Shown: piece by piece, positions 1-64,000 of the stretch
Numbering within the stretch: position 1 is the first letter of the stretch
How the letters are laid out: each line of letters begins with the position of its first letter
Source: Streptomyces sp. NBC_00539
GTDB taxonomy: Bacteria > Actinomycetota > Actinomycetes > Streptomycetales > Streptomycetaceae
Direction of reading: 5' to 3'
Length of the DNA stretch: 64,000 nt
Assembly: GCF_036346105.1 (NCBI RefSeq)
Contig: NZ_CP107811.1
Location: 4,669,501-4,733,500, forward strand
Program-made: the position numbers and the translations under genes
The notes under the pieces: model-generated
What the model was told of the DNA's origin: nothing
Seen by the model: the letters and a program-made list of their open reading frames with translations, nothing else
The model's database searches: none

Positions 1-1
1 C

Positions 2-1030
2 GCCATCGCCTCCGACGTGCGCGACGTCGCCGCCCTGCCCGACCCCGTCGGTGAGGTCGTCCGCGGCTCGACCCTCCCCAACGGCATCGACCTGCGCCAG
101 ATCCGCGTCCCGCTCGGCGTCGTCGGCGTCATCTACGAGGCCCGCCCCAACGTCACCGTCGACGCCGCCGCGCTCTGCCTCAAGTCCGGCAACGCCGTCC
201 TCCTGCGGGGCAGTTCCTCCGCCTACGCCTCGAACACCGCCCTGGTCGGGATCCTCCGCGACGCCATCGTCTCCGCCGGCCTGCCCGCGGACGCGATCCA
301 GCTCGTGCCCGGCGAGTCCCGCGACTCCGTCCGCGAGCTGATGCGCGCCCGCGGCCTGGTCGACGTCCTCATCCCGCGCGGCGGCGCCTCGCTCATCAAG
401 ACCGTGGTCGAGGAGTCCATCGTCCCGGTCATCGAGACCGGTACCGGCAACTGCCACGTCTACGTCGACGCCCAGGCCGACCTCGCCATGGCCGTGGACA
501 TCCTCGTCAACTCCAAGGCCCAGCGGCCCTCCGTCTGCAACTCCGCCGAGACGCTCCTGGTCCACCGGGACATCGCCGCCGCCTTCCTGCCCCTGGCGCT
601 GGACGCCCTCGCGGACGCCGGCGTCACCGTGCACGGGGACGGCGAGGTGCTCTCGTACGCCGAAGGCACCAAGGTGACCGCGCTGCCCGCCACCGACGAG
701 GACTGGGCCGCCGAGTACCTCTCCTACGACATCGCGGCCGCCGTCGTGGACTCCCTCGACGAGGCCGTCACCCACATCCGCCGCTGGACCTCCGGGCACA
801 CCGAGGCGATCGTCACCACCTCCCAGGCCGCCGCCCGCCGCTTCACCCAGCTGGTCGACTCGACCACGGTCGCCGTGAACGCCTCCACCCGGTTCACCGA
901 CGGTGGTCAGTTCGGCTTCGGCGCGGAGATCGGCATCTCCACCCAGAAGCTGCACGCCCGCGGCCCGATGGGCCTTCCCGAGCTGACCTCCACCAAGTAC
1001 ATCGTCACCGGCGACGGTCACGTCCGGTAG
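2..1030 (+). CDS. proA: Glutamate-5-semialdehyde dehydrogenase (gamma-glutamyl phosphate reductase), 5'-truncated
   Basis: Reduces gamma-glutamyl phosphate to glutamate semialdehyde with NADPH, the second step of proline synthesis, in the cytosol. The window begins inside the gene. About 342 C-terminal residues are visible, against a usual length near 420, so the real start lies upstream. Visible family features are the substrate-binding stretch IPRGGASLI, the active-site cysteine in PSVCNSAET (codon at about 536-538), and the conserved C-terminal [11 protein letters not shown] and LHARGPMGL segments. The frame runs intact to a TAG at 1028-1030. proB would be expected upstream but is outside the window. 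Identification is secure. Confidence 0.96.
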
Positions 1031-1107
1031 CCGAACGGCGCACGCGGTGTGGCCGGATTTCCGCTCACACCCTGCCCAAAGCAGCCCCCCAGGTCTACGC
1101 TGTCCCC

Positions 1108-1674
1108 GTGCCGGACGACGTGGGGGGCAAGCCGTTCCCGGACGACGGTGAGCCCGACGACGACCGCGGAGGCGCGGATCAGGACTTCGCCTCCGTGGTG
1201 TTCGACGAGGCCTTCGTCCGGAACGCCGAGATTCACGAACCGAGCGCGGCCGAGCGCCAGCGCGCCGCCGACCGGGCCCGCGCCGAGGCCGCCGAGGCCG
1301 CGCGCGTCGCCGGTGGCCGGACCGGCGAAGACGACTACGAGGGCTACGACGGCTACGGGTACGGCTCTGCCGACGCCTACGACCTCGACGAGCCCGGCTG
1401 GGAGCACGGCGGCTACGGCCACGGGTACCCGGACGGCCCCTACGGCGTCTACGGAGGCCGCCTGCGGCCCTACCGCGGACGCTCCCCGTGGCTCCGTCCG
1501 GTCGCCTGGGTGCTGGCCGTCGTCATGGGACTCGGCATGGTCGCCCTGGCGTTCAGCGCGGTGTACCGGAGCGCCGAAGCCGACTCGGACCCCGCCCCGG
1601 CCCCGGCCAGTACCCCGCTGCGCGAAGTCACCGGCGCGGGTGCGTTTACGTACCCCGTCGGCCGCCAACCCTGA
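1108..1674 (+). CDS. Single-pass membrane protein with an acidic N-terminus and a SVVFDEAFVR motif
   Basis: I recognise no enzyme family. The 188-residue protein has an acidic N-terminal region with the segment FASVVFDEAFVRNAE (about residues 27-41), an Ala/Arg/Glu helical stretch, a Gly/Tyr/Asp-rich low-complexity region (about 75-120) and one membrane helix (about 131-153). Only about 35 residues follow the helix, so most of the protein is probably cytoplasmic. The start is GTG at 1108. A -10-like TACGCT (1096-1101) ends 6 bases before it and there is no Shine-Dalgarno, so a leaderless transcript is likely. The next gene encodes a larger membrane protein with the same N-terminal motif, so the two probably act together. 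Confidence 0.75.
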   Translation: MPDDVGGKPFPDDGEPDDDRGGADQDFASVVFDEAFVRNAEIHEPSAAERQRAADRARAEAAEAARVAGGRTGEDDYEGYDGYGYGSADAYDLDEPGWEHGGYGHGYPDGPYGVYGGRLRPYRGRSPWLRPVAWVLAVVMGLGMVALAFSAVYRSAEADSDPAPAPASTPLREVTGAGAFTYPVGRQP

Positions 1675-1755
1675 AAGTACGACCCCTTGAGCACGACCCC
1701 ACTCGCGTGACCGGAGCAGGGGGCTTCTCTACAGCGGGGACAGCGGGGAGAAGCG

Positions 1756-2955
1756 ATGGCCGTTCCAGGAGATCCACCCAACGGCACCCCCGAAGGCACC
1801 GGCGGGGGCGACGACGACTTCCGGGCGGACGAGTACCGGTCCGTCGTCTTCGACGAGGACTTCGTGCGCGCCGCCCGGCTCCAGGAGTACTCCGCCGAGG
1901 AACGCATGGGCGAGCACGCCCGGGCCGTACGCAGCCGCTCACTCTGGTCGGCCGGCGGGACCGGGCACCGCACCGGCACTCCCGGCAGGGGCGCCCGGCA
2001 GGGCATGCTGCTCGTCCTGCTCATCGCCACGGCCTTCGCGGCCGCGGTGTACATGGGCCTGCGCAACCCGTACGTGCCCACGCCCCAGGGCGAAGCCCAG
2101 CCGCTCGGCAGTGTCGTCGTCCCGCTCGCGCCGGCCGTTCCCGTCCCCGGCGGAAGCCCGGCTGACCTCTACGCGAACAGCCCCGCGGCCCACTACGCCG
2201 TCGGGGCGGCCGGGATCAGCCTGCCCGCCGTGCGCCGCACCCCGCATTTCAGCGACAGCCAGATCCTCGCGGCGCTGTCCATCGCCAAGGACTACCTGGT
2301 GCAGTCCTCGCTCGACCCGGACGTCCTGGCCGGCACCGCCTCCCGGCCCGTACGCGTCCTGCTCGACCCGGCCCAGCAGTCGCAGTTCGACCAGAGCATG
2401 ACCTCGCCCTCCGGGGACGGCCGGCACGCCGCCACCGGGTGGCTGGTCCGCTTCGACCCGGGCACCGCCGCGATCGCCGATTCACGCGTGCGGGTGAACG
2501 GCACCCTCGGCTTCGAGGAGGTCACCCCCGACGCGCTGGAGGTGACCACCGACCACACCTTCGTCTACGCGGTCCGCCCCGCCACCGGATCCCCGACCGC
2601 CGTCGACGGCGCGTCGCTCTTCACCGTCCGGCGCGAGCTGCTGCTGCGCTTCGACCGCGCGGACCTCACGGCCCGGCGTGCCGAGCTGCTCTCGGCCTAC
2701 GTGACGGCCGGACCGCAGGACTGCGCCACCGACCCGGCAGCCGGCTTCCGCCCGCTGCTCGCGGGAGCCGCGCCCACCACCGTCGGGCCGCCGGCCAGCG
2801 ACCCGTACGCCAGCGGCCACCCGAGGCGCACGGCCGGGCTGTGCGGCGTCCTGGCGACGCCCGCACCCCCGGACGCCCCCGGCGCGACCGAGCCGGAAGG
2901 CCGGACCCTGCCGGAGAGCCAGGTCCCGCCGGACGGTGCGGCTACTGCTCCGTAG
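1756..2955 (+). CDS. Membrane-anchored protein with a large exported domain and a SVVFDEDFVR motif
   Basis: 399 residues of unknown function. A short cytoplasmic N-terminus carries SVVFDEDFVRAARLQEY (about residues 29-45), matching the motif of the previous protein. One membrane helix (about 83-100) is followed by about 300 residues that should lie outside the membrane and end in a Pro/Gly/Ala-rich tail. The ATG at 1756 has a purine-rich GGGGAGAAG just upstream. It is the second of two similar genes in tandem. Its 3' end overlaps the convergent M48 protease gene by 14 bases, so the two transcripts would be antisense over that stretch. Conserved domain unknown. Confidence 0.75.
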   Translation: MAVPGDPPNGTPEGTGGGDDDFRADEYRSVVFDEDFVRAARLQEYSAEERMGEHARAVRSRSLWSAGGTGHRTGTPGRGARQGMLLVLLIATAFAAAVYMGLRNPYVPTPQGEAQPLGSVVVPLAPAVPVPGGSPADLYANSPAAHYAVGAAGISLPAVRRTPHFSDSQILAALSIAKDYLVQSSLDPDVLAGTASRPVRVLLDPAQQSQFDQSMTSPSGDGRHAATGWLVRFDPGTAAIADSRVRVNGTLGFEEVTPDALEVTTDHTFVYAVRPATGSPTAVDGASLFTVRRELLLRFDRADLTARRAELLSAYVTAGPQDCATDPAAGFRPLLAGAAPTTVGPPASDPYASGHPRRTAGLCGVLATPAPPDAPGATEPEGRTLPESQVPPDGAATAP

Positions 2956-4042
2956 CCCCGCCCTTGCCGTCCCCGCCGTGGCCGGCTCCGCCCGCCCCCG
3001 TACCGCCGCCCGCGCCGGAACCCGAGCCGGTGAACACGTCGCGGAGCTTGCCGCCGAGGTCGCCCGCACCGCCGGCTATGTCGCCGACCAGCTTCATCAG
3101 CGGATCCTTGCTGCTGCGCACGGAGTCCGCGTAGTGCGAGGCGGACTCCCGGAAGGAGTCGCCCACCGAGGTGTCCTTGTCCTCGTCCCGCCGCGGGTAG
3201 TGGCCGTCCATGATCCGCTGGTAGTCCCGGCTCTGCGACCACTTCTTGAGCTCGGCCGCTCGCACCGTGGTGAAGGGATGCGTGCGCGGCAGCATGTTGA
3301 GGATCTTGAGGACGGAGTCCCGCAGGTCACCGCTCTCCTCGTACTCCTCGGCCTGCGCAAGGAAGGCGTCCACGTTCATCTCGTGCAGGTGGTGGCCGCC
3401 GGCCAGCTTCATCAGCCCGCGCATAGAGGCGTGCACGTCCTGCCCCGCCAGCAGCCCGGCCCGGTCCGCCGACAGCTCCGACTTGCGGAACCACTCCCGC
3501 AGCGCGGTGACGATCGCCATGATCGCCACATTGCCCAGCGGGATCCACGCCACCTTGAGCGCCAGGTTCGTCAGGAACAGCAGGACCGTGCGGTACACGG
3601 CGTGCCCGGACAGTGCGTGGCCCACCTCGTGGCCGACGACCGCCCGCATCTCCTCCTCGTCGAGCAGTTCGACCAGGCCCGTCGTCACCACGATGATCGG
3701 CTCGTCCAGCCCGATGCACATCGCGTTCGGCTTCGGATCCTGCTGCACGTACATCTGCGGGACCTGCTCCAGGTCCAGGACGTAGCAGGCGTCGAGCAGC
3801 ATCCCGTGCAGGTGGGGGAACTGCGTCTCGCCCACCCGGACCGAATCCGACAGGAACAGCAGGCGCAGGCTCCGCTCCGGCAGCAGCCCGCTGAGGGCCT
3901 TGAACACCGTGTCGAACCCGCTGAGTTTGCGCAGCGCGACCAGCGCCGAGCGGTCCGCCGGATGCTCGTAGGCCCGCGACGAGATGCCGGGGAACCTCCT
4001 GCGGTTCCGGGCCGGTACCTTCTCGGATCCGGTGTTCGTCAT
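2942..4042 (-). CDS. M48 family zinc metalloprotease (HtpX/Ste24-like)
   Basis: Membrane-associated zinc protease, 366 residues. The zinc-binding HEVGH lies at about residue 139 in VVGHEVGHALSGHA, and the downstream SELSADRAG supplies the third ligand. A hydrophobic stretch around residues 155-180 probably sits in the membrane between the two. The C-terminus is a Gly/Ser-rich low-complexity tail not needed for catalysis. The start is the ATG at 4042 giving MTNTGSEKVP. A longer open frame exists upstream but has no family similarity. Proteases of this class degrade misfolded membrane proteins; the substrate here is unknown. The gene is convergent with and overlaps its left neighbour by 14 bases. 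Confidence 0.9.
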   Translation of the reverse strand: MTNTGSEKVPARNRRRFPGISSRAYEHPADRSALVALRKLSGFDTVFKALSGLLPERSLRLLFLSDSVRVGETQFPHLHGMLLDACYVLDLEQVPQMYVQQDPKPNAMCIGLDEPIIVVTTGLVELLDEEEMRAVVGHEVGHALSGHAVYRTVLLFLTNLALKVAWIPLGNVAIMAIVTALREWFRKSELSADRAGLLAGQDVHASMRGLMKLAGGHHLHEMNVDAFLAQAEEYEESGDLRDSVLKILNMLPRTHPFTTVRAAELKKWSQSRDYQRIMDGHYPRRDEDKDTSVGDSFRESASHYADSVRSSKDPLMKLVGDIAGGAGDLGGKLRDVFTGSGSGAGGGTGAGGAGHGGDGKGGATEQ

Positions 4043-4180
4043 GACGCCCTCCCCCTGGATAGACCTGTGTGCTCGCGTCCATCCTCTCCAACGCCTGAGT
4101 CGGCGTGAGGGTGCCCGGGGCCCCCGCATACGATGTGAGGGAAGTCTCCGCTCCCTCCCGACTCGATAGGTACCTGCCTG

Positions 4181-4348
4181 ATGAGCCTCTCCACCACCAC
4201 CCACAACCTGGTCGTTCTCGCCTCGGAGGGTGCCGAGCAGCACGGCGGCAACCACGACAGCCTGAGCCCCTACCTGACCGGTGGCGGCGCCTTCTGCGTG
4301 CTGCTGCTCCTGCTGTGGGTGACCACGCGCCTCAACCGCGACCGCTAG
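4181..4348 (+). CDS. Small single-pass membrane protein, 55 residues
   Basis: A short ORF, ATG at 4181 to TAG at 4346-4348, encodes 55 residues. It has a polar, His/Glu/Gly-containing N-terminal half, one strongly hydrophobic segment (FCVLLLLLW, about residues 38-46) and a basic end (RLNRDR). This fits a small membrane protein with its C-terminus in the cytoplasm by the positive-inside rule. It sits between the divergent M48 protease and nadD, in what would otherwise be an empty stretch. No Shine-Dalgarno is obvious, and a TAGGTA hexamer (4167-4172) ends 8 bases upstream, so it may be leaderless. Function unknown. The call rests on composition and position. Confidence 0.6.
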
Positions 4349-4446
4349 ACCCGTTGTCCGAGCGCACCGCCCGGCTGCCCGAGCCCCCGGGCGCACGCTC
4401 GAATGCGGGTCCGGGACGGGCCGCCGGGCCAGTAGGCTCTGCGCTC

Positions 4447-5064
4447 ATGGGAGAGCAGGGAACGCCTACCGGCCCGGTCAAGCGCCGCCTCGGCGTGATG
4501 GGCGGGACATTCGATCCGATCCACCACGGACACCTGGTGGCCGCCAGTGAGGTGGCCGCCCTCTTCCACCTCGACGAGGTGGTGTTCGTACCGACCGGCC
4601 AGCCGTGGCAGAAGTCGCACAGCGTCGTCTCCCCGGCCGAGGACCGCTACCTCATGACCGTCATCGCGACGGCCTCGAACCCGCAGTTCTCGGTGAGCCG
4701 CATCGACATCGACCGCGGCGGCCCGACGTACACCATCGACACCCTGCGGGACCTGAGCGCCCTCAACCACGACTCCGACCTGTTCTTCATCACCGGGGCG
4801 GATGCCCTCGCCCAGATCCTGACCTGGCGCAACGCCGAGGAGCTGTTCTCCCTCGCGCACTTCATCGGAGTGACCCGGCCGGGCCACGTGCTGACCGACG
4901 ACGGGCTGCCCGAGGGCGGTGTCTCCCTGGTCGAGGTGCCCGCGCTGGCGATCTCGTCCACCGACTGCCGGGCGCGCGTCGCGCAGGGCGACCCCGTTTG
5001 GTATTTGGTGCCGGACGGTGTCGTGCGCTACATCGACAAGCGTGAGCTGTACCGGGGAGCCTGA
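4447..5064 (+). CDS. nadD: Nicotinate-nucleotide adenylyltransferase
   Basis: Adenylates nicotinate mononucleotide to deamido-NAD in NAD biosynthesis. 205 residues, normal for the family. The N-terminal nucleotidyltransferase motif [11 protein letters not shown] is present, and the C-terminal [10 protein letters not shown] matches the conserved ISST site. The start ATG at 4447 gives MGEQGTPTG and is preceded by TAGGCT (4433-4438) with no clear ribosome site, so the transcript may begin at or near the start codon. The next gene starts 29 bases downstream. The order nadD, LytR-type gene, rsfS is common in actinobacteria and suggests one transcript. Confidence 0.96.
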
Positions 5065-5093
5065 GCTTCCGGTTCAGCAGAGAGGGGCCCGCG

Positions 5094-6785
5094 GTGAACG
5101 ACCGCCAGGATCCGTACGACCCGTACGCCGCCCAGGAGCAGCAGCTCATCGGCTACGACCCGTACGGCCGGCCGGTGTACGGCCCTGCGCCCGCCCAGGC
5201 CCCCGCCCCCGCGTACGAGCAGCCGTACGGCTACGACCACCAGGGCTACGCCCCCCAGCAGCCCTACCCGCAGCAGCAGCAGCCCGCCCAGGACCACGGC
5301 ACTCAGGGCGGGGCGTACGGCCAGGAGCAGTACGCGCCCGGCCCCGGCTACGGGTACGACACCCAGCAGGCCCAGCAGTGGATCCCGCAGCAGCATGCCC
5401 CGCAGGAGCAGGCTCCCGGGCAGCAGGCGCCCCGGCAGCAGCCCGCCCCGGACCCCCGGCCGGCCCCCCAGGTCCCCCAGCCGCGCCGGGCCGCCCCCGG
5501 ACCCGGGACCGAGCCCGAAGCCGGCCGGGACTACCGCACCGAGATGTTCGCCTTCATCGACCAGCCGGACGAGGAGTCCGAGGACGTCATCGACTGGCTC
5601 GCCTTCACCGAGAGCCGCACCGAACGCCGCGAGGAGGCCCGCCGCCGGGGCCGCAACCGGACCGTCGCGCTGATCGTCGTCCTCGCCTTGATCGTCGTCG
5701 GCGGCGCCGGCTACCTCTGGTACGCGGGCAAGCTCCCCTTCCTCGACGGGCCCGGTGGTCAGAAGAAGCCCGCGGCCGCGACCGGGGCACAGAAGCGGGA
5801 CATGATCGTCGTCCACGTGCTCAACACGAAGAAGGGCGGCTCCTCCACGCTGCTGCTCGTCGACAACGTGACCACGAAGCAGGGCGCCACCGTCCTGCTG
5901 CCGAACACCCTGAACGTCCCCAAGGAGGACGGCACCGGCCAGCCGCTGTCCAAGTCGGTCGAGGACGGCGGCATCGGCACCCGCGAGTCCCTCGACTCGG
6001 TCCTCGGCACCCGCATCGGCGGCACCTGGCGCCTGGACACCCCCTTCCTGGAGCGGCTCGTCGAGCTGGTCGGCGGCATCGAGGTCGATACCGACACCGC
6101 CGTCCCGGCCGACGACCAGGCGAAGACCCCGGCCGTGTCCCAGGGCGCCAAGCAGAGCCTGACCGGTGCGATGGCCGTCGCCTACGCCACCCACCGCGCC
6201 CAGGGCGAGCCGGAGACCAAGCAGCTGGAGCGGCTCGGCAAGGTGCTGTACGCCGTCCTGCGCAAGATCCCCGCCGACCCGAAGGCGGCGGCGGTGACCG
6301 TCGAGAGCATGGGCCAGATCCTGGACCCGGCGCTGAACGCGCAGAACCTGGGCGCGCTGCTGTCGCGGATCGGGGAGCACGCCAAGGTGGGCGCCTACCG
6401 CACCGAGGTGCTCCCGGTGAAGCCGGACGGCGGCCTCGGCGACGACGCCGGCAAGAAGGCCGTCGACGAGATCCTCGGCGGCTCCGCCGCGGCGGTCCCC
6501 GGCGCCGCTCCCCGGATCGGCCTCAAGGACGCCACCGGAGACGAGAAGGCGCAGCTCGCGGCGAAGGCGGCGCTGCTGAACGGCGGCTACACGCTCGTCG
6601 AGGGCGGCAAGGCCGACAAGAGCGCGGCGCTCTCGCAGATCACCTACCGGGACGAGGCGCAGCGGGCCAAGGCGGTCGAGGTGGCCAAGACGCTGGGGCT
6701 GCCGGAGACGGCCGTCAAGAAGGCCGAGAGCGCGGTGAACGCGGACGTCGTGGTGGTCCTGGGCAAGGACTACAAGGCGTCCTGA
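5094..6785 (+). CDS. LytR-CpsA-Psr-like membrane protein with a LytR C-terminal domain; divergent LCP domain
   Basis: 563 residues. The N-terminal 140 or so are Gln/Pro/Tyr-rich and disordered. A short conserved acidic segment follows (about 143-165), then one membrane helix (about 183-205), an extracellular LCP-type domain (about 235-410) and a LytR_C-type domain (about 470-560). LCP enzymes transfer phosphate-linked polymers onto peptidoglycan. Here the usual S-I-P-R-D segment reads LLPNTLNVP and the later Y-V-R-x-R segment reads AYATHRAQ, so the arginines that bind the pyrophosphate are largely missing. The GTG start has GAGAGGGG upstream. It lies in the nadD-rsfS group. Fold likely; transferase activity doubtful. 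Confidence 0.8.
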   Translation: MNDRQDPYDPYAAQEQQLIGYDPYGRPVYGPAPAQAPAPAYEQPYGYDHQGYAPQQPYPQQQQPAQDHGTQGGAYGQEQYAPGPGYGYDTQQAQQWIPQQHAPQEQAPGQQAPRQQPAPDPRPAPQVPQPRRAAPGPGTEPEAGRDYRTEMFAFIDQPDEESEDVIDWLAFTESRTERREEARRRGRNRTVALIVVLALIVVGGAGYLWYAGKLPFLDGPGGQKKPAAATGAQKRDMIVVHVLNTKKGGSSTLLLVDNVTTKQGATVLLPNTLNVPKEDGTGQPLSKSVEDGGIGTRESLDSVLGTRIGGTWRLDTPFLERLVELVGGIEVDTDTAVPADDQAKTPAVSQGAKQSLTGAMAVAYATHRAQGEPETKQLERLGKVLYAVLRKIPADPKAAAVTVESMGQILDPALNAQNLGALLSRIGEHAKVGAYRTEVLPVKPDGGLGDDAGKKAVDEILGGSAAAVPGAAPRIGLKDATGDEKAQLAAKAALLNGGYTLVEGGKADKSAALSQITYRDEAQRAKAVEVAKTLGLPETAVKKAESAVNADVVVVLGKDYKAS

Positions 6786-6829
6786 GCCGCTGCGGGCGGC
6801 CTCGCCGGGCCCCTGAGCTGTGATTTCGT

Positions 6830-6851
6830 CCGCGCGGAACGTTCCGCGCGG
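6830..6851. promoter_or_regulatory. Perfect 22-bp palindrome upstream of rsfS
   Basis: The two 11-base arms (CCGCGCGGAAC and its complement) abut with no spacer. That is poor for an RNA hairpin loop and better for binding a symmetric protein dimer. It lies in the 128-base gap between the LCP-like gene and rsfS, about 60 bases before the rsfS start. No matching regulator gene is adjacent. Confidence 0.5.
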
Positions 6852-6913
6852 GCGGTGTCGGCGGTACATGAGACCCTTGAGAGGATCTGCCCGCCAACCC
6901 GAAAGCATGGCCA

Positions 6914-7360
6914 GTGACCGCCACGGACCGCTCCATCGAGCTCATCACCGCCGCCGCCCAGGCCGCGGCCGACCGGCTCGCGCACGACATCATCGCGTAC
7001 GACGTCAGCGACGTGCTGTCGATCACCGACGCCTTCCTCCTCGCCTCCGCGCCCAACGACCGCCAGGTCAAGTCGATCGTGGACGAGATCGAAGAGCGCC
7101 TGCTCAAGGAACTCGGCGCCAAGCCGGTGCGCCGCGAGGGCGACCGCGACGCCCGCTGGATCCTGCTCGACTACGTCGACATCGTCGTGCACGTCCAGCA
7201 CAGCGAGGAGCGGGTCTTCTACGCGCTGGAGCGCCTGTGGAAGGACTGCCCCGAGATCGAGCTCCCCGAGGACGCCAAGCTCACCATCGGCAAGGCCGAG
7301 GAGCACGCGAAGCTGCGCGAGGCGCAGGGCGACGACGAACTGGACGGTGATCTGTTCTGA
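6914..7360 (+). CDS. rsfS: Ribosome silencing factor (RsfS/Iojap family)
   Basis: Binds ribosomal protein uL14 on the large subunit and blocks joining with the small subunit, slowing translation in starvation. 148 residues. The family core is clear: an N-terminal helix, the strand DVSDVLSITDAFLLAS, and the conserved block WILLDYVDIVVHV followed by R-x-F-Y-x-L-E-R-L-W. The start is GTG at 6914. The gene ends TTCTGA, and the next gene appears to start at the CTG inside that sequence, so the two are probably translationally coupled. Confidence 0.95.
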   Translation: MTATDRSIELITAAAQAAADRLAHDIIAYDVSDVLSITDAFLLASAPNDRQVKSIVDEIEERLLKELGAKPVRREGDRDARWILLDYVDIVVHVQHSEERVFYALERLWKDCPEIELPEDAKLTIGKAEEHAKLREAQGDDELDGDLF

Positions 7361-8067
7361 GCACGACCGACACGGGTACGACCGGTACGGCCGCCTCCAC
7401 CGCACCGGCCGCTTCGGACGGCAAGGGCGGTCGCACCGGTCGGAAGATCGTCCTTTGGCGGCACGGGCAGACCTCGTGGAACCTGGAGCGCCGCTTCCAG
7501 GGCTCCACGGACATAGAGCTGACCGAGACCGGTGTGGCGCAGGCGCGCCGCGCCGCCCGGCTGCTCGCCTCGATGAAGCCGGACGCCATCGTCGCCTCGG
7601 ACCTGCGGCGCGCCTCCGACACGGCCGCCGAGCTGGCCGCGCTCACCGGCCTCGCGGTGGAGCACGACGAGGCGCTGCGCGAGACGTACGCGGGCGAGTG
7701 GCAGGGGCTCACGCACGAGGAGATCCTCCACAAGTACGGCGAGCAGTACGCGGCGTGGAAGCGCGGCGAGCCCGTACGGCGCGGTGGCGGCGAGCTGGAG
7801 ACCGAGGTCGCCGACCGGGCCGCGCCGGTGGTCCTGCGTCACGTCGACCTGCTGCCCGAGGGCGGCACGCTGGTGGTGGTCAGCCACGGCGGGACGATCC
7901 GTACGACCATCGGCCGTCTGCTGGAGCTGGACCCGTCCTCCTGGGAGAGCCTCGGCGGGCTCACCAACTGCTGCTGGTCCGTCCTCGGCGAGGGCGCGCG
8001 CGGCTGGCGCCTCATGGAGCACAACGCCGGCACGCTGCCGGAGCCGGTGCTCGGCGACGACGACTGA
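7357..8067 (+). CDS. Histidine phosphatase (phosphoglycerate mutase-like) with a forced CTG start
   Basis: 236 residues by this start. The catalytic motif is WRHGQT (R-H-G, about residue 36), with a later conserved SHGGTIR and E-T-Y-A-G-E-W-x-G segment, typical of cofactor-dependent phosphatases. Actinobacterial members near nadD and rsfS are often called 3-phosphoglycerate phosphatase or mutase-like; the substrate cannot be read here. The frame is closed by TGA at 7348-7350. Between there and the RHG motif there is no ATG, GTG or TTG, so CTG at 7357 is the only near-standard start. It overlaps the rsfS stop as CTGA. The 28 residues before the core are Thr/Ala/Gly-rich. Confidence 0.85.
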   Translation: MSTTDTGTTGTAASTAPAASDGKGGRTGRKIVLWRHGQTSWNLERRFQGSTDIELTETGVAQARRAARLLASMKPDAIVASDLRRASDTAAELAALTGLAVEHDEALRETYAGEWQGLTHEEILHKYGEQYAAWKRGEPVRRGGGELETEVADRAAPVVLRHVDLLPEGGTLVVVSHGGTIRTTIGRLLELDPSSWESLGGLTNCCWSVLGEGARGWRLMEHNAGTLPEPVLGDDD

Positions 8068-8200
8068 GCACGTCGGCGCTGCCCGCGGCGCAGGTCGGTG
8101 CGGGCGCACGGCCGGATTTCACTTTCCGGCTGGTCGCAGGCTAGAGTTCTTCTTGTTCGCAGCGCGGAACGCCGGAAACGGGGGGAGCGCCGCGGAGAGC

Positions 8201-8273
8201 GGGGCTATAGCTCAGTTGGTAGAGCGCCTGCATGGCATGCAGGAGGTCAGGAGTTCAATTCTCCTTAGCTCCA
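8201..8273 (+). tRNA. tRNA-Ala (anticodon GGC)
   Basis: 73-base cloverleaf. The acceptor stem GGGGCTA pairs with TAGCTCC, and the discriminator is A. The D-arm is GCTCAGTTGGTAGAGC, the anticodon stem CCTGC/GCAGG has loop ATGGCAT (anticodon GGC), and the T-arm loop carries TTCAATT. The 3' CCA is not encoded. An identical copy lies at 8802. Confidence 0.97.
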
Positions 8274-8279
8274 CAATCG

Positions 8280-8309
8280 GTATCCCGTCCCCAACAGGGG
8301 GCGGGATAC
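8280..8309 (+). terminator. Intrinsic terminator after the first tRNA-Ala
   Basis: A 13-bp inverted repeat (arms GTATCCCGTCCCC and GGGGGCGGGATAC, one G-T pair) with loop AACA is followed by the T-rich TTGCGTTTGTTCCTTTTTG. It begins 6 bases after the tRNA. Confidence 0.85.
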
Positions 8310-8417
8310 TTGCGTTTGTTCCTTTTTGTGCTTGCTGACCCGGCGCGTACCGGCATGGCAGAATCGGACCGCCGGAGGGGGACACGACGGCCCGACGCGG
8401 GAGGGAGTCGCTGACGG

Positions 8418-8651
8418 ATGGGTGCACACCGGCGGCGGTGCGACTGGTGCAACAACGGCACGCCGATCGTGCGGGACATGGAGCCGGTCAACCCCGACTA
8501 CCAGTACTGGTGCGAGGAATGCGCGCGGGCGCTGATCATAAAAGGCGACCCCATCGAGACGTACCGCGAGCTGGAGGGCGAGCCGATCTACGGCCGACTG
8601 CTCGACGAGCACTGCACGCTCAAGCGCTTCTACCAGTTCGCGAAGGCGTGA
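8418..8651 (+). CDS. Small CxxC protein, 77 residues, unknown function
   Basis: 77 residues starting with ATG at 8418. Two cysteine pairs, CDWCNN near the N-terminus and CEEC about 20 residues later, could hold one zinc ion. The rest is charged, with DPIETYRELEGEPIYGRLLDEH in the middle and FYQFAKA at the end. There is no membrane segment. It lies between the two tRNA-Ala genes and is separated from the first by that gene's terminator, so it has its own transcript. The composition and normal codon bias suggest a real conserved gene. Function unknown. Confidence 0.75.
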   Translation: MGAHRRRCDWCNNGTPIVRDMEPVNPDYQYWCEECARALIIKGDPIETYRELEGEPIYGRLLDEHCTLKRFYQFAKA

Positions 8652-8708
8652 GGAAACGGACGTAGTGGTCCATGTCCGTCATGGCTCCGGCGGTGCGGAA
8701 ACCGATTT

Positions 8709-8736
8709 TTGGACCAGGGCCATGACCGTGTAATGT
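8709..8736 (+). promoter_or_regulatory. Likely promoter of the second tRNA-Ala
   Basis: TTGGAC (8709-8714), 16 bases, then TAATGT (8731-8736) gives a good vegetative -35/-10 pair about 65 bases before the tRNA. The segment between holds short direct repeats (CCAAGGGGAACCG/CCAAGGGAAACCG and AAGCAGTAC twice). Confidence 0.55.
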
Positions 8737-8801
8737 TTGGGACGTCGCCAAGGGGAACCGCCAAGGGAAACCGGAACGGCAAGCAGTACCAAGCAGTACG
8801 A

Positions 8802-8874
8802 GGGGCTATAGCTCAGTTGGTAGAGCGCCTGCATGGCATGCAGGAGGTCAGGAGTTCAATTCTCCTTAGCTCCA
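8802..8874 (+). tRNA. tRNA-Ala (anticodon GGC), second copy
   Basis: Base-for-base identical to the copy at 8201-8273 over all 73 positions, with the same GGC anticodon and no encoded CCA. The flanks differ, so only the gene body is duplicated. Confidence 0.97.
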
Positions 8875-8881
8875 CAGTGAG

Positions 8882-8914
8882 GAAGCGGGTCACCCGGATC
8901 GGGTGGCCCGCTTC
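8882..8914 (+). terminator. Intrinsic terminator after the second tRNA-Ala
   Basis: Near-perfect inverted repeat with arms starting GAAGCGGG and ending CCCGCTTC, loop around GATC, starting 8 bases after the tRNA and followed by TCGTTG. It separates the tRNA from the leuS leader. Confidence 0.8.
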
Positions 8915-8956
8915 TCGTTGTGCGGAACGCCCGAGCGGGCGTCGGGGCCGCTGCGG

Positions 8957-8962
8957 TACCCT
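8957..8962 (+). promoter_or_regulatory. -10 hexamer of the leuS leader transcript
   Basis: TACCCT ends 6 bases before the ATG of the leader ORF. This implies that transcription starts at or next to the start codon, so the leader peptide would be read from a leaderless mRNA. No convincing -35 was found. Confidence 0.5.
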
Positions 8963-8968
8963 GACGCC

Positions 8969-9007
8969 ATGCGTGCCGTACGCCTTCTGCTTACCGAGCC
9001 GCGCTGA
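8969..9007 (+). CDS. leuS leader peptide [12 protein letters not shown]
   Basis: A 12-codon ORF with three consecutive leucine codons (CTT CTG CTT). Two of them are CTT, uncommon in such a GC-rich genome. It ends 41 bases before an intrinsic terminator that precedes leuS. This is the layout of a leucine-responsive attenuator: ribosome stalling at the Leu codons under low charged tRNA-Leu would favour an alternative fold and let transcription continue into leuS. The ORF and terminator are seen directly; the mechanism is inferred. Confidence 0.75.
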
Positions 9008-9048
9008 TCAGTACCGACCCTTCGAGACGGTCGGCATCGGCGCGGCGT

Positions 9049-9072
9049 CCCCTCCTGTGCGAGGGGTTTTTT
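9049..9072 (+). terminator. Attenuator terminator in the leuS leader
   Basis: CCCCTC, loop CTGTGC, GAGGGG, then six T residues: a textbook Rho-independent terminator, 51 bases before the leuS start. Its place between the leader ORF and the structural gene suggests conditional termination. Confidence 0.85.
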
Positions 9073-9122
9073 CGTTTGGGCAGGCAGAGACGGCAGAGAC
9101 GATCGATGGAGCTTCAGAAATC

Positions 9123-12008
<2,886 letters not shown>

Positions 12009-12040
12009 GGGGCGGCGGCCTGATCTAGGGGTCTTCCCGT

Positions 12041-12083
12041 ACGGGCAGGTTGGGGGTTCGAAGGGAACCCCCGGCCTGCCCGT
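12041..12083 (+). terminator. Terminator hairpin after leuS
   Basis: Long inverted repeat (outer arms ACGGGCAGG/CCTGCCCGT, inner arms GGGGGTTC/GAACCCCC) with loop around GAAG, about 30 bases after the leuS stop. Only a weak T-run follows. Confidence 0.7.
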
Positions 12084-12129
12084 TGCGTTTACGGTGGAGG
12101 GGACGGAATAGGCAGGGGAAGGGAGCCTC

Positions 12130-12858
12130 ATGGAGGCGGGCGCGTTGGTCATCTTTGCCCTGTTGGTGCTGTTCGCCTTCTTGGGGCTGGGTGCGTGGGT
12201 CACGGTGAAGGCGGTCGGCGCGGCCAAGCGCGGCGTGGACCGGACGCTGACGCAGGCCCGGCGGACCGTGGAGGACACGACCCTCAGGGCCAGGAGCCTC
12301 GGCCAGGTGGGGGTCACGGCGGGGCTGGCGCAGCTGAGGCTCGACCTGCGGACATCCATGCGGGCCACGCAGCAGGCCCTGTACCAGGGCGTGCAGACGG
12401 ACGCCTCGCTGAGGGAGTCGATCGGCCTCTTCGAGCGGCTGAGCGAACACGGGCACGACCTGGACGCCGAGCTGAAGCGGCTGGAGCAGGAGCCGGACCG
12501 CAAGCGGATCGCCGCGAGCCTGCCCGACCTGCGGGAACGCACGCGCAAGATCACGGAGTCGGCGGACTCCTTGCGGTGGGCGGCGCGGGAACGCGCGCGG
12601 CGCTTCGCGGAGGACGACCTGTCCACGCTGTCTGCGCAGATCGAGGTGGAGTCGGGCGCGCTGCGCGACTGGTCGCGGGAGTCGGTGGACGACCTCACGG
12701 CCGCCGCCGCCTCCTGGGACGCGACGACCGGGCCGGAGCGCCGGGCCGATGCCCCGGCGGAGCCGGGCCCCGCGGCCCTGAACCCGGCCTCCCGGACTCC
12801 TCGTCACCCCTGGGAGAAGGCGCCGAGGAAGACTCCGAGGCCGGAGACGACGGCCTGA
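12130..12858 (+). CDS. Membrane-anchored helical (coiled-coil) protein, unknown function
   Basis: 242 residues. An N-terminal membrane helix (about residues 4-26) is followed by a long charged helical region rich in Arg, Glu, Leu and Ala (about 30-200) that probably forms a coiled coil on the cytoplasmic side. A Pro/Ala-rich tail ends the protein. The ATG at 12130 has GGGAAGGGAG upstream. I recognise no enzymatic motif. The position between leuS and degV gives no functional clue. The start and frame are well supported by codon bias. Confidence 0.75.
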   Translation: MEAGALVIFALLVLFAFLGLGAWVTVKAVGAAKRGVDRTLTQARRTVEDTTLRARSLGQVGVTAGLAQLRLDLRTSMRATQQALYQGVQTDASLRESIGLFERLSEHGHDLDAELKRLEQEPDRKRIAASLPDLRERTRKITESADSLRWAARERARRFAEDDLSTLSAQIEVESGALRDWSRESVDDLTAAAASWDATTGPERRADAPAEPGPAALNPASRTPRHPWEKAPRKTPRPETTA

Positions 12859-12924
12859 GGGTGGGTCGACGGGGTGGGTCCGGAGCGTTCGGGTGCGCTG
12901 CTCTTCGGGTGTGCTGCTTGAGTT

Positions 12925-13004
12925 GAGGCCGCTCGGGCGTGAGGGGGTGGCTTGGCCAGCGGCCCGGGGTGGAGGCCGCTCGGGCGTGAGGGGGTGGCTT
13001 GGCC
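12925..13004. repeat. Two 33-bp direct repeats, spaced 47 bp
   Basis: The same 33 bases (beginning GAGGCCGCTCGGGCGTGAGG) occur at 12925-12957 and 12972-13004 in the 280-base gap between the coiled-coil gene and degV. The rest of the gap has no clear gene. Confidence 0.8.
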
Positions 13005-13138
13005 GGCCGGCGGTTTGGCGGGGAGCCCGCTCGGTGGTCCGGCGTGGAGTCCGCTCGGAAGGGTCCGGCCCGTGTGCGAAGGCCCTGGTGAGGGGCTCGT
13101 GCTGCCGGAGGGGGGTCGCTGGCGGTAACCTCCCGCTC

Positions 13139-13984
13139 ATGTCCCGCCATGTCGCGATCGTCACCGATTCCACGGCCTACCTGCCCCCACCGGCGATGGC
13201 GCGGCATCGGATCACCGCTGTCCCCCTGACCGTGGTGCTCGGCGACGAGGCGCTCGAAGAAGGCACCGAAATCTCGGCCCGCAGCCTCGCCCTCGCCCTG
13301 CAGAAGCGCCGCTCGGTCACCACCTCCCGCCCCAGCCCGGACGACTTCGCACGGGCCTACCGGGCCGCCGCCGACGCCGGCGCGGCTGGCATCGTCAGCC
13401 TCCACCTCTCTGCCGAGTTCTCCGGCACCTGGGACGCGGCCGTGGTCGCCGCCAAGACCGCCCCCGTCCCGGTCCGGGTCGTGGACACCGGCATGGTGGC
13501 CATGGCCCTCGGCTTCTGCGCGCTCGCCGCCGCCGAGGTGGTGGAGACCGGTGGTTCGGTGGACGAGGCCGTGGCCGCCGCGGAGAAGAGGGCCGCCGAC
13601 ATGTCGGCGTACTTCTACGTCGACACCCTCGACTACCTCCGACGCGGAGGCCGCATCGGGGCCGCGCAGGCCCTCCTCGGCTCGGCGCTCGCCGTCAAGC
13701 CGCTGCTCACGCTGGACGGCGGTCGGATCGAGATGCTGGAGAAGGTGCGGACGGCGTCCAAGGCCATCGCCCGCCTCGAAGAACTCGCCGTCGAACGCGC
13801 CGGCTCGGGCAGTGTCGACATCGCGGTGCACCACCTCGCGGCGCCGGAGCGGGCCGACAAGCTTGCGCAACGGCTCCGGGAGCGGGTCCCCGGGCTGGTC
13901 GAGCTGCACGTCAGCGAGGTCGGCGCGGTCATCGGCGCACACACCGGGCCGGGTCTGCTGGCGGCCGTCGTCTCGCCACGCTGA
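13139..13984 (+). CDS. DegV family fatty-acid-binding protein
   Basis: 281 residues, normal for DegV/FakB proteins, which bind a single fatty acid and in Firmicutes present it to a fatty-acid kinase. Visible signatures are the N-terminal VTDSTAYLP, SLHLSAEFSGTW in the middle, D-T-x-D-Y-L-R-R-G-G-R-I-G, and the C-terminal HTGPGLLAAVV. The start is ATG at 13139 (MSRHVAIVTDST). TAACCT (13126-13131) ends 7 bases before it, so the message is probably leaderless. No fatty-acid kinase gene is adjacent, so the partner is unknown. Confidence 0.92.
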   Translation: MSRHVAIVTDSTAYLPPPAMARHRITAVPLTVVLGDEALEEGTEISARSLALALQKRRSVTTSRPSPDDFARAYRAAADAGAAGIVSLHLSAEFSGTWDAAVVAAKTAPVPVRVVDTGMVAMALGFCALAAAEVVETGGSVDEAVAAAEKRAADMSAYFYVDTLDYLRRGGRIGAAQALLGSALAVKPLLTLDGGRIEMLEKVRTASKAIARLEELAVERAGSGSVDIAVHHLAAPERADKLAQRLRERVPGLVELHVSEVGAVIGAHTGPGLLAAVVSPR

Positions 13985-14124
13985 TCGTTGGCGGGTGCAC
14001 GGCCGGGGTTGTTCGGCGGCGGGGGGACAGCCCGGGCTGGTCGTCGGCGGGGCACGGTCGGGTGCTTTCGGGCGGCGTCCGGCGCACGGAACGGCCCGGC
14101 GGGTCACCGGAACGGGTGGCCGGG

Positions 14125-14133
14125 TTATCCACA
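14125..14133 (+). promoter_or_regulatory. DnaA-box-like nonamer before comEA
   Basis: TTATCCACA is an exact match to the strong DnaA box. A weaker relative (TCATCCACC) follows about 17 bases later. Both lie in the 217-base gap between degV and comEA, about 70 bases before the comEA start. DnaA binding is inferred from sequence only. Confidence 0.45.
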
Positions 14134-14201
14134 ACGGTCAGGTCATCCACCGGAATTGATGCCTCCGAACGAGGATCGGGGAAGGCCCCTACCGTCGTGG
14201 C

Positions 14202-15149
14202 ATGACTCTGCGCACGCGTACTTCGTCCCCTTCCCGAGCCGGCGGCACCAGTGGCCCCGGTCGTCCGCGCCGGTCCGACGGACGGCTGCGTGACCGCCGG
14301 CGGCAGCCGTACCCCGATCCCGCGACCGTGCGGCGCCGGGCCGAGGCCATCCTCACGGCACCGCCGCCCGAGCCGCCGCCCGACCCCCTGTCCGACCCGC
14401 CGCCCGGGGTCCGCGTTCGCGTCCCCGACGCCGTGGCCGGCCCCGAGCCGGTGGTCGGGGCCGAAGCGGCCCCGCCGGACGGCCGGGGCTCGCGGTGGCT
14501 CGCAGTGCGGGAGCGGCTGCCGGTCTGGGTCCAGGCGCGGTGCGGGGTGGAGCCGCGGACGGTGGCGGCGCTCGCGGTGGTGCTGGTTGCGGGGGTGGGT
14601 TTCGCCGCCCAGCAGTACTGGTCGGCGCGGCCGGGGCCGGTGACCGCGCCGGCGGTGGTCGCCCCTGCTTCGGTACCCGCCCCGGCCCCGGGGCCGTCGG
14701 CCCCGGCCCCCACGGGAGGCAACCGGGCCGTGGTGGACGTCAGTGGCAAGGTCCGGGAGCCGGGGGTGCGGACGCTGCCCGCCGGAGCGCGGGTGGAGGA
14801 CGCCCTGGCCGCCGCCGGGGGAGTGCGGCCGGGCACCGACATGACCGGGCTGAACCGGGCCCGGGTGCTGGTGGACGGCGAACAGGTGGTGGTGGGCGCA
14901 CCCGCGCAGCCCCCGGCGGGGGGTGGCGGCCCGGGTTCCGGGTCCGGGTCCGGTGGCGGCCCGCTGAGCCTGGGCAGCGCCACCGTCGCGCAGCTCGACG
15001 GGCTGCCCGGGGTGGGTCCGGTGCTCGCGCAGCACATCGTCGACTTCCGGACCGCGCGGGGCGGGTTCCGTTCCGTGGAGGAACTCCGGCAGGTCAACGG
15101 CATCGGCGAACGCCGGTTCTCCGACCTGCGCAAGCTGGTGCGGCCGTGA
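14202..15149 (+). CDS. comEA: ComEA-type helix-hairpin-helix DNA-binding membrane protein
   Basis: 315 residues. A basic/Pro-rich cytoplasmic N-terminus (1-115) precedes one membrane helix (about 122-142) and a Pro/Ala linker. A SLBB-type domain (about 175-235: VVDVSGKVREPGV, LPAGARVEDALAAAGG) comes next, then a C-terminal double helix-hairpin-helix (GLPGVGPVLAQHIVDFR and VNGIGERRFSDL). ComEA binds incoming double-stranded DNA in competent bacteria. In Streptomyces its role is unproven. TACCGT (14190-14195) ends 6 bases before the ATG, suggesting a leaderless mRNA. Its stop overlaps the comEC start as GTGA. Confidence 0.9.
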   Translation: MTLRTRTSSPSRAGGTSGPGRPRRSDGRLRDRRRQPYPDPATVRRRAEAILTAPPPEPPPDPLSDPPPGVRVRVPDAVAGPEPVVGAEAAPPDGRGSRWLAVRERLPVWVQARCGVEPRTVAALAVVLVAGVGFAAQQYWSARPGPVTAPAVVAPASVPAPAPGPSAPAPTGGNRAVVDVSGKVREPGVRTLPAGARVEDALAAAGGVRPGTDMTGLNRARVLVDGEQVVVGAPAQPPAGGGGPGSGSGSGGGPLSLGSATVAQLDGLPGVGPVLAQHIVDFRTARGGFRSVEELRQVNGIGERRFSDLRKLVRP

Positions 15150-17569
15150 ATCGCCCCGAGGGGTCCGGGCCGATGGACCTGCGGCTCGCCGGCCCGGCCC
15201 TGGGCGCGTGGGCGGCGGCCGCCGTCTGCCTCGACGTGCCGGCCGCGTGGACCGTCGCCGGGGTGGGCCTGGCGGTCGCCGCGGCGGGGCTGTTGCTGCT
15301 GGTCGGCCACCATGGGCCGGGTCCGCTGTGGAGGGTGGGCGCGGCCGCTGCCGCCGCGTTGCTCTGCGCGGGCGCCGGTGCCGGGGTGGCCGGGCTCCAG
15401 CGGGCCGAGGCGCGGGCCGGTCCCGTGCTCGGGCTGGCCGGGAAGCACGCCCGGGTCTGGGCGGAGCTCACCGTCGGCTCCGATCCCCGCGGCGTCGGGG
15501 GCGGGGGCGGGCCGCCGATGGTGACGCTGGACGCGGTGGTGACCCGGGTGACCGGCCCCGACGGCGCGCGGACCAGGGTCGAGACGCCGGTACGGGTGCT
15601 GGCCGGGCACCCGGCGTGGGCGGGGCTCCAGCCCTCGACGCGGGTCGAGGTGGTGGGGCGGCTGTCCCCCGGCCGGGGCGGTGAGCGGGCCGTGGCGTTG
15701 CTCCGCCCGGCCGGGGACGCGCCGCCGAGGGTGATTCGTGGCCCGGACCGGGTACAGCGCCTCGCGGGAACCCTGCGGGCCGGGCTGCGCGAGGCGACGC
15801 GGGGGCTCGCGCCCGACGCCCGGGCGCTGCTGCCGGGCCTGGTCGTCGGCGACGTGTCCCGGGTCCCGCCCGACCTGCACGAGGCGTTCCGCGCCACCGA
15901 CCTGCTGCACCTGCTGGCCGTGTCCGGCTCCAACCTGACGGTGGTGCTGTTCCTGCTGATCGGGCCTCCGGCCGCCGCGCAGCACGCCGAACGGCGCGGC
16001 CTGGCACCGCGCCTGGGGCTCTCGCTCCGGGCCACTGCCCTGTGCGGGGCGGCGCTGACGCTCGCCTTCGTGGTGGTGTGCCGGCCCGAACCGAGCGTGC
16101 TGCGGGCCGCCGCCTGCGGGGCGGTCACCCTGCTGGCCCTGGCCACCGGCCGGCGCAGGTCCCTGGTGCCCGCACTGGCCGCGGCGGTTCTGCTGCTGGT
16201 GCTGTACGACCCGTGGCTGGCCCGCAGCACCGGGTTCCTGCTGTCCGTGCTGGCCACCGGGGCGCTGCTCACGCTGGCGCCGCGGTGGGGCGAGGCCCTG
16301 CGGCGGCGGGGCGTGCGGCCGGGGCTCGCCGATGCGCTGGGGGCCGCCGCGGCCGCCCAGGCGGTGTGCGCGCCGGTGGTCGCGGTGCTGTCCGCCCGGG
16401 TCAGCCTGGTGGCGGTGCCGTGCAACCTGCTGGCCGAACTCGCGGCGGGTCCCGCGACGGTGCTCGGGTTCGCGACGCTCGCCGTGGCTCCGCTGTGGAT
16501 GCCCGCGGCGGAACTCCTCGCCCGGTGCGCGGGGGTGCCGGCCGGGTGGATCGCGGGGGTGGCCCGCGCCGGGGCGGGGCTGCCAGGGGCGGAGCTGGCG
16601 TGGCCCGACGGGTGGGCGGGGGGTGCGCTGCTGGCCGCCGCCACGGTCGGCGTGGCCGGTCTGTGCGTCCGGTGGGGGCGCAGGTGGTGGTTCTGCTCCG
16701 CCCTGGCCGTGGCGCTGCTCGCCGCCGTACTCAGGCCGCCGCTGCTCGTTCGTACATTCAAAGGATGGCCGCCGCCCGGCTGGAGTTACGTCCAGTGCGC
16801 GGTGGGGCAGGGGGACGCGGCCGTGCTCGCCGTGGGCCCTGGTACGGCGGTGGTCGTGGACGCGGGACCGGAGGCCGAACCGGTGGACGCGTGCCTGCGG
16901 AGCCTGGGGGTGCGGAGGATCCCGTTGCTCGTGCTCACGCACTTCCACGCCGATCACGTGGGCGGGCTCGCCGGGGTGCTGCGGGGCCGGGCCGTGGGCG
17001 CCATCCAGACGACGACGCTGGAGGAGCCGGCCGGGCAGGCCGAGTTCGTCCGGCGCACGGCCGCCGGCGCCGGGGTTCCCGTCATGGCCGCCGTCGCGGG
17101 AGAGCGGCGCCGGACCGGACCGCTGGAGTGGCGGGTGCTGTGGCCGCCACCCGCCGGCCCGCCGGCGCAGGGACCGAACGACGCGAGCGTCGCCCTGCTG
17201 GTGCGAACCTCCGGCCTGACCCTGCTCCTCCTCGGTGACCTCGAACCACTCGCCCAGCAGGCCCTGTTGAGGGATCATCCGGAACTGGGGCCCGTGGACG
17301 TGCTGAAAGTGGCGCACCACGGCTCCGCGCACCAGGACCCCGTGCTCCAGGCGCGGGTCAGGCCACGGATCGCCCTCGTCCCGGTCGGCGCCGGCAACCG
17401 GTACGGACATCCCGCACCCGCTACGCTCGCCAGGCTGCGGGCGATGGGCACGGCCGTCCTGCGCACCGACACCGACGGCAGCGTGGCCGTCGCGGGAAGC
17501 GGCCCCGGGCTACGGGCGTTTCCGGCCGGGCGACGGCGCGGACGGCGCGGGCATACCGGGGTCGACCCT
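15146..17569 (+). CDS. comEC: ComEC/Rec2-type DNA uptake channel protein; no in-frame stop at the expected end
   Basis: Polytopic membrane protein predicted to pass single-stranded DNA across the membrane. It begins with GTG at 15146 (GTGA overlap with comEA). N-terminal helices lead into a Competence domain with LLHLLAVSGSNLTVV, more helices, then a C-terminal metallo-beta-lactamase domain with LTHFHADHVGG (about residue 600) and VAHHGSAHQD. Family similarity fades near 17530. The end given (17569) is approximate: the frame stays open to a stop at 19981, through all of the YceI and holA genes in another frame. A one-base indel near the 3' end, or a sequencing error, is the likely explanation. 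Confidence 0.75.
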
Positions 17570-17654
17570 TCTGTTTGCCCCCAACCCGACAGCATGATCG
17601 AATGCGTTTTCGCCAACACGGTCCAAGTCCACACTGCACGGGGGTGCATCAACC

Positions 17655-18536
17655 ATGTTCGGACGCCGACGGGGGACGGATACGGGCGGCAGCGCCGCGT
17701 CCCATACGGCCGCGACGCTGACGTTGCCGCCAACGGCCCGGTTGCTCAGCTGCCGGGTGCTCGACACGGTCCACCAGCCGGTCCGCCAAGCGAAGTTCGA
17801 AGTCACCGACCCGATAGGCCGCCGGGTCGTCAGCGGGGAGACCGACCCGTACGGCGGGTTCAACGCAGCCGTGCCGGAGGGGGAGTACCGGCTCTCCGTC
17901 ACCGCCGAGGGCTACGCGCCCTTCCACGGGGCGACGCTGGTCGGCGACCCGGCGCAGCACGGCACCGCGGAGATCGTCCTCGACGCGGTGGAGCCGCCGC
18001 TGCTGCCCGCGCCCGGACACTGGGAACTCGACCCGACCCACTCCTCGATCGGCTTCACCGCACGGCACATCGGCTTCGCCCGGATCCACGGACGGTTCAC
18101 CACGTTCGCCGGAGCGGTACGGATAGCCGAGCGGATGGAGGACTCCTCCATGCGCGTGATCATCGACGCGGGCAGCATCGACACCGGGCTGCGGATGCGG
18201 GACGACCACCTGCGCTCCGCCGACTTCCTGGACGCGGCGCGCCATCCCACGGTCGAGTTCTACAGCGAGCGTTTCATCCACCGCAGTGGCAGCCGCTGGG
18301 CCGTCGCGGGCGCACTGACCCTCCACGGCGTCAGCCGCTCCGTGACCCTGGACACCCAGTACCTGGGCCACGGCACGGGCCTCCAGGGCGAACCCCGGGC
18401 CGCTTGCCGGGCGACTGCCGCACTGAACCGCGAGGACTTCGCGCTCAACTGGCAGTCACTGCTGGCCCACGGGGTCGCGGCGATCGGTGCGAGCGTCGAG
18501 GTCGAGCTGGACGTCCAGATCGTCCACAAGGCCTGA
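17655..18536 (+). CDS. YceI family protein with an N-terminal carboxypeptidase-regulatory-like domain
   Basis: 293 residues. The C-terminal part (about 118-290) is a YceI lipocalin-like domain: W-x-L-D-P-x-H-S-S-I-G-F, F-x-G-R-F and F-D-A-A-R-H-P-type signatures are present, and the family binds isoprenoid-type lipids. The N-terminal part (about 28-110) resembles a small beta-sandwich of the carboxypeptidase regulatory type (VLDTVHQPVRQAKFEVTD, DPYGGFNAAVPEGEYRLSV). There is no signal peptide, although many YceI proteins are exported. The ATG at 17655 has a GGGGG tract upstream. It is convergent with the next small gene, 17 bases away. Confidence 0.85.
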   Translation: MFGRRRGTDTGGSAASHTAATLTLPPTARLLSCRVLDTVHQPVRQAKFEVTDPIGRRVVSGETDPYGGFNAAVPEGEYRLSVTAEGYAPFHGATLVGDPAQHGTAEIVLDAVEPPLLPAPGHWELDPTHSSIGFTARHIGFARIHGRFTTFAGAVRIAERMEDSSMRVIIDAGSIDTGLRMRDDHLRSADFLDAARHPTVEFYSERFIHRSGSRWAVAGALTLHGVSRSVTLDTQYLGHGTGLQGEPRAACRATAALNREDFALNWQSLLAHGVAAIGASVEVELDVQIVHKA

Positions 18537-18553
18537 GGGGGCCGGGGCGGGGC

Positions 18554-18796
18554 TCAGGGAGCCTCCAACCACCCGTCGTAGGCGCCGGCGAGGTCGTCCA
18601 GGGAAGCGGAATCGAGCTTCTCCTGCGGGTCCTCGATGACGACCAGCCACTGGGCGTCCTCCGCGTCGTCCTCGCCGGCCAGGGCGTCGCGGACCAGTTG
18701 GGGCTCCTCGGGCAGGCCGAAGCGGTCGACGGCCTCGGTCGCCACCTCCTCGGCGGCGTCGCGGTCGGGCAGGACCAGTACATGTCGCACGTTCAC
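18554..18796 (-). CDS. Small acidic hypothetical protein, 80 residues
   Basis: 80 residues starting with GTG at 18796 (VNVRHVLVLPDRD). It is strongly acidic, with many Asp/Glu around EDDAEDAQWLVVIEDPQEKLD and an ending GAYDGWLEAP. There is no membrane segment or signal peptide. The compact alternation of beta-like and helical segments suggests a small folded domain, but I do not recognise it. It is divergent from holA with a 67-base gap and convergent with the YceI gene. Codon bias fits a real gene. Confidence 0.65.
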   Translation of the reverse strand: MNVRHVLVLPDRDAAEEVATEAVDRFGLPEEPQLVRDALAGEDDAEDAQWLVVIEDPQEKLDSASLDDLAGAYDGWLEAP

Positions 18797-18863
18797 CCGG
18801 CCATTCTCCGGGACGGGGCGGTGGCCGCGGATCGGGGGAGGGGGACTGTCGGTGGGGCGTGGG

Positions 18864-19868
18864 ATGCTGGAGGCGATGGCCACCAGGAAGAACCCCACCG
18901 ACGATCCGCTCGCCCCGCTCACCCTCGCGGTGGGGCAGGAGGACCTGCTGCTCGACCGCGCCGTACGGGAAGTGGTGACGGCGGCGCGTGCCGCCGACGC
19001 CGACACGGACGTGCGCGACCTCGCCTCCGAGCAACTCCAGCCCGGCACGCTGGCCGAGCTGACCAGTCCCTCGCTGTTCTCCGAGCGCAAGGTCCTGATC
19101 GTGCGCAACGCGCAGGACCTGTCCGCCGATGCGGTGAAGGAGGTCAAGGCGTACCTCGCGGCGCCCTACGAGGAGATCGTCCTCGTGCTCCTGCACGCCG
19201 GTGGCGTCAAGGGCAAGGGCCTGCTGGACGCGGCGCGCAAGGCCGGGGCCCGGGAGGTCGCCTGCCCGAAGATGACGAAGGCCGCGGACCGGCTGTCGTT
19301 CGTGCGGGGGGAGTTCCGCACGCTGGGGCGTTCGGCCACCCCCGAGGCGTGCCAGAGCCTGGTCGATGCGATCGGCAGCGACCTGCGGGAGCTCGCGAGC
19401 GCGGCGGCGCAGCTGTGCGCGGACGTCGAGGGGACCATCGACGAGGCCGTGGTCGGGCGGTACTACACGGGCCGGGCGGAAGCCTCCAGCTTCACCGTCG
19501 CGGACCGGGCGGTCGAAGGGCGGGCGGCGGAGGCCCTCGAAGCCCTGCGCTGGTCACTGTCCACCGGTGTGGCGCCGGTGCTGATCACCAGTGCCCTGGC
19601 CCAGGCCGTACGGGCCATCGGGAAACTGGCCTCGGCCCCGCGCGGAGCCCGCCCGGGCGACCTCGCGCGGGACCTGGGCATGCCGCCGTGGAAGATCGAC
19701 CGGGTCCGGCAGCAGATGCGGGGCTGGTCGGCGGACGGCGTCTCGGAGGCGTTGCGCGCGGTGGCGCTGGCCGACGCGGGAGTGAAGGGCGGCGGCGACG
19801 ATCCGGAGTACGCCCTGGAGAAGGCGGTAGTGGCGGTCTCCCGCGCAGCCCGCCCCCACCAGCGCTAG
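18864..19868 (+). CDS. holA: DNA polymerase III delta subunit
   Basis: Delta subunit of the clamp loader, which opens the sliding clamp at replication forks. 334 residues from ATG at 18864; a second ATG 12 bases later (MATRKNPTDD) is an alternative. Family features are the N-terminal LAVGQEDLLLDRAV, the middle LFSERKVLIVRNAQDL, LVLLHAGGVKGKGLLD, and the C-terminal helical domain with LARDLGMPPWKIDRVRQQ. It lacks a Walker A motif, as expected for delta. The upstream GTGGGGCGTGGG gives the better spacing for the first ATG. A bidirectional terminator follows. Confidence 0.93.
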   Translation: MLEAMATRKNPTDDPLAPLTLAVGQEDLLLDRAVREVVTAARAADADTDVRDLASEQLQPGTLAELTSPSLFSERKVLIVRNAQDLSADAVKEVKAYLAAPYEEIVLVLLHAGGVKGKGLLDAARKAGAREVACPKMTKAADRLSFVRGEFRTLGRSATPEACQSLVDAIGSDLRELASAAAQLCADVEGTIDEAVVGRYYTGRAEASSFTVADRAVEGRAAEALEALRWSLSTGVAPVLITSALAQAVRAIGKLASAPRGARPGDLARDLGMPPWKIDRVRQQMRGWSADGVSEALRAVALADAGVKGGGDDPEYALEKAVVAVSRAARPHQR

Positions 19869-19983
19869 GCCGCCTCTTCCGGATCTTGCTTGACCCGCGC
19901 CGCCCGGCGCCGAGCGGCTGCCTCCGGCGCCATCGGCGTGCCGGGGGCGTGTCGGCGGCGTCCTCGCTGCCGTCCGGGTAGGA

Positions 19984-20030
19984 CGAAGGCCCCGGCCGGC
20001 CCTGGGGAAGGGTGGCGGTCGGGGCCTTCG
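19984..20030. terminator. Hairpin between convergent holA and rpsT
   Basis: 14-base arms CGAAGGCCCCGGCC and GGTCGGGGCCTTCG, separated by 19 bases, lie in the gap between the two convergent genes. It could stop both transcripts. Confidence 0.65.
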
Positions 20031-20042
20031 GTACTTCTGGGT

Positions 20043-20080
20043 GCGCCGCACCCGCGTGGCGAACGCTTCGCGTGCGGCGC
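20043..20080 (-). terminator. Second hairpin downstream of rpsT
   Basis: Arms GCGCCGCAC and GTGCGGCGC flank a 20-base interior that can also pair in part. It lies 65 bases beyond the rpsT stop, so it probably serves that gene. Confidence 0.5.
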
Positions 20081-20144
20081 GGTTGCCGGTCAGGAGCGGG
20101 AGAGAGGGCCCGCTGGGTCCCTACCCGGCGATCACATCAGGAGC

Positions 20145-20411
20145 TCAGCCCTGGAGGGTGGCAACCTTGGTGGCCAGCGCCGACTTCTTGTTGGCGGCGG
20201 CGTTCTTGTGGATGACACCCTTCGAGACAGCCTTGTCGAGCGCACGCGCGGCGGCGCGGGAAGCCACGGTGGCCTTCTCGACGTCACCGGCGGCCACGGC
20301 CTCACGGGCCTTGCGGATCGCGGTCTTGAGCGAAGACTTGACGGCCTTGTTGCGCAGGCGCGCCTTCTCGTTCGTCTTGTTCCGCTTGATCTGGGACTTG
20401 ATGTTCGCCAC
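20145..20411 (-). CDS. rpsT: 30S ribosomal protein S20 (bS20)
   Basis: Binds 16S rRNA and helps assemble the small ribosomal subunit. 88 residues, normal length, starting [14 protein letters not shown], highly basic and helical, with the conserved [10 protein letters not shown] segment near the end. It is divergent from lepA with a gap of about 190 bases. On its own strand a -10-like TAGCCT lies at 20497-20492, about 80 bases before the start, leaving room for an untranslated leader in which autoregulation could occur. Confidence 0.97.
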
Positions 20412-20599
20412 GAAAGAGCCTTTTCAGGTTCAGAGTTTGATCTTCGGATTGTGTCCCGGACGGTGAGAGGCCATACGAGACACAGCTGCCCAGGCTACCA
20501 GGCACGCTCCGGACGGCCCAAACCGAGCGCACTACGCCGTCCATGGGACCATGGGACTCTGCATCTACGAGATATACGACCCGAGAATCAGGACACTGC

Positions 20600-22465
20600 G
20601 TGCCCGCGATCCCCAGCCACGTGCCCGAGCCGAGCCGTACCGACCCGGCGCTGATCCGCAATTTCTGCATCATCGCGCACATCGACCACGGCAAGTCGAC
20701 CCTCGCCGACCGGATGCTCCAGCTGACCGGCGTCGTCGACCAGCGGCAGATGCGCGCCCAGTATCTCGACCGCATGGACATCGAGCGTGAGCGCGGCATC
20801 ACGATCAAGTCGCAGGCGGTCCGTCTGCCCTGGGCGCCCACCGAGGGCCCGGGCAAGGGCGACACGCACATCCTGAACATGATCGACACCCCCGGTCACG
20901 TCGACTTCACGTACGAGGTCTCGCGCTCCCTCGCCGCGTGCGAGGGCACGGTCCTCCTCGTCGACGCCGCCCAGGGCATCGAGGCGCAGACCCTCGCCAA
21001 CCTGTACCTGGCGATGGAGAACGACCTCGCGATCGTCCCGGTCCTCAACAAGATCGACCTGCCGGCCGCCCAGCCGGAGAAGTTCGCCGAGGAGCTCGCG
21101 AACCTGGTCGGCTGCCAGCCCGAGGACGTGCTGCGCGTCTCGGCGAAGACCGGCCTGGGCGTGGACGCGCTGCTGGACAAGGTCGTCGCCACCGTCCCGG
21201 CGCCGGTCGGCGTCAAGGACGCCCCCGCCCGCGCGATGATCTTCGACTCGGTCTACGACTCGTACCGCGGCGTGGTGACCTACGTCCGTGTCGTCGACGG
21301 CCAGCTCAACAAGCGCGAGCGCATCCGGATGATGTCCACCGGCGCCACGCACGAGCTGCTGGAGATCGGCGTCTCCTCCCCGGAGATGACCCCGGCCGAC
21401 GGCATCGGCGTCGGCGAGGTGGGCTACATCATCACCGGCGTGAAGGACGTCCGTCAGTCCAAGGTCGGTGACACGATCACCAGCCTGCACAACGGCGCGA
21501 CCGAGGCCCTCGGCGGCTACAAGGACCCGAAGCCGATGGTCTTCTCGGGCCTGTACCCGCTCGACGGCTCGGACTACCCGGACCTGCGCGAGGCCCTGGA
21601 CAAGCTCCAGCTCAACGACGCCGCGCTCGTCTACGAGCCGGAGACCTCGGCGGCGCTCGGCTTCGGCTTCCGCGTCGGCTTCCTCGGCCTGCTGCACCTG
21701 GACGTGGTCCGCGAGCGCCTGGAGCGCGAGTTCGGCCTCGACCTGATCGCCACCGCCCCGAACGTGGTCTACCGCGTCGTCCTGGAGGACGGCAAGGAGG
21801 TCACCGTCACCAACCCGAGCGAGTTCCCCGAGGGCAAGATCTCGGACGTGTTCGAGCCGGTCGTGCGGGCCACGATCCTCGCTCCCAGCGAGTTCATCGG
21901 CGCGATCATGGAGCTGTGCCAGACCCGCCGCGGCACCCTGCTCGGCATGGACTACCTCTCCGAGGACCGGGTCGAGATCCGCTACACGCTCCCTCTGGCC
22001 GAGATCGTGTTCGACTTCTTCGACCAGTTGAAGTCCAAGACGCGCGGTTACGCCTCCCTGGACTACGAGCCCACCGGCGAGCAGTCCTCCAGCCTGGTCA
22101 AGGTCGACATCCTGCTGCACGGCGACAAGGTCGACGCCTTCTCGGCCGTCTGCCACAAGGACGCCGCCTACGCGTACGGCGTGCGGCTCGTCGCCAAGCT
22201 GCGCGAGCTCATCCCGCGCCAGGCCTTCGAGGTGCCGATCCAGGCGGCCGTCGGCTCGCGCGTCATCGCCCGCGAGACCATCCGTGCCATCCGCAAGGAC
22301 GTCCTCGCGAAGTGCTACGGCGGTGACATCTCCCGTAAGCGGAAGCTGCTGGAGAAGCAGAAGGAAGGCAAGAAGCGGATGAAGATGGTCGGCTCCGTGG
22401 AGGTCCCGCAGGAGGCCTTCATCGCCGTCCTCTCCAGCGACGAGTCCGGCGGCAAGAAGAAGTAG
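20600..22465 (+). CDS. lepA: Elongation factor 4 (back-translocase GTPase)
   Basis: Ribosome-dependent GTPase that remobilises stalled or mistranslocated ribosomes. 621 residues from the GTG at 20600 ([11 protein letters not shown]); an upstream in-frame ATG lacks support. The G-domain motifs are present: AHIDHGKST (G1), [10 protein letters not shown] (G3) and NKIDLP (G4). EF-G-like domains and the LepA-specific C-terminal domain ([22 protein letters not shown]) follow. It is divergent from rpsT. A perfect terminator hairpin follows the stop. Confidence 0.97.
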
Positions 22466-22489
22466 CCGACGGGTGACCCCACTCGCGAC

Positions 22490-22525
22490 AAACGGGCCCA
22501 CATGTGGACGCATGTGGGCCCGTTT
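22490..22525 (+). terminator. Perfect 15-bp terminator hairpin after lepA
   Basis: AAACGGGCCCACATG, loop TGGACG, and the exact complement ending CCCGTTT, 24 bases after the lepA stop. The A-start and T-end arms allow function in both directions. Confidence 0.88.
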
Positions 22526-22704
22526 CGTTATGAACCGGCCGCTCGCCGCCCCTTACGCGCGGGCCGGGCGGCCTTTAGTCTGATCACTGCTCGATGGTTA
22601 CTCGCCAGTCACAAACTCGCCAACAGCACGTGCGCAGGTCCCCACCCCGCCAGCCCCAAGCGCCCCACGCCCACGCTGCTGCGTGGACCGGTCCGGAGGA
22701 TGTC

Positions 22705-24591
<1,887 letters not shown>

Positions 24592-24600
24592 ACGACCTTG

Positions 24601-24641
24601 GGGCAGTGCGGGACAATGGGCACATGCCTTCCGCACTGCCC
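24601..24641. repeat. Perfect 11-bp inverted repeat bracketing the hemW start
   Basis: GGGCAGTGCGG (24601-24611) and its exact complement (24631-24641) flank 19 bases that contain GACAAT and the hemW ATG. If transcription starts near the ATG, the left arm is not in the mRNA, so the repeat would act as a DNA site or as a terminator for the upstream ligase gene. Confidence 0.6.
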
Positions 24642-25856
24642 GACGGTGACCCCATGCCCGAAGACGGCTCGCTGCCGTCCCACGCCCTGGCGGGTGCCGG
24701 GGACCGGCCGCTCGGGTTCTACCTGCACGTCCCGTACTGCGCCACGCGCTGCGGCTACTGCGACTTCAACACCTACACGGCGACCGAGCTGCGGGGTACC
24801 GGAGGCGTGCTCGCCTCCCGCGAGAACTACGCCGACACCCTGATCGACGAGGTCCGCCTCGCCCGCAAGGTGCTCGGGGACGACCCCAGGGCCGTGCGGA
24901 CCGTGTTCGTGGGCGGCGGCACGCCGACACTGCTGCCGGCCGCCGACCTCGTACGGATGCTCGCGGCGATCCGGGACGAATTCGGTCTGGCACCGGACGC
25001 GGAGATCACGACGGAGGCCAACCCGGAGTCCGTGGACCCCGCGTACCTCGCGCAGCTGCGGGCGGGCGGGTTCAACCGGATCTCCTTCGGCATGCAGAGC
25101 GCCAAGCAGCACGTCCTCAAGGTGCTGGACCGTACGCACACCCCCGGGCGGCCGGAGGCGTGCGTCGCCGAGGCACGGGCGGCGGGCTTCGAGCACGTGA
25201 ACCTGGACCTGATCTACGGCACGCCCGGCGAGACGGACGAGGACTGGCGGGCGTCGCTCTCGGCGGCGCTGGGGGCCGGTCCGGACCACATCAGCGCGTA
25301 CGCGCTGATCGTGGAGGAGGGCACGCAGCTGGCCCGGCGGATCCGGCGCGGCGAGGTCCCGATGACGGACGACGACGTGCACGCCGACCGGTACCTGATC
25401 GCGGACGCGGTGATGGCGGAGGCCGGGTACCACTGGTACGAGGTGTCGAACTGGGCCACCTCGGAGGCCGGGCGGTGCCTGCACAACGAGCTGTACTGGC
25501 GCGGCGCGGACTGGTGGGGCGCGGGGCCGGGGGCGCACTCGCACGTGGGCGGGGTGCGGTGGTGGAACGTGAAGCACCCGGGGGCGTACGCCGCCGCGCT
25601 GGCCGAGGGCCGTTCCCCCGGGGCCGGGCGGGAGGTCCTGTCGGAGGAGGACCGGCGGGTGGAGCGGATCCTGCTGGAGCTGCGGCTGGTGGACGGCGTG
25701 CCGTTGGCCCTGCTGGCTCCGGCCGGGCTGGCCGCGGCCGGTCGGGCCCTGGCGGACGGGCTGCTGGAGCCGGGGCCGTACGGGGCGGGGCGGGCCGTGT
25801 TGACGCTGCGGGGGCGGTTGCTGGCCGACGCGGTGATCCGGGACCTGGTCGACTGA
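24624..25856 (+). CDS. hemW: Radical SAM heme chaperone HemW (coproporphyrinogen III oxidase-like)
   Basis: Radical-SAM protein that binds heme and delivers it to acceptor proteins. It resembles the oxygen-independent coproporphyrinogen oxidase but is shorter. 410 residues. The cluster motif CATRCGYCDF (CxxxCxxC) lies at about residue 40, preceded by YLHVPYC. Later conserved pieces are FVGGGTPTLL, TTEANPESV and RISFGMQSA. It lacks the extra N-terminal cysteine of true HemN. GACAAT (24612-24617) ends 6 bases before the ATG. A 14-base duplication spans its stop codon. Confidence 0.9.
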   Translation: MPSALPDGDPMPEDGSLPSHALAGAGDRPLGFYLHVPYCATRCGYCDFNTYTATELRGTGGVLASRENYADTLIDEVRLARKVLGDDPRAVRTVFVGGGTPTLLPAADLVRMLAAIRDEFGLAPDAEITTEANPESVDPAYLAQLRAGGFNRISFGMQSAKQHVLKVLDRTHTPGRPEACVAEARAAGFEHVNLDLIYGTPGETDEDWRASLSAALGAGPDHISAYALIVEEGTQLARRIRRGEVPMTDDDVHADRYLIADAVMAEAGYHWYEVSNWATSEAGRCLHNELYWRGADWWGAGPGAHSHVGGVRWWNVKHPGAYAAALAEGRSPGAGREVLSEEDRRVERILLELRLVDGVPLALLAPAGLAAAGRALADGLLEPGPYGAGRAVLTLRGRLLADAVIRDLVD

Positions 25857-25874
25857 CGCGGGTCGACTGACGCG
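25847..25874. repeat. 14-bp tandem duplication across the hemW stop codon
   Basis: GGTCGACTGACGCG occurs twice in direct succession (25847-25860 and 25861-25874). The first copy contains the hemW stop. Confidence 0.85.
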
Positions 25875-25994
25875 GGGCGGCGGGTGCGGGTGCGGGTGTG
25901 CCGGTGCCGGTGCCGGTGCGGGTGTGCCGGGTGCGGCGCCGTTGCGCTGCGCGGCCCCGGCTGTGCCGGGCTTTCCGGGGCTCCGCCCCGGGCC

Positions 25995-26095
25995 CCGCGC
26001 CTCAAACGCCGGCGGGGCTGGGTTTCCTCGCCCCGCGCCTCAAGCGCCGGCGGGGCTGGGTTTCCCGCGCCTCAAACGCCGGCGGGGGTGGATTG
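25995..26095. repeat. Three near-identical intergenic repeats (core CGCCTCAAACGCCGGCGGGG)
   Basis: Copies start near 25995, 26033 and 26065, each with the core CGCGCCTCAAACGCCGG or a one-base variant, followed by CGGGGCTGGGTTTC or similar. They fill the gap between the convergent hemW and DUF3097 genes. The segment before them (25876-25940) is a run of GTGCGGGT/GCCGGT short repeats. No gene is seen here. Confidence 0.85.
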
Positions 26096-26103
26096 CCCGG
26101 GGA

Positions 26104-26913
26104 TCAGGCGTCGGCCGGGGTCGTGACGTGGTCGATGAGGTGTTCCACCGCGCGCAGGAGGGTGGGGTCGAGGTCCTTGTAGGACGTGACGCGGGACAGG
26201 ATGTGCTGCCAGGCCGCGCCCGTGTTCGGGGGCCAGCCGAGGGCGCGGCAGATGCCCGTCTTCCAGTCCTGGCCCGGGGGGATCACCGGCCAGGCCGGGA
26301 TGCCCAGGGCCGAAGGCTTCACCGCCTGCCAGACGTCCACGTACGGGTGGCCCACCACCAGGACGTGCGGGGACGTCACCGACGCCGCGATGCGGGACTC
26401 CTTCGTACCCGGCACCAGGTGGTCGACCAGCACGCCCAGGCGGGCGTCCGGCGCCGGGGCGAAGTCCGCCACGATGGCGGGGAGGTCGTCGATGCCCTCC
26501 AGGTACTCCACGACCACCCCCTCGATCCGCAGGTCGTCGCCCCACACCCGCTCCACCAGCTCCGCGTCGTGGCGGCCCTCGACGTAGATCCGCCCCGCCC
26601 GCGCCACCCGCGCCCGCGCCCCGGGGACGGCCACCGAGCCCGAGGCCGTCCGCGTGGGCACCACCGCCGCACGCACCGGGCGGGTCAGGGTGACCACCGC
26701 GCCGTCCAGGAGGAACCCGCGCGGCTCCAGCGGGAAGGCGCGGCGCTTGCCGAAGCGGTCCTCCAAGGTCACCGTGCCCGCCTCGCAGCCCACCACCGCC
26801 CCGCAGAAGTCGGTGCCCGCCACCTCCACCACGAGGCCCGGGTCGGCCGGCACCTCGGGCACGGCCTTGGCGCGCTTCCACTGCGGGGTCAGATCGGGGG
26901 AGTACTCACGCAT
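26104..26913 (-). CDS. DUF3097 family protein
   Basis: 269 residues, start ATG at 26913 (MREYSPDLTPQW). It matches the actinobacterial DUF3097 family by its N-terminal VVEVAGTDFCGAVVG and ending region (GIPAWPVIPPGQDWKTGICR). The middle carries a Toprim-like pattern (RIYVEGRHDAELVERVWG, VLVDHLVPGTKES, VLVVGHPYVDVWQA), which suggests nucleic-acid or nucleotide chemistry but is not proof. On the minus strand TACCGT (26926-26921) ends 7 bases before the start, so the mRNA may be leaderless. It follows the MBL gene in the same direction. Confidence 0.8.
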   Translation of the reverse strand: MREYSPDLTPQWKRAKAVPEVPADPGLVVEVAGTDFCGAVVGCEAGTVTLEDRFGKRRAFPLEPRGFLLDGAVVTLTRPVRAAVVPTRTASGSVAVPGARARVARAGRIYVEGRHDAELVERVWGDDLRIEGVVVEYLEGIDDLPAIVADFAPAPDARLGVLVDHLVPGTKESRIAASVTSPHVLVVGHPYVDVWQAVKPSALGIPAWPVIPPGQDWKTGICRALGWPPNTGAAWQHILSRVTSYKDLDPTLLRAVEHLIDHVTTPADA

Positions 26914-26941
26914 CCGGCCGACGGTACGAGAGAGCCCGCGC

Positions 26942-27667
26942 TCACGCGCCCGACACGCCGAACCGGCCCGCCAGTGTGGCGCGTTGCGCACGCACGAAGC
27001 CCGCGTCGACCACCGCTCCGTGACCGGGCACGTACAGCGCGTCGTCCCCGCCGAGCGAGAGCAGCCGGTCGAGCGCCGCCGGCCACCGCGCCGGGACCGC
27101 GTCCGGGCCCGCCTGGGGTTCGCCCGACTCCTCCACCAGGTCCCCGCAGAAGACGGCCTCCCGCTCGCCCGGCACGAAGACCGCCAGGTCGTGCCGCGTG
27201 TGCCCCGGCCCGACGTTCGCCAGCAGGACCTGCACCCCGCCCAGCTCCAGCGTCCACTCGCCCGACACCAGGTGCCGGGGCAGCGGGAGCGCCCGTGCCG
27301 CTTCGGCGGCCTCCGCCGGGTCCAGTCCCTGCCGGACCGCGTCCTCCCGCAGGTCGTCCCGGTCCAGCGCGAGGTGCGCGTCCAGCCCGACCGCACCGTA
27401 AAACTCCGCCTCCGGGAAGGCGGAGCCGCCGAGCACGTGGTCGAAATGTCCGTGTGTGAATGCGATATGGGTCACGTGGCGGCCGGTCAGCCGCTCCGCC
27501 TCCGCCCGCAGCCCCAGGCCTTCGCGGACGCAGGATCCGGGGTCGATCAGAAGCACCGACTCATCGCCCACCACCAGCCCCACCGTGCAGTCCCACACCG
27601 GCAGTCGGCGTCTTCCGGACCGCCCGGTCAGCCGTTCCCAGCCCGCCTCTTCCCAACGCACGTCCAT
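26942..27667 (-). CDS. MBL-fold metallo-hydrolase
   Basis: 241 residues with the metal-binding motif [11 protein letters not shown] and later ligands in [20 protein letters not shown] and VPGHGAVVD. These mark a metallo-beta-lactamase fold hydrolase with a two-metal centre. The substrate is unknown; glyoxalase II-like or lactonase-like activity is possible. The ATG at 27667 is preceded on its strand by TAGCGT (27679-27674), 6 bases before the start. It is divergent from hrcA across a 164-base gap. The next gene on its strand starts 28 bases beyond its stop. Confidence 0.85.
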
Positions 27668-27695
27668 GCGGGGACGCTACCCTGGCGGGCCGCCC

Positions 27696-27726
27696 TTGCC
27701 CGCGGCGTACTACCCGGCCGTACACT
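27696..27726 (+). promoter_or_regulatory. Likely hrcA-dnaJ promoter
   Basis: TTGCCC (27696-27701) and TACACT (27721-27726) are 19 bases apart. The CIRCE operator begins 14 bases after the -10, so it would cover the transcription start. Confidence 0.5.
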
Positions 27727-27739
27727 GACCGGGGGATGT

Positions 27740-27766
27740 CTGGCACTCGGATGCGCAGAGTGCCAG
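27740..27766. promoter_or_regulatory. CIRCE operator (HrcA binding site)
   Basis: CTGGCACTC, nine bases, GAGTGCCAG: a perfect 9-9-9 inverted repeat, close to the CIRCE consensus TTAGCACTC-N9-GAGTGCTAA. It lies between the promoter and hrcA, so HrcA should repress its own operon until heat shock. Confidence 0.92.
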
Positions 27767-27831
27767 TGGCCCGTCCCGGGCCGGCCGAAAACGACCGCAG
27801 CGACGACCCACCGCACTGGAGGTGTGCACGA

Positions 27832-28848
27832 GTGCTCAGCGAACGCAGGCTCGAAGTATTGCGCGCCATCGTCCAGGACTACGTGGGGACGGAGGAGCCG
27901 GTCGGCTCCAAGGCGCTCACCGAGCGCCACCGGCTCGGCGTCTCCCCGGCGACGGTCCGCAACGACATGGCCTTGCTGGAGGAGGAGGGCTACATCGCCC
28001 AGCCCCACACCAGCGCCGGCCGCATCCCCACCGACAAGGGCTACCGGCTCTTCGTCGACAAGCTGGCGGGGGTCAAGCCGCTGTCGACGCCCGAGCGCCG
28101 GGCCATCCAGAACTTCCTCGACGGCGCCGTCGACCTCGACGACGTCGTGGGGCGCACCGTGCGGCTGCTCGCGCAGCTCACCCGGCAGGTCGCCGTCGTC
28201 CAGTACCCGAGCCTGACCCGCTCCACCGTCCGGCACGTGGAGCTGCTCTCCCTGGCGCCCGCGCGCCTGATGCTCGTACTGATCACCGACACCGGGCGGG
28301 TCGAGCAGCGGCTCGTCGACTGCCAAACCCCGTTCGCGGAGACCTCGCTCGCCGACCTGCGGGCGCGCCTGAACAGCCGGGTCGTCGGCCGCCGTTTCAC
28401 CGACGTACCGCCGCTGGTGCAGGACCTCCCGGAGTCTTTCGAGGCCGAGGACCGGGCGACGGTCAAGGCCGTCCTCGCCACCCTGCGGGAGACGCTGGTG
28501 GAGGAGGCGGAGGAACGGCTGATGATCGGCGGTACCGCCAACCTCACGCGGTTCGGACATGACTTTCCCCTGACGATCAGGCCGGTGCTGGAAGCGCTGG
28601 AGGAGCAGGTCGTGCTCCTCAAGCTGCTGGGCGAGGCCAGTGAGTCGGGGGTCGCCGTGAAGATCGGGCATGAGAATGCCTACGAGGGACTGAACTCCAC
28701 GTCCGTCGTCTCGGTCGGTTACGGTTCGGGCGGCGAAGCAGTCGCCAAACTCGGCGTGGTCGGACCGACCCGCATGGACTACCCCGGAACGATGGGAGCG
28801 GTACGCGCAGTGGCACGTTACGTCGGACAGATCCTGGCGGAGTCGTAA
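27832..28848 (+). CDS. hrcA: Heat-inducible transcriptional repressor HrcA
   Basis: Represses heat-shock genes through CIRCE. 338 residues, normal length, from GTG at 27832 ([14 protein letters not shown]) with GGAGG ten bases upstream. The N-terminal winged helix includes [19 protein letters not shown] and [15 protein letters not shown]. The middle and C-terminal dimer domains carry [15 protein letters not shown] and GIGGxxNL-like and YGSGGEAV segments. dnaJ2 begins directly after its stop, so the two form an operon. A CIRCE site lies 66 bases upstream. Confidence 0.96.
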
Positions 28849-29988
28849 GTGGCCACGGACTACTACGCCGTTCTCGGCGTGCGCCGCGACGCATCGCAGG
28901 ACGAGATCAAGAAGGCCTTCCGTCGCCTCGCGCGTGAACTCCACCCGGATGTGAATCCGGACCCGAAGACGCAGGAGCGCTTCAAGGAGATCAACGCGGC
29001 CTACGAGGTCCTCTCGGACCCGCAGAAGAAGCAGGTCTACGACCTCGGCGGCGACCCGCTGTCCTCCTCGGGCGGTGGCGGCGGCGCGGGCGGCTTCGGA
29101 GCGAGCGGCTTCGGCAACTTCTCCGACATCATGGACGCCTTCTTCGGCCAGGCCTCGCAGCGCGGCCCGCGCTCGCGCACGCGCCGCGGCCAGGACGCCA
29201 TGATCCGCCTCGACCTGGAACTGGACGAGGCGGCCTTCGGGACGACCAAGGACATCCAGGTCGACACGGCCGTCGTCTGCACCACCTGCTCCGGTGAGGG
29301 CGCCGCCCCCGGCACCTCCGCGCAGACGTGTGACATGTGCCGCGGCCGGGGCGAGGTCTCGCAGGTCACCCGGTCGTTCCTGGGCCAGGTCATGACCTCG
29401 CGGCCCTGTCCGCAGTGCCAGGGCTTCGGCACCGTCGTCCCGACCCCGTGCCCCGAGTGCGCGGGCGACGGCCGGGTGCGCTCCCGCCGCAGCCTCACCG
29501 TCAAGATCCCGGCCGGCGTCGAGAACGGCACCCGGATCCAGCTGGCGGGCGAGGGCGAGGTCGGCCCCGGCGGCGGCCCCGCCGGTGACCTGTACGTGGA
29601 GATCCACGAGCTGGCGCACCCGACCTTCCAGCGGCGAGGGGACGACCTGCACTGCACGGTCACCATCCCCATGACGGCCGCGGCCCTGGGCACCAAGTGC
29701 CCACTGGAGACGTTGGACGGGCTGGAGGAGATCGACATCCGGCCCGGCACCGGATCCGGCCAGGCGATCCCGCTGCACGGGCGCGGCGTCACGCACCTGC
29801 GCGGCGGCGGCCGGGGCGACCTGATCGTGCACGTCGAGGTCACCACCCCGGGCAAGCTGGACGCCCAGCAGGAGGAACTGCTGCGCCAGCTGGCGAAGCT
29901 GCGCGGCGAGGAGCGGCCGACGGGCCAGTTCGCGCCGGGCCAGCAGGGTCTGTTCAGCCGCCTCAAGGACGCGTTCAACGGCCGCTGA
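28849..29988 (+). CDS. dnaJ: Molecular chaperone DnaJ (DnaJ2)
   Basis: Hsp40 co-chaperone that stimulates DnaK. 379 residues, GTG start immediately after hrcA. The J-domain has the HPD tripeptide in ELHPDVNPD. A Gly/Ser-rich region follows (about 70-95), then four zinc-finger repeats (CTTCSGEG, CDMCRGRG, CPQCQGFG, CPECAGDG) and a C-terminal substrate domain. Streptomyces usually have a second DnaJ in the dnaK operon; this copy is the hrcA-linked one, under CIRCE control. A strong hairpin follows. Confidence 0.96.
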   Translation: MATDYYAVLGVRRDASQDEIKKAFRRLARELHPDVNPDPKTQERFKEINAAYEVLSDPQKKQVYDLGGDPLSSSGGGGGAGGFGASGFGNFSDIMDAFFGQASQRGPRSRTRRGQDAMIRLDLELDEAAFGTTKDIQVDTAVVCTTCSGEGAAPGTSAQTCDMCRGRGEVSQVTRSFLGQVMTSRPCPQCQGFGTVVPTPCPECAGDGRVRSRRSLTVKIPAGVENGTRIQLAGEGEVGPGGGPAGDLYVEIHELAHPTFQRRGDDLHCTVTIPMTAAALGTKCPLETLDGLEEIDIRPGTGSGQAIPLHGRGVTHLRGGGRGDLIVHVEVTTPGKLDAQQEELLRQLAKLRGEERPTGQFAPGQQGLFSRLKDAFNGR

Positions 29989-30007
29989 CCGGCCCGCCTC
30001 ACCTCCT

Positions 30008-30045
30008 GCGAGCCCGCCCCGGGGAACGCCCCGGGCCGGGCTCGC
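30008..30045 (+). terminator. Terminator hairpin after dnaJ2
   Basis: Arms GCGAGCCCG/CGGGCTCGC extended by CCCCGGGG/CCCCGGG, loop near AACG, 19 bases after the dnaJ2 stop. No T-run follows. Confidence 0.65.
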
Positions 30046-30134
30046 GGCGTTCCCGGACCCGCGCCGGGAAGCGGACTATGCCAGGCGAATGCGGTGATTC
30101 GGCCGGGTGCGCCGGACGTGGCACGATGCAGGGC

Positions 30135-31226
30135 ATGTCCACCGCGCCGAACGGTCTCTCCCCGTACCCGATCGTGCAGGCCCCCATGGCGGGCGGTGTC
30201 GCCTGCCCGCCGCTCGCCGCCGCCGTGTGCGAGGCCGGCGGACTCGGTTTCCTGGCCGGCGGCTACAAGACCGCCGACGGGATGTACCAGGAGATCAAGC
30301 GGCTGCGGGCGCTCACCCGGCGCCCCTTCGGCGTCAACCTCCTCATGCCGCAGACCGGCTACGTCGACCCCGCGGCCGTCGAGACGTACCGGGGGCAGCT
30401 GGCCGGCGAGGCGACCTGGTACGAGGTGTCCCTGGCGGCGGACGACATCGTCGGCACCTGCGACGACGGCTACGACGCCAAACTCGCCATCCTGCTGGAA
30501 GACCCCGTCCCGGTGGTGTCCTTCACCTTCGGCTGCCCCCCCGCGGCCGTCCTGGCCCGGCTGCGGGAGGCGGGTACGTACACCGTCGTCACCGTGACCG
30601 GTGTCGAGGAGGCCCGCACCGCCGAGGCCGCGGGCGCCGACGCGGTCTGCGTCCAGGGCGTCGAGGCGGGCGGCCACCAGGGCACCCACCGCGACGACCC
30701 GGAGAACGACGGCACGGCGGGCGTCGGCCTGCTCGTGCTCGTCGCGGCGGTACGGGAGGCGGTGGCCCTGCCGATCATCGCGGCGGGCGGGGTGATGCGC
30801 GGCGCGCAGATCGCGGCGCTGCTCGCGGCGGGCGCCGCGGCCGCCCAGCTCGGCACGGCCTTCCTGCCCTGCCCGGAATCCGGCGCCGACCCCCTGCACA
30901 AGAGGGCGCTGACCAACCCGCTGTTCCCGCACACGGAACTCACCCGGGCCTTCTCCGGCAGACCCGCCCGGGGACTGGTCAACCGCTTCATGCGCGAGCA
31001 CGGCCCGTACGCCCCGGCGGCCTACCCGCAGGTCCACCACCTGACCTCGGGGCTGCGCAAGGCGGCGGCCGCCGCCGGGGATCCGCAGGGCATGGCGCTG
31101 TGGGCGGGGCAGGGCCACCGGCTGGCGCGGCCGCTGCCGGCGGGGGAACTGGTGGAGGTGCTGGTGGCGGAACTCGCCCTGGCACAGAGTGCGTTGAAGG
31201 TCATGCAGATGAGGAGAGCGTCATGA
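30135..31226 (+). CDS. Nitronate monooxygenase (2-nitropropane dioxygenase family)
   Basis: FMN-dependent oxidase predicted to detoxify alkyl nitronates. 363 residues from ATG at 30135 (MSTAPNGLSPYPIVQAPMAGG); an ATG 9 bases earlier is an alternative. The TIM-barrel features are VQAPMAGGVACPPLAAAV, GVNLLMPQTG, VQGVEAGGHQGTHRDD (the flavin and catalytic region), IIAAGGVMRGAQIAALLAAGA and LGTAFLPCPES. Its last four bases overlap the rsmE start as ATGA, so the two are translationally coupled. Confidence 0.9.
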   Translation: MSTAPNGLSPYPIVQAPMAGGVACPPLAAAVCEAGGLGFLAGGYKTADGMYQEIKRLRALTRRPFGVNLLMPQTGYVDPAAVETYRGQLAGEATWYEVSLAADDIVGTCDDGYDAKLAILLEDPVPVVSFTFGCPPAAVLARLREAGTYTVVTVTGVEEARTAEAAGADAVCVQGVEAGGHQGTHRDDPENDGTAGVGLLVLVAAVREAVALPIIAAGGVMRGAQIAALLAAGAAAAQLGTAFLPCPESGADPLHKRALTNPLFPHTELTRAFSGRPARGLVNRFMREHGPYAPAAYPQVHHLTSGLRKAAAAAGDPQGMALWAGQGHRLARPLPAGELVEVLVAELALAQSALKVMQMRRAS

Positions 31227-31969
31227 CGGCCCCGGTGTTCGTGGTCGAGGAGGTCCCCGCGGGGCCGGAGTTCGTGCTGGACGGCCCGGAAGGCCGTCAC
31301 GCGGTCTCCGTGAAAAGGCTGAACCCCGGTGAGGACGTGGTCCTCACCGACGGGCGCGGCCACTGGGCGGAGGGCGTCGTCAAGGCCGCCGAGGGCAAGG
31401 ACCGCCTCGTCGTCATGGACCTCGAGTCCGTCCAGGAGGAGCCGGAGCCGGCCGTCCGGATCACCGTCGTGCAGGCCCTGCCCAAGGGCGACCGCGGCGA
31501 GCTCGCCGTCGAGACCATGACCGAGACCGGTGTGGACGCCATCGTCCCCTGGCAGGCCTCGCGCTGCATCACCCAGTGGCGCGGAGAGCGGGGCGCCAAG
31601 TCCCTGGCCAAGTGGCGGGCCACCGCGCGGGAGGCGGGCAAGCAGTCCCGCAGGGTGCGGTTCCCGGAGGTCGCGGAGGCCCTGTCCACGAAGCAGGTCG
31701 CGGCGCTGCTCGCCGAAGCCGACCTGGCCGTGGTCCTGCACGAGGACCGCGACACCCCCTCGGAGGCGCTGGCCACCGCCGAGCTGCCCACCGCGGGCTC
31801 CATCGTCCTGGTGGTCGGCCCGGAGGGCGGGGTCTCCCCGGAGGAACTGGCCGCCTTCGCGGCGGCCGGGGCCCACCCGTACCGCCTGGGCGCCTCGGTC
31901 CTGCGCACCTCCACCGCCGGAACGGCCGCGACGGCGGTCCTGCTGGCACGGACGGGCCGCTGGTCCTGA
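31223..31969 (+). CDS. rsmE: 16S rRNA (uracil-1498-N3)-methyltransferase
   Basis: SPOUT-class methyltransferase modifying U1498 in 16S rRNA. 248 residues from ATG at 31223, overlapping the previous stop. The N-terminal PUA-like domain (GRHAVSVKRLNPGEDVVLTDG) and the C-terminal knotted SAM-binding motifs (LVVGPEGGVSPEELAAF, LGASVLRTSTAGTAA) are clear, and VVQALPKGDRGE and QASRCITQWRG also match the family. It is a common neighbour of dnaJ in actinobacteria. Confidence 0.96.
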   Translation: MTAPVFVVEEVPAGPEFVLDGPEGRHAVSVKRLNPGEDVVLTDGRGHWAEGVVKAAEGKDRLVVMDLESVQEEPEPAVRITVVQALPKGDRGELAVETMTETGVDAIVPWQASRCITQWRGERGAKSLAKWRATAREAGKQSRRVRFPEVAEALSTKQVAALLAEADLAVVLHEDRDTPSEALATAELPTAGSIVLVVGPEGGVSPEELAAFAAAGAHPYRLGASVLRTSTAGTAATAVLLARTGRWS

Positions 31970-32066
31970 GGCCGTCCGCCCCGAGGTGGCCGAGCAGGTC
32001 ACGAGCCGGGGGATCACGCCGCCGGTTACGATGCCCCGACCGATCAACGTCACGAGAGGCGCAGCA

Positions 32067-32426
32067 ATGGCCGGGGAACCGCAGGCGGACTGCCTGTTCT
32101 GCAAGATCGTGGAGGGGAAGATCCCGGCGACGATCGTCCGCGAGTCGGAGACGACCGTCGCCTTCCGGGACATAAACCCGCAGGCGCCCACGCACGTGCT
32201 CGTGATCCCCAAGGCGCACTACCCCGACGCCGCGTCGCTCGCCGCCGCCGAGCCGGCGATCGCCGCCGACGTGCTCCGCGAGGCCGGGCAGATCGCCGCC
32301 GACGAGAAGATCGCCGACCACGGCTACCGGATCGTGTTCAACACCGGCGCCGGGGCGGGCCAGACCGTCTGGCACGCCCACGCGCACGTCCTCGGCGGCC
32401 GCGGCCTCCAGTGGCCCCCCGGATAA
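32067..32426 (+). CDS. HIT-domain nucleotide hydrolase (HINT-like)
   Basis: 119 residues. The histidine triad HAHAHVLGGRG is near the C-terminus and the N-terminal CLFCKIVEGKIPA carries the CxxC typical of bacterial HIT proteins. Such proteins hydrolyse AMP-lysine-type phosphoramidates. The start ATG at 32067 follows GAGAGGCGCAGCA. The next gene begins three bases after its stop, so the two are coupled. Confidence 0.93.
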   Translation: MAGEPQADCLFCKIVEGKIPATIVRESETTVAFRDINPQAPTHVLVIPKAHYPDAASLAAAEPAIAADVLREAGQIAADEKIADHGYRIVFNTGAGAGQTVWHAHAHVLGGRGLQWPPG

Positions 32427-32429
32427 CCG

Positions 32430-33335
32430 GTGTCCGTACGCGAGTTCGTGGTCCTGGGGACCGCCAGCCAGGTCCCCACCCGGGCCCGTAACCACAACGG
32501 CTACCTGCTGCGCTGGGACGGCGAGGGCATCCTCTTCGACCCGGGCGAGGGCACCCAGCGCCAGATGCTGCGCGCCGGGGTCGCCGCGCACGACATCAAC
32601 CGGATCTGTGTCACCCACTTCCACGGTGACCACAGCCTCGGCCTCGCCGGGGTGATCCAGCGGATCAACCTCGACCAGGTGCCGCACCCCGTCACCGCGC
32701 ACTACCCGGCCTCGGGGCAGAAGTTCTTCGACCGGCTCCGCTACGCCACCGCCTACCGGGAGACGGTGGCGCTGCGCGAGGAGCCGGTGGCCGCGGACGG
32801 GACGCTGGCGCAGGGGCCCCCGTACACGCTGGAGGCCCGGCGGCTCTCGCACCCCGTGGAGTCCTTCGGCTACCGGATCACGGAGCCCGACGGGCGCCGG
32901 ATGGTGCCGGAGCTGCTGGCGCGGCACGGGATCAAGGGGCCGGACGTGGGCCGGCTCCAGCGCGAGGGGAACCTGGGCGGCGTCACCCTGGACGAGGTCA
33001 GCGAGCACCGGCGGGGGCAGCGTTTCGCCTTCGTGATGGACACCCGGCTGTGCGCGGGCGTCGACGCGCTCGCCGAGGGCTGCGACATGCTGGTGATCGA
33101 GTCGACGTTCCTGGACGAGGACGTGGCACTGGCCACCGACCACGGCCACCTCACCGCCGGACAGGCGGCCCGGGTGGCCAGGGACGCGGGGGTCCGGCAC
33201 CTGGTGCTGACGCACTTCTCCCAGCGGTACTCCGACCCCGCCGAGTTCGAGCGGCAGGCGCGCGCGGCCGGCTTCGAGGGCGAGCTGACGATCGCCGCGG
33301 ACCTCGTACGGGTCGCACTGCCCAAGCGCGCGTAG
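32430..33335 (+). CDS. rnz: Ribonuclease Z (tRNA 3'-processing endonuclease)
   Basis: Cleaves the 3' trailer of tRNA precursors, which matters in a genome whose tRNA-Ala genes lack encoded CCA. 301 residues, GTG start at 32430. The MBL-fold metal site is [38 protein letters not shown] and [10 protein letters not shown] supply later ligands, and a family-typical insert lies between. It follows the HIT gene by three bases. Confidence 0.93.
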
Positions 33336-33352
33336 CGGGGAGCCGGGGGCCT

Positions 33353-33372
33353 TCGGATCCGGCCGGATCCGA
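33353..33372. promoter_or_regulatory. Perfect 20-bp palindrome after rnz
   Basis: TCGGATCC-GGCC-GGATCCGA is fully symmetric. It begins 18 bases after the rnz stop and could be a short terminator stem or an operator for the downstream kinase gene. Confidence 0.5.
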
Positions 33373-33382
33373 GCGCTCATGT

Positions 33383-33398
33383 GGTGATGTGCGTCACA
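33383..33398. promoter_or_regulatory. CRP/FNR-like site upstream of the PfkB kinase
   Basis: GGTGA-N6-TCACA resembles TGTGA-N6-TCACA, with one mismatch in the half-sites. It lies 107 bases before the kinase start. A Crp target is plausible but unproven. Confidence 0.35.
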
Positions 33399-33505
33399 CT
33401 GGGTTCTGGTTCGTCCGCGCTCGGGCACCGACGACGACTGTCCGCCGCAGGCCCGGGCGCGAGCCGTCCACATCGGCCGCACACGCACGGAACGGGGAGC
33501 GCATC

Positions 33506-34603
33506 GTGACCACTCGGGAAAGCCGTACCAGCCCCGAAGCGAGACTGGACCCGCTCGGGCCGGTGCGCGATCCCCAGGAACCGGGCTGCGACGTCTTCCT
33601 CACGGGCACCGTCTTCCTCGACATCATCTTCACCGGCCTGGACTCGGCTCCCGTCCGCGGCACGGAGTCCTGGGCGCGCGGCATGGGCTCCAGTCCCGGC
33701 GGGGTAGCCAACATGGCCGCCGCACTGGCCCGGCTCGGCCTGCGCACCTCGCTGGCCGCGGCCTTCGGCGACGACCACTACGGCGAGTACTGCTGGGACG
33801 CGCTGGAGCAGGGCGAGGGCATCGACCTGTCGATGTCCCGCAGGATCCCCGGCTGGCACAGCCCCGTCACCGTCTCCATGGCGTACGAGGGCGAGCGCAC
33901 GATGGTCTCCCACGGCCACGAGGCCCCGCTCCCGACGGGCCCCGGCCGCTTCCCGCAGTGCCCGCCCCGCACCCGGGCGGCCGTGGCCTCGCTGGGCCCG
34001 GGCGGGGGCGAGGAGTGGATCGCCCAGGCGGCCCGGCAGGGTTCGCGGGTCTTCGCCGACGTGGGGTGGGACGAGAGCGGCCGCTGGGACCTCGGGGCCC
34101 TGGCCGACCTGGAGCACTGCGAGGCGTTCCTGCCGAACGCGGGCGAAGCCATGCGCTACACCCGGACCGAGTGCCCCCGCGCGGCGGCCCGGGCCCTGGC
34201 GGACAAGGTCCCGGTGGCGGTGGTGACCATGGGCGCGGACGGCTCCTGCGCGGTGGACGGCCGCACGGGGGAGACGGCGGAGGTCCCCGGGATCATGGTG
34301 GACGCCCTGGACCCCACCGGAGCCGGCGACGTGTTCGTGGCCGGCTTCGTGACGGGCACCCTGGCGGGCTGGCCGCTGGCGGACCGGCTGGCCTTCGCCG
34401 GGCTCACGGCCGCCCTGTCGGTGCAGGAGTTCGGCGGCTCCCTGTCGGCCCCAGGCTGGCCGGAGGTCTCCCACTGGTGGCGCGCGGCCCCGGCCGACCT
34501 GCGGGGCCGCTACGCCTTCCTGGACGCCCTGGTGCCCCCCGGCGCGCCGCCGGGCCCCCGCCGCCGCGCCGTCCCCACCATCGGCTTCCGGCCCACCCCC
34601 TGA
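33506..34603 (+). CDS. PfkB family carbohydrate kinase
   Basis: 365 residues from GTG at 33506, with GGGGAGC upstream. Ribokinase-fold signatures are GSSPGGVANMAAALARLGL near the N-terminus and DALDPTGAGDVFVAGFVTG, which holds the catalytic aspartate and anion hole. VTMGADGSCAVDG and FLPNAGEAMRYT are also family-typical. The sugar cannot be told from sequence. An N-terminal extension of about 35 residues precedes the fold and a Pro/Arg-rich tail follows it. A hairpin lies just after the stop. Confidence 0.87.
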   Translation: MTTRESRTSPEARLDPLGPVRDPQEPGCDVFLTGTVFLDIIFTGLDSAPVRGTESWARGMGSSPGGVANMAAALARLGLRTSLAAAFGDDHYGEYCWDALEQGEGIDLSMSRRIPGWHSPVTVSMAYEGERTMVSHGHEAPLPTGPGRFPQCPPRTRAAVASLGPGGGEEWIAQAARQGSRVFADVGWDESGRWDLGALADLEHCEAFLPNAGEAMRYTRTECPRAAARALADKVPVAVVTMGADGSCAVDGRTGETAEVPGIMVDALDPTGAGDVFVAGFVTGTLAGWPLADRLAFAGLTAALSVQEFGGSLSAPGWPEVSHWWRAAPADLRGRYAFLDALVPPGAPPGPRRRAVPTIGFRPTP

Positions 34604-34611
34604 GCCGCGGG

Positions 34612-34635
34612 CCCGGCGGCGAGCGGACCGCCGGG
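34612..34635 (+). terminator. Terminator hairpin after the PfkB kinase
   Basis: CCCGGCGG, eight-base loop, CCGCCGGG, followed by AAAAG rather than T residues. It starts 9 bases after the stop. Confidence 0.55.
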
Positions 34636-34742
34636 AAAAGCCCTCGGGGATGGCGCCGGGGAGTCGTACCCTTGGTAGTCCGGAGGTCGACGATCGGCGC
34701 GACCCCTCAGTGGGAGGTATGCGCAGGCCACAGTGCCGGCCC

Positions 34743-35801
34743 ATGACTCAGACACCGACAGCCCGTACCCCAGCGCCGGGGCAGGCGCGAGCCCACTTCA
34801 CCGTACCGGCCACGCATCCGATGGTGACCGTACTGGGCTCTGGTGACGCCCTGCTGCGCGTCATCGAGAATGCCTTCCCGAAGGCCGACATCCATGTTCG
34901 GGGCAATCAGGTCAGCGCGATCGGCGACGCGGTGGAAGTCGCCCTGATCCAGCGCCTGTTCGACGAGATGATGCTGGTGCTCCGCACCGGGCAGTCGATG
35001 ACGGAGGACGCAGTGGAACGCTCGATCGCCATGCTCAAGGCGAACGGCAAGGGCAACGGCGGCGACAGCGGCCACGACGAGACCCCCGCCGAGGTGCTCA
35101 CCCAGAACATCCTCTCCAGTCGCGGCCGGACCATCCGTCCCAAGACGCTCAACCAGAAGCGCTACGTCGACGCCATCGACAAGAACACCATCGTCTTCGG
35201 CATCGGCCCCGCCGGTACCGGCAAGACCTACCTCGCCATGGCCAAGGCGGTCCAGGCCCTGCAGTCCAAGCAGGTCAGCCGGATCATCCTGACCCGCCCC
35301 GCCGTCGAGGCGGGCGAACGGCTCGGGTTCCTGCCGGGCACCCTGTTCGACAAGATCGACCCGTACCTGCGTCCGCTGTACGACGCCCTGCACGACATGC
35401 TCGACCCGGACTCGATCCCCCGCCTGATGGCCGCCGGCACCATCGAGGTCGCGCCGCTCGCGTACATGCGCGGGCGCACCCTCAACGACGCCTTCGTCGT
35501 CCTGGACGAGGCGCAGAACACGACCGCCGAGCAGATGAAGATGTTCCTGACCCGCCTGGGCTTCGATTCGAAGATCGTCGTCACCGGTGACATCACGCAG
35601 ATCGACCTGCCGGGCGGGGCCAAGAGCGGCCTGCGCCAGGTGCAGGAGATCCTCGACGGGGTGCCGGACATCCACTTCTCGCGGCTCACCTCCGAGGATG
35701 TCGTCCGGCACAAGCTGGTCGGCCGTATCGTCGACGCGTACGAGAAGTACGACGACAGCCAGGACTCCCCGCAGTCCCGGAACGGCTACCAGCGGAAGTA
35801 G
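34743..35801 (+). CDS. phoH: PhoH family ATPase
   Basis: 352 residues from ATG at 34743. Cytosolic P-loop ATPase related to helicase cores, often linked to RNA metabolism through its ybeY neighbour. Walker A is [13 protein letters not shown] and Walker B is VVLDEAQN. The conserved [17 protein letters not shown] and [10 protein letters not shown] are intact. The N-terminal 90 residues are a KH-like domain ([13 protein letters not shown]). ybeY begins 13 bases after its stop, so this is the head of the phoH-ybeY-corC operon. Confidence 0.95.
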
Positions 35802-35814
35802 AACTCAGCGCACC

Positions 35815-36312
35815 ATGTCGATCGACGTCAACAACGAGTCCGGGATCGAGGTCGACGAGCAGGCGGTCCTCGACATCGCCCGCTACGCGCTCACCCGGAT
35901 GCGGATCCACCCGCTGTCCGAGCTGTCCGTCATCGTCGTCGACGAGGAGGCGATGGAGCAGCTCCACATCCAGTGGATGGACCTGCCCGGTCCCACCGAC
36001 GTCATGTCCTTCCCGATGGACGAGCTGCGCCCCCCGGCGAAGGACGACGAGGAGCCCCCGCAGGGGCTCCTCGGCGACATCGTGCTCTGCCCCGAGGTGG
36101 CGAAGCGGCAGGGCGAGGAAGCTCCGACGCAGCACTCCATGGACGAGGAGCTCCAGCTCCTGACCGTCCACGGGGTGCTGCACCTGCTCGGGTACGACCA
36201 CGAGGAGCCGGACGAGAAGGCCGAGATGTTCGGCCTCCAGGCGGCCATCGTCGACGGCTGGCGCGGTGAGCGCGGCCTGACCGGCCCGTCCCCCGCCCCC
36301 ACCGTCTCGTGA
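35815..36312 (+). CDS. ybeY: rRNA maturation endoribonuclease YbeY
   Basis: 165 residues. Zinc-dependent single-strand endoribonuclease for 16S rRNA 3' processing and ribosome quality control. The metal motif [11 protein letters not shown] (H-x3-H-x5-H) and the preceding [11 protein letters not shown] match the family. The ATG at 35815 is a normal start. The stop overlaps the next start as GTGA, showing translational coupling within the phoH operon. Confidence 0.96.
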
Positions 36313-37619
36313 CCGGCGCACCGCAGCTGATCAGCGGCGCGGTGCTGCTGGTCGTCGTGGCGTGGTTCGCGGCCTGCGCGGAGTCCGGGATCGCCCGCGT
36401 CTCCAGCTTCCGCGCCGCCCAGGCCGTACGGGAGGGCCGGCGCGGCAGCGCCAAGCTGGCGCAGGTCACCGGGGACCCGACCCGCTACGTGAACGTGGCG
36501 CTGCTGGTCCGGGTCACCTGCGAGATGGCGGCGGGCGTGCTCGTCACGTACGTGTGCCTGAACGAGTTCGGCGAGAACTGGACCGCGCTGCTCGTGGCCA
36601 TCGCCGTGATGGTGCTGGTCTCGTACGTGGCGGTCGGGGTCTCCCCGCGCACCATCGGCCGCCAGCACCCGCTGAACACGGCGACCGCGGCCGCGTACGT
36701 CCTCGTTCCGCTCGCGCGGATCATGGGGCCGGTCCCGCAGCTGCTGATCCTCCTCGGCAACGCGCTCACCCCGGGCAAGGGTTTCCGCAAGGGGCCGTTC
36801 GCCTCCGAGGCGGAGCTGCGGGCGATGGTGGACCTGGCGGAGGCGGAATCGCTGATCGAGGACGACGAGCGCCGGATGGTGCACCAGGTCTTCGAACTCG
36901 GCGACACCCTCGTGCGCGAGGTGATGGTGCCCCGTACCGACCTGGTCTGCATCGAGCGGTACAAGACGGTGCGCCAGGCGACGACGCTCGCGCTGCGCTC
37001 GGGCTTCTCGCGCATCCCGGTGACCGGGGAGAACGAGGACGACATCGTCGGGATCGTCTACTTGAAGGACCTCGTCCGCAAGACGCACATCAGCCGGGAG
37101 GCGGAGTCCGACCTTGTCTCGACGGCGATACGGCCGGCCGTCTTCGTACCCGACACCAAGAACGCCGGTGACCTGCTCCGCGAGATGCAGTCGGTGCGCA
37201 ACCACGTGGCCGTCGTCATCGACGAGTACGGCGGCACGGCGGGCATCGTGACGATCGAGGACATCCTGGAGGAGATCGTCGGCGAGATCACGGACGAGTA
37301 CGACCGGGAACTCCCGCCGGTCGAGGAGCTGGGCGACGACCGCTACCGGGTCACCGCGCGCCTGGACATCACCGACCTCGGGGAACTGTTCAAGGTCGAG
37401 GCGTTCGACGACGAGGACGTGGAGACGGTCGGCGGACTGCTCGCCAAGGCGCTGGGCCGGGTTCCGATCGCGGGCGCGTCCGCGGTGGTGGAGCTGCCCG
37501 ACGGGCGGCCGCTGCGGCTGACCGCCGAATCGCCGGCCGGGCGCCGGAACAAGATCGTGACGGTGCTGGTGGAGCCGGTGGTGGAGGAGCCCGACGAGGA
37601 CGCGGAGGTGTCGCCGTGA
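36309..37619 (+). CDS. HlyC/CorC family membrane transporter-like protein with CBS domains
   Basis: 436 residues. An N-terminal CNNM-type membrane domain with about four hydrophobic segments (residues 1-150) is followed by a CBS pair ([41 protein letters not shown]) and a C-terminal CorC_HlyC domain ([16 protein letters not shown]). Relatives move Mg2+ or Co2+. GTG start overlapping the ybeY stop, and a GTGA overlap with the next gene. The order phoH-ybeY-corC is widespread. Specificity is unknown. Confidence 0.92.
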
Positions 37620-37969
37620 CGCCGGGGGAGCTGCGCGCGTTCTGCCTCGGGTTCAACGCGGCGGTGGAGGAGTTCCCGTTCACGCCCGAGACGTCGGTGT
37701 TCAAGGTGCTGGGGAAGGTGTTCGCGCTGACGGCGCTGGACGCCGAACCGTTGAAGGTCAACCTCAAGTGCGAGCCGGAGGCGGCGGTACGGCTGCGGGC
37801 GGAGCACGAGGCGATCGTGCCGGGCTGGCACATGAACAAGCGGCACTGGAACACCGTGACGGTCGGCGGGCTGCCGGACGAACTGGTGCGGGAGCTGGTG
37901 GAGGACTCGTACGACCTGGTCGTCGCCGGGCTGCCGAGGGCGGAGCGGCTGCGGCTGGACCGGCCCTGA
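37616..37969 (+). CDS. MmcQ/YjbR family protein
   Basis: 117 residues with the family's KVLGKVFALTAL and VNLKCEPEAA segments and the ending WNTVTVGGLPDELVRELVEDSYDLV. The fold is a small DNA-binding-like alpha/beta domain with no assigned reaction. GTG start overlapping the preceding stop (GTGA), so it is in the same operon. Length and frame are normal. Confidence 0.88.
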   Translation: MTPGELRAFCLGFNAAVEEFPFTPETSVFKVLGKVFALTALDAEPLKVNLKCEPEAAVRLRAEHEAIVPGWHMNKRHWNTVTVGGLPDELVRELVEDSYDLVVAGLPRAERLRLDRP

Positions 37970-38017
37970 GGGTGGGTGCGAGCGGTCGGGCGGGGCGCGG
38001 TCCCTATGCTTTCGCCC

Positions 38018-38371
38018 ATGAGCGAGAACACCGGGATCGACCCCGAGGACAGCAAGATCATCACGCTGGCGCGCAGCGCCCGGGCCCGTAACGGGGTGCC
38101 GGAAGGGGCGGCGGTGCGCGACGAGACGGGCCGCACGTACGTGGCCGGGACCGTGGAGCTGGACTCCCTCAGGCTCAGCGCCCTCCAGACGGCGGTCGCG
38201 ATGGCGGTGGCGAGCGGGGCCCGGTCGCTGGAGGCGGCCGCCGTGGTGAGCGCGGCCGACGCCCCGGCCGACGCCGACCGGGCGGCGGTCCGCGACCTCG
38301 GCGGCCCGGACACCCCGGTGCTCCTGGCCGCCCCGGACGGCACCCTCAAGTCCACCACCCCGGCGGGCTGA
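38018..38371 (+). CDS. Cytidine-deaminase-like protein lacking the zinc motifs
   Basis: 117 residues. Position in the phoH-ybeY-corC run and the segment NGVPEGAAVRDETGRTYVAGTVE resemble the start of a cytidine deaminase fold. The catalytic C/H-A-E motif is replaced by LSALQTAVAMAVA and no P-C-x-x-C follows, so it should not bind catalytic zinc. It is probably a non-enzymatic relative kept for another role. TATGCT (38005-38010) ends 7 bases before the ATG, so the message may be leaderless and separate from the upstream operon. Confidence 0.7.
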   Translation: MSENTGIDPEDSKIITLARSARARNGVPEGAAVRDETGRTYVAGTVELDSLRLSALQTAVAMAVASGARSLEAAAVVSAADAPADADRAAVRDLGGPDTPVLLAAPDGTLKSTTPAG

Positions 38372-38961
38372 CGCCCCCCGCCGTCCGGCGCGGACCGGGC
38401 GGGACCGGCGCGGACCGGGCGGGCAGAGCGGCGGCTCCAGGTGCACCGTCCGGCAGGACGGGCTCCCCGGACGGGCCGTGCCGCAGGGGCCGGGGCGCCC
38501 GAACAGCTGCCGGTGAAACCCCTGACCGAGGGACGGGACCGGATCTTGAACCACCGGAAGGCGGCATCGGCGCGATCGCGGCGGCGGCGAGCAGGCAGGC
38601 CGCCCGGGCTGTCGGCCAAGGGCGACCTCGACGACCACCAGGGCGCCGCCCGGTGCCGGCAGCCGAGCCGTGCACCGCTGCGCACGGCCCCCCTGGTGCC
38701 GGCCGCCGCCCGGACGGTCGGCCTCGCCGACGGGAGGGGCGGGGGTGGAGCGCGGCGGCGCAGATGATGACGCCGTACGGGCCCGGGCAGGCCCGACCGC
38801 CCCATCGGCCCGGCCGGCCAGGTGGCCACCGCCCCAGCCGGCGTTCGGCCACGCTGCCGTAGGATCCTGCGCCCCCAAGGGCCCGGAGGTGCGGTGCCCG
38901 CGCCGAGCGCCGTTGCGGGGCCCGGGGCCGTGCGGTGTGGCAGCCGGCCGCGGCAGACCCG
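38372..38961. other. 590-base stretch without a recognisable gene
   Basis: Open frames here have poor codon bias and no domain similarity. The start holds a direct repeat of CGGCGCGGACCGGGCGGGA-type sequence. Near the end, inverted CCGGCCGCGG/CCGCGGCCGG arms (38944-38976) run into the end of the MFS gene. It could be the remains of a decayed gene, but I see no convincing fragment. Confidence 0.5.
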
Positions 38962-40266
38962 TCAGGCCGCGGCCGGGGCACCGGACCGGCGGCGGATGAC
39001 CATCGCCATCAGGGCGGCCATCGCGCAGAGGGCGCCCGCCGCGTACCAGACCAGGTCGTACGAGCCGAAGGCGTCGCGGGCCAGGCCGCTCAGGAAGGCC
39101 ACCAGGGCCGCGCCGACCTGGTGCGACGCCAGGACCCAGCCGAAGACGATGGCGCTGTCCTCCCCGTACTGCTCCCGGCACAGCGCGATGGTGGGCGGCA
39201 CGGTCGCGACCCAGTCCAGGCCGTAGAAGACGATGAAGAACACCATCGGCGGGTGCACGGACGGCGCCATCAGCATCGGCAGGAACAGGAGCGAGACCCC
39301 GCGCAGGGCGTAGTACACCGCCAGCAGCCGGCGCGGCTGGAAGCGGTCCGTGAACCAGCCGGAGGCGATGGTGCCGACCACGTCGAACACGCCGACCACC
39401 GCGAGCAGCCCGGCCGCCGCCGTCACCGGCATGCCGTGGTCGTGGGCCGCGGGCACGAAGTGGGTGCGCACCAGCCCGTTCGTCGTGGCGCCGCAGATCG
39501 CGAAGGTGCCGGCCAGGAGCCAGAAGGGGCCGGTCCGGACCGCCTTGAACAGCACTGACAGCGCTCGCCCCGCCGCACCCCGCACCGGCTCGGGCTTGGC
39601 CGCGTAGGTCCCCCCGTACGGTGCGAGCCCCACATCGGCGGGGTGGTCGCGCAGCAGCAGCCATACGAACGGCACCACGACCGCCGCGGCCAGCGACACC
39701 GTCACCGCGCCCGGGCGCCAGCCGTGCCGTTCCACCAGCCATGACAGCAGCGGCAGGAAGAGCAGCTGCCCGGAGGCCCCGGCCGCGGTCAGGATCCCGG
39801 TGACGAGCCCCCGGCGGGCGGTGAACCAGCGGTTGGTCACGGTCGCGGCGAACGCCATGGCCATCGAGCCACTGCCGAGGCCGACCACCACGCCCCACAG
39901 CAGGACCAGTTGCCAGGCCTCGGTCATCCAGACCGTGGCGAGCGCCCCGCCGGATATGACGAGCAGGGCCAGCGCCACGACCCGGCGGATGCCGAAGCGG
40001 TCCATCAGCGCGGCCGCGAACGGTGCGGTGAGCCCGTACAGGGCGAGGTTGACGGAGACGGCGAAGCCGACGGTGCCGCGCGACCAGTCGAACTCCTCGT
40101 GCAGCGGCTCGATGAGCAGTCCGGGCAGGGACGCGAACGCGGCGGCGCCGACGATCGTCACGAAGGCGACGGCCGCGACGAACCAGGCGCGGTGGACGCG
40201 TCCGGGCCGGCGGGGAGCGAAGGGGGGATCGGCGGAGGGGGCGGGTACGGGCGCTGTCTGAGTCAC
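38962..40266 (-). CDS. MFS transporter (monocarboxylate/oxalate-formate type)
   Basis: 434 residues, 12 predicted membrane helices. The N-terminal FDWSRGTVGFAVSVNLALYGLTAP and MDRFGIRRV (cytoplasmic loop motif) and the middle GMPVTAAAGLLAVVGVFDVVGTIASG match the monocarboxylate-type branch. The start GTG at 40266 has GGAAG at good spacing; GTG at 40272 and a longer upstream frame are less likely. It is divergent from a GlxA-type regulator with a 70-base gap, so that regulator probably controls it. Substrate unknown. Confidence 0.88.
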   Translation of the reverse strand: MTQTAPVPAPSADPPFAPRRPGRVHRAWFVAAVAFVTIVGAAAFASLPGLLIEPLHEEFDWSRGTVGFAVSVNLALYGLTAPFAAALMDRFGIRRVVALALLVISGGALATVWMTEAWQLVLLWGVVVGLGSGSMAMAFAATVTNRWFTARRGLVTGILTAAGASGQLLFLPLLSWLVERHGWRPGAVTVSLAAAVVVPFVWLLLRDHPADVGLAPYGGTYAAKPEPVRGAAGRALSVLFKAVRTGPFWLLAGTFAICGATTNGLVRTHFVPAAHDHGMPVTAAAGLLAVVGVFDVVGTIASGWFTDRFQPRRLLAVYYALRGVSLLFLPMLMAPSVHPPMVFFIVFYGLDWVATVPPTIALCREQYGEDSAIVFGWVLASHQVGAALVAFLSGLARDAFGSYDLVWYAAGALCAMAALMAMVIRRRSGAPAAA

Positions 40267-40324
40267 CAGCACAGCTTCCGACCAGGGGGATCCGCACGAC
40301 AGTGGCCTGAACGACACGCTTCGC

Positions 40325-40330
40325 TATGAT
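40325..40330 (+). promoter_or_regulatory. -10 hexamer of the GlxA-type regulator gene
   Basis: TATGAT ends 6 bases before the ATG, which predicts a leaderless mRNA. It lies in the 70-base divergent gap shared with the MFS gene. Confidence 0.55.
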
Positions 40331-40336
40331 CGGGCC

Positions 40337-41368
40337 ATGGAGCCCCGCACGCACCGCGTCGTCGTCCTCGCCCTCGCCGGACTGCTGCCCTTCGAGCTCG
40401 GCATCCCGCACCGGATCTTCGGCCGCGCCAAGGATCCGGCCGGACGTCCGCTGTACGAGATCCTCACCTGCGGCCTGTCCGCGGGACAGGTGCCCACCGA
40501 CGCCGACTTCGCGGTCCACGTCGAGCACGGACCGGAGCTGCTCGCCACGGCCGACACGGTCGTGGTGCCGGCCTCGTACGAGCTCGGGCCGGTGTACGAG
40601 CACGGCAGGCTCACGGACGAACTCGCCGCCGCGCTGGCCCACATCCGGCCCGGAACCCGGCTCGTCTCCATCTGTACGGGCGGCTACGTCCTGGCCGCCG
40701 CCGGGTACCTGGACGGCCGGCGCGCCACGACGCACTGGGCGTCCGCCACGCACTTCCAGCGGCTGTTCCCCGAGGTGCTCGTCGACGCCGACGTGCTCTA
40801 CACCGACGACGGGGACGTCCTCACCTCCGCCGGGGTCGCCGCCGGCATCGACCTGTGCCTGCACATCGTGCGCCGCGACCACGGCGCGGCCGTCGCCAAC
40901 GAGGTGGCCCGGCGGACGGTGGTGCCGCCCCACCGGGACGGCGGGCAGGCCCAGTTCACGGAGCGCCCGGTGCCCGAGCCGCAGCTGGCCAGCACCACCG
41001 CCGCGCGGGCCTGGGTGCTGGAGCGGCTGCACGAGCCGGTCCGGCTGAGCGACCTGGCCCGGCAGGAGGCCGTGTCGGTACGGACGTTCACGCGCCGGTT
41101 CCGCGAGGAGGCCGGGGTGAGCCCCGGCGAGTGGATCGTCGCGCAACGGGTGGAGCGGGCCCGGCGGTTGCTGGAGCGGACGGAGCTGCCGATGGAACAG
41201 GTGGCGCGGGAGACGGGGTTCGGTACGGCGCAGTCGCTGCGCAAGCACGTACGGGCCGCCCTGGGGGTCAGCCCGACGGCCTACCGCAGGACGTTCCGGG
41301 CCGACGCCGACTGCGACTTGCTGCCATCTTCTGATGGCCCATCAGTCGATGTGGGGGCCGCACATTGA
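40337..41368 (+). CDS. GlxA family AraC-type transcriptional regulator
   Basis: 343 residues. The N-terminal DJ-1/PfpI-like domain (about 1-190) carries SICTGGYVLAAAGYLDGRRATTHW with the conserved cysteine. The C-terminal AraC helix-turn-helix pair (about 225-320) includes LSDLARQEAVSVRTFTRRF and VARETGFGTAQSLRKHVRAALG. Such regulators sense small metabolites. It is divergent from the MFS transporter, the usual layout for a local regulator and its target. The ATG at 40337 has TATGAT just upstream and no Shine-Dalgarno. Confidence 0.9.
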   Translation: MEPRTHRVVVLALAGLLPFELGIPHRIFGRAKDPAGRPLYEILTCGLSAGQVPTDADFAVHVEHGPELLATADTVVVPASYELGPVYEHGRLTDELAAALAHIRPGTRLVSICTGGYVLAAAGYLDGRRATTHWASATHFQRLFPEVLVDADVLYTDDGDVLTSAGVAAGIDLCLHIVRRDHGAAVANEVARRTVVPPHRDGGQAQFTERPVPEPQLASTTAARAWVLERLHEPVRLSDLARQEAVSVRTFTRRFREEAGVSPGEWIVAQRVERARRLLERTELPMEQVARETGFGTAQSLRKHVRAALGVSPTAYRRTFRADADCDLLPSSDGPSVDVGAAH

Positions 41369-41427
41369 CTTCTCCCGCCCACCGCCCCTGAATGGCCCCC
41401 GGGCCGGACCAACCCAGGGGGCGGGCA

Positions 41428-42763
41428 GTGGGGACAGCGGCGCGCAGCACGAGAGGGCCGGTGGCGCTCGCCGGCCTGGCCGTCCTCGCGGCCGTCACAG
41501 GGGGAGCGCTGGGTGCCCCGGCCGCCGCCGAAGAGGGAACGGCCCCGGGGCGGGTCGAGTTCCCCACGCACTGCCTGCCGCCCCAGGAAGCCGGGCTGCC
41601 GCCCGCCGAGGGGCCCACCGCGGCCCGGATCACCGCCGACGATCCGGCGCCGAAGGTCGGCGACACCGTCACCGTGACCTACCAGCTGGCCGCGACCCCG
41701 GCCGTCAACCCCGTCCCCGGCGCGCTGCCCGCCGACGTACTCACCCCCACCGGGGCGGGTCGTGCTCGGGGGCGCGCAGCAGGGCGAGCTCACCGTCGTC
41801 GGCGCCCCGCGCAACGACCCCGTACCGGCGGGGGAGGAGCTGCCCGGGGTGACCATGACCGGCACCTTCACCGTCACCGCACCCGGCGCGATCACCCTCG
41901 CCCCGGGCGGCTACACCCTGCACACCCGGCACCTGGGCGACCTGGACACCGTCTGCACCCCGGCCGCGCCCGCGCCCGTATCGGAACGCCTGACCGCCAC
42001 CCCGCTGCCGAGGGCCAACCTGCGCGCCCTGACGCTGGGGTCCGCCCACGGGAAACCCGGTGCGGCGGTCGAAGTCTCCGGCACCGGCTTCGCCCCGGGC
42101 GCGGCCGTCACCGTGGCGGGCCGCGCGGGAGTCGCCGAGACCGCCGACCGGGTGGCCGCCACGGCCGACGGGGCGGGCGAGGTCCGGGCGGAGCTGCCCG
42201 TCAGGGACAGGGCGACGACGGGCGTGGTGGCGTACGAAGGCACCGGGTGGTCGGCGCAGCGGGGCTCCGGCGTCGCGGCGTACACGGTCATCGCCGCCGT
42301 CGCCGTGCCGCCCGGGGCGCAGGAGGTGACGGCGGTGGTGGAGCCGGGCGCGCTGGCGATGACGCAGGCCGGGGATTCCGTCACCCTGGGCGGAGTCCCC
42401 TACGGCGACGGGGGCGCGGCGCCCGGCCGGATCGGCACCGTCACCGTCAAGGACGCCCGGGGCGGCCCCGCGGGGTGGTCGCTGGTCGGCAAGGTCACCG
42501 ACTTCACGGGGCCGGGCGGTGTGCGCATCCCGGGGGCGTCCCTGTCGTGGACGCCGAGCTGCACGGCGGCTCCGGGCAGCCCCAGCCGGTGCTTGGCGGG
42601 CAGCCCCGGGGTGGTGGGCGCCGAGGGCGCCGTCCTCGCCTCGGCCCCCGACGCGGCGGTGGTGGGCGGCACGTTCACCGTCGACGCGGGAGTGGAGCTC
42701 CGGGTACCGCCGTACACCCCGCCCGGGGCGTACACGGCGGTCCTGACGCTGACCCTGTCGTGA
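41428..42763 (+). pseudogene. WxL-domain-like exported surface protein, frameshifted
   Basis: Two frames join into one protein. The first (from GTG 41428, with AGGGGG upstream) gives a signal peptide (GLAVLAAVTGGALGAPAAA) and a beta-rich segment ending ADVLTPTG near 41754. The second resumes with VVLGGAQQGELTVVG and runs to the TGA at 42761-42763. Removing one G from the run at 41752-41755 restores a single frame of about 444 residues. The C-terminal part has W-S-L followed by VTDFTGPGG, IPGASLSW, and an ending PGAYTAVLTLTLS, which resembles a WxL cell-wall-binding domain. The last bases overlap the next gene as GTGA. Could be a true pseudogene or a sequence error. Confidence 0.7.
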
Positions 42764-43692
42764 ACGGCGCCGCCGCGCGGTGGGTGGCCGGCGCCCTGGC
42801 CCTGCTCGGGGCGCTGCTGGCGGGCGCCGCCGGGACGGCGTGGGGCGCCGACAACGGGGAGTGGTCCGTACTGCCCGCCGCCAACGCCGTCGGGCAGCGC
42901 CCGTACTTCTACCTCGCCGCCGCCCCCGGAACCACCGTCCGGGACGTCGTCACCGTCACCAACCGGACCGGCCGGCCCCGCACCTTCCGCCTCTACGCCG
43001 CCGACGCCTACAACACCGCCCGCGACGGCGGCTTCGCCGTGCGCGGCCCCGACGAGCCGCGCCGCGCCACCGCCGCCTGGACCGCACTCGCCCGGGACCG
43101 GGTGACCGTCCCGGCCCGGGGCTCGGCAGGCGTCGCCCTGACCGTCACCGTCCCGGAGCGGGCCGAGCCCGGGGACCACCCCGGCGCCGTCGTCGCCCTG
43201 GAGGACGAGCCGGCCGCGACCACCTCCGACCCCGGCATCGGGGTGCGACGGGCCGTCGCCGCCCGCCTCTACCTCCGGGTCACCGGACCCACCGCCCCCG
43301 CACTCGCCGTCCGGGACGTCCGGGTCCGCGCCGACGGCGACGGCGCGGAGATCACGTACGCCCTCCGCAACCTCGGCAACGTCACCCTCCGGCCCCGCAT
43401 CACCCTCACCGCCACCGGCACGGCAGGCCGAACCCCGGCGGCCCTCCCGCTCGGCGGCCCGCCGGCGGAGCTGCTGCCCGGCCAGGAGGTGCGGCTGCGC
43501 AGCCGGTGGGCCGATCCGCCCGCCCTGGAATGGGCCCGGCTGACCGTGCGGGCCGACGACGCCGGAGCGAGCGCCGAAGGCACCGCCGACTACGCGCGCC
43601 ACCCCCGGCTCACGGCCGCTCTGGCCGCCGCTCTGGCCCTCGCGGCCGTGGCCTGGTCGGCGCTGGGAGCGGCATCGGGGAGAATGGCCCGT
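42760..43692 (+). CDS. DUF916/WxL peptidoglycan-domain-like membrane protein, open in frame into era
   Basis: About 311 residues before the era start. A signal peptide (ALALLGALLAGAAGTAWG) precedes an immunoglobulin-like domain with ANAVGQRPYFYLAAAPGTTVRDVVTVTNRTG, typical of DUF916-type partners of WxL proteins. A second beta domain (ITYALRNLGNVTLRPRITL) and one C-terminal membrane helix (LTAALAAALALAAVAWSALG) follow. The GTG start overlaps the WxL-like gene's stop. There is no stop codon between the helix and the era ATG, so translation would continue into Era. In the +2 frame a TGA at 43694-43696 would give the usual ATGA overlap, hinting at a one-base indel near the 3' end. Confidence 0.65.
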
Positions 43693-44634
43693 ATGAGCGA
43701 TCGTTCCCCCGAGCCCACCGCCCCGCACCGCGCGGGCTTCGCCTGCTTCGTCGGCCGCCCCAACGCGGGCAAGTCGACCCTGACCAACGCGCTCGTGGGC
43801 ACCAAGGTCGCGATCACCTCGAACCGGCCGCAGACCACCCGCCACACCGTTCGCGGCATCGTGCACCGGCCCGACGCCCAGCTGGTGCTGGTCGACACCC
43901 CCGGCCTCCACAAGCCGCGCACCCTGCTCGGCGAGCGCCTCAACGACGTCGTCCGGACCACGTGGGCCGAGGTCGACGTCATCGGCTTCTGCCTGCCGGC
44001 CGACCAGAAGCTGGGCCCCGGCGACAAGTTCATCGCGAAGGAACTCGCGGGGATCAAGAAGACCCCCAAGATCGCCATCGTGACCAAGACCGACCTGGTC
44101 GAATCCAAGCAGCTGGCCGAGCAGCTCCTGGCCATCCACCAGCTGGGCGCGGAGCTCGGCTTCGAGTGGGCCGAGATCGTCCCCGTGTCGGCGGTCGGCG
44201 ACAGCCAGGTCCAGCTGCTCGCGGACCTCATCGCGCCGCTGCTGCCGGAGAGCCCGCCGCTGTACCCCGAGGGCGACCTCACCGACGAACCCGAGATGGT
44301 GATGGTCGCGGAACTCATCCGCGAGGCCGCGCTGGAGGGCGTGCGCGACGAGCTCCCGCACTCGATCGCGGTGGTCGTGGAGGAGATGATCCCCCGGGAG
44401 AACCGTCCGGCGGACCGCCCGCTGCTCGACATCCACGCGAACGTCTACATCGAGCGGCCCAGCCAGAAGGGCATCATCATCGGCCCGAAGGGCTCCCGCC
44501 TCAAGGAGGTCGGGATGAAGTCGCGCAAGCACATCGAGGCGCTGCTCGGCACGCCCGTCTTCCTCGACCTGCACGTGAAGGTGGCGAAGGACTGGCAGCG
44601 GGACCCGAAGCAGCTGCGCAAGCTGGGCTTCTGA
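43693..44634 (+). CDS. era: GTPase Era, 16S rRNA assembly factor
   Basis: 313 residues from ATG at 43693 (MSDRSPEP). Essential GTPase that binds the 16S rRNA 3' end and the membrane. The G motifs GRPNAGKST, DTPGLHKP and TKTDLVE and the C-terminal KH domain with IIIGPKGSRLKEVG are intact. GAGAAT (43680-43685) ends 7 bases before the start, suggesting its own leaderless promoter inside the end of the upstream gene. The upstream frame is open into Era without a stop. A bidirectional hairpin follows. Confidence 0.96.
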   Translation: MSDRSPEPTAPHRAGFACFVGRPNAGKSTLTNALVGTKVAITSNRPQTTRHTVRGIVHRPDAQLVLVDTPGLHKPRTLLGERLNDVVRTTWAEVDVIGFCLPADQKLGPGDKFIAKELAGIKKTPKIAIVTKTDLVESKQLAEQLLAIHQLGAELGFEWAEIVPVSAVGDSQVQLLADLIAPLLPESPPLYPEGDLTDEPEMVMVAELIREAALEGVRDELPHSIAVVVEEMIPRENRPADRPLLDIHANVYIERPSQKGIIIGPKGSRLKEVGMKSRKHIEALLGTPVFLDLHVKVAKDWQRDPKQLRKLGF

Positions 44635-44660
44635 TCTCCGAGGCGCGACCCGCCGGCGCA

Positions 44661-44694
44661 GCGGGCCGATGCGCACGGCCGGGGATCGGCCCGC
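44661..44694. terminator. Bidirectional hairpin between era and the methyltransferase
   Basis: GCGGGCCGAT and ATCGGCCCGC arms, 14-base loop, in the gap of the two convergent genes, ending right at the methyltransferase stop. Confidence 0.6.
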
Positions 44695-45387
44695 CTACGG
44701 CAGTCGCCGGACCTTGACCGCGTTGTCGGTGCGCGTGCCGGGGTTGCCGTCGGGGCGGGTCTGGACGCGCTCGTGTTCCGCCGCGAGCAGCACCTCCCAC
44801 TCGCCCTGCGGCAGCTCCAGCGAAGCCACCACCTCGTCCGGGGCCGGGAAGTGCACGCGGTGGTCTGGGTGCTCGTGCCAGGCCGGCCAGCCCGCGTGGC
44901 CGGCGATCAGCAGGATGCCGCCCGGGGCGACGGCCGCGGCGGCCCTGCGCAGGATCCGCTCGCGCGGGAAGTCCCCGTAGGAGTGCAGGAAGCAGGCGGA
45001 GACGAGGTCGAACTCCCCGTCCGGGAACGAGACCGCGAAGTCGTGGCGCTGCCAGTCGACCCGGTCGCCGACCCCGGCCTCCTTCGCGTGGGCCTCCGCC
45101 CGTTCCAGCGCGACGCCGGAGATGTCGGTCGCGGTGACCCGCCAGCCCTGCCGGGCCAGCCACACCGCGTCGGCGCCCTCGCCGCAGCCGAGGTCCAGGG
45201 CGCGGCCGGGGGTGAGTCCCCCGGTCTCCCGGACCAGGACGGCGTTGGGGTTGCCGCTCCACACCCGGTCGCTCTCGCGGTAGCGGGAGTCCCAGTACTC
45301 CTCACCACCCTCGGCGGCGGGGTCGGGGGTGTTTCCGGCGGGTCCGGTGTGTGCGGCGTGCGTGGTGCGGTCGGGTTCTTCGGGCAT
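44695..45387 (-). CDS. Class I SAM-dependent methyltransferase
   Basis: 230 residues. SAM-binding motif I is ALDLGCGEGADAVWLA, with motif II VTATDISGVALERA and the later FDLVSACFLHSYGDFPRE. EEYWDSRYRESDRVWSGNPN near the N-terminus resembles thiopurine/tellurite-type methyltransferases. The substrate is not readable. It is the last of four minus-strand genes (M4 protease, inhibitor, GNAT, methyltransferase), 110 bases after the GNAT gene, so it may have its own promoter. Confidence 0.88.
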   Translation of the reverse strand: MPEEPDRTTHAAHTGPAGNTPDPAAEGGEEYWDSRYRESDRVWSGNPNAVLVRETGGLTPGRALDLGCGEGADAVWLARQGWRVTATDISGVALERAEAHAKEAGVGDRVDWQRHDFAVSFPDGEFDLVSACFLHSYGDFPRERILRRAAAAVAPGGILLIAGHAGWPAWHEHPDHRVHFPAPDEVVASLELPQGEWEVLLAAEHERVQTRPDGNPGTRTDNAVKVRRLP

Positions 45388-45497
45388 CGGCGTCTCTCTT
45401 CCCGGGGTACGTGGACACGTGCGGTTGCGCTACGCCGATGGTCCGCCCGGCCGGGGCGGGCGGGCAAACATCCTTGCCGTTCCGGCAAATGCCGTAC

Positions 45498-46319
45498 TCA
45501 GGCGCCGTCCGCCGCCGGGGGTTCCGCGATCAGTGCCGTTGCGACCCGGCGGAAGCCGGCCCGCCCGTAGATCCGGGCCACGTCCTCGTCGCCCGCGGAC
45601 AGGAACACCGTACGGACGCCCCGCGCGAGCGCCTCCGTGACCAGCGCCGCCGTCACCGCGAGGGCCAGCCCCTGGCGGCGGGCCGCCGGGAGGGTGCCGA
45701 CGCCGACGATCTCGGCCACGTCGCCGACCGGGTTGTACTGGCCCGAGCACAGCACCACCCCGTCCCGCTCGGCGGCGGCCATCACGGTGCGGCCCGACGC
45801 GATCATCGCCGCGATCGAGGCGCGGCGTACCTCCACCGCCGGATCCGCGGTCGCCGCGGCGAGTTCCGCCGGGCCGGCCTCGCCCACTTCCGTCCCCCGG
45901 GCCGCGAAGGCGAGCATCGGCACCGTCAGGGCCGCCGCCAGCCGGGGGTCGTCGGCGCCGAGCACGTGGGCGGCCCCGGGCTGCGGCGGGAGCGGTTCGG
46001 CCGTGTCCAGCACCATGAGCGGGTGGGCGTGGACGTGGAGCCCCGCGGCCTCCACCGACGCGCGCAGGGAGGGGTTGTTTTCGGCCACCCATTCGAATGC
46101 CTCGGGCACTTCGAGCTCCCGCTGGCGGGCCAGGACCCGCTCGACGTCCGCGACCGAGGCCTCGGCGCCGCCGAGCGTGGGCCGCGCGTAGTACGCCCAG
46201 CCGTCGCCCTCCTGCACGAAGAGCGTCAGCGGCCCGAAGTCCTCCGCGCGGGCGCCGCCCCCGCGCGGCACGGCGTCGTAATACTGCTCCAGCGAAATCA
46301 AGATCGTTTGAGTGGCCAT
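45498..46319 (-). CDS. GNAT family N-acetyltransferase
   Basis: 273 residues from ATG at 46319 (MATQTILISLEQYYDAVPR); an ATG 12 bases upstream is possible. The C-terminal GNAT domain has the acetyl-CoA loop VGVGTLPAARRQGLALAVTAALV and the later VARIYGRAGFRRV. The N-terminal half is a degenerate second GNAT-like lobe. The acceptor is unknown. It starts 57 bases downstream of the inhibitor gene on the same strand. Confidence 0.87.
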   Translation of the reverse strand: MATQTILISLEQYYDAVPRGGGARAEDFGPLTLFVQEGDGWAYYARPTLGGAEASVADVERVLARQRELEVPEAFEWVAENNPSLRASVEAAGLHVHAHPLMVLDTAEPLPPQPGAAHVLGADDPRLAAALTVPMLAFAARGTEVGEAGPAELAAATADPAVEVRRASIAAMIASGRTVMAAAERDGVVLCSGQYNPVGDVAEIVGVGTLPAARRQGLALAVTAALVTEALARGVRTVFLSAGDEDVARIYGRAGFRRVATALIAEPPAADGA

Positions 46320-46376
46320 CTGGTCATCCAAACAAAGCCGCCGCTGCCGGGCATCCGAATTCCCGGGCGGGCGCCG

Positions 46377-46646
46377 CTACGCGCCCTCCTTGAGCACGCG
46401 CATGATCAGGCTCCGCTGGGCCTCCGACAGGTACGGCTCGGCGCAGGACACGGTCCTGCCGTCCACCGTGATCCGGTACGAGAACCCGTCCCGCACCCGG
46501 TCCGCCCCGTGCCCCGGCGGACCGGGCCGCAGCGCCAGCAGCGCCAGAGCCCGCCACTCGTTCTCGTCCGGCCGGCCCGAGGTGTCCACCTCGACCCGGC
46601 GCTCGATGCCCGCGAAGCCGCCCGTCCGTACCACCAGAATCCGCAT
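46377..46646 (-). CDS. Emfourin-type (protealysin) metalloprotease inhibitor
   Basis: 89 residues. The N-terminus MRILVVRTGGFAGIERRVEVD fits the emfourin family, small proteins that block protealysin-like M4 proteases and are encoded beside them. The rest (DGFSYRITVDG, LSEAQRSLIMRVLKEGA) is the typical beta-rich core plus C-terminal helix. It starts 10 bases after the M4 protease stop, with GAGGG as ribosome site, so both come from one mRNA. It has no signal peptide, so inhibition would happen in the cytosol. Confidence 0.8.
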   Translation of the reverse strand: MRILVVRTGGFAGIERRVEVDTSGRPDENEWRALALLALRPGPPGHGADRVRDGFSYRITVDGRTVSCAEPYLSEAQRSLIMRVLKEGA

Positions 46647-46656
46647 GTCGGCCCTC

Positions 46657-47721
46657 TTACCCCAGGCCGACCGCCGACCACGCCTTCTGCATCGCCTGGT
46701 GTTCCGCGCCGCCTTCCCCGTACCGGGCGACGGCCGCCGCCGTGGAGAGCCGGGCGAAGTCGGCGAAGTCGGCGTCGGAGGCCAGTGCGCCGCCGGTCAG
46801 CGTGTCGTACCAGATCCGCCCGGCCCGCTCCCAGGCCTTGCCGCCCAGCTCGCTCGCCACGATGTAGAACGCGTGGTTGGGAATGCCGGAGTTGATGTGT
46901 ACGCCGCCGTTGTCGCTGTGCGTGGTGACGTAGCCGTCCATCGTCGCGGGCTGCGGGTCCTTGCCGAGCTCGTCGTCGTCGTACGCCGTCCCCGGCGCCT
47001 TCATCGAGCGCAGCGCCACCCCGGTGACGGCCGGTCCGAGCAGGCCGGCGCCGATCAGCCAGTCCGCCTGGTCGGCCGTCTGCCCCAGCGAGTACTGCTT
47101 GATCAGGGAGCCGAACACGTCCGACATCGACTCGTTCAGCGCGCCCGACTGGCCCCGGTATTCGAGGTTGGCCGTGTACTGGGTGACGCCGTGGGTCAGC
47201 TCGTGCCCGATCACGTCCACGGACACCGTGAAGTCGAGGAAGAGGTCGCCGTCCCCGTCGCCGAAGACCATCTGGCGGCCGTCCCAGAAGGCGTTGTCGT
47301 AGTCCTCGCCGTAGTGGACGCTCGCGTCCAGCGGCAGGCCGGCGTCGTCGATGGAGTGGCGCCCGAACCCCTTGAGGAACAGGTCGTACGTGGCTCCCAG
47401 CCCCGCGTACGCGCGGTTGACGCTGGCGTCGCCGGTCGCCTCCCCGCCCTCGCCGCGCACCTTCGTGCCCGGCAGCCGGGTGCGGTGCCCGGCGTCGTAG
47501 ACCGTCCGCTGCGGCTCGTCGGAGACGGGTGCGGCGAGCGGCGGGGCGATGCCCCGGACGGTGGTGATCCGGCGGCGGGTGCGCAGGGCGGCGTCGTGTT
47601 CCAGGGTCCGCTGGGCGGTGTCGGCGCGGCGGGCGTGCCCGGAGCGGGCGATCCGGTCGAGGAGGTGGGGAGGCACGACCGTGCAGAAGACGGGGAGTGA
47701 GGGGCGCAGAGTGGCATCCAT
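46657..47721 (-). CDS. M4 family metalloprotease, protealysin-like
   Basis: 354 residues from ATG at 47721 (MDATLRPSLPVFCTVVPPHLL). The zinc motif HELTH is at residues 173-177, the third ligand in NESMSDVFG, and the catalytic His in DNGGVHINSGIPNHAFY. There is no signal peptide and the propeptide is short, starting with a C-T-V-V-P-P-H-L-L segment typical of protealysin-type enzymes. These often act inside the cell or leave without Sec. An emfourin-type inhibitor gene follows at once. A GTGAC-N6-GTCAC repeat (47741-47756) lies just upstream. Confidence 0.92.
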   Translation of the reverse strand: MDATLRPSLPVFCTVVPPHLLDRIARSGHARRADTAQRTLEHDAALRTRRRITTVRGIAPPLAAPVSDEPQRTVYDAGHRTRLPGTKVRGEGGEATGDASVNRAYAGLGATYDLFLKGFGRHSIDDAGLPLDASVHYGEDYDNAFWDGRQMVFGDGDGDLFLDFTVSVDVIGHELTHGVTQYTANLEYRGQSGALNESMSDVFGSLIKQYSLGQTADQADWLIGAGLLGPAVTGVALRSMKAPGTAYDDDELGKDPQPATMDGYVTTHSDNGGVHINSGIPNHAFYIVASELGGKAWERAGRIWYDTLTGGALASDADFADFARLSTAAAVARYGEGGAEHQAMQKAWSAVGLG

Positions 47722-47740
47722 GTGCGCAATGTGGCAGTGC

Positions 47741-47756
47741 GTGACGATCCTGTCAC
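47741..47756. promoter_or_regulatory. Inverted repeat upstream of the M4 protease gene
   Basis: GTGAC, GATCCT, GTCAC: a short symmetric site ending 19 bases before the protease start. It is a candidate operator; the regulator is unknown. Confidence 0.4.
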
Positions 47757-47947
47757 TAATCGCGACCATGATTCATTCGGTTGTCTGAAAGCCGTCGCGT
47801 CGCGTTGACGGATCGACCGGACATCCCGTGGCTGCGACGGTGCATAACGAGTCTTAACTCACAAAGGGGTACAAAACGGACCAGGGGGTCTTGCATACTG
47901 AAACAGGTCCTCGCGTTACGGCGCGGCTCGGCTAGGCTCGGCCCATC

Positions 47948-47995
47948 ATGCGTTTCGGGCTGCTTCTCCTTAGCTGCCGCGGCGAGGGTCTGTAG
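47948..47995 (+). CDS. leuA leader peptide MRFGLLLLSCRGEGL
   Basis: A 15-codon ORF with four consecutive leucine codons (CTG CTT CTC CTT), ending TAG at 47993-47995, 102 bases before leuA. TAGGCT (47933-47938) ends 9 bases before its ATG. Leucine codon stalling is the expected sensor of leucine supply for leuA. Unlike the leuS leader, no terminator with a T-run follows, so the switch may act on RNA structure or translation instead. The stretch 47722-47947 holds no gene. Confidence 0.75.
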   Translation: MRFGLLLLSCRGEGL

Positions 47996-48001
47996 TCGTA
48001 G

Positions 48002-49861
<1,860 letters not shown>

Positions 49862-49890
49862 TCCCACCCGGTCCCACCGGCCGCGCGAGC

Positions 49891-49929
49891 GAACCCCGCA
49901 CCTCCCCCGGAGGCGCGGGGTTCCGCTTT
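49891..49929 (+). terminator. Intrinsic terminator after leuA
   Basis: GAACCCCGC and GCGGGGTTC arms, with inner CCTCC/GGAGG pairing, then CGCTTTTT. It starts about 30 bases after the leuA stop. Confidence 0.85.
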
Positions 49930-50088
49930 TTCCGGGCGGCGCCGCGCCTCGCGGTGGGGGCGCAGATCGGCCAACTCCGGTTCCCGGGCCAGGTTGTCTC
50001 GTCACACGCCTGACACACACTCACGGATGTGGCTAACATCACGCCCACCCGGCGATGGTGCCGTGGGGTCCGCATACGGAGGTGCGAC

Positions 50089-50784
50089 GTGCTGCCAGTT
50101 CGGGGTGGGGACGGCCGGAAACTGACCGTATGGGGCATCCGTACCACCTGGAGCACCGTGGCCGACGGGGAGTTCTTCTGCCCCGGCTGCGGCGGTGACC
50201 GCAACTACCGCAGGCGCACCGGCCGACGCCGCTTCGCGGTCCTCGGCGTGCCGCTGCTGCCGCGCGGATCCGCCGGGCCGGTGGTCGAGTGCCAGGCCTG
50301 CAAGGAGCGCTTCGGCACCGACGTGCTGGACCACCTGACCACCACCCGCTTCTCGGCGATGCTGCGCGACGCCGTGCACACCGTGACGCTGGCCGTCCTC
50401 GCCGCCGGCGGGACCACCTCGCGCAGCGCCCTGGAGGCGGCCGTGGCGGCCGTACGGGGCGCCGGGTTCCAGGACTGCACGCAGGAGCAGCTGGAGGCCG
50501 TGGTGGACGCCCTGGCGACCGACGAGGGGCGGCTGGGGCTGTACGACGGCCCGGAGTGCTGCGGGGCCGCGCTCTCGATAGAGCTCCACGAGGCGCTGGA
50601 ACCCCTCGCGCCGCACCTGGCCGGACCGGGTCGGGCGTCGCTCCTGCTCCAGGGCGCCCGGATCGCCCTCGCCGACGGGCCGTACATCCCGGCCGAGCGG
50701 GAGGTGCTGGCCACCGTGGGCGCGGCGCTGCGGATGGGAGCGGACGAGGTCGCCCGGCTGCTGTCGGCGGTCCGCGCCCCGTAG
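50089..50784 (+). CDS. TerB-domain protein with an N-terminal zinc ribbon
   Basis: 231 residues from GTG at 50089, with GGAGG six bases upstream. The N-terminus has two cysteine pairs (FFCPGCGGDRNYRRR and VVECQACKERF) that fit a zinc ribbon. The C-terminal half (about 90-230) is helical and resembles a TerB-type domain, ending GPYIPAEREVLATVGAALRMGADEVARLL. TerB proteins are linked to tellurite resistance and membrane stress; the function here is unknown. It stands alone between leuA and recO. Confidence 0.8.
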   Translation: MLPVRGGDGRKLTVWGIRTTWSTVADGEFFCPGCGGDRNYRRRTGRRRFAVLGVPLLPRGSAGPVVECQACKERFGTDVLDHLTTTRFSAMLRDAVHTVTLAVLAAGGTTSRSALEAAVAAVRGAGFQDCTQEQLEAVVDALATDEGRLGLYDGPECCGAALSIELHEALEPLAPHLAGPGRASLLLQGARIALADGPYIPAEREVLATVGAALRMGADEVARLLSAVRAP

Positions 50785-50866
50785 CGGTCCGCCGCACGAC
50801 GGCCCGCGACGTCGGTCCCGCGCGACGTCGGTCCCGCGCGACGACGGTCCGCCGCACGACGGCCCC
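50784..50866. repeat. Interleaved short direct repeats between the TerB gene and recO
   Basis: CGGTCCGCCGCACGACGGCCC occurs near 50785 and 50845. CGACGTCGGTCCCGC occurs twice between them. They form a compact nested array. Confidence 0.75.
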
Positions 50867-50898
50867 GCGCCGGTCCCCGCGCAGGGGACAATGGGCCC

Positions 50899-51645
50899 AT
50901 GAGTCTGTTCCGCGACGACGGCATCGTGCTGCGCACCCAGAAGCTGGGTGAGGCGGACCGCATCATCACGCTCCTCACCCGGGGCCACGGCCGGGTGCGG
51001 GCCGTCGCCCGCGGGGTACGGCGCACGAAGTCCAAGTTCGGCGCCCGGCTGGAACCTTTCTCCCACGCCGACGTGCAGTTCTTCGCGCGCGGCAGCGACC
51101 TCGTCGGCCGCAGCCTGCCCCTGTGCACCCAGACCGAGATCATCGCCCCGTACGGCAACGGCATCGTCACCGACTACGCCCGCTACACCGCCGGCACCGC
51201 GATGCTGGAGACCGCCGAACGCTTCACCGAGAACGAGGGCGAACCGGCCGTCCAGCAGTACCTGCTGCTCGTCGGCGCCCTGCGCACGCTCTCGCGCGGT
51301 GAACACGAGCCGCACCTCATCCTGGACGCCTTCCTGCTGCGCTCGCTGGCCGTCAACGGCTACGCGCCGAGCTTCGAGGACTGCGCGAAGTGCGGCATCC
51401 ACGGCCCCAACCGGCACTTCTCCGTCGCCGCGGGCGGGGTCATATGCGGCGACTGCCGGGTGCCGGGCAGCGTCGTACCCTCGTCGGAGGCCATCGCCCT
51501 GCTCAGCGCGCTGCTGACGGGCGACTGGGGTCACGCGGACGCCTGCGAGGCGCGTCACGTGCGGGAGGGCAGCGGGCTGGTCTCGGCCTATTTGCACTGG
51601 CATCTGGAGCGCGGGCTACGCTCCCTGCGATACGTCGAGAAATAG
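50899..51645 (+). CDS. recO: DNA repair protein RecO
   Basis: Recombination mediator that loads RecA on gaps. 248 residues: an OB-fold N-terminus ([22 protein letters not shown]), the helical middle, and a zinc-binding region with CAKCGIHG and CGDCR. The ATG at 50899 has GACAAT (50887-50892) ending 6 bases before it, so the mRNA is probably leaderless. uppS follows 11 bases after its stop; the recO-uppS order is typical of actinobacteria. Confidence 0.96.
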
Positions 51646-51656
51646 GAGCTGGGCAC

Positions 51657-52481
51657 ATGGCACGACGCGGGATTCTGGGACGCTCTCGCCGGGAGTACAA
51701 GGTTCCCGAGCCGCACCCGTCCGGTGAGCGCCCGCCGAAGATCCCCGGCGAGCTCGTCCCGAACCACGTCGCGGTCGTCATGGACGGCAACGGCCGCTGG
51801 GCCAAGGAGCGCGGGCTGCCGCGCACCGAGGGCCACAAGGTGGGCGAGGGCGTCGTGCTCGACGTGCTCAAGGGCTGCCTGGAGATGGGCGTCAAGAACC
51901 TGTCCCTGTACGCCTTCTCGACGGAGAACTGGAAGCGCTCGCCCGACGAGGTCCGCTTCCTGATGAACTTCAACCGGGACGTCATCCGGCGCCGCCGGGA
52001 CGAGATGAACGAGCTGGGCATCCGCATCCGCTGGGTCGGCCGGATGCCGAAGATGTGGAAGTCGGTCGTCCAGGAGCTCCAGATCGCGCAGGAGCAGACC
52101 GTCGGCAACGACGCGATGACCCTGTACTTCTGCGTCAACTACGGCGGCCGCGCCGAGATCGCGGACGCGGCGCAGGCGATCGCCCGGGACGTGGCCGCCG
52201 GCAAGCTGGACCCGTCGAAGGTCAACGAGAAGACCTTCGCGAAGTACATCTACTACCCGGACATGCCGGACGTGGACCTGTTCCTGCGGCCGAGCGGCGA
52301 GCAGCGCACGTCCAACTACCTGATCTGGCAGAGCGCGTACGCCGAGATGGTCTTCCAGGACGTCCTGTGGCCGGACTTCGACCGCCGCGACCTGTGGCGC
52401 GCCTGCCTGGAGTACGCCCAGCGCGACCGCCGCTTCGGCGGCGCGGTCCCCAACCAGCCGGAGCCGGGCGCGTCCCGCTGA
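51657..52481 (+). CDS. uppS: Isoprenyl (undecaprenyl) diphosphate synthase
   Basis: cis-prenyltransferase making the C55 lipid carrier for cell-wall synthesis. 274 residues from ATG at 51657. Family motifs are [14 protein letters not shown] (Asp for Mg), [14 protein letters not shown], and the C-terminal [32 protein letters not shown] lies just upstream. It follows recO closely and is convergent with zur; a hairpin separates them. Confidence 0.96.
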
Positions 52482-52492
52482 CCCCGTCCGAG

Positions 52493-52539
52493 GCTTCCGG
52501 GCGGGGGGACGGCCCCTGCCCGGACCGCCCTCAGGAAGC
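52493..52539. terminator. Hairpin between uppS and zur
   Basis: Outer arms GCTTCC/GGAAGC and inner arms GGGCGG/CCGCCC; the right side overlaps the zur stop codon. It probably stops both convergent transcripts. Confidence 0.5.
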
Positions 52540-52956
52540 GCCGGCGGCGCAGTCCGCGCAGGTCCCGAAGATCTCCACCGTGTGGGCGACGTTCACGTAG
52601 CCGTGCTCGGCCGCGATCGCCTCCGCCCACTTCTCCACCGCCGGGCCCTCGACCTCGACGGCCTTGCCGCACTTGCGGCACACGAGGTGGTGGTGGTGTT
52701 CGCCGGTGGAGCAGCGCCGGTAGACGGATTCGCCGTCGCTGGTGCGCAGCACGTCCACCTCGCCGGCGTCGGCGAGGGACTGGAGGGTGCGGTAGACCGT
52801 GGTCAGGCCCACGGAGTCGCCGCGGTGCTTGAGCATGTCGTGCAGCTCCTGGGCACTGCGGAACTCGTCCACCTCGTCCAGCGCCGCGGCCACGGCGGCG
52901 CGCTGCCGGGTGGATCGTCCTCGTACTGGCGCGGTCTCGCCAGGCGCAGTCGCCAC
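52531..52956 (-). CDS. zur: Zinc uptake regulator, Fur family
   Basis: Zinc-responsive repressor, 141 residues from GTG at 52956, supported by GAGGAGG at ideal spacing. The winged helix carries HRGDSVGLTTVYRTLQSLADAGEVD. The metal sites are EHHHHLVCRKCGK (first Cys pair) and FGTCADC (second pair), matching the structural zinc site of Zur. It is the last gene of znuA-znuC-znuB-zur, 50 bases after znuB. It should bind the Zur box ahead of znuA. Confidence 0.93.
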   Translation of the reverse strand: MATAPGETAPVRGRSTRQRAAVAAALDEVDEFRSAQELHDMLKHRGDSVGLTTVYRTLQSLADAGEVDVLRTSDGESVYRRCSTGEHHHHLVCRKCGKAVEVEGPAVEKWAEAIAAEHGYVNVAHTVEIFGTCADCAAGAS

Positions 52957-53006
52957 CGGTTCCTCCTCGTATCGGCCTCGCCCCATTGTGCCAGGCTGCC
53001 GACGGG

Positions 53007-53873
53007 TCAAACCTTTACGTCGTCGCGTGTGCAGACCTCTTCGGCCACCCGGGCCGCCTTGGCCCGGCGCCGCGCCAGCGGGGTGGACAGGGCCGTCATG
53101 ACCATGAAGACACCGATGGCGAGCAGCACGATCGTGGCGCCCGAGGGCACGTCGATGTAGTACGTGGCCGCCGTCCCGGTCAGGGACACCGTCAGGCTGA
53201 TCGCGATGGCCAGGCCCAGCGTGGCCGCGAAACCGCGCGTCAGGCGCTGCGCGGCGGCGACCGGGATCACCATCATTGCGCTGACCAGCAGCAGGCCGAC
53301 GATGCGCATGGCGACGGTCACGGTGATCGCGGCGGTGACCGCGATCAGCAGGTTCAGCGCGCGCACCGGCAGGCCGGTGACGCGGGCGAACTCCTCGTCC
53401 TGGCAGACGGCGAAGAGCTGCCGGCGCAGGCCGATGGTCACCGCGATGACGAACGCGGCCAGGATCACGACGGCGGTCACGTCCTGGGTCGAGACGGTGG
53501 TGATCGACCCGAACATGGCGCTGAGCAGGTTGGTGGTGGAGCCGCCGGGAGCCATGTTGATGATCATGACGCCGCCTGCGAGGCCGCCGTAGAAGAGCAT
53601 CGCGAGCGCGACGTCGCCGCTGGTCCTGCCGCGGGAGCGGATCATCTCCATGACGACGGCACCGAGGACGGCGACGAGCGTCGCCATCCACACCGGGCTG
53701 GTGTTGAGCAGGAAGCCGAGGGCGACACCGGTCATGGCGACGTGGCCGAGGCCGTCCCCCATGACGGCCTGGCGGCGCTGGACGAGGTAGGTGCCGATCG
53801 CGGGGGCGGTGATGCCGACCAGGGCGGCGGCGATCAGGGCCCGCACCATGAAGGGGTAGTGGAGGAGGTCCAT
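53007..53873 (-). CDS. znuB: Zinc ABC transporter permease
   Basis: 288 residues, polytopic membrane protein of the ABC-3 family. The start MDLLHYPFMVRALIAAALVG, the GLGHVAMTGVALG loop that contacts the ATPase, and several hydrophobic helices are clear. Its ATG at 53873 overlaps the znuC stop as TGATG. With znuC and znuA it forms a zinc importer. Confidence 0.94.
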   Translation of the reverse strand: MDLLHYPFMVRALIAAALVGITAPAIGTYLVQRRQAVMGDGLGHVAMTGVALGFLLNTSPVWMATLVAVLGAVVMEMIRSRGRTSGDVALAMLFYGGLAGGVMIINMAPGGSTTNLLSAMFGSITTVSTQDVTAVVILAAFVIAVTIGLRRQLFAVCQDEEFARVTGLPVRALNLLIAVTAAITVTVAMRIVGLLLVSAMMVIPVAAAQRLTRGFAATLGLAIAISLTVSLTGTAATYYIDVPSGATIVLLAIGVFMVMTALSTPLARRRAKAARVAEEVCTRDDVKV

Positions 53874-54703
53874 CAGCTCAGCAGTCCCGTCCGCAGGGGC
53901 TCGGCGTCGTGCGCCGCGTGGGGGTGTACGTGGTCGTGGCCGGGCAGGGCGTGCTGGCCGACGGCCTGCGGGGGCGGGCCGTCGTGCACGACGCAGCCGT
54001 CGCGCAGGACGACGGCCCGGTCGATCAGCGGCTCCAGGGGGCCCAGCTCGTGCAGGACGAGCAGGACGGTCGTACCGGCGGCCACCTGGCGCCGTACGGC
54101 CTTGGCCAGGACCTCCTGGTTGGCCAGGTCGACGCCGGCCATGGGTTCGTCCATGATCAGGAGTTCGGGCTCGACGGCGAGCGCCCGGGCGATGAGCACG
54201 CGCTGGTGCTGCCCGCCGGAGAGGGCGTTGACGGAGGCGTCGGCGTGCGCGTTCATGTCCACGAGGTCCAGCGCGCGCTCGACGGCGATCCGGTCGGTCT
54301 TGCGCAGGACGCCGAAGCGGGAGCGGGCCAGCCGGCCGGCGGAGACGACCTCCCGGACGGTGGCGGGGACGCCGCTGGCGGCGGTGGTGCGCTGGGGGAC
54401 GTAGCCGATCCGCGACCACTGCCGGAAGCGCTTGAAGTCGGTGCCGAAGAGGGACAGCGTGCCGTCGCTCAGCGGGACCTGGCCGACCACGGCGCGGACG
54501 GCGGTGGACTTGCCCGAGCCGTTGGCGCCGAGGAGCGCGACGACCTCGCCGCGGCGGACGGTGAGGTCGACCCCGCGCAGCACGGGGCGCGAGCCGAGCG
54601 AGGCGGTGGCCCCGCGCAGGGATATGACGGGCTGCTCGGCCGCCGATGCGGCCGTACCGGATTCCATGGCCATGGCTCGCGCCTCCGTTGCTGCTGCTGT
54701 CAT
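53873..54703 (-). CDS. znuC: Zinc ABC transporter ATP-binding protein
   Basis: 276 residues from ATG at 54703 (MTAAATEARA). Walker A is GANGSGKST, the signature is LSGGQHQRVLIARAL and Walker B is LLIMDEPMAG. The C-terminus has a His-rich tail (PGHDHVHPHAAHD), which may hold zinc. Its start overlaps the znuA stop as TGATG, and its stop overlaps the znuB start in the same way, so the operon is tightly coupled. Confidence 0.94.
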   Translation of the reverse strand: MTAAATEARAMAMESGTAASAAEQPVISLRGATASLGSRPVLRGVDLTVRRGEVVALLGANGSGKSTAVRAVVGQVPLSDGTLSLFGTDFKRFRQWSRIGYVPQRTTAASGVPATVREVVSAGRLARSRFGVLRKTDRIAVERALDLVDMNAHADASVNALSGGQHQRVLIARALAVEPELLIMDEPMAGVDLANQEVLAKAVRRQVAAGTTVLLVLHELGPLEPLIDRAVVLRDGCVVHDGPPPQAVGQHALPGHDHVHPHAAHDAEPLRTGLLS

Positions 54704-55668
54704 CACTTGGTGCCGAGCGCCTTCTGCAGGTTCTTGAGGTTGGACCGCATGACCTCGAAGTAGTCGGCGCCCTGGGACTTGTCGGTGATCCCCTCGAGGG
54801 GATCGAGGACGTCGGTCTTGAGGCCCGTGTCGGCGGCGAGGGTCTTGGCGGTCTTGTCGCTGGCCAGCGTCTCGAAGAACACGGTGGACACATTGTCCTT
54901 CTTCGCGACGGCCTGGAGGTCCTTCATCCGGGCCGGGCTGGGCTCGGACTCGGGGTCGACGCCGGAGATGCCCTCCTGGTCCAGGCCGTAGCGCTCGGCG
55001 AGGTAGCCGAAGGCGGCGTGGGTGGTGATGAAGGTCTTGGAGGCGGTGCCGCCCAGGCCGTTCTTGTACTCGGTGTCCAGGGCGGTCAGCCTGGCCAGCA
55101 GGTCGTCGGTGTTCTTCTTGTACTCGGCCGCGTGGGCGGGATCGGCCTTCTCCAGGGCGGCGCCGACACCCTTGGCGATCTCCGCGTACTTGTGGGGGTC
55201 GAGCCAGACGTGGGGGTCCGCGCCGGCCTCGCCGTGCGCGTGACCCTCCTCTTCGCCCTCGGTCGCGTGGTCGTGGTGGCCGGAGGCGGCGTGCTGCTCC
55301 AGCTTGGTGAGGGTGGCGGCGTCGACGGTGTTCTTCACGCCGGCCTGGGCCACCGCCTTGTCGACGGCGGGCTGGAGGTTCTTGAGGTAGAGCACGACAT
55401 CGGACTCGGTGAGCCGGGCGGTCTGCTTGGGGGTGATCTCCAGGTCGTGCGGTTCGACGCCCGGCTTGGTCAGGCTGGTGACCTGCACGTGGTCCTTGCC
55501 GATCTGTTCGGCGAGGTACTGCAGCGGGTAGAACGACGCCATCACGTCGAGCCTGCCGTCCTCGGCGGCTCCGGAGGCACCGGCGCCGGAACAGGCGGTG
55601 AGGGCCGTCGCGGCGAGGGCCACGGCTCCGGCGAGGGCGGCCGTGGGTATGAGGCGTCGTACGTTCAT
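54703..55668 (-). CDS. znuA: Zinc ABC transporter substrate-binding lipoprotein
   Basis: 321 residues from ATG at 55668 (MNVRRLIPTAA); earlier in-frame ATG codons at 55677 and upstream are less likely. The signal peptide ends in a lipobox LTAC, so it is anchored outside the cell. It belongs to the cluster 9 solute-binding family: MASFYPLQYLAEQIG, a His/Glu-rich loop (HHDHATEGEEEGHAHGE), DPHVWLDPHKYAEIA, and VVFFE-type TVFFETLASDKTA. A Zur box lies 21 bases upstream. Confidence 0.94.
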   Translation of the reverse strand: MNVRRLIPTAALAGAVALAATALTACSGAGASGAAEDGRLDVMASFYPLQYLAEQIGKDHVQVTSLTKPGVEPHDLEITPKQTARLTESDVVLYLKNLQPAVDKAVAQAGVKNTVDAATLTKLEQHAASGHHDHATEGEEEGHAHGEAGADPHVWLDPHKYAEIAKGVGAALEKADPAHAAEYKKNTDDLLARLTALDTEYKNGLGGTASKTFITTHAAFGYLAERYGLDQEGISGVDPESEPSPARMKDLQAVAKKDNVSTVFFETLASDKTAKTLAADTGLKTDVLDPLEGITDKSQGADYFEVMRSNLKNLQKALGTK

Positions 55669-55689
55669 GACATCCATTTTCATCAAAGA

Positions 55690-55704
55690 TGGAAACGGTT
55701 GTCA
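55690..55704. promoter_or_regulatory. Zur box upstream of znuACB-zur
   Basis: TGGAAAC-G-GTTGTCA is a 7-1-7 imperfect palindrome close to the Streptomyces Zur consensus (TGAAAATGATTTTCA type). It lies 21 bases before the znuA start. It should be repressed in zinc-replete cells. Confidence 0.75.
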
Positions 55705-55752
55705 AAAACCCTGGTGGGGCAGCCCGGGCAGGGCCGTTGAAGGGGTCCCGAT

Positions 55753-55783
55753 TTGATAGCGGGGGTGCGGGCGCCGGTAACCT
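55753..55783 (+). promoter_or_regulatory. Likely glyS promoter
   Basis: TTGATA (55753-55758) and TAACCT (55778-55783), 19 bases apart, give a fair vegetative promoter ending 39 bases before glyS. Confidence 0.5.
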
Positions 55784-55822
55784 AAAGGCTTCGCCGTTCG
55801 TCCTCGTAATGAAGAGAGCACC

Positions 55823-57205
55823 GTGGCCGCCGACAAGATCGAAACCATCGTCAGCCTGAGCAAGCGCCGTGGCTTCGTTTTCCCGTGCAGTGAGATCTAC
55901 GGCGGCTCCAGGGCTGCCTGGGACTACGGTCCGCTCGGCGTCGAGCTCAAGGAAAACATCAAGCGCCAGTGGTGGAAGGCCATGGTCACCGGCCGCGAGG
56001 ACATCGTCGGACTCGACTCCTCCGTGATCCTGGCCCCCGAGGTGTGGCAGGCCTCCGGCCACGTCGCCACCTTCTCCGACCCGCTCACCGAGTGCACCTC
56101 CTGCCACAAGCGGCACCGCGCGGACCACCTGGAAGAGGCGTACGAGGCCAAGCACGGCCGTCCGCCGGCCAACGGTCTCGCCGACATCAACTGCCCCAAC
56201 TGTGGTGTGAAGGGCCAGTTCACCGAGCCGAAGCAGTTCTCCGGCATGCTGGAGACCCACCTCGGCCCGACCCAGGACACCGGCTCCAAGGCGTACCTGC
56301 GCCCCGAGACGGCCCAGGGCATCTTCACCAACTTCGCCCAGGTGCAGACCACCTCGCGCAAGAAGCCCCCCTTCGGCATCGCGCAGATGGGCAAGTCCTT
56401 CCGCAACGAGATCACGCCCGGCAACTTCATCTTCCGCACCCGCGAGTTCGAGCAGATGGAGATGGAGTTCTTCGTCAAGCCGGGCGAGGACGAGCAGTGG
56501 CAGGAGTACTGGATGGCCGAGCGGTGGAACTGGTACCGCGACCTCGGCATCCGCGAGGAGAACATCCGCTGGTACGAGCACCCGAAGGAGAAGCTGTCCC
56601 ACTACTCGAAGCGCACCGCCGACATCGAGTACCGCTTCAACTTCGGTGGCAACGAGTTCTCCGAGCTGGAGGGCGTGGCCAACCGCACGGACTTCGACCT
56701 CAAGGCCCACTCCGCCGCCTCCGGCCAGGACCTGTCGTACTTCGACCAGGAGGCCGGCGAGCGTTACACCCCGTACGTCATCGAGCCGGCGGCCGGTGTC
56801 AACCGCGCCATGCTCGCCTTCATGCTCGACGCGTACAACGAGGACGAGGCCCCCAACGCCAAGGGCGTCATGGAGAAGCGCACCGTCATGCGCCTCGACC
56901 CGCGCCTGGCGCCGATCAAGGTCGCCGTCCTGCCGCTGTCCCGCAACCCGCAGCTGTCGCCGAAGGCCAAGGGTCTCGCCGCCGACCTGCGCAAGAACTG
57001 GAACATCGAGTTCGACGACGCGGGCGCCATCGGCCGCCGCTACCGCCGCCAGGACGAGATCGGCACGCCGTTCTGCGTGACCGTCGACTTCGACACCCTG
57101 GACGACAACGCGGTGACCGTGCGCGAGCGCGACACCATGAAGCAGGAGCGCGTCTCCCTGGACCAGATCCAGAGCTACCTCGGCAGCCGCCTGCTCGGCT
57201 GCTAG
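55823..57205 (+). CDS. glyS: Glycyl-tRNA synthetase (class II, dimeric type)
   Basis: Charges tRNA-Gly. 460 residues, the single-chain form found in actinobacteria. Class II motifs are present: the N-terminal [20 protein letters not shown], motif 2 in [30 protein letters not shown], and a late motif 3 region near [17 protein letters not shown]. Two CxxC pairs (CTSCHKRH and CPNCGVKG) lie in an insert and may bind zinc. The GTG start at 55823 follows AGAGAG. Strong terminator after it. Confidence 0.96.
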
Positions 57206-57236
57206 GCCCGTCGGTCCCGCTTCCCGCGGGAACGGG

Positions 57237-57278
57237 CGGTGGCCCGGTGCGCACTGCGCACCGGGCCACCGCCGTTTT
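57237..57278 (+). terminator. Strong terminator after glyS
   Basis: A 17-base perfect inverted repeat (CGGTGGCCCGGTGCGCA and its complement, one base between) is followed by CCGTTTTT. It can also stop the convergent VC0807-like gene in part. Confidence 0.9.
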
Positions 57279-57298
57279 TCCGTCCTGCCGCCTGCCTG

Positions 57299-58009
57299 TC
57301 AGGCGGCCGCTGCCTGCGCGGCGGCCGCCGCCGCGGCGCGGCGTTCGCCCTCGGCCTGGGAACGCTTGCCGTAACGCGCGGTCCAGACGGCCAGCAGGCC
57401 GAGCACCGTGTAGATCATGATCGGGCTGACGGTGACCATCGTGCCGGTGTCGAGCACGTACGTCAGTGCCACCCGCACCGCGGCCTCGACCAGGTACGCC
57501 ACACCCCAGACCGTGGTCATGACGGTCAGCGTCCGGCGGAATCCCTCGTACTGCCACAGGCCGTTCCACCAGCCGGTGCTCTCGGGAGTGCCGTCGGTGG
57601 CGAACTTGCGGCCGAAGTAGAACATCAGCGGGCGCGGGGCGAGCAGGGTGGCCAGGCACAGCAGCCCGAACAGCCCGGTGACGCACGAGTCCTTGATCAG
57701 CAGCGCGCGGGCCGAGTGCGCGCCGATCAGCGAGACCACGGCCGTGATGACGAGGAACACCAGCGTGACGATGGCGAACTCGTCGAGCTTGCGGCGCCAG
57801 GCCAGGCTGATCGCGCTGTCGAGCACCGGCCAGGCGCTGCTGATCAGCAGCGCGCCGAACTCGCTCCAGCCGTGATCGTGGAGCTGGTTGTACGTGATGA
57901 CCGGTGCGACCACGTTGAGACCGATGGTCACGATCCAGCCGACCGCGGCCGCCCCGCCCGACCGCGCGGGTGGCGCCGGGCGGCCGACCTGTGGCTGCGT
58001 TGTGGACAT
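57299..58009 (-). CDS. VC0807-like integral membrane protein
   Basis: 236 residues, about six membrane helices. The segment LISSAWPVLDSAISLAWRRKLDEFAIVT with a charged loop, and the long cytoplasmic-looking FYFGRKFATDGTPESTGWWN part, fit the VC0807/DUF3159-like family. The C-terminus is Ala-rich. ATG at 58009, GGGGGAAGC upstream. Function unknown. It is convergent with glyS. Confidence 0.75.
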   Translation of the reverse strand: MSTTQPQVGRPAPPARSGGAAAVGWIVTIGLNVVAPVITYNQLHDHGWSEFGALLISSAWPVLDSAISLAWRRKLDEFAIVTLVFLVITAVVSLIGAHSARALLIKDSCVTGLFGLLCLATLLAPRPLMFYFGRKFATDGTPESTGWWNGLWQYEGFRRTLTVMTTVWGVAYLVEAAVRVALTYVLDTGTMVTVSPIMIYTVLGLLAVWTARYGKRSQAEGERRAAAAAAAQAAAA

Positions 58010-58187
58010 GCTTCCCCCTGAGACGTACCTGATGGAGTGTTCGGGGGGAACCTAGGCCAGGTATGCGGGCCCGCGACAGGGCCCCCCGGCTCAAATGATC
58101 ACCAAGTGAACGCGGAATGAGCCAGTCCGGCGCAGACGGCCAGCCCGGCGCAGCGGACGGGGCAGGTGTGCGGGGCAGGGCTGTTGG

Positions 58188-58781
58188 TCAGGCCCGCAGG
58201 CCGCGGACGATCAGCGAGGTGACCGCCTCGAACTCCGCGATGATCGTGGGCGAGCGCCAGTCGGCCGCGTACTGCGGATCATGGAAGCGTCCGGTGGCGT
58301 CGAACACCGCGCGGGCGGCAGCCGGTACGTCCTGCGCGGCCAGTGTCCCGTCCGCGACGCCCTGGGCGATGATCCGGGTCAACTGTCCGATGAGTTCGCT
58401 CAGATGGTGATCCACCACCCCGCTGCTCTCGGCCAGCAGCACCGTGTACGTAGCGAACAGTTCCGGGTCGTCGCCCGCCTTGTGCCGCTTGGCTTCGAAG
58501 AGCGCCTCCAGCCAGGTCTCCAGCTTGGAGGGGGCCGACTCGGCCGGCGCCGAGGCGATCTCCTCCAGCTGTACGACGCTCTTGGCGAGCCAGCGGTCCG
58601 TGACGGCTTCGCGCAGCGCCGCCTTCGACGGGAAGTGCCGGTACACGCTGCCGTGACTGACACCCAGCGCGCGCGCCACGTCCACCACGGTCGCCTTGGT
58701 CGGGCCGAAGCGGCGCAGCACTTCCTCGGTGGTCTCGAGGATGCGCTCGGGGGTCAGGGGTTCGGCAGCAGCGGAGGGCAT
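58188..58781 (-). CDS. TetR family transcriptional repressor
   Basis: 197 residues from ATG at 58781. The N-terminal helix-turn-helix includes VVDVARALGVSHGSVYRHFPSKAALREAV; the C-terminal helical domain binds an unknown ligand. It lies 21 bases behind the aldo/keto reductase gene on the same strand, so both probably share one mRNA and one operator, the palindrome at 59880-59915. Confidence 0.92.
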   Translation of the reverse strand: MPSAAAEPLTPERILETTEEVLRRFGPTKATVVDVARALGVSHGSVYRHFPSKAALREAVTDRWLAKSVVQLEEIASAPAESAPSKLETWLEALFEAKRHKAGDDPELFATYTVLLAESSGVVDHHLSELIGQLTRIIAQGVADGTLAAQDVPAAARAVFDATGRFHDPQYAADWRSPTIIAEFEAVTSLIVRGLRA

Positions 58782-58802
58782 GAGTACGACCGTACCGCCA
58801 GG

Positions 58803-59864
58803 TCAGCGCTCGCTGTCCAGATGGGCCATCTGCGCCGCCGGGTAACGCTCGCCGGCTGCGGCCCCCGCGGGTATCGCCGCCTCGATGGCGGCCACATCGG
58901 CGGGGCTCAGCTCCATCCCCAGGGCACCCAGTGCCTCCTCCAGCCGGTCCCGGCGCCGGGCGCCCACCAGCGGCACGATGTCGACCTGGTGCCGCCGGCC
59001 CTGAGCGAGCACCCACGCTATGGCGGTCTGGGCGACGCTCACTGCCTTCTCCTGTGCCACCTTGCCAAGGGCGTCCACCAGATCGAGGTTCCGGTGGAGG
59101 TTCTCGCCTTGGAAGCGCGGGCTCATCCCGCGGAAGTCGTCGGCGGACAGCTGCCGGTCGCGGCCGAAGTGGCCGCTGATCAGGCCGCGGGCCAGTACCC
59201 CGTACGCGGTGATGCCTATGCCGAGCTCGCGCGCGGTCGGCAGGATCTCGGCTTCGATCCCGCGCGACATCAGCGAGTACTCGATCTGGAGGTCCGCGAT
59301 CGGAGCCACGGCGGCGGCTCGGCGCAGGGTGTCCGCGCCGACCTCTGAGAGCCCGATGTGCCGCACGTGCCCCGCCTGGACCGCCTCGGCGATCGCGCCG
59401 ACCGTCTCCTCGATCGGCACGGCCGGGTCCAGGCGGGAGATGCGGTAGATGTCGACGTGGTCCCGGCCGAGGCGCTGGAGCGAGTAGGCGAGGAAGTTCT
59501 TCACGGCCTCGGGCCGGCCGTCGATCCCGGTGAATCCGCCGTCTACCGTCCGCAGGGCGCCGAACTTCACGCTGGTCAGCGCCCGCTCCCGCAGCGCGAC
59601 GGGCGCGCTGCGCAGGGCTTCGTTGATCAACAGCTCGTTGTGCCCCATGCCGTAGAAGTCGCCGGTGTCGAGCAGGGCGTCCATGCCGTCGGGGACGGCG
59701 TCGAGGTAGGCGTGGATGGTCGCGATCGACTCGGACCGGTCGCTCTCTCCGTACAGCGCGGACATGCCCATGCAGCCGAGCCCGATCGGAAAGACGGCGG
59801 GGCCGGTGGCGCCGAGGGTCGTGGTGGTGGTGGTGGTCGGTCGGATGGTCTCGTTCGTCGTCAT
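58803..59864 (-). CDS. Aldo/keto reductase
   Basis: 353 residues from ATG at 59864 (MTTNETIRP), followed by a run of seven threonines coded by a short trinucleotide repeat. The fold features are LGCMGMSALYG, LLDTGDFYGMGHNE (catalytic Asp and Tyr) and the TSVKFG lysine. The usual catalytic His is replaced: the segment reads YRISRLDPAVP. Such replacement is known in some branches, and NADPH-dependent reduction is still likely. The promoter carries an exact TetR-type palindrome. Confidence 0.9.
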   Translation of the reverse strand: MTTNETIRPTTTTTTTLGATGPAVFPIGLGCMGMSALYGESDRSESIATIHAYLDAVPDGMDALLDTGDFYGMGHNELLINEALRSAPVALRERALTSVKFGALRTVDGGFTGIDGRPEAVKNFLAYSLQRLGRDHVDIYRISRLDPAVPIEETVGAIAEAVQAGHVRHIGLSEVGADTLRRAAAVAPIADLQIEYSLMSRGIEAEILPTARELGIGITAYGVLARGLISGHFGRDRQLSADDFRGMSPRFQGENLHRNLDLVDALGKVAQEKAVSVAQTAIAWVLAQGRRHQVDIVPLVGARRRDRLEEALGALGMELSPADVAAIEAAIPAGAAAGERYPAAQMAHLDSER

Positions 59865-59870
59865 GCAACG

Positions 59871-59899
59871 AGAATGACATGACGGGTGACAGATTTCAA
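59871..59899 (-). promoter_or_regulatory. Aldo/keto reductase promoter
   Basis: On the minus strand TTGAAA (59899-59894), 17 bases, CATTCT (59876-59871) give a good -35/-10 pair ending 6 bases before the ATG. The TetR-type operator overlaps the -35 and the spacer. Confidence 0.65.
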
Positions 59900-59915
59900 T
59901 ATCTGTCACCCGTCA
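59880..59915. promoter_or_regulatory. TetR-type operator, 15-bp perfect arms
   Basis: TGACGGGTGACAGAT, six bases, and the exact complement. It covers the -35 and spacer of the aldo/keto reductase promoter, fitting repression by the co-transcribed TetR protein. Confidence 0.75.
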
Positions 59916-60419
59916 GCGTGGTGGTACCGGCTCGGGCGCCTGCGTGGGGCGTAGGGGAGTGCGCGCAGGCCTGGCGCCACGGCGCGTGATCGAGGGACGG
60001 TGACGGCACCGCTCGCCCGCCCGCCGCGCCGCGGAGGAACCCCGGAGGGTCGCGGGCTGCGGGGTCGGGCGGGCTCGGCCACCGGTCCGGGCGCGGCCGC
60101 CGCGCGGGCGGCAGGTGCCCGGCCGCCGAAGGCCCACGTTCCTGGCGGCGGAGGCCGCTGCGGGTGCCCGGTCACTCCCTACGACCTCGCCCGAGCGGCC
60201 GGGGTTGGTCAGCAGCCTCCTCGGGCGGGAGGGTGAGGGGCCACCGCGCCGGCCCGGCGGTCCGGTCCGCACCGTTCACCCGGCGAGCAGGATGCGCCGG
60301 ACGCCGTCCGCGCCGCCCCGCACGCCCCGACTGCGACTGCACGGAATGCGGCGGCTGTGGACAAGGAGGACGCCCGGAGACTCGGGGCCTGTCAGCAGAG
60401 CCTCACGCTGCCGGCAGAG
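59916..60419. other. Gene-poor stretch before the tandem repeats
   Basis: Only open frames without domain similarity or normal codon bias. The sequence is very GC-rich with short inverted segments. I see no gene. Confidence 0.5.
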
Positions 60420-61255
60420 CAGCGCTGCCGGGCTGCCGCCGGGAGCGCTCCGCTATCCGCTACCGGCGCTGCACCTCAGCGTTGTTGGGCTCATATGCGG
60501 TGGCCCCCGACTGACGTCGCAGGCCGTCCTGCGCTCTGCCGGGGCTTCGGCGGCACCGGACGCGGCGGCCGTTGCGGAATTCGAGCCCGCCGTCAAAGCC
60601 ATGCCTGGTCCAATGCGGCACTCGTCCTCGGCAGCAGCTGGGAGAGGTGCCGAGTACCCGCTGCGGGGCTTCGGCCCGGCCGGACGGTGTCCGGAGGGCC
60701 GGTGCCCGGCTGCTCGACCTGTCGTCAGAGTCCGCGAGCTCTGTGTGGTCCGATGCGGCACCCCGTCCCGAGATGCCGCTGGGAGGTTCTCCTGGGGCGG
60801 CAGTGCCCAGTACTGGCTGCAGGTCCGGACATTGCCCGGGGGGGTGTCTGGGGGCTCGGCCCCTCGTCAGAGCCCGCGTAGTCGACGTGGCCCGGTGCGG
60901 CACGCGTTCCCGGCTGTTCCCGCGTTGGCGTCGGGTCCCCGCTGCCGGGCTTCGGCCGGGCCGGACAGTGTTCGGGAGGACGGCCCTCGGCTCTGGGGGG
61001 CTCGGCCACCGCTCAAAGCCCGCGCGCCCGGAGTGGTCTGCGTGGCGCGCCCCCTCCCCGGCTGCCACTGCGAGGTGCCGGGTACCTGCTGCCGGGCTTC
61101 GGCCGGGCCGGACAGTGTCCGGGGGCGGGTCTCTGGCGGCTCGGCCCCTCGTCAGGGCCCGAGCGCCAGGCCTGGTCCGACGGCGCCCGTCCCGAGCTGC
61201 CGCTGGCACGGTCCCCCGCGTGCGGCGTCGGATCCCCGCTGCCGGGCTTAGGCGT
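60420..61255. repeat. Degenerate tandem repeat array, unit about 110-155 bp
   Basis: The anchor GCTGCCGGGCTTCGGCCGG (with variants) recurs near 60424, 60535, 60662, 60816, 60951, 61088 and 61238. Other landmarks such as CTCGTCAGAGCCCG and TGGTCCGA-TGCGGCA occur in phase in most units. The copies differ by substitutions and small indels, so the array is old. No gene is evident across it. Confidence 0.7.
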
Positions 61256-61257
61256 GT

Positions 61258-61344
61258 GCCGGAAGCCGGAAGCCGGAAGCCGGAAGCCGGAAGCCGGAAG
61301 CCGGAAGCCGGAAGCCGGAAGCCGGAAGCCGAAAGCCGGAAGCC
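61258..61344. repeat. Heptanucleotide tandem repeat, GGAAGCC x 12
   Basis: Twelve head-to-tail copies of GGAAGCC from 61261, the eleventh with one changed base (GAAAGCC). It directly follows the larger array and ends about 140 bases from the DHA2 exporter stop. Confidence 0.92.
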
Positions 61345-61484
61345 GGGCCCACGGACCGGCAGGCAGGCCGGGCTCGGCACCGTCGGCGACGAGCCGTCCG
61401 GGAGGGACAGGCGGTCCGGCTCGCGCCGTCGTGCTCGGCGGCGCGGCCTGGTCGTCGTGGTGGTGCCGGCGAACGGTTGCGGCG

Positions 61485-62909
61485 CTACTTCGGTGTCAGG
61501 GCCGCGTTCAGGGCGCCGGCCGTGCGGGTGGCCGTCTGCCGGGCCCAGCGGCCCGTCGTGGCGATGCCCGTCGCCAGGACCAGGACAGCGCACACCGTGA
61601 TGATCCACCAGGCCGGCCGCGCCGCGGCGACGAAGCCGCCGCCCTGGGACAGCCCGGCCGCGAGCACCGCGCCGATCACCGCCACGCCCAGCGTCCCCCC
61701 GGTCTGCCGGCTGGTCGACGCCACCGCCGCCGCCACCCCCGCCTGGGCCCGCGGCATCCCGGACACCGCCGTGTTGGTGATCGGCGCGTTGACCATCCCG
61801 AAGCCCAGCCCGAACAGCACGTACGCGGCGAACATCAGCGGGTCCGACCCCTCCGCCTCGAACGCCGCGAACAGCAGCCCGCTGCCACCCATCGCCACCC
61901 CCGCGATCACCAGGGGCAGCCGCGGCCCCACCGCGCCGACCAGCCGTCCCGAAAGCGGCGCGCAAAGGAAGGCCAGCGCCGCCATCGGCAGCATGTACAG
62001 CCCGGCGTGCAGTGCGTCCAGCCCCCGTACCTCCTGGAGGTAGAGGGTGTTCAGGAACAGGAACCCCGACAGCGCGGCGAAGGCGCTCACCGCGATCACC
62101 GTCGCCCCGCTGAACGGCGCGCTGCGGAAGAACCGCGGGTCGATCAGCGGCTCCGCCCGCCGCGGCTCGTACACCAGCAGCCCCACCAGGGCCGCCACCG
62201 CGAGCGCCGCGCAGCCCAGCACGGTCGGTGAACTCCAGCCGGCCGACGGGGCCTCGATGATCCCGTACGTCACCGACCCCAGCAGCGCCACGACCAGCAG
62301 CTGCCCGACCGGGTCCGGGCGGCGCGGGTGCTCGGCCCGCGACTCGGGGATGTAGCGCAGGGTCAGGGCCAGGGCGGCCAGCCCGACGGGGAGGTTGACC
62401 CAGAAGATGGACCGCCAGCCGACGGAGTCCACCAGCAGGCCGCCGATCAGCGGCCCGGCGGCCATCGAGATGCCGACGACCCCGCCCCAGACGCCGATGG
62501 CCCGGGCGCGCTCCTTGGGATCCGTGAACGTGTTGGTGATGATCGACATGGCCACCGGGTTGAGCATCGAGCCGCCCACGGCCTGGATCATCCGGAACGC
62601 GATCAGCCACTCCAGGCTCGGCGCCAGCGAACACAGCACGGAGCCCGCCGTGAAGACGACGAGGCCGGTGCTGAACACCTTCCGCCGCCCGATCCGGTCG
62701 CCGGTGGACCCCGCCAGCATCAGCAGCGAGGCCAGGACCAGCGTGTAGGCGTCGATCGTCCACTGCATACCGGCCACCGAGGCGTTGAACTCCCGCCGCA
62801 TGGAGGGGAGCGCGACGTTCAGAACGGTGGTGTCCAGGCTCACGATCAGCAGGCTCATGCAGCAGATCGCCAGCACGAGGCTGCGTCGCCTGGGGCTCAG
62901 GGTTCGCAT
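61485..62909 (-). CDS. DHA2-type MFS drug exporter
   Basis: 474 residues, 14 predicted helices, EmrB/QacA branch. Features are VSLDTTVLNVALPSM (motif D1), GSTGDRIGRRKVF (motif A), RMIQAVGGSMLNP (motif B) and GGVVGISMAAGPLIGGLL (motif C). The ATG at 62909 has TACTAT (62922-62917 on its strand) ending 7 bases before it, suggesting a leaderless mRNA. TTAGTTAG sequence lies just upstream of the -10. No regulator gene is adjacent. Confidence 0.92.
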   Translation of the reverse strand: MRTLSPRRRSLVLAICCMSLLIVSLDTTVLNVALPSMRREFNASVAGMQWTIDAYTLVLASLLMLAGSTGDRIGRRKVFSTGLVVFTAGSVLCSLAPSLEWLIAFRMIQAVGGSMLNPVAMSIITNTFTDPKERARAIGVWGGVVGISMAAGPLIGGLLVDSVGWRSIFWVNLPVGLAALALTLRYIPESRAEHPRRPDPVGQLLVVALLGSVTYGIIEAPSAGWSSPTVLGCAALAVAALVGLLVYEPRRAEPLIDPRFFRSAPFSGATVIAVSAFAALSGFLFLNTLYLQEVRGLDALHAGLYMLPMAALAFLCAPLSGRLVGAVGPRLPLVIAGVAMGGSGLLFAAFEAEGSDPLMFAAYVLFGLGFGMVNAPITNTAVSGMPRAQAGVAAAVASTSRQTGGTLGVAVIGAVLAAGLSQGGGFVAAARPAWWIITVCAVLVLATGIATTGRWARQTATRTAGALNAALTPK

Positions 62910-62974
62910 GACTCAGATAGTACGCCTAACTAACGAATTACAGGGGTGTGGCCCGGCTGGGCGACAATGGGGGG

Positions 62975-64000
62975 ATGACCACGCTCCCCCCGCCCCTCGC
63001 GATCGGCCCGCACACCGTGCAGCCCCCGGTGGTGCTCGCACCCATGGCCGGTATCACCAATGCCCCGTTCCGCACCCTGTGCCGCGAGTTCAGCGGCGGC
63101 AAGGGGCTGTTCGTCAGCGAGATGATCACGACGCGCGCCCTGGTCGAGCGCAACGAGAAGACCATGCAGCTGATCCACTTCGACGAGACCGAGAAGCCCC
63201 GCTCGATACAGCTGTACGGAGTCGACCCCACGACGGTCGGCAAGGCGGTCCGCATGATCGTCGAGGAGGACCGTGCCGACCACATCGACCTCAACTTCGG
63301 CTGCCCCGTCCCCAAGGTCACCCGCAAGGGCGGCGGCTCGGCCCTGCCCTACAAGAGGAACCTGCTGCGCGCGATCCTGCGCGAGGCCGTGGCCGGCGCC
63401 GGTGACCTGCCCGTCACCATGAAGATGCGCAAGGGCATCAACGACGAGCACCTCACCTACCTCGACGCCGGCCGGATCGCGGTCGAGGAGGGCGTCACGG
63501 CCATCGCCCTGCACGGGCGCACCACTGCCCAGCACTACGGCGGCACCGCCGACTGGGACGCCATCGCGCGGCTCAAGGAGCACGTGCCGGAGATCCCGGT
63601 GCTCGGCAACGGCGACATCTGGTGCGCCGAGGACGCGCTGCGCATGGTCCGCGAGACCGGCTGTGACGGAGTGGTCGTGGGCCGCGGCTGCCTGGGGCGG
63701 CCGTGGCTGTTCAACGACCTGGTCGCGGCCTTCGAGGGGCGCCCGGAGGACTTCCACAAGCCGACGCTGCGCGAGGTCGCGGCCACCATGCACCGGCACG
63801 CCCAGCTGCTGGGGGAGTGGATCGGCGACGAAGCGCGGGGGGTGATCGACTTCCGTAAGCACGTGGCTTGGTACCTCAAGGGCTTCTCCGTGGGATCGGA
63901 GATGCGCCAGAAGCTGGCGGTGACCTCTTCCCTCGCCGAACTGGACGCTCATCTGAGCGAGCTCGATCTGGACCAGCCCTGGCCCGACAGCGCCGACGGT
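62975..64000 (+). CDS. tRNA-dihydrouridine synthase, 3'-truncated
   Basis: Flavoenzyme reducing uridine in the tRNA D-loop. About 342 residues are visible from ATG at 62975 (MTTLPPPLAIG), and the frame is open to the window edge. Signatures are VVLAPMAGITNAPFRTLCREFSGG, IDLNFGCPVPKVTRKGGGSAL (catalytic Cys), ALHGRTTAQHYGGTADW, VLGNGDIW and VVVGRGCLGRPWLF, which fit DusB. GACAAT (62963-62968) ends 6 bases before the start. It is divergent from the DHA2 exporter. Confidence 0.94.
   Translation, partial: MTTLPPPLAIGPHTVQPPVVLAPMAGITNAPFRTLCREFSGGKGLFVSEMITTRALVERNEKTMQLIHFDETEKPRSIQLYGVDPTTVGKAVRMIVEEDRADHIDLNFGCPVPKVTRKGGGSALPYKRNLLRAILREAVAGAGDLPVTMKMRKGINDEHLTYLDAGRIAVEEGVTAIALHGRTTAQHYGGTADWDAIARLKEHVPEIPVLGNGDIWCAEDALRMVRETGCDGVVVGRGCLGRPWLFNDLVAAFEGRPEDFHKPTLREVAATMHRHAQLLGEWIGDEARGVIDFRKHVAWYLKGFSVGSEMRQKLAVTSSLAELDAHLSELDLDQPWPDSADG

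Follow-up and report, generated by a model that had tools for sequence, protein, structure and literature searches.

In one Streptomyces clade the WxLIP-like gene of a surface pair is open in frame into era across a candidate era control element

The window, a 64,000-nt stretch of the genome of Streptomyces sp. NBC_00539 (NZ_CP107811.1, positions 4,669,501 to 4,733,500), contains two neighbouring frames for exported-looking proteins directly 5′ of era, within the phoH-ybeY-era region (PhoH match at 35133-35744, YbeY match at 35860-36252), the position in which the first-pass annotation had placed them. The features of the locus, in window coordinates, are as follows.

40337..41368, + strand: DJ-1/PfpI and AraC-type regulator (Pfam), about 60 nt 5′ of p1
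41428..42763, + strand: protein 1 (p1), exported-looking, with an N-terminal beta domain, a neocarzinostatin-like middle domain and a C-terminal WxL-like domain; frame broken near 41755-41761
42311..42760, + strand: WxL-like C-terminal domain of p1, with a proximal GWSL and a distal YTAVLTLTLS lacking Trp; PF13731 at 21.4 bits (cut-off 25)
42760..44634, + strand: single open p2-Era frame of 624 aa; signal-peptide-like start, PGBD, second Ig-like domain, TM helix, short linker, Era GTPase
42760..43692, + strand: protein 2 (p2) part of that frame, WxLIP-like, with a GTG start and without a stop codon of its own
43609..43665, + strand: predicted TM helix of p2, LTAALAAALALAAVAWSAL, followed by GAASGRMAR and then Era; hydropathy 2.04, modelled helix at 282-296
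43653..43692, + strand: conserved element 5′ of era, nested in the final p2 codons; blocks at -40..-31 and -21..-6 from the era ATG
43693..44634, + strand: era, GTPase and KH domain; MMR_HSR1 77.6 bits, KH_2 59 bits

The p1 stop and the GTG start of p2 share the sequence GTGA, so the coupling of the two genes is as originally described, and the W-S-L, VTDFTG and IPGASLSW segments used to recognise p1 are all found in it. What has to be corrected is the end of p2, which had been set at 43692: this is merely the last base before the era ATG, and no stop codon interrupts the frame from the GTG (42760) to the end of era (44634). The resulting frame runs from a signal-peptide-like start through two beta domains, a hydrophobic helix and the residues GAASGRMAR to the MSDRSPEP... 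of Era, and the Era part has GRPNAGKST, DTPG, TKTD and GPKG together with the C-terminal KH domain. This era is the sole full-length match in the 7.5-Mb genome, beside four partial, distant ones. On its sequence, translation from the p2 start should yield a membrane protein of 624 residues whose Era part is predicted to face the cytoplasm. That the missing stop reflects an error in sequencing this genome was ruled out, since 25 named genomes carry the same junction.

In the assembled sequence the p1 frame is broken near 41755-41761, where 7 nt lie between the aligned halves in the window against 6 in two relatives (L034 and L036). Elsewhere the gene is largely intact: p1 reads in one frame in 24 of the 25 fused loci, these 24 all having a GTGA or ATGA overlap between p1 and p2, and in 78 of the 80 named Streptomyces loci taken as the best of 183 p2 relatives, so that the pair is not limited to one strain. 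The break also puts the N-terminal part of p1 in the frame of p2 and era, which gives an uninterrupted frame of 1080 codons at 41392-44634 made up of p1-N, out-of-frame p1-C, p2 and Era.

The reading of the pair as WxL protein and DUF916 partner stood for p2, which is above the PF06030 cut-off, but for p1 only in a weaker form, the PF13731 match lying below the cut-off. The export of p1 was judged by eye from its N-terminus, and the WxL-like domain is C-terminal in three alignments (A1, A4 and A6); the N-terminal beta domain and the neocarzinostatin-like middle domain come from the fold of an intact S. cirratus relative, for which the VIA-align matches listed all fall on these first two domains. 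PF13731 scored 19.0 bits on the C-terminal part of the window p1 and 21.4 bits on its isolated domain (curated cut-off 25), and among ten isolated domains (window, eight relatives and the genome's own paralogue) that of S. bambusae alone exceeded the cut-off, at 29.6 bits. All 21 members of A6 matched the model at E up to 0.1, and the isolated domain of L170 gave no match at E up to 0.01. The proximal motif is WSL or WTL in 73 of the 78 p1 proteins (the search pattern missed five), and a Trp that would mark a second motif was present in the last 14 residues in none of the 78. Profiles of p1 matched no PDB sequence (A1 at E up to 1, A6 at E up to 10), and NCBIfam gave only weak or sub-cut-off names for p1 and p2.

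For p2 the family assignment is firmer: PF06030 (PGBD/DUF916) scored 30.9 bits on the window protein (cut-off 27.3) and matched at E up to 0.1 in 26 of 26 members of alignment A5. The N-terminus is hydrophobic by eye, and the C-terminal TM segment is predicted from its hydropathy and the modelled helix. When the modelled p2 was compared with known folds, the top two matches were E. faecium WxLIP, and the p2 profile reached the same protein at E 2.6e-4 with the broader alignment (A5) and at only E 0.14 with the narrower one (A2). The model of the whole fusion has a mean pLDDT of 50.1, with blocks after residue 300 mostly at 20-46, and only its p2 half is interpreted; we blame the near-identity of the era rows for the low quality of the Era half. 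It is very improbable that the two genes are unrelated secreted beta-sandwich proteins adjoining era by chance. While the sub-cut-off score of the window p1 would fit such an origin, as would the second p2 domain, in which DUF3324/HBD (PF11797) was detected in 0 of the 26 A5 members, it is hard to reconcile with the fold matches to WxLIP, with the maintenance of p1 in one frame across nearly all p2 loci, or with the fact that the only two places in the 7.5-Mb genome with a WxL signal at E up to 1 both lie directly 5′ of a DUF916 gene. We read p1 and p2 as an actinobacterial WxL-like/WxLIP surface pair. Relatives of p2 occur in 62 of 197 sampled Actinomycetes genomes, with up to seven matches per genome.

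The same genome holds a second WxL-like/WxLIP-like pair (L064, at about 4.543-4.552 Mb), in which a p1-type gene (5005-6297 of that locus, - strand) lies directly 5′ of a p2-type gene (3846-4892, - strand), with WxLIP_PGBD at 38 bits and WxL at 20.4 bits, the latter below its cut-off. A third DUF916 match, at 24 bits and also below the cut-off, lies near 5152-5469 of a locus at about 4.232-4.241 Mb (L065). On one side it has a protein of 230 aa that ends in an LPQTG-like sequence (Gram_pos_anchor at 17.3 bits, under the cut-off), and on the other a frame whose neocarzinostatin-type domain scores 25.6 bits (cut-off 25), followed by a 429-aa protein with a TM end.

Pairs of the WxL/WxLIP type have been described mostly from Bacilli (PMC10599100, where WxLIP is defined, and PMC9772566), and the latter places more than 91% of WxL sequences in Firmicutes. 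With the Bacilli clusters (DUF916, DUF3324 and TM segment; E. faecium 9i1y and 9i25) p2 shares a signal-peptide-like start, a PGBD above the Pfam cut-off, a second Ig-like domain, a C-terminal TM helix and a best fold match that extends over both domains, and the adjacent exported partner likewise ends in a WxL-like domain. Unlike WxLIP of Bacilli, however, the second domain of p2 is unmatched by the DUF3324 model and its TM end is fused to Era in this Streptomyces clade, while p1 differs from the WxL proteins of Bacilli in having one WxL motif, a distal motif without Trp and a neocarzinostatin-like middle domain. The putative membrane-anchored protein 3lso of Corynebacterium diphtheriae gave 12% identity and a TM-score of 0.34 over the whole model. 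We know of no function for 3lso and of no demonstrated WxL end.

To define the extent of the fusion we examined two sets of genomes, which overlap and whose counts are not additive. In a scan of named Streptomyces genomes with the p2 alignment, from which the best 80 of 183 relatives were taken as loci, p2 is in frame with era at 25 (L110-L134), including S. cirratus, S. xanthophaeus, S. goshikiensis, S. avidinii, S. virginiae, S. lavendulae, S. katrae, S. yangpuensis, S. amritsarensis, S. bambusae and further strains. Three of these (L118, L122 and L123) had a p2 core missed by a short motif test, yet their p2 match is unbroken up to the junction. The other 55 of the best 80 comprise 50 in which p2 stops 20 to 3262 nt 5′ of era, four with era absent from the fetched stretch, and one, L170 (Streptomyces sp. 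NRRL S-118), rejected as a fusion since its p2 reads a short way into era out of frame and terminates there. On a nucleotide tree of era (77 rows) the 26 fused rows, i.e. the window and the 25 loci, all fall on one side of a single branch (100/99, in a tree whose bootstrap was not fully settled), and several independent origins within the sampled loci were rejected on this ground. In the two rows that branch deepest among the fused ones (S. bambusae and NRRL S-87), a helix and then arginines precede the junction residues, as expected if the tail of p2 and the spacer shrank.

In one of the fused loci, that of Streptomyces sp. H27-H5 (L131, which appears to be the same genome as L103), an in-frame deletion has produced a natural p1-p2-Era triple fusion (2740-5301 of L131), with the first part of p1, the remainder of p2 and Era in one frame. 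Upstream, an MFS gene (- strand) and the DJ-1/AraC regulator (+ strand) occupy window 38962-41368, between a corC-like gene and p1. Within 5-kb flanks the DJ-1/PfpI-AraC regulator was found at 23 of 25 fused and 0 of 55 non-fused loci and the MFS gene at 21 of 25 and 0 of 55, respectively; the fusion and both genes therefore fall in the same clade. The p1-p2-era genes may be under the control of this putative regulator.

The second set came from a scan of 393 Streptomyces genomes with a 50-mer spanning the junction, allowing up to three mismatches, which found 25 genomes, the window's included (a reversed control pattern found none). In 18 of them p2 is in frame with era at the junction, being whole (at least from the start of the mature domain) in 15 and damaged in three (G054, G046 and G167); one more has a degraded remnant (G078), and six have no recognisable p2. 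Among these six, G362, G071 and G134 retain p1 wholly or partly, G250 has neither gene within 4 kb, and in G309 and G331, whose contigs start about 0.1 and 1.2 kb upstream, neither gene is present in the remaining sequence. Both blocks of the conserved element are retained in all seven of these (the six without p2 and G078), differences being confined to the spacer; as these genomes were found with a pattern containing the blocks, the count is biased, although mismatches were allowed anywhere and were seen in the spacer.

Across the 26 fused rows the two blocks (-40..-31 and -21..-6) have an identity of 0.96-1.00 per column, compared with 0.73-1.00 in the spacer. In 47 of the 55 non-fused rows the second block is likewise largely the same and the first partly so, the remaining eight being four without era in the locus and four missed by the filter. 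Over the last 14 codons of p2, change at the three codon positions is equally rare (0.044/0.046/0.040), whereas the ectodomain has the third-position excess of a coding sequence (0.178/0.151/0.288), and we therefore place the constraint at the junction at the level of the DNA. The roughly 40 nt before the era ATG look, from their conservation, like era's own control element, and the persistence of near-invariant blocks beyond the life of p2, together with the flat codon positions, makes it seem that the junction DNA is held for era while also coding for the helix end and linker. A hexamer, GAGAAT or GACAAT, sits 7 nt before the era ATG. According to the S. coelicolor transcription map, TANNNT is the usual -10 motif and 21% of primary starts are leaderless (PMC4895711). 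The placement of the hexamer, which lacks the first T of TANNNT, suggests a putative leaderless promoter, with a ribosome-binding site as the alternative.

To ask how p2 has fared since the fusion, we compared 24 fused genes, leaving out the two deepest rows (L132 and L133). Their last 285 codons before era are free of stops, and every one of the 103 internal gap runs has a length divisible by three, these runs being related by descent and so not independent events. An initial count on seven genes had given a pN/pS of 0.55 for p2 and 0.09 for era. In the larger comparison, by simple NG86 pairwise means and without a significance test on the difference between clades, p2 reached 0.52 in the fused clade (23 genes after a length filter) versus 0.35 in the non-fused sister clade (14), p1 0.38 (21) versus 0.36 (12), and era 0.10 (24) versus 0.11 (14). 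The TM helix is also the weaker one in the fused clade, with a median hydropathy of 1.93 in 26 fused rows compared with 2.29 in 54 non-fused rows, and values under 1.6 in five of 26 (two of them the deepest rows) against 0 of 54. In-frame gaps, the lack of stops, the higher pN/pS and the weaker helix together indicate that p2 is still coding in the fused clade, yet relaxed. These data bear on the view that p2 is silent or decaying in the clade, era alone being expressed from the nested element and the fused frame never translated. It could account for the raised pN/pS of p2, for the broken p1 of the window and for the loss or damage of p2 in ten of the 25 junction-bearing genomes; we consider it improbable, as pN/pS is still 0.52, the third-position excess and the in-frame gaps persist, and p1 is kept in one frame, with its overlap, at nearly every fused locus.

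We slightly favour a fusion that is tolerated beside free Era made from the nested element. By analogy with E. faecium, p2 would be exported and anchored by its C-terminal helix, and its PGBD would retain p1 at the wall by the WxL-like end. An ancestor of the S. lavendulae/virginiae/bambusae group would have lost the tail and stop codon of p2 along with the spacer before era, which would have brought p2 into frame with era. A ribosome starting at p2 would then make, from the frame observed, a predicted type I membrane protein whose cytoplasmic tail is Era. Free Era would be made from era's own start, driven by the conserved element, whose presence is observed and whose activity is presumed, and which would now also encode the linker and the last part of the p2 helix. 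Fused Era would mainly be a tolerated passenger, the essential work being done by the free form. We prefer this because pN/pS is raised in p2 while p1 and era hardly differ between the clades, because TM hydropathy is weaker in the fused clade, and because p2 is damaged in three and lost or a remnant in seven of the 25 junction-bearing genomes.

A counterpoint is that none of the 25 named loci on the fused side has a stop in the frame, which could mean that the fusion is wanted. Moreover, a one-base slip before the element would terminate p2 at a TGA overlapping the era ATG, an arrangement found in none of the 25 fused loci. Such a slip would have to fall within a short stretch, which makes its absence weak evidence of this kind, and with little free sequence between helix and element in which a stop could arise, retention of the frame needs no selection. 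If the fusion were nonetheless functional, p2 would act as a tether that keeps a dedicated Era pool at the membrane, under the WxL-like complex, and the state of the envelope would be linked through the PGBD and TM helix to the GTPase or KH domain of Era and hence to 30S assembly near the membrane. The single origin on the era tree, the model-based topology with Era in the cytoplasm and the membrane association of streptococcal Era (known to us from titles cited in PMC10582724) agree with such a tether, which we regard as a minority possibility: the reduced constraint on p2, its less hydrophobic helix and its absence from six junction-bearing genomes and remnant state in a seventh all point the other way, and that review describes fusions of Era as extremely rare, with steric constraints on the nascent subunit as the probable reason. 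It is unlikely that the product is an envelope protein with a cytoplasmic Era through which an outer peptidoglycan- and WxL-binding complex controls or positions 30S maturation, free Era being made separately from the nested element.

The DUF916-Era fusion as such is already on record. The 2023 review of Era (PMC10582724), in the part available to us, names it from InterPro among fusions that are difficult to interpret, and lists Era proteins with extra N-terminal domains (YbeY-Era, and DUF916 'in certain Streptomyces sp.') of which p2-Era has, as far as can be told, the same architecture. A literature search found no analysis of the origin or extent of DUF916-Era or of a nested element, and a whole-word search for DUF916 with Era returned, beyond this review, none that looked like an Era paper. 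Relative to what we could see of the review, the restriction to one clade, the derivation from a surface gene pair, the nested era element and the losses of p2 are described here.

These results supply an origin for DUF916-Era, namely the 3′ end of a WxL-like/WxLIP gene pair whose stop codon was lost once, and they extend pairs of the WxL/WxLIP type to Streptomyces and the WxLIP-like half to other Actinomycetes as well. The clade provides natural comparisons among fused, unfused and p2-less states, and, if the fusion is functional, it would join the cell wall and ribosome assembly physically and directly.
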